This document shows, piece by piece, positions 1-6,656 of a stretch of DNA of 6,656 nt. Position 1 is the first letter of the stretch. The number at the start of each line of letters is the position of its first letter. Both the position numbers and the translations under genes were made by a program. The DNA comes from Comamonadaceae bacterium (lineage in GTDB: Bacteria > Pseudomonadota > Gammaproteobacteria > Burkholderiales > Burkholderiaceae): assembly GCA_947484245.1 (NCBI GenBank), contig CANKOT010000124.1, forward strand, positions 1-6,656. The letters run 5' to 3'. The notes below the pieces were generated by a model. The model made no database searches. It was not told where the DNA came from and saw only the letters and a program-made list of their open reading frames with translations.

Positions 1-954
1 GATGCGGTCAGTTTCGCTGCCGATGCGGGCAATCAAATCACCGGTTCGGCGACCCCCAAAGTACTCTAACGATAACTTCAGTAAATGTTGATACGTGCTG
101 GTTCTTAAATCTGCGCCGATGCGCTCCGAGACGAGCGCCAAGATGTAAGTTTTGATCCATCCCAAACCCCATGCCACGATGGCAGACGCGAGCAAAGCCA
201 AGAGGTACCAAGAGACCGTTTCTGGCTCGATGTTCTTGCCATTTTGGTAGGGTATGAGCACATCGTCCATGAGCGGCATGGTGAGGTACGGTGGCACCAA
301 GGTGGCGGCTGTTGACGCCAGTGTCAAAACAAAACCCAGCAGAAGCTGCCCCCGATAGGGCCGAGCAAATCGCCAGAGTTTGAGCAAGTTCCAGGTCGAC
401 GTTGGCGCCTGATCTTTTTCTAAGCAAACGGCACACTCCTCTGCAGAGGCATCCACCACATTCTGGCAAACAGGGCACAGGCTGTGCAGCATCTGACCGA
501 TGCCAGGCTCCGACCACTCTAAATCATTTGAAGGATGAGGCGCCGAAGATTGGCCCGAGAAAGAGGCCGCCTGAATCTGACCCAGCAGATGGTTTTCAAA
601 GCGCAATTTCCACCTGAAAACGGCTGCTTCAAGCCCCAGAGTGAAACGCCAGGCCCCCAACCGTTGGCCGCCCTGATAGAGGGCCAAGGTACCCACGCCA
701 GCGTGATCAAGTACCCGAAGGGCGAAATCTGGGGCCAAGGTCCAGAAATTCCAATTATTTTGCGCCTCATCTGCAAAGATGATCCTTTGATCGGTCAAAA
801 TAAGCAGTGTTTTTTTAAAGCTTAGTTCATCGTTCAGGTCAACCTCTAGCCAAGCTAGAACGTTTTCACCAAGGTGAACTCGCGACAACACGCCCTCCTG
901 CCAAATAAACGGCAATCCCAGCAAATCGATGGGAGGATGGGTGTTGGGGTTCAT
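1..954 (-). CDS. ABC exporter (transmembrane + presumed ATPase) with PH-like and zinc-ribbon N-terminal extension, 5' part only
   Basis: First 318 codons of a longer gene; the 3' part, including the nucleotide-binding domain, lies beyond the left edge. The ATG at 954 is preceded two codons earlier by an in-frame TGA. Residues about 20-125 form a soluble region with a bacterial PH-like look (LTDQRIIF at 53-60, then GTLALY and W-x-FTLG). A zinc ribbon follows: CPVC at 160-163 and CAVC at 174-177. From about 190 comes a type I exporter membrane domain with helices near 203-228 and 249-275. The signature EYFGGRRTGDLIARIGSETD (297-316) matches the first intracellular loop of MsbA-like exporters (YFxxRxTGDLxxRxxxDxD). 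From memory, exporters with such an extension sit beside cphA in betaproteobacteria and have been named cyanophycin metabolism-associated ABC transporters, often next to a DUF1854 gene; that neighbour would lie off the edge. It is divergent from cphA', suggesting shared control. Substrate unknown. The start is uncertain: a GTG at 891 or TTG at 888 behind an AGGAGG is an alternative. Confidence 0.88.
   Translation of the reverse strand, partial: MNPNTHPPIDLLGLPFIWQEGVLSRVHLGENVLAWLEVDLNDELSFKKTLLILTDQRIIFADEAQNNWNFWTLAPDFALRVLDHAGVGTLALYQGGQRLGAWRFTLGLEAAVFRWKLRFENHLLGQIQAASFSGQSSAPHPSNDLEWSEPGIGQMLHSLCPVCQNVVDASAEECAVCLEKDQAPTSTWNLLKLWRFARPYRGQLLLGFVLTLASTAATLVPPYLTMPLMDDVLIPYQNGKNIEPETVSWYLLALLASAIVAWGLGWIKTYILALVSERIGADLRTSTYQHLLKLSLEYFGGRRTGDLIARIGSETDRI
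894..899 (-). promoter_or_regulatory. Candidate Shine-Dalgarno inside the ABC exporter reading frame (alternative start)
   Basis: On the minus strand AGGAGG (899-894) lies 2 nt before an in-frame GTG (891-889, codon 22) and 5 nt before an in-frame TTG (888-886, codon 23). The ATG at 954 has no recognisable Shine-Dalgarno; the bases before it are a T-rich run ending in GAATTCTT. Either the gene uses the weak upstream ATG or translation starts here and the protein is about 21-22 residues shorter. Homologue N-termini would decide. Confidence 0.3.
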
Positions 955-978
955 AAGAATTCAAAAAACAAGAGTCAA
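950..978 (-). promoter_or_regulatory. Candidate sigma70 promoter for the ABC exporter, overlapping its presumed ATG
   Basis: Reading the minus strand, TTGACT (978-973, 5 of 6 to TTGACA) is followed after exactly 17 nt by TATGAA (955-950, 4 of 6 to TATAAT). The spacer is A/T rich. The -10 hexamer includes the ATG at 954-952, so transcription from it would begin near 943 and could only serve a start codon further in, such as GTG 891 or TTG 888. It may be a chance match; I flag it because it agrees with the internal AGGAGG. Confidence 0.3.
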
Positions 979-1140
979 CCAGTGTTGGCGGCAAATAAAA
1001 ACAGCAAAAGAAGCGGCCAGGACACAGCCCATGCACCTTGTTTATCAGACGATCATTGCCAGTGCTGCAACTGGCCGGTCATTGTATCTCCGGACACGAA
1101 ACGCTCCGTGCCTTCGCTGAGAATTGTGAAAAGCACGAAA
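955..1140. promoter_or_regulatory. Divergent intergenic region between the ABC exporter and cphA'
   Basis: This 186-bp region must hold the plus-strand promoter of the cphA' - cphA pair and probably some control of the exporter. A possible plus-strand -35 is TTGCCA (1056-1061, 5 of 6), but the best -10 at 18 nt spacing is only CATTGT (1080-1085, 3 of 6), so the promoter is weak or needs an activator. The -35 overlaps the dyad at 1058-1075. A 7-bp inverted repeat, CGGCCAG (1014-1020) and CTGGCCG (1071-1077), spans the middle. The only Shine-Dalgarno-like element before cphA' is GAAAAG (1128-1133). I saw no tRNA or riboswitch in it. Confidence 0.5.
1058..1075. promoter_or_regulatory. 18-bp dyad, candidate operator
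   Basis: GCCAGT (1058-1063) and ACTGGC (1070-1075) are perfect 6-bp inverted arms around GCTGCA. The hexamer TCATTG occurs as a direct repeat at 1053-1058 and 1079-1084, abutting the left arm and 3 bp past the right arm. Its position overlaps the best -35 for cphA', so a repressor or activator site is plausible. No specific regulator is recognised. Confidence 0.3.
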
Positions 1141-3318
1141 ATGAGTTCTAAAGATATCAAATTTATTCGCATGACCCACCTAAAGGGTCCTAACATTTGG
1201 ACTTACCGTCCCGTTCTTGAAGCTTGGATCGACATTGGCGATTTGGAAGATTGCCCCTCCAACACCCTGCCCGGCTTTAACCAGCGACTTCAAAAGATGC
1301 TGCCCGGCCTCATCGAGCACCGCTGCAGTGTTGGCGAACGTGGCGGGTTTTTGCAAAGACTCACGGAGGGTACTTGGCCGGGTCACATCATGGAGCACGT
1401 GGCGCTTGAATTGCAAAATCGAGCAGGTATGCAAACTGGTTTTGGCAAAGCCAGAGAAGCAGGACCTCGAGGCATCTACAAAGTTGTCATTCGCACTCGA
1501 AACGAAGCTGTCAGCCGAGTTGCGCTACAAGCTGCGCGCGATTTGGTCATGGCAGCCATAGAAAACCGCACTTACCCAGTCAAACAAGTCATTGCCGATC
1601 TCACCCAAATGGTCGATCGCCTTTGCATCGGGCCCAGCACTGCATGCATCGTAGACGCAGCAACCGATCGCAATATTCCTTCAATTCGCCTGAATGATGG
1701 CAACTTGGTTCAACTCGGTTATGGCGCCAGCCAGCGCCGCATTTGGACCGCCGAAACTGACCAAACTAGCGCTATCGCCGAGGGGGTTTCCAAAGACAAA
1801 GACCTGACAAAGAGTTTGCTTGCCAACTGCGGTGTTCCAGTGCCCGAGGGTTGCAATGTTGCGTCGCCCGAAGAAGCGTGGCAAGCCGCACAAGAAATTG
1901 GTCTGCCAGTTTGTGTCAAGCCCGTCGACGGCAACCATGCACGCGGCGTTTCCTTAGAGCTTAGAACCCAAGCCGAAGTTGAGGCTGCCTATTATTTGGC
2001 AGAGTCTGAAGGCAGTGATGTGTTGGTAGAGCGGCATATATTTGGCGATGAGCACCGCTTGCTGGTGGTTGGCGGTAAAGTGGTTGCAGCCAACAAAGGT
2101 GAAGTGGCCAGCATCGTGGGTGATGGCATCCACAACATTGCAGAGCTTATTGAAACTCAACTCAACTCAGACCCTCGCCGCGGCGAAGAAGAAGATTTTC
2201 CGCTCGACATCATTCGTCTCAACGATCTCAGCGCTGCTACCCTTGAGCTTAAACGTCAGGGGCTTACAGGCCAAAGTGTTCCTGAAAAAGACCGCCATGT
2301 GGTGGTCATGCGCACCGGCAACATGGCCATCGATGTCACCGATTTGGTTCATCCCGATGTAGCCGAATTGGCGGCTCTTGCTGCTCGAATTGTGGGATTA
2401 GACATTGCTGGCGTCGATATGGTCGCTCTGGACATTTCCAAACCCATGAAGGCGCAAGGCGCAGCCATCGTTGAAGTCAATGCCGGCCCGGGTCTTCTCA
2501 TGCACCTTAAACCTGCAACTGGCTCACCCAGACCTGTGGGCAAAGCCATTGCCGCACATTTGTTTGTCGAAAATTCCGAATCAAGAATTCCAGTGGTAGG
2601 CATCATTGGCCAAGAAAACACAACAGGCACCAGCCACCTTATCGCATGGCTGCTGCACCTTCAAGGATTGCAAACTGGCCTCTCATCAGCCAAGGGCTTG
2701 TTTTTGGGCCAACGCTGCCTTAACGCCCAAAGCGGCATGGAATGGGAATCAGCCCAACGCTTGCTCATCAATCGATCTGTTCAGGCCGCCGTTTTTGAAA
2801 CCACCGCCAGACACTTGTTGGCGGAGGGCCTGCCCTACGACCGCTGTCAAGTAGGCGTGATCACGTCCATGCCCAAAGCAGCCGGTCTCGAAGATTTGTA
2901 CATTCAAAGCGATGAACAAATGGCCAATGTGGTCAGAACCCAAATGGACGTCGTGTTATCACAAGGCATGGCCGTGCTTAACGCTGAAGACGAAGATGTG
3001 GTCAATCTTGCTCAGTATTGCGATGGCGAAGTTACTTTTTTCGCCAGCTCTGAAGAGCACCCCCGCATCGCTCAACATCGCAGCGAAAACGGGCGTGTGG
3101 TTTTCTGGCGTAAAAATCATTTGGTCTTGGCCCAAGGTGCGCATGAAATTGAAGCCCTGAATCGCCAATTGCCTGCCATCGACAAAGTATTTAAAAACCA
3201 GCACCTCAAATGCACAGAAGTCTTGGCAGCTTCTGCCGCTGCTTGGGCTCTTGGCATTCAAACTGACCTCATCAGAGCAGGCATTAAAAGTTTTGGGCAA
3301 AGTTCTGGCGCTCACTGA
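1141..3318 (+). CDS. cphA': Truncated cyanophycin synthetase paralogue CphA' (CphA2-like: N domain + ATP-grasp, degenerate Mur-ligase domain)
   Basis: 725 aa, clearly homologous to the downstream CphA over most of its length. The N domain (about 1-160) has HIMEH at 82-86 and VALELQ behind it. GPST (164-167) begins the ATP-grasp region, with DKDLTKSLL (219-227), VKPVDGNHARGV (259-270), EHRLLVV (304-310), D426 and E445/N447 as probable metal ligands. The Mur-ligase domain starts near 484, but the P-loop GTNGKTT of CphA is here GQENTTG (490-496), without the Lys; the NIGSGDHLG segment is SMPKAAGLE; and the protein stops about 136 residues short of CphA's end, losing the C-terminal lobe. It should not be able to add Arg by the Mur mechanism. 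Other ATP-grasp differences from CphA are GNHARG for GNQGKG, loss of the His in the DPRRGDGH segment, and Leu453 for Arg439. Cyanobacterial CphA2 also lacks a working Mur site and joins beta-Asp-Arg dipeptides; that role, primer processing, or a regulatory role are possible. Start chosen at ATG 1141, where homology begins; the frame stays open to 874 but that would overlap the exporter gene. An ATG at 1171 is the alternative. Confidence 0.9.
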   Translation: MSSKDIKFIRMTHLKGPNIWTYRPVLEAWIDIGDLEDCPSNTLPGFNQRLQKMLPGLIEHRCSVGERGGFLQRLTEGTWPGHIMEHVALELQNRAGMQTGFGKAREAGPRGIYKVVIRTRNEAVSRVALQAARDLVMAAIENRTYPVKQVIADLTQMVDRLCIGPSTACIVDAATDRNIPSIRLNDGNLVQLGYGASQRRIWTAETDQTSAIAEGVSKDKDLTKSLLANCGVPVPEGCNVASPEEAWQAAQEIGLPVCVKPVDGNHARGVSLELRTQAEVEAAYYLAESEGSDVLVERHIFGDEHRLLVVGGKVVAANKGEVASIVGDGIHNIAELIETQLNSDPRRGEEEDFPLDIIRLNDLSAATLELKRQGLTGQSVPEKDRHVVVMRTGNMAIDVTDLVHPDVAELAALAARIVGLDIAGVDMVALDISKPMKAQGAAIVEVNAGPGLLMHLKPATGSPRPVGKAIAAHLFVENSESRIPVVGIIGQENTTGTSHLIAWLLHLQGLQTGLSSAKGLFLGQRCLNAQSGMEWESAQRLLINRSVQAAVFETTARHLLAEGLPYDRCQVGVITSMPKAAGLEDLYIQSDEQMANVVRTQMDVVLSQGMAVLNAEDEDVVNLAQYCDGEVTFFASSEEHPRIAQHRSENGRVVFWRKNHLVLAQGAHEIEALNRQLPAIDKVFKNQHLKCTEVLAASAAAWALGIQTDLIRAGIKSFGQSSGAH

Positions 3319-3371
3319 GCCACAGATCACACCCCCGCCTACTGACTTACACAGCAAGAACCGCTTCAATC

Positions 3372-3375
3372 AGGA
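3372..3375 (+). promoter_or_regulatory. Ribosome binding site of cphA
   Basis: AGGA lies 9 nt before the ATG at 3385. It supports that start, after which the conserved N-terminus (RIRALRGPNLW) begins at residue 5. The 66-bp gap after the cphA' stop shows no terminator-like hairpin, so co-transcription from upstream is likely. Confidence 0.6.
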
Positions 3376-3384
3376 TCAAGTTTC

Positions 3385-5970
3385 ATGGAAGTTTCAAGAA
3401 TTCGAGCTTTGAGAGGACCCAATTTATGGAGCCGCCAAACCAGCATCGAAGCCATCGTAAGCTGTGAACCCCATGAGCGCGAAATGCCCCTTGGCAATGA
3501 GTTCGAAAAGCAACTTCGACGAATTTTCCCAACAGTTGGGCCCCTAGAAGGAACACGCCCAGGTCAACCCGCCAGCATGGCACATGCCCTCGAAAAAATT
3601 ACGCTAAGTCTGCAAAACCAAGCTGGGTGCCCTGTCACATTCAGCCGTACAACTGCCACCGAGGAAGATGGCATTTACCAAGTCGTTGTTCAGTACACCG
3701 AAGAAGCCGTTGGCAAATTGGCCCTCGAATGGGCTGAGAAACTTTGTCTGGCTGTGAAAACGCAAACCGCCTTCGATTTAAATCAAGCCCTCACTGAGCT
3801 GCGCGATTTGGATGAGAACCTTCGCCTTGGACCTTCCACAGGCTCCATAGTAGATGCTGCGGTTCTCAAAGGCATCCCCTACCGTCGGCTCACTGAAGGC
3901 AGCATGGTGCAATTTGGTTGGGGCAGCAAGCAACGTCGCATCCAAGCTGCCGAAACAGACACCACCAGCGCCATTGCCGAATCGATAGCCCAGGACAAAG
4001 ACCTCACCAAATCCCTGTTGTTGGCTGCAGGGGTGCCTGTCCCAATAGGAAGGCCGGCCAAAGACTTAGAAGATGCTTGGCAGATTGCGCAAAGCATTGG
4101 ACTTCCTGTTGTGGTCAAGCCCCAAGATGGCAATCAAGGCAAGGGCGTCACTGTCAATATCATTGAGCGCGATTTGTTTAACCAAGCTTACGCAACAGCC
4201 GCCCGATATGGCGAAGTTTTGGTCGAAAAATTCTTGCCTGGTAGTGACTATCGTTTGCTGGTCGTTGGCAACAAGTTGGTAGCGGCTGCAAGACGTGAAC
4301 CCCCCTTGGTTGTTGGCGATGGCATCCTTACCGTGAAAGCCCTGGTCGACAAAGTCAATGCCGACCCGCGCCGAGGTGATGGTCATTCCACTTCACTGAC
4401 TAAAATTAAGTTCGATGACATTGCCATCGGTCGCCTGAAGCTACAAGATCTGGAACCGAATTCAGTTCCTGAAGAAGGTCGCCGCGTCATTTTGCGCAAC
4501 AACGCCAACTTGTCTACTGGTGGTACAGCCACAGACGTCACTGACGATGTTCACGCCGAAGCGGTTGCACGCGTGGTGGCTGCAGCTCAGATGGTGGGCG
4601 TTGATATTTGTGGTGTCGACGTCGTCTGCGAATCGGTCCTCAAGCCTCTTGAAGAACAAAATGGTGGCATTGTCGAAGTCAATGCTGCGCCTGGCTTGCG
4701 CATGCACATCAGCCCTTCATTTGGTAAAGGTCGCAATGTTGGCAAAGCAATCATTGACTACATGTATCCCAATGGGGAAAACGGCCGTATTCCCGTCATT
4801 GCGGTAACTGGCACCAACGGCAAAACAACCACCGTACGGCTGACGGCTCACCTCCTCAAAGCCAATCAGATGCGCGTGGGCATGACCAACTCCGACGGTG
4901 TGTACGTCAATGGTCGCCAAATTGACAATGGTGACTGCAGCGGACCACGCAGTGCAAGAAATGTGCTGATGCACCCCGATGTCGATGCTGCTGTGTTTGA
5001 AACAGCGCGAGGTGGTTTATTGCGAGAGGGCTTGGCTTTCGATCGGTGCCAAGTGGCCATCGTCACCAACATTGGCTCTGGCGATCACTTAGGCTTGAAC
5101 TACATCACCACCTTAGAAGATTTATCGGTTTTAAAACGGGTTGTTGTATTGAATGTTGCAAGCGATGGCATGGCTGTTTTGAATGCAGCCGACCCTCAAG
5201 TCGCCATGATGGCCAAGATGTGCCCTGGTGACGTCACTTTCTTCGCTCTAGACTCACATCATCCTGCATTGGCCACGCACCGAGCCCAAGGCAAGCGAGT
5301 GGTTTACACAGATAACGGCAGCATTGTGGCTCAACAGGGAAAGAAGTCATTCCGAATTCCCCTCACTGAAGTACCCCTGACACGCCAAGGACAAATTGGT
5401 TTCCAAACTGAAAATGTCTTGGCTGCAGTGGCAGCGGCTTGGGCCGTCAATGTGCCTTGGGACACCATTGCACTGGGCTTGTCCACTTTCATCAGCGACA
5501 TCCAAGGCGTGCCCGGTCGATTCAATGTATTTGATTACAAGGGTGCTACTTTGATCGCCGATTACGGTCACAACCCTGATGCCATTCAGGCCTTGGTTCA
5601 GGCTGTTGACAACATGCCCGCACAAAAAAGAGTGGTGGTCATTAGTGGTGCGGGCGATCGCCGTGATCAAGACATTCGAGATCAAACTCAAATTTTGGGC
5701 ACAGCCTTTGACGAAGTCATCTTGTACCAAGATGCTTGCCAACGTGGCCGCAGCGAAGGTGAAGTGATTCAACTGCTTCGCGAAGGTCTGAATGGTGCTG
5801 TCCGAACCCAGTATGTTCAAGACATTCAGGGGGAGTTCAACGCCATTGATACAGCCTTGGCGCGTCTTTCTGCAGGCGACTTATGCCTTATCTTGATTGA
5901 TCAGATAGAAGCTGCACTGGCCTACATTCAGGGCAAGGTGAATGAAAGTCAAGTGGCTTCAGCCAATTAA
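3385..5970 (+). CDS. cphA: Cyanophycin synthetase CphA
   Basis: 861 aa, full length for the family. It catalyses ATP-dependent alternating addition of Asp (alpha-linked backbone) and Arg (isopeptide side chain), building cytoplasmic multi-L-arginyl-poly-L-aspartate granules. N domain about 1-145. The ATP-grasp domain begins with GPSTGSIVDAA (149-159) and has DKDLTKSLL (204-212), VVKPQDGNQGKGV (243-255), SDYRLLVV (287-294), DPRRGDGH (327-334), and GVDVV with D412 plus EVNAAPGLRMH (431-441) for metal and substrate binding. The Mur-ligase-like domain starts near 470 with P-loop GTNGKTTT (476-483), ETARGGLLREGL (539-550) and NIGSGDHLG (562-570). The C-terminal lobe has PGRFN (710-714), DYGHNPDAIQAL (726-737) and GAGDRRDQDI (755-764). 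All expected ligase motifs are present, so both activities should be intact. In the N domain, the site aligned with HIMEH of CphA' is HALEK (67-71), lacking the second His, so autonomous primer making is unlikely. It is second in a probable operon with cphA', and its last 12 bp overlap the convergent acyltransferase gene. Confidence 0.96.
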   Translation: MEVSRIRALRGPNLWSRQTSIEAIVSCEPHEREMPLGNEFEKQLRRIFPTVGPLEGTRPGQPASMAHALEKITLSLQNQAGCPVTFSRTTATEEDGIYQVVVQYTEEAVGKLALEWAEKLCLAVKTQTAFDLNQALTELRDLDENLRLGPSTGSIVDAAVLKGIPYRRLTEGSMVQFGWGSKQRRIQAAETDTTSAIAESIAQDKDLTKSLLLAAGVPVPIGRPAKDLEDAWQIAQSIGLPVVVKPQDGNQGKGVTVNIIERDLFNQAYATAARYGEVLVEKFLPGSDYRLLVVGNKLVAAARREPPLVVGDGILTVKALVDKVNADPRRGDGHSTSLTKIKFDDIAIGRLKLQDLEPNSVPEEGRRVILRNNANLSTGGTATDVTDDVHAEAVARVVAAAQMVGVDICGVDVVCESVLKPLEEQNGGIVEVNAAPGLRMHISPSFGKGRNVGKAIIDYMYPNGENGRIPVIAVTGTNGKTTTVRLTAHLLKANQMRVGMTNSDGVYVNGRQIDNGDCSGPRSARNVLMHPDVDAAVFETARGGLLREGLAFDRCQVAIVTNIGSGDHLGLNYITTLEDLSVLKRVVVLNVASDGMAVLNAADPQVAMMAKMCPGDVTFFALDSHHPALATHRAQGKRVVYTDNGSIVAQQGKKSFRIPLTEVPLTRQGQIGFQTENVLAAVAAAWAVNVPWDTIALGLSTFISDIQGVPGRFNVFDYKGATLIADYGHNPDAIQALVQAVDNMPAQKRVVVISGAGDRRDQDIRDQTQILGTAFDEVILYQDACQRGRSEGEVIQLLREGLNGAVRTQYVQDIQGEFNAIDTALARLSAGDLCLILIDQIEAALAYIQGKVNESQVASAN

Positions 5971-6656
5971 CATGACACCCGTACAGGTTGCCACAAGCGT
6001 GGCAGCCCACTGTAAGCATCGCGTCCAAGTCGGCTTTGGCGTTTCAATGGCCTGGTGAATCAATTGCCCCATCCAAACCGACAGTCCGAATGAAACCCCT
6101 AAGCCCACTGCGTTGACGCTTATGTTTTCAGGCCAAAAATTAAAGACCACCGCACTCACTAATAAACTGACGCTGAAGTGAATGAGGAAAATGGCGTAAG
6201 AAGCGTTTGACAGCTCGCGAATCCACTTCCATTTGAAGTACTGAATGGCATTGCAATCATTTGCCTCATACCAGCACAACAACAAAGCCGTTGCAATGGC
6301 CAGCATCAGTCTGTCTCTTGGGTGGTATGCCATAGCAACAACGCCAACGATGAAAATCAGCAGCCCTAAATTTCGCACACTGAATTTGAAACCAGCGGAG
6401 CGCCACGATCCAACGCACAAACCAAGCCCATAAGCACCAAAGAAATAAGCGCCCCACATTTCACCCAAAGGATTGAGATTCCAAATAAAAATTGAACACA
6501 AGGTGAGCATCAACCAAAAGCCAAATGCCTTGCGCACGACAGAACCCTTGCCCGAAATACCTTGCCAAGCCTGTGCAAGCGACGCACAAGCCATCGCCAT
6601 TGCAAACAGTTGAAAATCTATGGCGACATACCAAACGCCCGCTGAAAAAGCTTCTA
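5959..6656 (-). CDS. Acyltransferase 3 (OafA/YrhL-type) membrane protein, C-terminal part
   Basis: The last 231 or so codons of a gene entering from the right edge; the stop is TGA at 5961-5959. The frame is open through 6656, and the ATG at 6600 is internal, because conserved-looking sequence (SAGVWYVAIDFQLFA) precedes it. This resembles the (L/V)WYLxIDFQ-type segment of acyltransferase 3 proteins, and SYAIFLIHFSVSLL further on matches their SYxxYLxHxP-like late helix. About eight hydrophobic segments are visible, consistent with a multi-pass inner-membrane enzyme. Family members O-acylate polysaccharides, lipid A sugars or other cell-surface carbohydrates; the N-terminal catalytic His region is outside the window. 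It converges on cphA with a 12-bp overlap, so it is not in the cyanophycin operon, and its substrate cannot be told from the sequence. Confidence 0.82.
   Translation of the reverse strand, partial: EAFSAGVWYVAIDFQLFAMAMACASLAQAWQGISGKGSVVRKAFGFWLMLTLCSIFIWNLNPLGEMWGAYFFGAYGLGLCVGSWRSAGFKFSVRNLGLLIFIVGVVAMAYHPRDRLMLAIATALLLCWYEANDCNAIQYFKWKWIRELSNASYAIFLIHFSVSLLVSAVVFNFWPENISVNAVGLGVSFGLSVWMGQLIHQAIETPKPTWTRCLQWAATLVATCTGVMLIG
5986..6007. terminator. Stem-loop after cphA, possible bidirectional terminator or mRNA 3' end
   Basis: GGTTGCCAC (5986-5994) pairs with GTGGCAGCC (5999-6007) around AAGC: nine pairs including one G-T wobble, starting 16 nt past the cphA stop. No T run follows on either strand, so it is not a classical intrinsic terminator. 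It lies within the last codons of the convergent acyltransferase gene, so it must also satisfy that coding sequence. Confidence 0.35.

Follow-up and report, generated by a model that had tools for sequence, protein, structure and literature searches.

The window, by which we mean the whole 6,656-nt stretch of DNA that was analyzed, carries two adjacent genes related to cyanophycin synthetase, both on the forward strand. The upstream gene (positions 1141 to 3318) encodes CphA', a 725-amino-acid cyanophycin synthetase paralogue with an N domain, a G domain, and a truncated M domain. Its frame is open from a GTG at 874 (814 amino acids), but the product that begins at ATG 1141 is the likelier one, because 11 of 14 aligned rows (the window counted) start there and 3 are longer. 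The downstream gene (3385 to 5970, from ATG 3385) encodes CphA, an 861-amino-acid protein in which the M-domain motifs and the aspartate site are intact and the hydrolase site is absent; its predicted structure has a pLDDT of 80.8. CphA scores 969.5 bits against TIGR02068, above the equivalog cut-off of 850. CphA' stays below that cut-off (703.7 bits) and passes the broader subfamily model NF010623 (987.6 bits, cut-off 877). Divergently oriented on the reverse strand is an ABC transporter gene truncated at the edge of the window (1 to 954), whose 318 amino acids match NF052233, a cyanophycin metabolism-associated ABC transporter family, with an E value of 4.9e-108 and 362.5 bits, a score below the cut-off of 880 that is set for the whole protein. 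Downstream of CphA lies a partial, weakly acyltransferase-like frame (5959 to 6600, reverse strand). Among the matches listed, the nearest relatives of the window are Limnohabitans and other Comamonadaceae.

We compared the pair with 156 CphA' frames, which comprise 80 named loci (the best 80 of at least 579 confirmed candidates), 72 pair loci plus the locus L177 taken from 300 evenly drawn genomes of the order, and three loci drawn from the class. The order draw gave a match in 111 of 300 Burkholderiales genomes, about 102 of them not single-chain; the 72 pairs and L177 were fetched from these, and may overlap the named loci in species. In the class draw, 18 of 369 genomes matched, and three loci were used. 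The window's own rows stand outside the 156 CphA' and 150 CphA rows. Two fragments of a frame-broken CphA in L036 are included in the 150 and excluded from the 148 frames used below, and six third-type proteins (L086 to L088) were kept apart except in the 153-row counts, which include three of them. CphA follows CphA' on the same strand in 149 of the 156 loci; in the remaining 7 the contig stops with CphA' or soon beyond it, and in L177 the start of CphA is readable before that point. Among the loci fetched there was no pair-type CphA without CphA', the three listed as such being the third-type loci. In the ten loci viewed, CphA' and CphA are separated by 14 to 67 bases, with CphA' upstream, or overlap by one base, so the two proteins are probably made together.

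The N-domain hydrolase site of the Synechocystis enzyme SuCphA1 is described as a Cx19HxxEH motif with metal ligands C59, H79, and H83 and base E82, surrounded by H57, F67, R70, and E87, and with S603 and E607 of the M domain contacting the polymer (PMC9262961). In our alignment, CphA' of the window matches SuCphA1 at all eight N-site residues, and all eight are invariant across the 156 CphA' frames. They are H60 and C62 (1318 to 1326, forward strand like all features below; SuCphA1 H57 and C59, the Cys being the third metal ligand there), F70 and R73 (1348 to 1359; F67 and R70), the predicted ligands H82 and H86 and predicted base E85 within HIMEH (residues 82 to 86, 1384 to 1398; H79, H83, and E82), and E90 (1408 to 1410; E87, part of the hydrogen-bond network around the second His). 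HIMEH is followed by VALELQ and sits on helix 80-94 of a confident structure model, which superposes on the SuCphA1-cyanophycin complex 7txv. In CphA the equivalent stretch is HALEK (residues 67 to 71, 3583 to 3597) followed by ITLSLQ, a hydrolase-motif remnant in which the second His is replaced by Lys and the Cys-bearing segment is absent. The original prediction, made from the window alone, had placed both motifs correctly, and its reliance on the conservation of HxxEH among CphA' orthologues and on the presence of the other site ligands was borne out. It had linked the site to some cyanobacterial CphA1 enzymes; the motif does exist in CphA1, but it is not mainly cyanobacterial, being reported in 83% of nr70 CphA1 (PMC9262961).

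The exact pattern C-x19-HxxEH occurs in 156/156 CphA' frames and in 0/148 paired CphA frames, from which the two L036 fragments (also without the pattern) are excluded. This invariance holds in a protein whose 54 aligned representatives range down to 56% identity with the window. Within the N domain, 27 of 153 columns hold a single residue in at least 99% of CphA', and all 8 site columns are among them (hypergeometric, 3.6e-7). More than a single His has been lost in CphA: 153/153 CphA rows have no residue in the Cys column, and A, F, K, L, or V often takes the place of the second His. HxxE remnants are nevertheless common, the first His being kept in 129/153 and the Glu in 116/153. The position of the SuCphA1 substrate contact E90 is Asn in 109/156 and Thr in 26/156 CphA', which counts against a primer-making role; Asn is, however, also found there in 10/19 single-chain enzymes. 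We considered whether the HxxEH of CphA' could be a chance occurrence, which the distribution of the Cx19HxxEH pattern and the conservation of the site columns rule out, and whether CphA' could be a decaying pseudogene, which we reject because 8/8 site residues are invariant over 156 frames.

The two proteins also differ in the G domain. In TeCphA1, the incoming aspartate is described as bound by R323 and N394 at the beta-carboxylate and R458 at the alpha-carboxylate, with S396 beside it (PMC9427784). CphA' has G320 at the R323 position (2098 to 2100; Gly in 153/156) and L453 at the R458 position (2497 to 2499; Leu in 151/156). Its aspartate-binding loop (2296 to 2331) has 12 instead of 17 residues in 155/156, and this five-residue shortening leaves S396 absent in 156/156; at the N394 position an N is aligned in 146/156. 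With R323, S396, and R458 changed or lost, the CphA' G domain lacks the residue set expected of an aspartate ligase. Its ATP-site residues are kept (K220 in 155/156, K261 and R309 each in 156/156), which a pure hydrolase would not need. In work of Adames from 2013, a "J-loop" is reportedly missing in large part from the CphA' of Ralstonia eutropha, which would agree with the shorter loop at S396. CphA has Arg at the R323 position in 152/152 rows with a letter there and at the R458 position in 151/151 (three third-type rows counted in each), the latter being R439 in the window (4699 to 4701); the aspartate-binding residues and the catalytic R309 are kept in CphA, with cut or broken frames as the only exceptions.

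One catalytic residue of CphA departs from this pattern. At the position of H267 in the G-domain P-loop, CphA of the window has Q251 (4135 to 4137), and Gln is found in 145/149 and His in 4/149 rows with a letter; in CphA' the same position is His in 138/156 and Arg in 16/156. A His267Ala mutant has served as the G-dead form (PMC9262961), and the Gln counts against CphA as a polymerase. It may be tolerated, since the same Gln occurs in the single-chain Chryseobacterium CphA1 and in the six third-type proteins, all of which have a dead N site and otherwise intact ligase residues. Gln267 thus accompanies a dead N site more than once, and a G domain that carries it may still be active. The idea that CphA' lends its His267 to CphA in a composite active site is weakened, as E215 is the only residue that we saw ascribed to the neighboring protomer (PMC9427784). 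The earlier claim that CphA keeps both ligase activities holds for its other ligase-site residues and needs qualification at position 267.

The M domain is intact in CphA and degenerate in most CphA'. CphA of the window has the P-loop GTNGKTT (4810 to 4830), D567-H568 (5083 to 5088; SuCphA1 D585 and H586, the double mutant in the M-dead form), and the Mur ligase C-terminal (lid) domain (5515 to 5892; Pfam PF02875), which is missing from CphA'. In the window, CphA has all the features by which we recognized a Mur-ligase-like M domain (Lys499, D585, H586, and the lid), and CphA' does not; its P-loop (2608 to 2634) reads GQENTTGTS against GTNGKTTT in CphA1. The M motif (K499, D585, and H586) is intact in 146/146 CphA rows that are neither cut nor broken, as 4/150 are. 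The motif and the lid length are lost in 138/156 CphA'; K499, D585, and H586 are all kept in 18/156, exactly the 18 full-length ones, of which the 12 named belong to Cupriavidus, Ralstonia, and Achromobacter. On a FastTree phylogeny of CphA' the state of the M domain changes at least five times, and the hydrolase site is constant. The original prediction had posited complementary motif losses; the losses are indeed reciprocal, but that account was incomplete, as CphA' also lacks the aspartate-binding residues of the G domain and, in 138/156, the M motif and lid length.

Part of the M remnant is conserved. Only 11 of its 248 columns in CphA' reach 99% identity, and two of them are R599 and D603 (2935 to 2949), which correspond to the cyanophycin-contacting S603 and E607 of SuCphA1 and are present in 156/156. 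Arg at the R599 position is not special to CphA', being found in 126/148 CphA as well; an acidic residue at the D603 position is uncommon in CphA (Glu in 20/148). The retained piece of the M domain would form one wall of the hydrolase site, and we offer the invariance of these two wall residues as a possible reason for keeping a dead M core.

CphA' and CphA have a common origin. In a G-domain tree of 91 rows from which the trait columns had been removed, CphA' (31 rows, support of 97) and CphA (31 rows, 99) each lie on one side of a branch and are joined (96) to the exclusion of the single-chain and third-type enzymes; this is a quick tree, drawn with midpoint rooting and supported by SH-aLRT values only, in which the single-chain group has a support of 72. 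One tandem duplication followed by reciprocal loss would be the simplest reading. Separate recruitment of CphA' was rejected, as CphA' joins CphA in this tree. Single-chain enzymes show the undivided state: in 19/19 single-chain CphA1 sampled from the order and the class, the hydrolase ligands, His267, the aspartate site, and the M motif are all in one chain (25 rows classed as single or other, minus three third-type rows, L172, which is not a CphA1, and the fragments L180 and L181). Of eight named plasmid-borne CphA1, six retain the N motif, and the stretch shown for each of them includes an annotated cyanophycinase; those of Chryseobacterium and Deinococcus deserti have neither in the stretch shown. 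Because these two of eight and the solved Tatumella morbirosei and Acinetobacter baylyi enzymes have no partner, a dead N site does occur alone, and a CphA that lacks the site need not by itself require CphA'.

The pair keeps consistent gene company. A relative of the ABC transporter lies upstream of CphA' in 77 of the 80 named loci (the best 80 of at least 579), in L058 on the other strand, and the remaining 3 loci start close to CphA'. In 50 genomes hand-picked from the draw lists, matches over the cut-off to NF052233 and to the DUF1854 family NF052234 were each found in 20/20 pair genomes, 0/20 single-chain genomes (one of which, G552, is not a true CphA1 carrier), and 0/10 CphA-free genomes. 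The cyanophycinase model TIGR02069 was matched over its cut-off in 3/20, 19/20, and 0/10 of the same sets, and in two of the three pair genomes the cyanophycinase is beside an extra third-type locus. A further 25 pair genomes include 6 with a cyanophycinase over the cut-off, four of them Limnohabitans, among which Rim11 is closely related to the window. Such neighbors are not in themselves a new finding, since curated NCBI names exist for both.

We propose, with a probability of about 0.6, that CphA' is a nonpolymerizing, primer-making hydrolase partner of CphA. Among these freshwater bacteria, one trifunctional cyanophycin synthetase would have been duplicated in tandem, after which the copies shared out its active sites. 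CphA would be the polymerase, its G domain adding Asp and its M domain adding Arg, without a hydrolase site. CphA' would no longer polymerize and would retain the N domain's zinc-peptidase-like endo-cyanophycinase site, binding metal there and cleaving early chains to give CphA short primers, whether as part of a mixed oligomer or in trans. A SuCphA1 whose G and M domains are both dead, or its solubilized N domain alone, is reported to have freed TmCphA1 from its need for primer in trans (PMC9262961); it is because CphA' resembles that N-active, ligase-dead form, and CphA its partner, that we predict a primer-making subunit. The earlier notion of a split two-protein system stands to the extent that the hydrolase site is confined to CphA' (156/156 versus 0/148), the aspartate residues to CphA, and the M motif is always in CphA; it does not fully hold for the M motif, which 18/156 CphA' still carry. 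As these 18 also keep the full length, "nonpolymerizing" is least certain for the CphA' of Cupriavidus, Ralstonia, and Achromobacter. Neither their intact M motif nor the retained ATP site is explained by a primer-making role.

Other roles for CphA' have to be weighed against this one. It could be the missing cyanophycinase, with a hydrolase site that degrades stored cyanophycin and no part in priming. The rarity of a recognizable cyanophycinase in pair genomes (3/20 and 6/25, against 19/20 in single-chain genomes) speaks for this, as does a report that the enzyme is found in 3% of cphA1-bearing betaproteobacterial genomes, for which unknown isozymes were suggested (PMC10206079). We nevertheless regard it as unlikely: four of the 25 genomes, all Limnohabitans, have both the pair and a cyanophycinase over the cut-off, the N-site activity is described as slow and endo-acting (PMC9262961), and the close spacing of the two genes points to probable coproduction of CphA' with the polymerase. 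A further proposal draws the neighbors in, so that DUF1854, the ABC transporter, CphA', and CphA would form a system to make, cut, and export the polymer and not a storage pathway: CphA would build the chain, CphA' would cleave it into short oligomers of defined length, and the exporter-like ABC protein would secrete them. This would explain the transporter in 20/20 pair genomes, the usual lack of a recognizable cyanophycinase, and the case of R. eutropha, in the wild type of which there are two homologues and cyanophycin has not been observed (PMC11362209, citing Adames 2013); we consider it quite unlikely. The R. eutropha observation also counts against the primer-making role.

The G domain of CphA' suggests yet another role, the joining of beta-Asp-Arg dipeptides, as in cyanobacterial CphA2, or of a modified residue, with the hydrolase site secondary. 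The ATP-site residues are conserved while the aspartate-binding positions have changed uniformly (Gly in 153/156, Leu in 151/156, and loop length in 155/156), and CphA2 is likewise described as without the M-domain P-loop and lid (PMC9427784). We hold this to be improbable, as H267 is Arg in 16/156 CphA' and as the N motif, reported as absent from CphA2 (PMC9262961), is present in 156/156 CphA'. Finally, damage to both the G and M sites in most CphA', on a scaffold that has been kept, would suit a pseudoenzyme with a structural or regulatory part in a mixed oligomer, whose N site binds chains without cutting them; a residue of the neighboring protomer does reach the G site in TeCphA1 (PMC9427784). 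Mere binding, however, would not need the general base E85, which is kept in 156/156, and such a role seems very unlikely. A primer-making hydrolase remains our preferred reading of CphA'.

If CphA' does supply primers, the consequences reach beyond this locus. The balance of building and cutting in CphA1 is said to be beyond control by expression, as both activities are in one protein (PMC9262961); here the cutting site is on a protein of its own, and that limit seems lifted. The pair would then be a natural test of how the supply of primers governs polymer synthesis, could serve as a tool in producing cyanophycin, and would show in detail how an enzyme with three sites split them between its two copies after duplication. 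Why many betaproteobacteria have two cphA genes, and how they cope without a recognized cyanophycinase, become testable questions, and "cyanophycin synthetase" would be a misleading name for most CphA'.

Paired cphA genes are already in print. Accumulibacter and other sludge bacteria have neighboring cphA copies, with an ABC transporter and no cphB in Group 1, and expression of both copies is reported in Accumulibacter; Tetrasphaera, outside Burkholderiales, is described with two serial copies and a cphB (PMC10687191); adjacent genes named CphA1 and CphA2 are reported in Sideroxydans (PMC5178258), and two cphA copies in Herminiimonas (PMC5670224). In what these sources and the R. eutropha report give of the two-copy loci, we saw no assignment of the hydrolase, aspartate, and M sites to one or the other protein, and a division of the three active sites over CphA' and CphA was not found in the open literature searched, outside which most subscription papers lie.

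Comparison with known systems places the pair among them. SuCphA1 (Synechocystis UTEX2470; PMC9262961, PDB 7lg5 and 7txv) has the fold, domain order, and eight N-site residues in common with CphA', but its hydrolase, G, and M sites are in one chain, whereas here they are divided over two, CphA' being without the aspartate-binding residues and the M motif. Cyanobacterial CphA2 (7ta5 and 8fxh) shares with CphA' the loss of the M-domain P-loop and lid (PMC9427784); by description it lacks the N motif and polymerizes beta-Asp-Arg, whereas the motif is kept in CphA', which scores 462 bits against the CphA1 structure 7lg5 and 186 against the CphA2 structure 8fxh. The CphA1 enzymes of T. morbirosei (primer dependent) and A. 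baylyi (7lgn and 7lgm) resemble CphA in that the N site is not intact and the ligase sites are present; they keep His267, whereas paired CphA mostly has Gln and has CphA' alongside. The closest parallels are the engineered forms of SuCphA1, namely, the G-dead, M-dead protein or N domain acting in trans and the heterodimers in which the active N site sits on the opposite protomer (PMC9262961). CphA' is like the form whose N site is active and whose ligases are dead, and CphA is like the converse form, with active ligases and a dead N site. Those forms are laboratory constructs, whereas the pair described here is natural and occurs in about 102 of the 300 Burkholderiales genomes drawn.

The coding frame of CphA', the member of the adjacent synthetase pair that keeps the N-domain hydrolase site, stays open for 89 codons before its ATG at position 1141 of the window (874-1140, plus strand), and this extension overlaps the start of the divergent cyanophycin metabolism-associated ABC transporter gene. 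A DUF1854 protein gene (NF052234) adjoins the ABC gene, as at locus L007 (3011-3508, minus strand), and across the 20 pair genomes checked its co-occurrence with the pair is as strict as that of the ABC gene. The Burkholderiales-type pair occurs at L005, L031, L046, and L080 in records titled Singulisphaera, Akkermansia, Alphaproteobacteria, and Desulfovibrionaceae; these bins are likely mislabelled.

Three Burkholderiales genomes carry, in addition to the ordinary pair, a second locus (L086, L087, and L088) consisting of two CphA-like genes on opposite strands. In sequence comparison, all six proteins have a dead N-domain hydrolase site and Gln at P-loop position 267, where CphA1 has a catalytic His. 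A cyanophycinase gene adjoins this locus in two of the three genomes.

Among the eight plasmid-borne single-chain CphA1 proteins, only those of L187 (Chryseobacterium) and L189 (Deinococcus deserti) have a dead N site by sequence, and these two loci are also the ones whose displayed stretch has no cyanophycinase annotation. A Mur ligase family gene lies 3' of plasmid-borne, single-chain cphA at L182, L183, and L185 (Deinococcus, Roseateles, and Ruegeria), either directly or with other cph genes between; two of its products are 578 and 601 aa long, the third is cut by the stretch, and the P-loop is intact.

Residues 214-215 of CphA' and 199-200 of CphA cover the region of E215, a Glu that TeCphA1 contributes across the dimer. 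According to the residue table, this Glu is mostly lost in both paralogues, and both have a Glu one residue earlier, at position 214.
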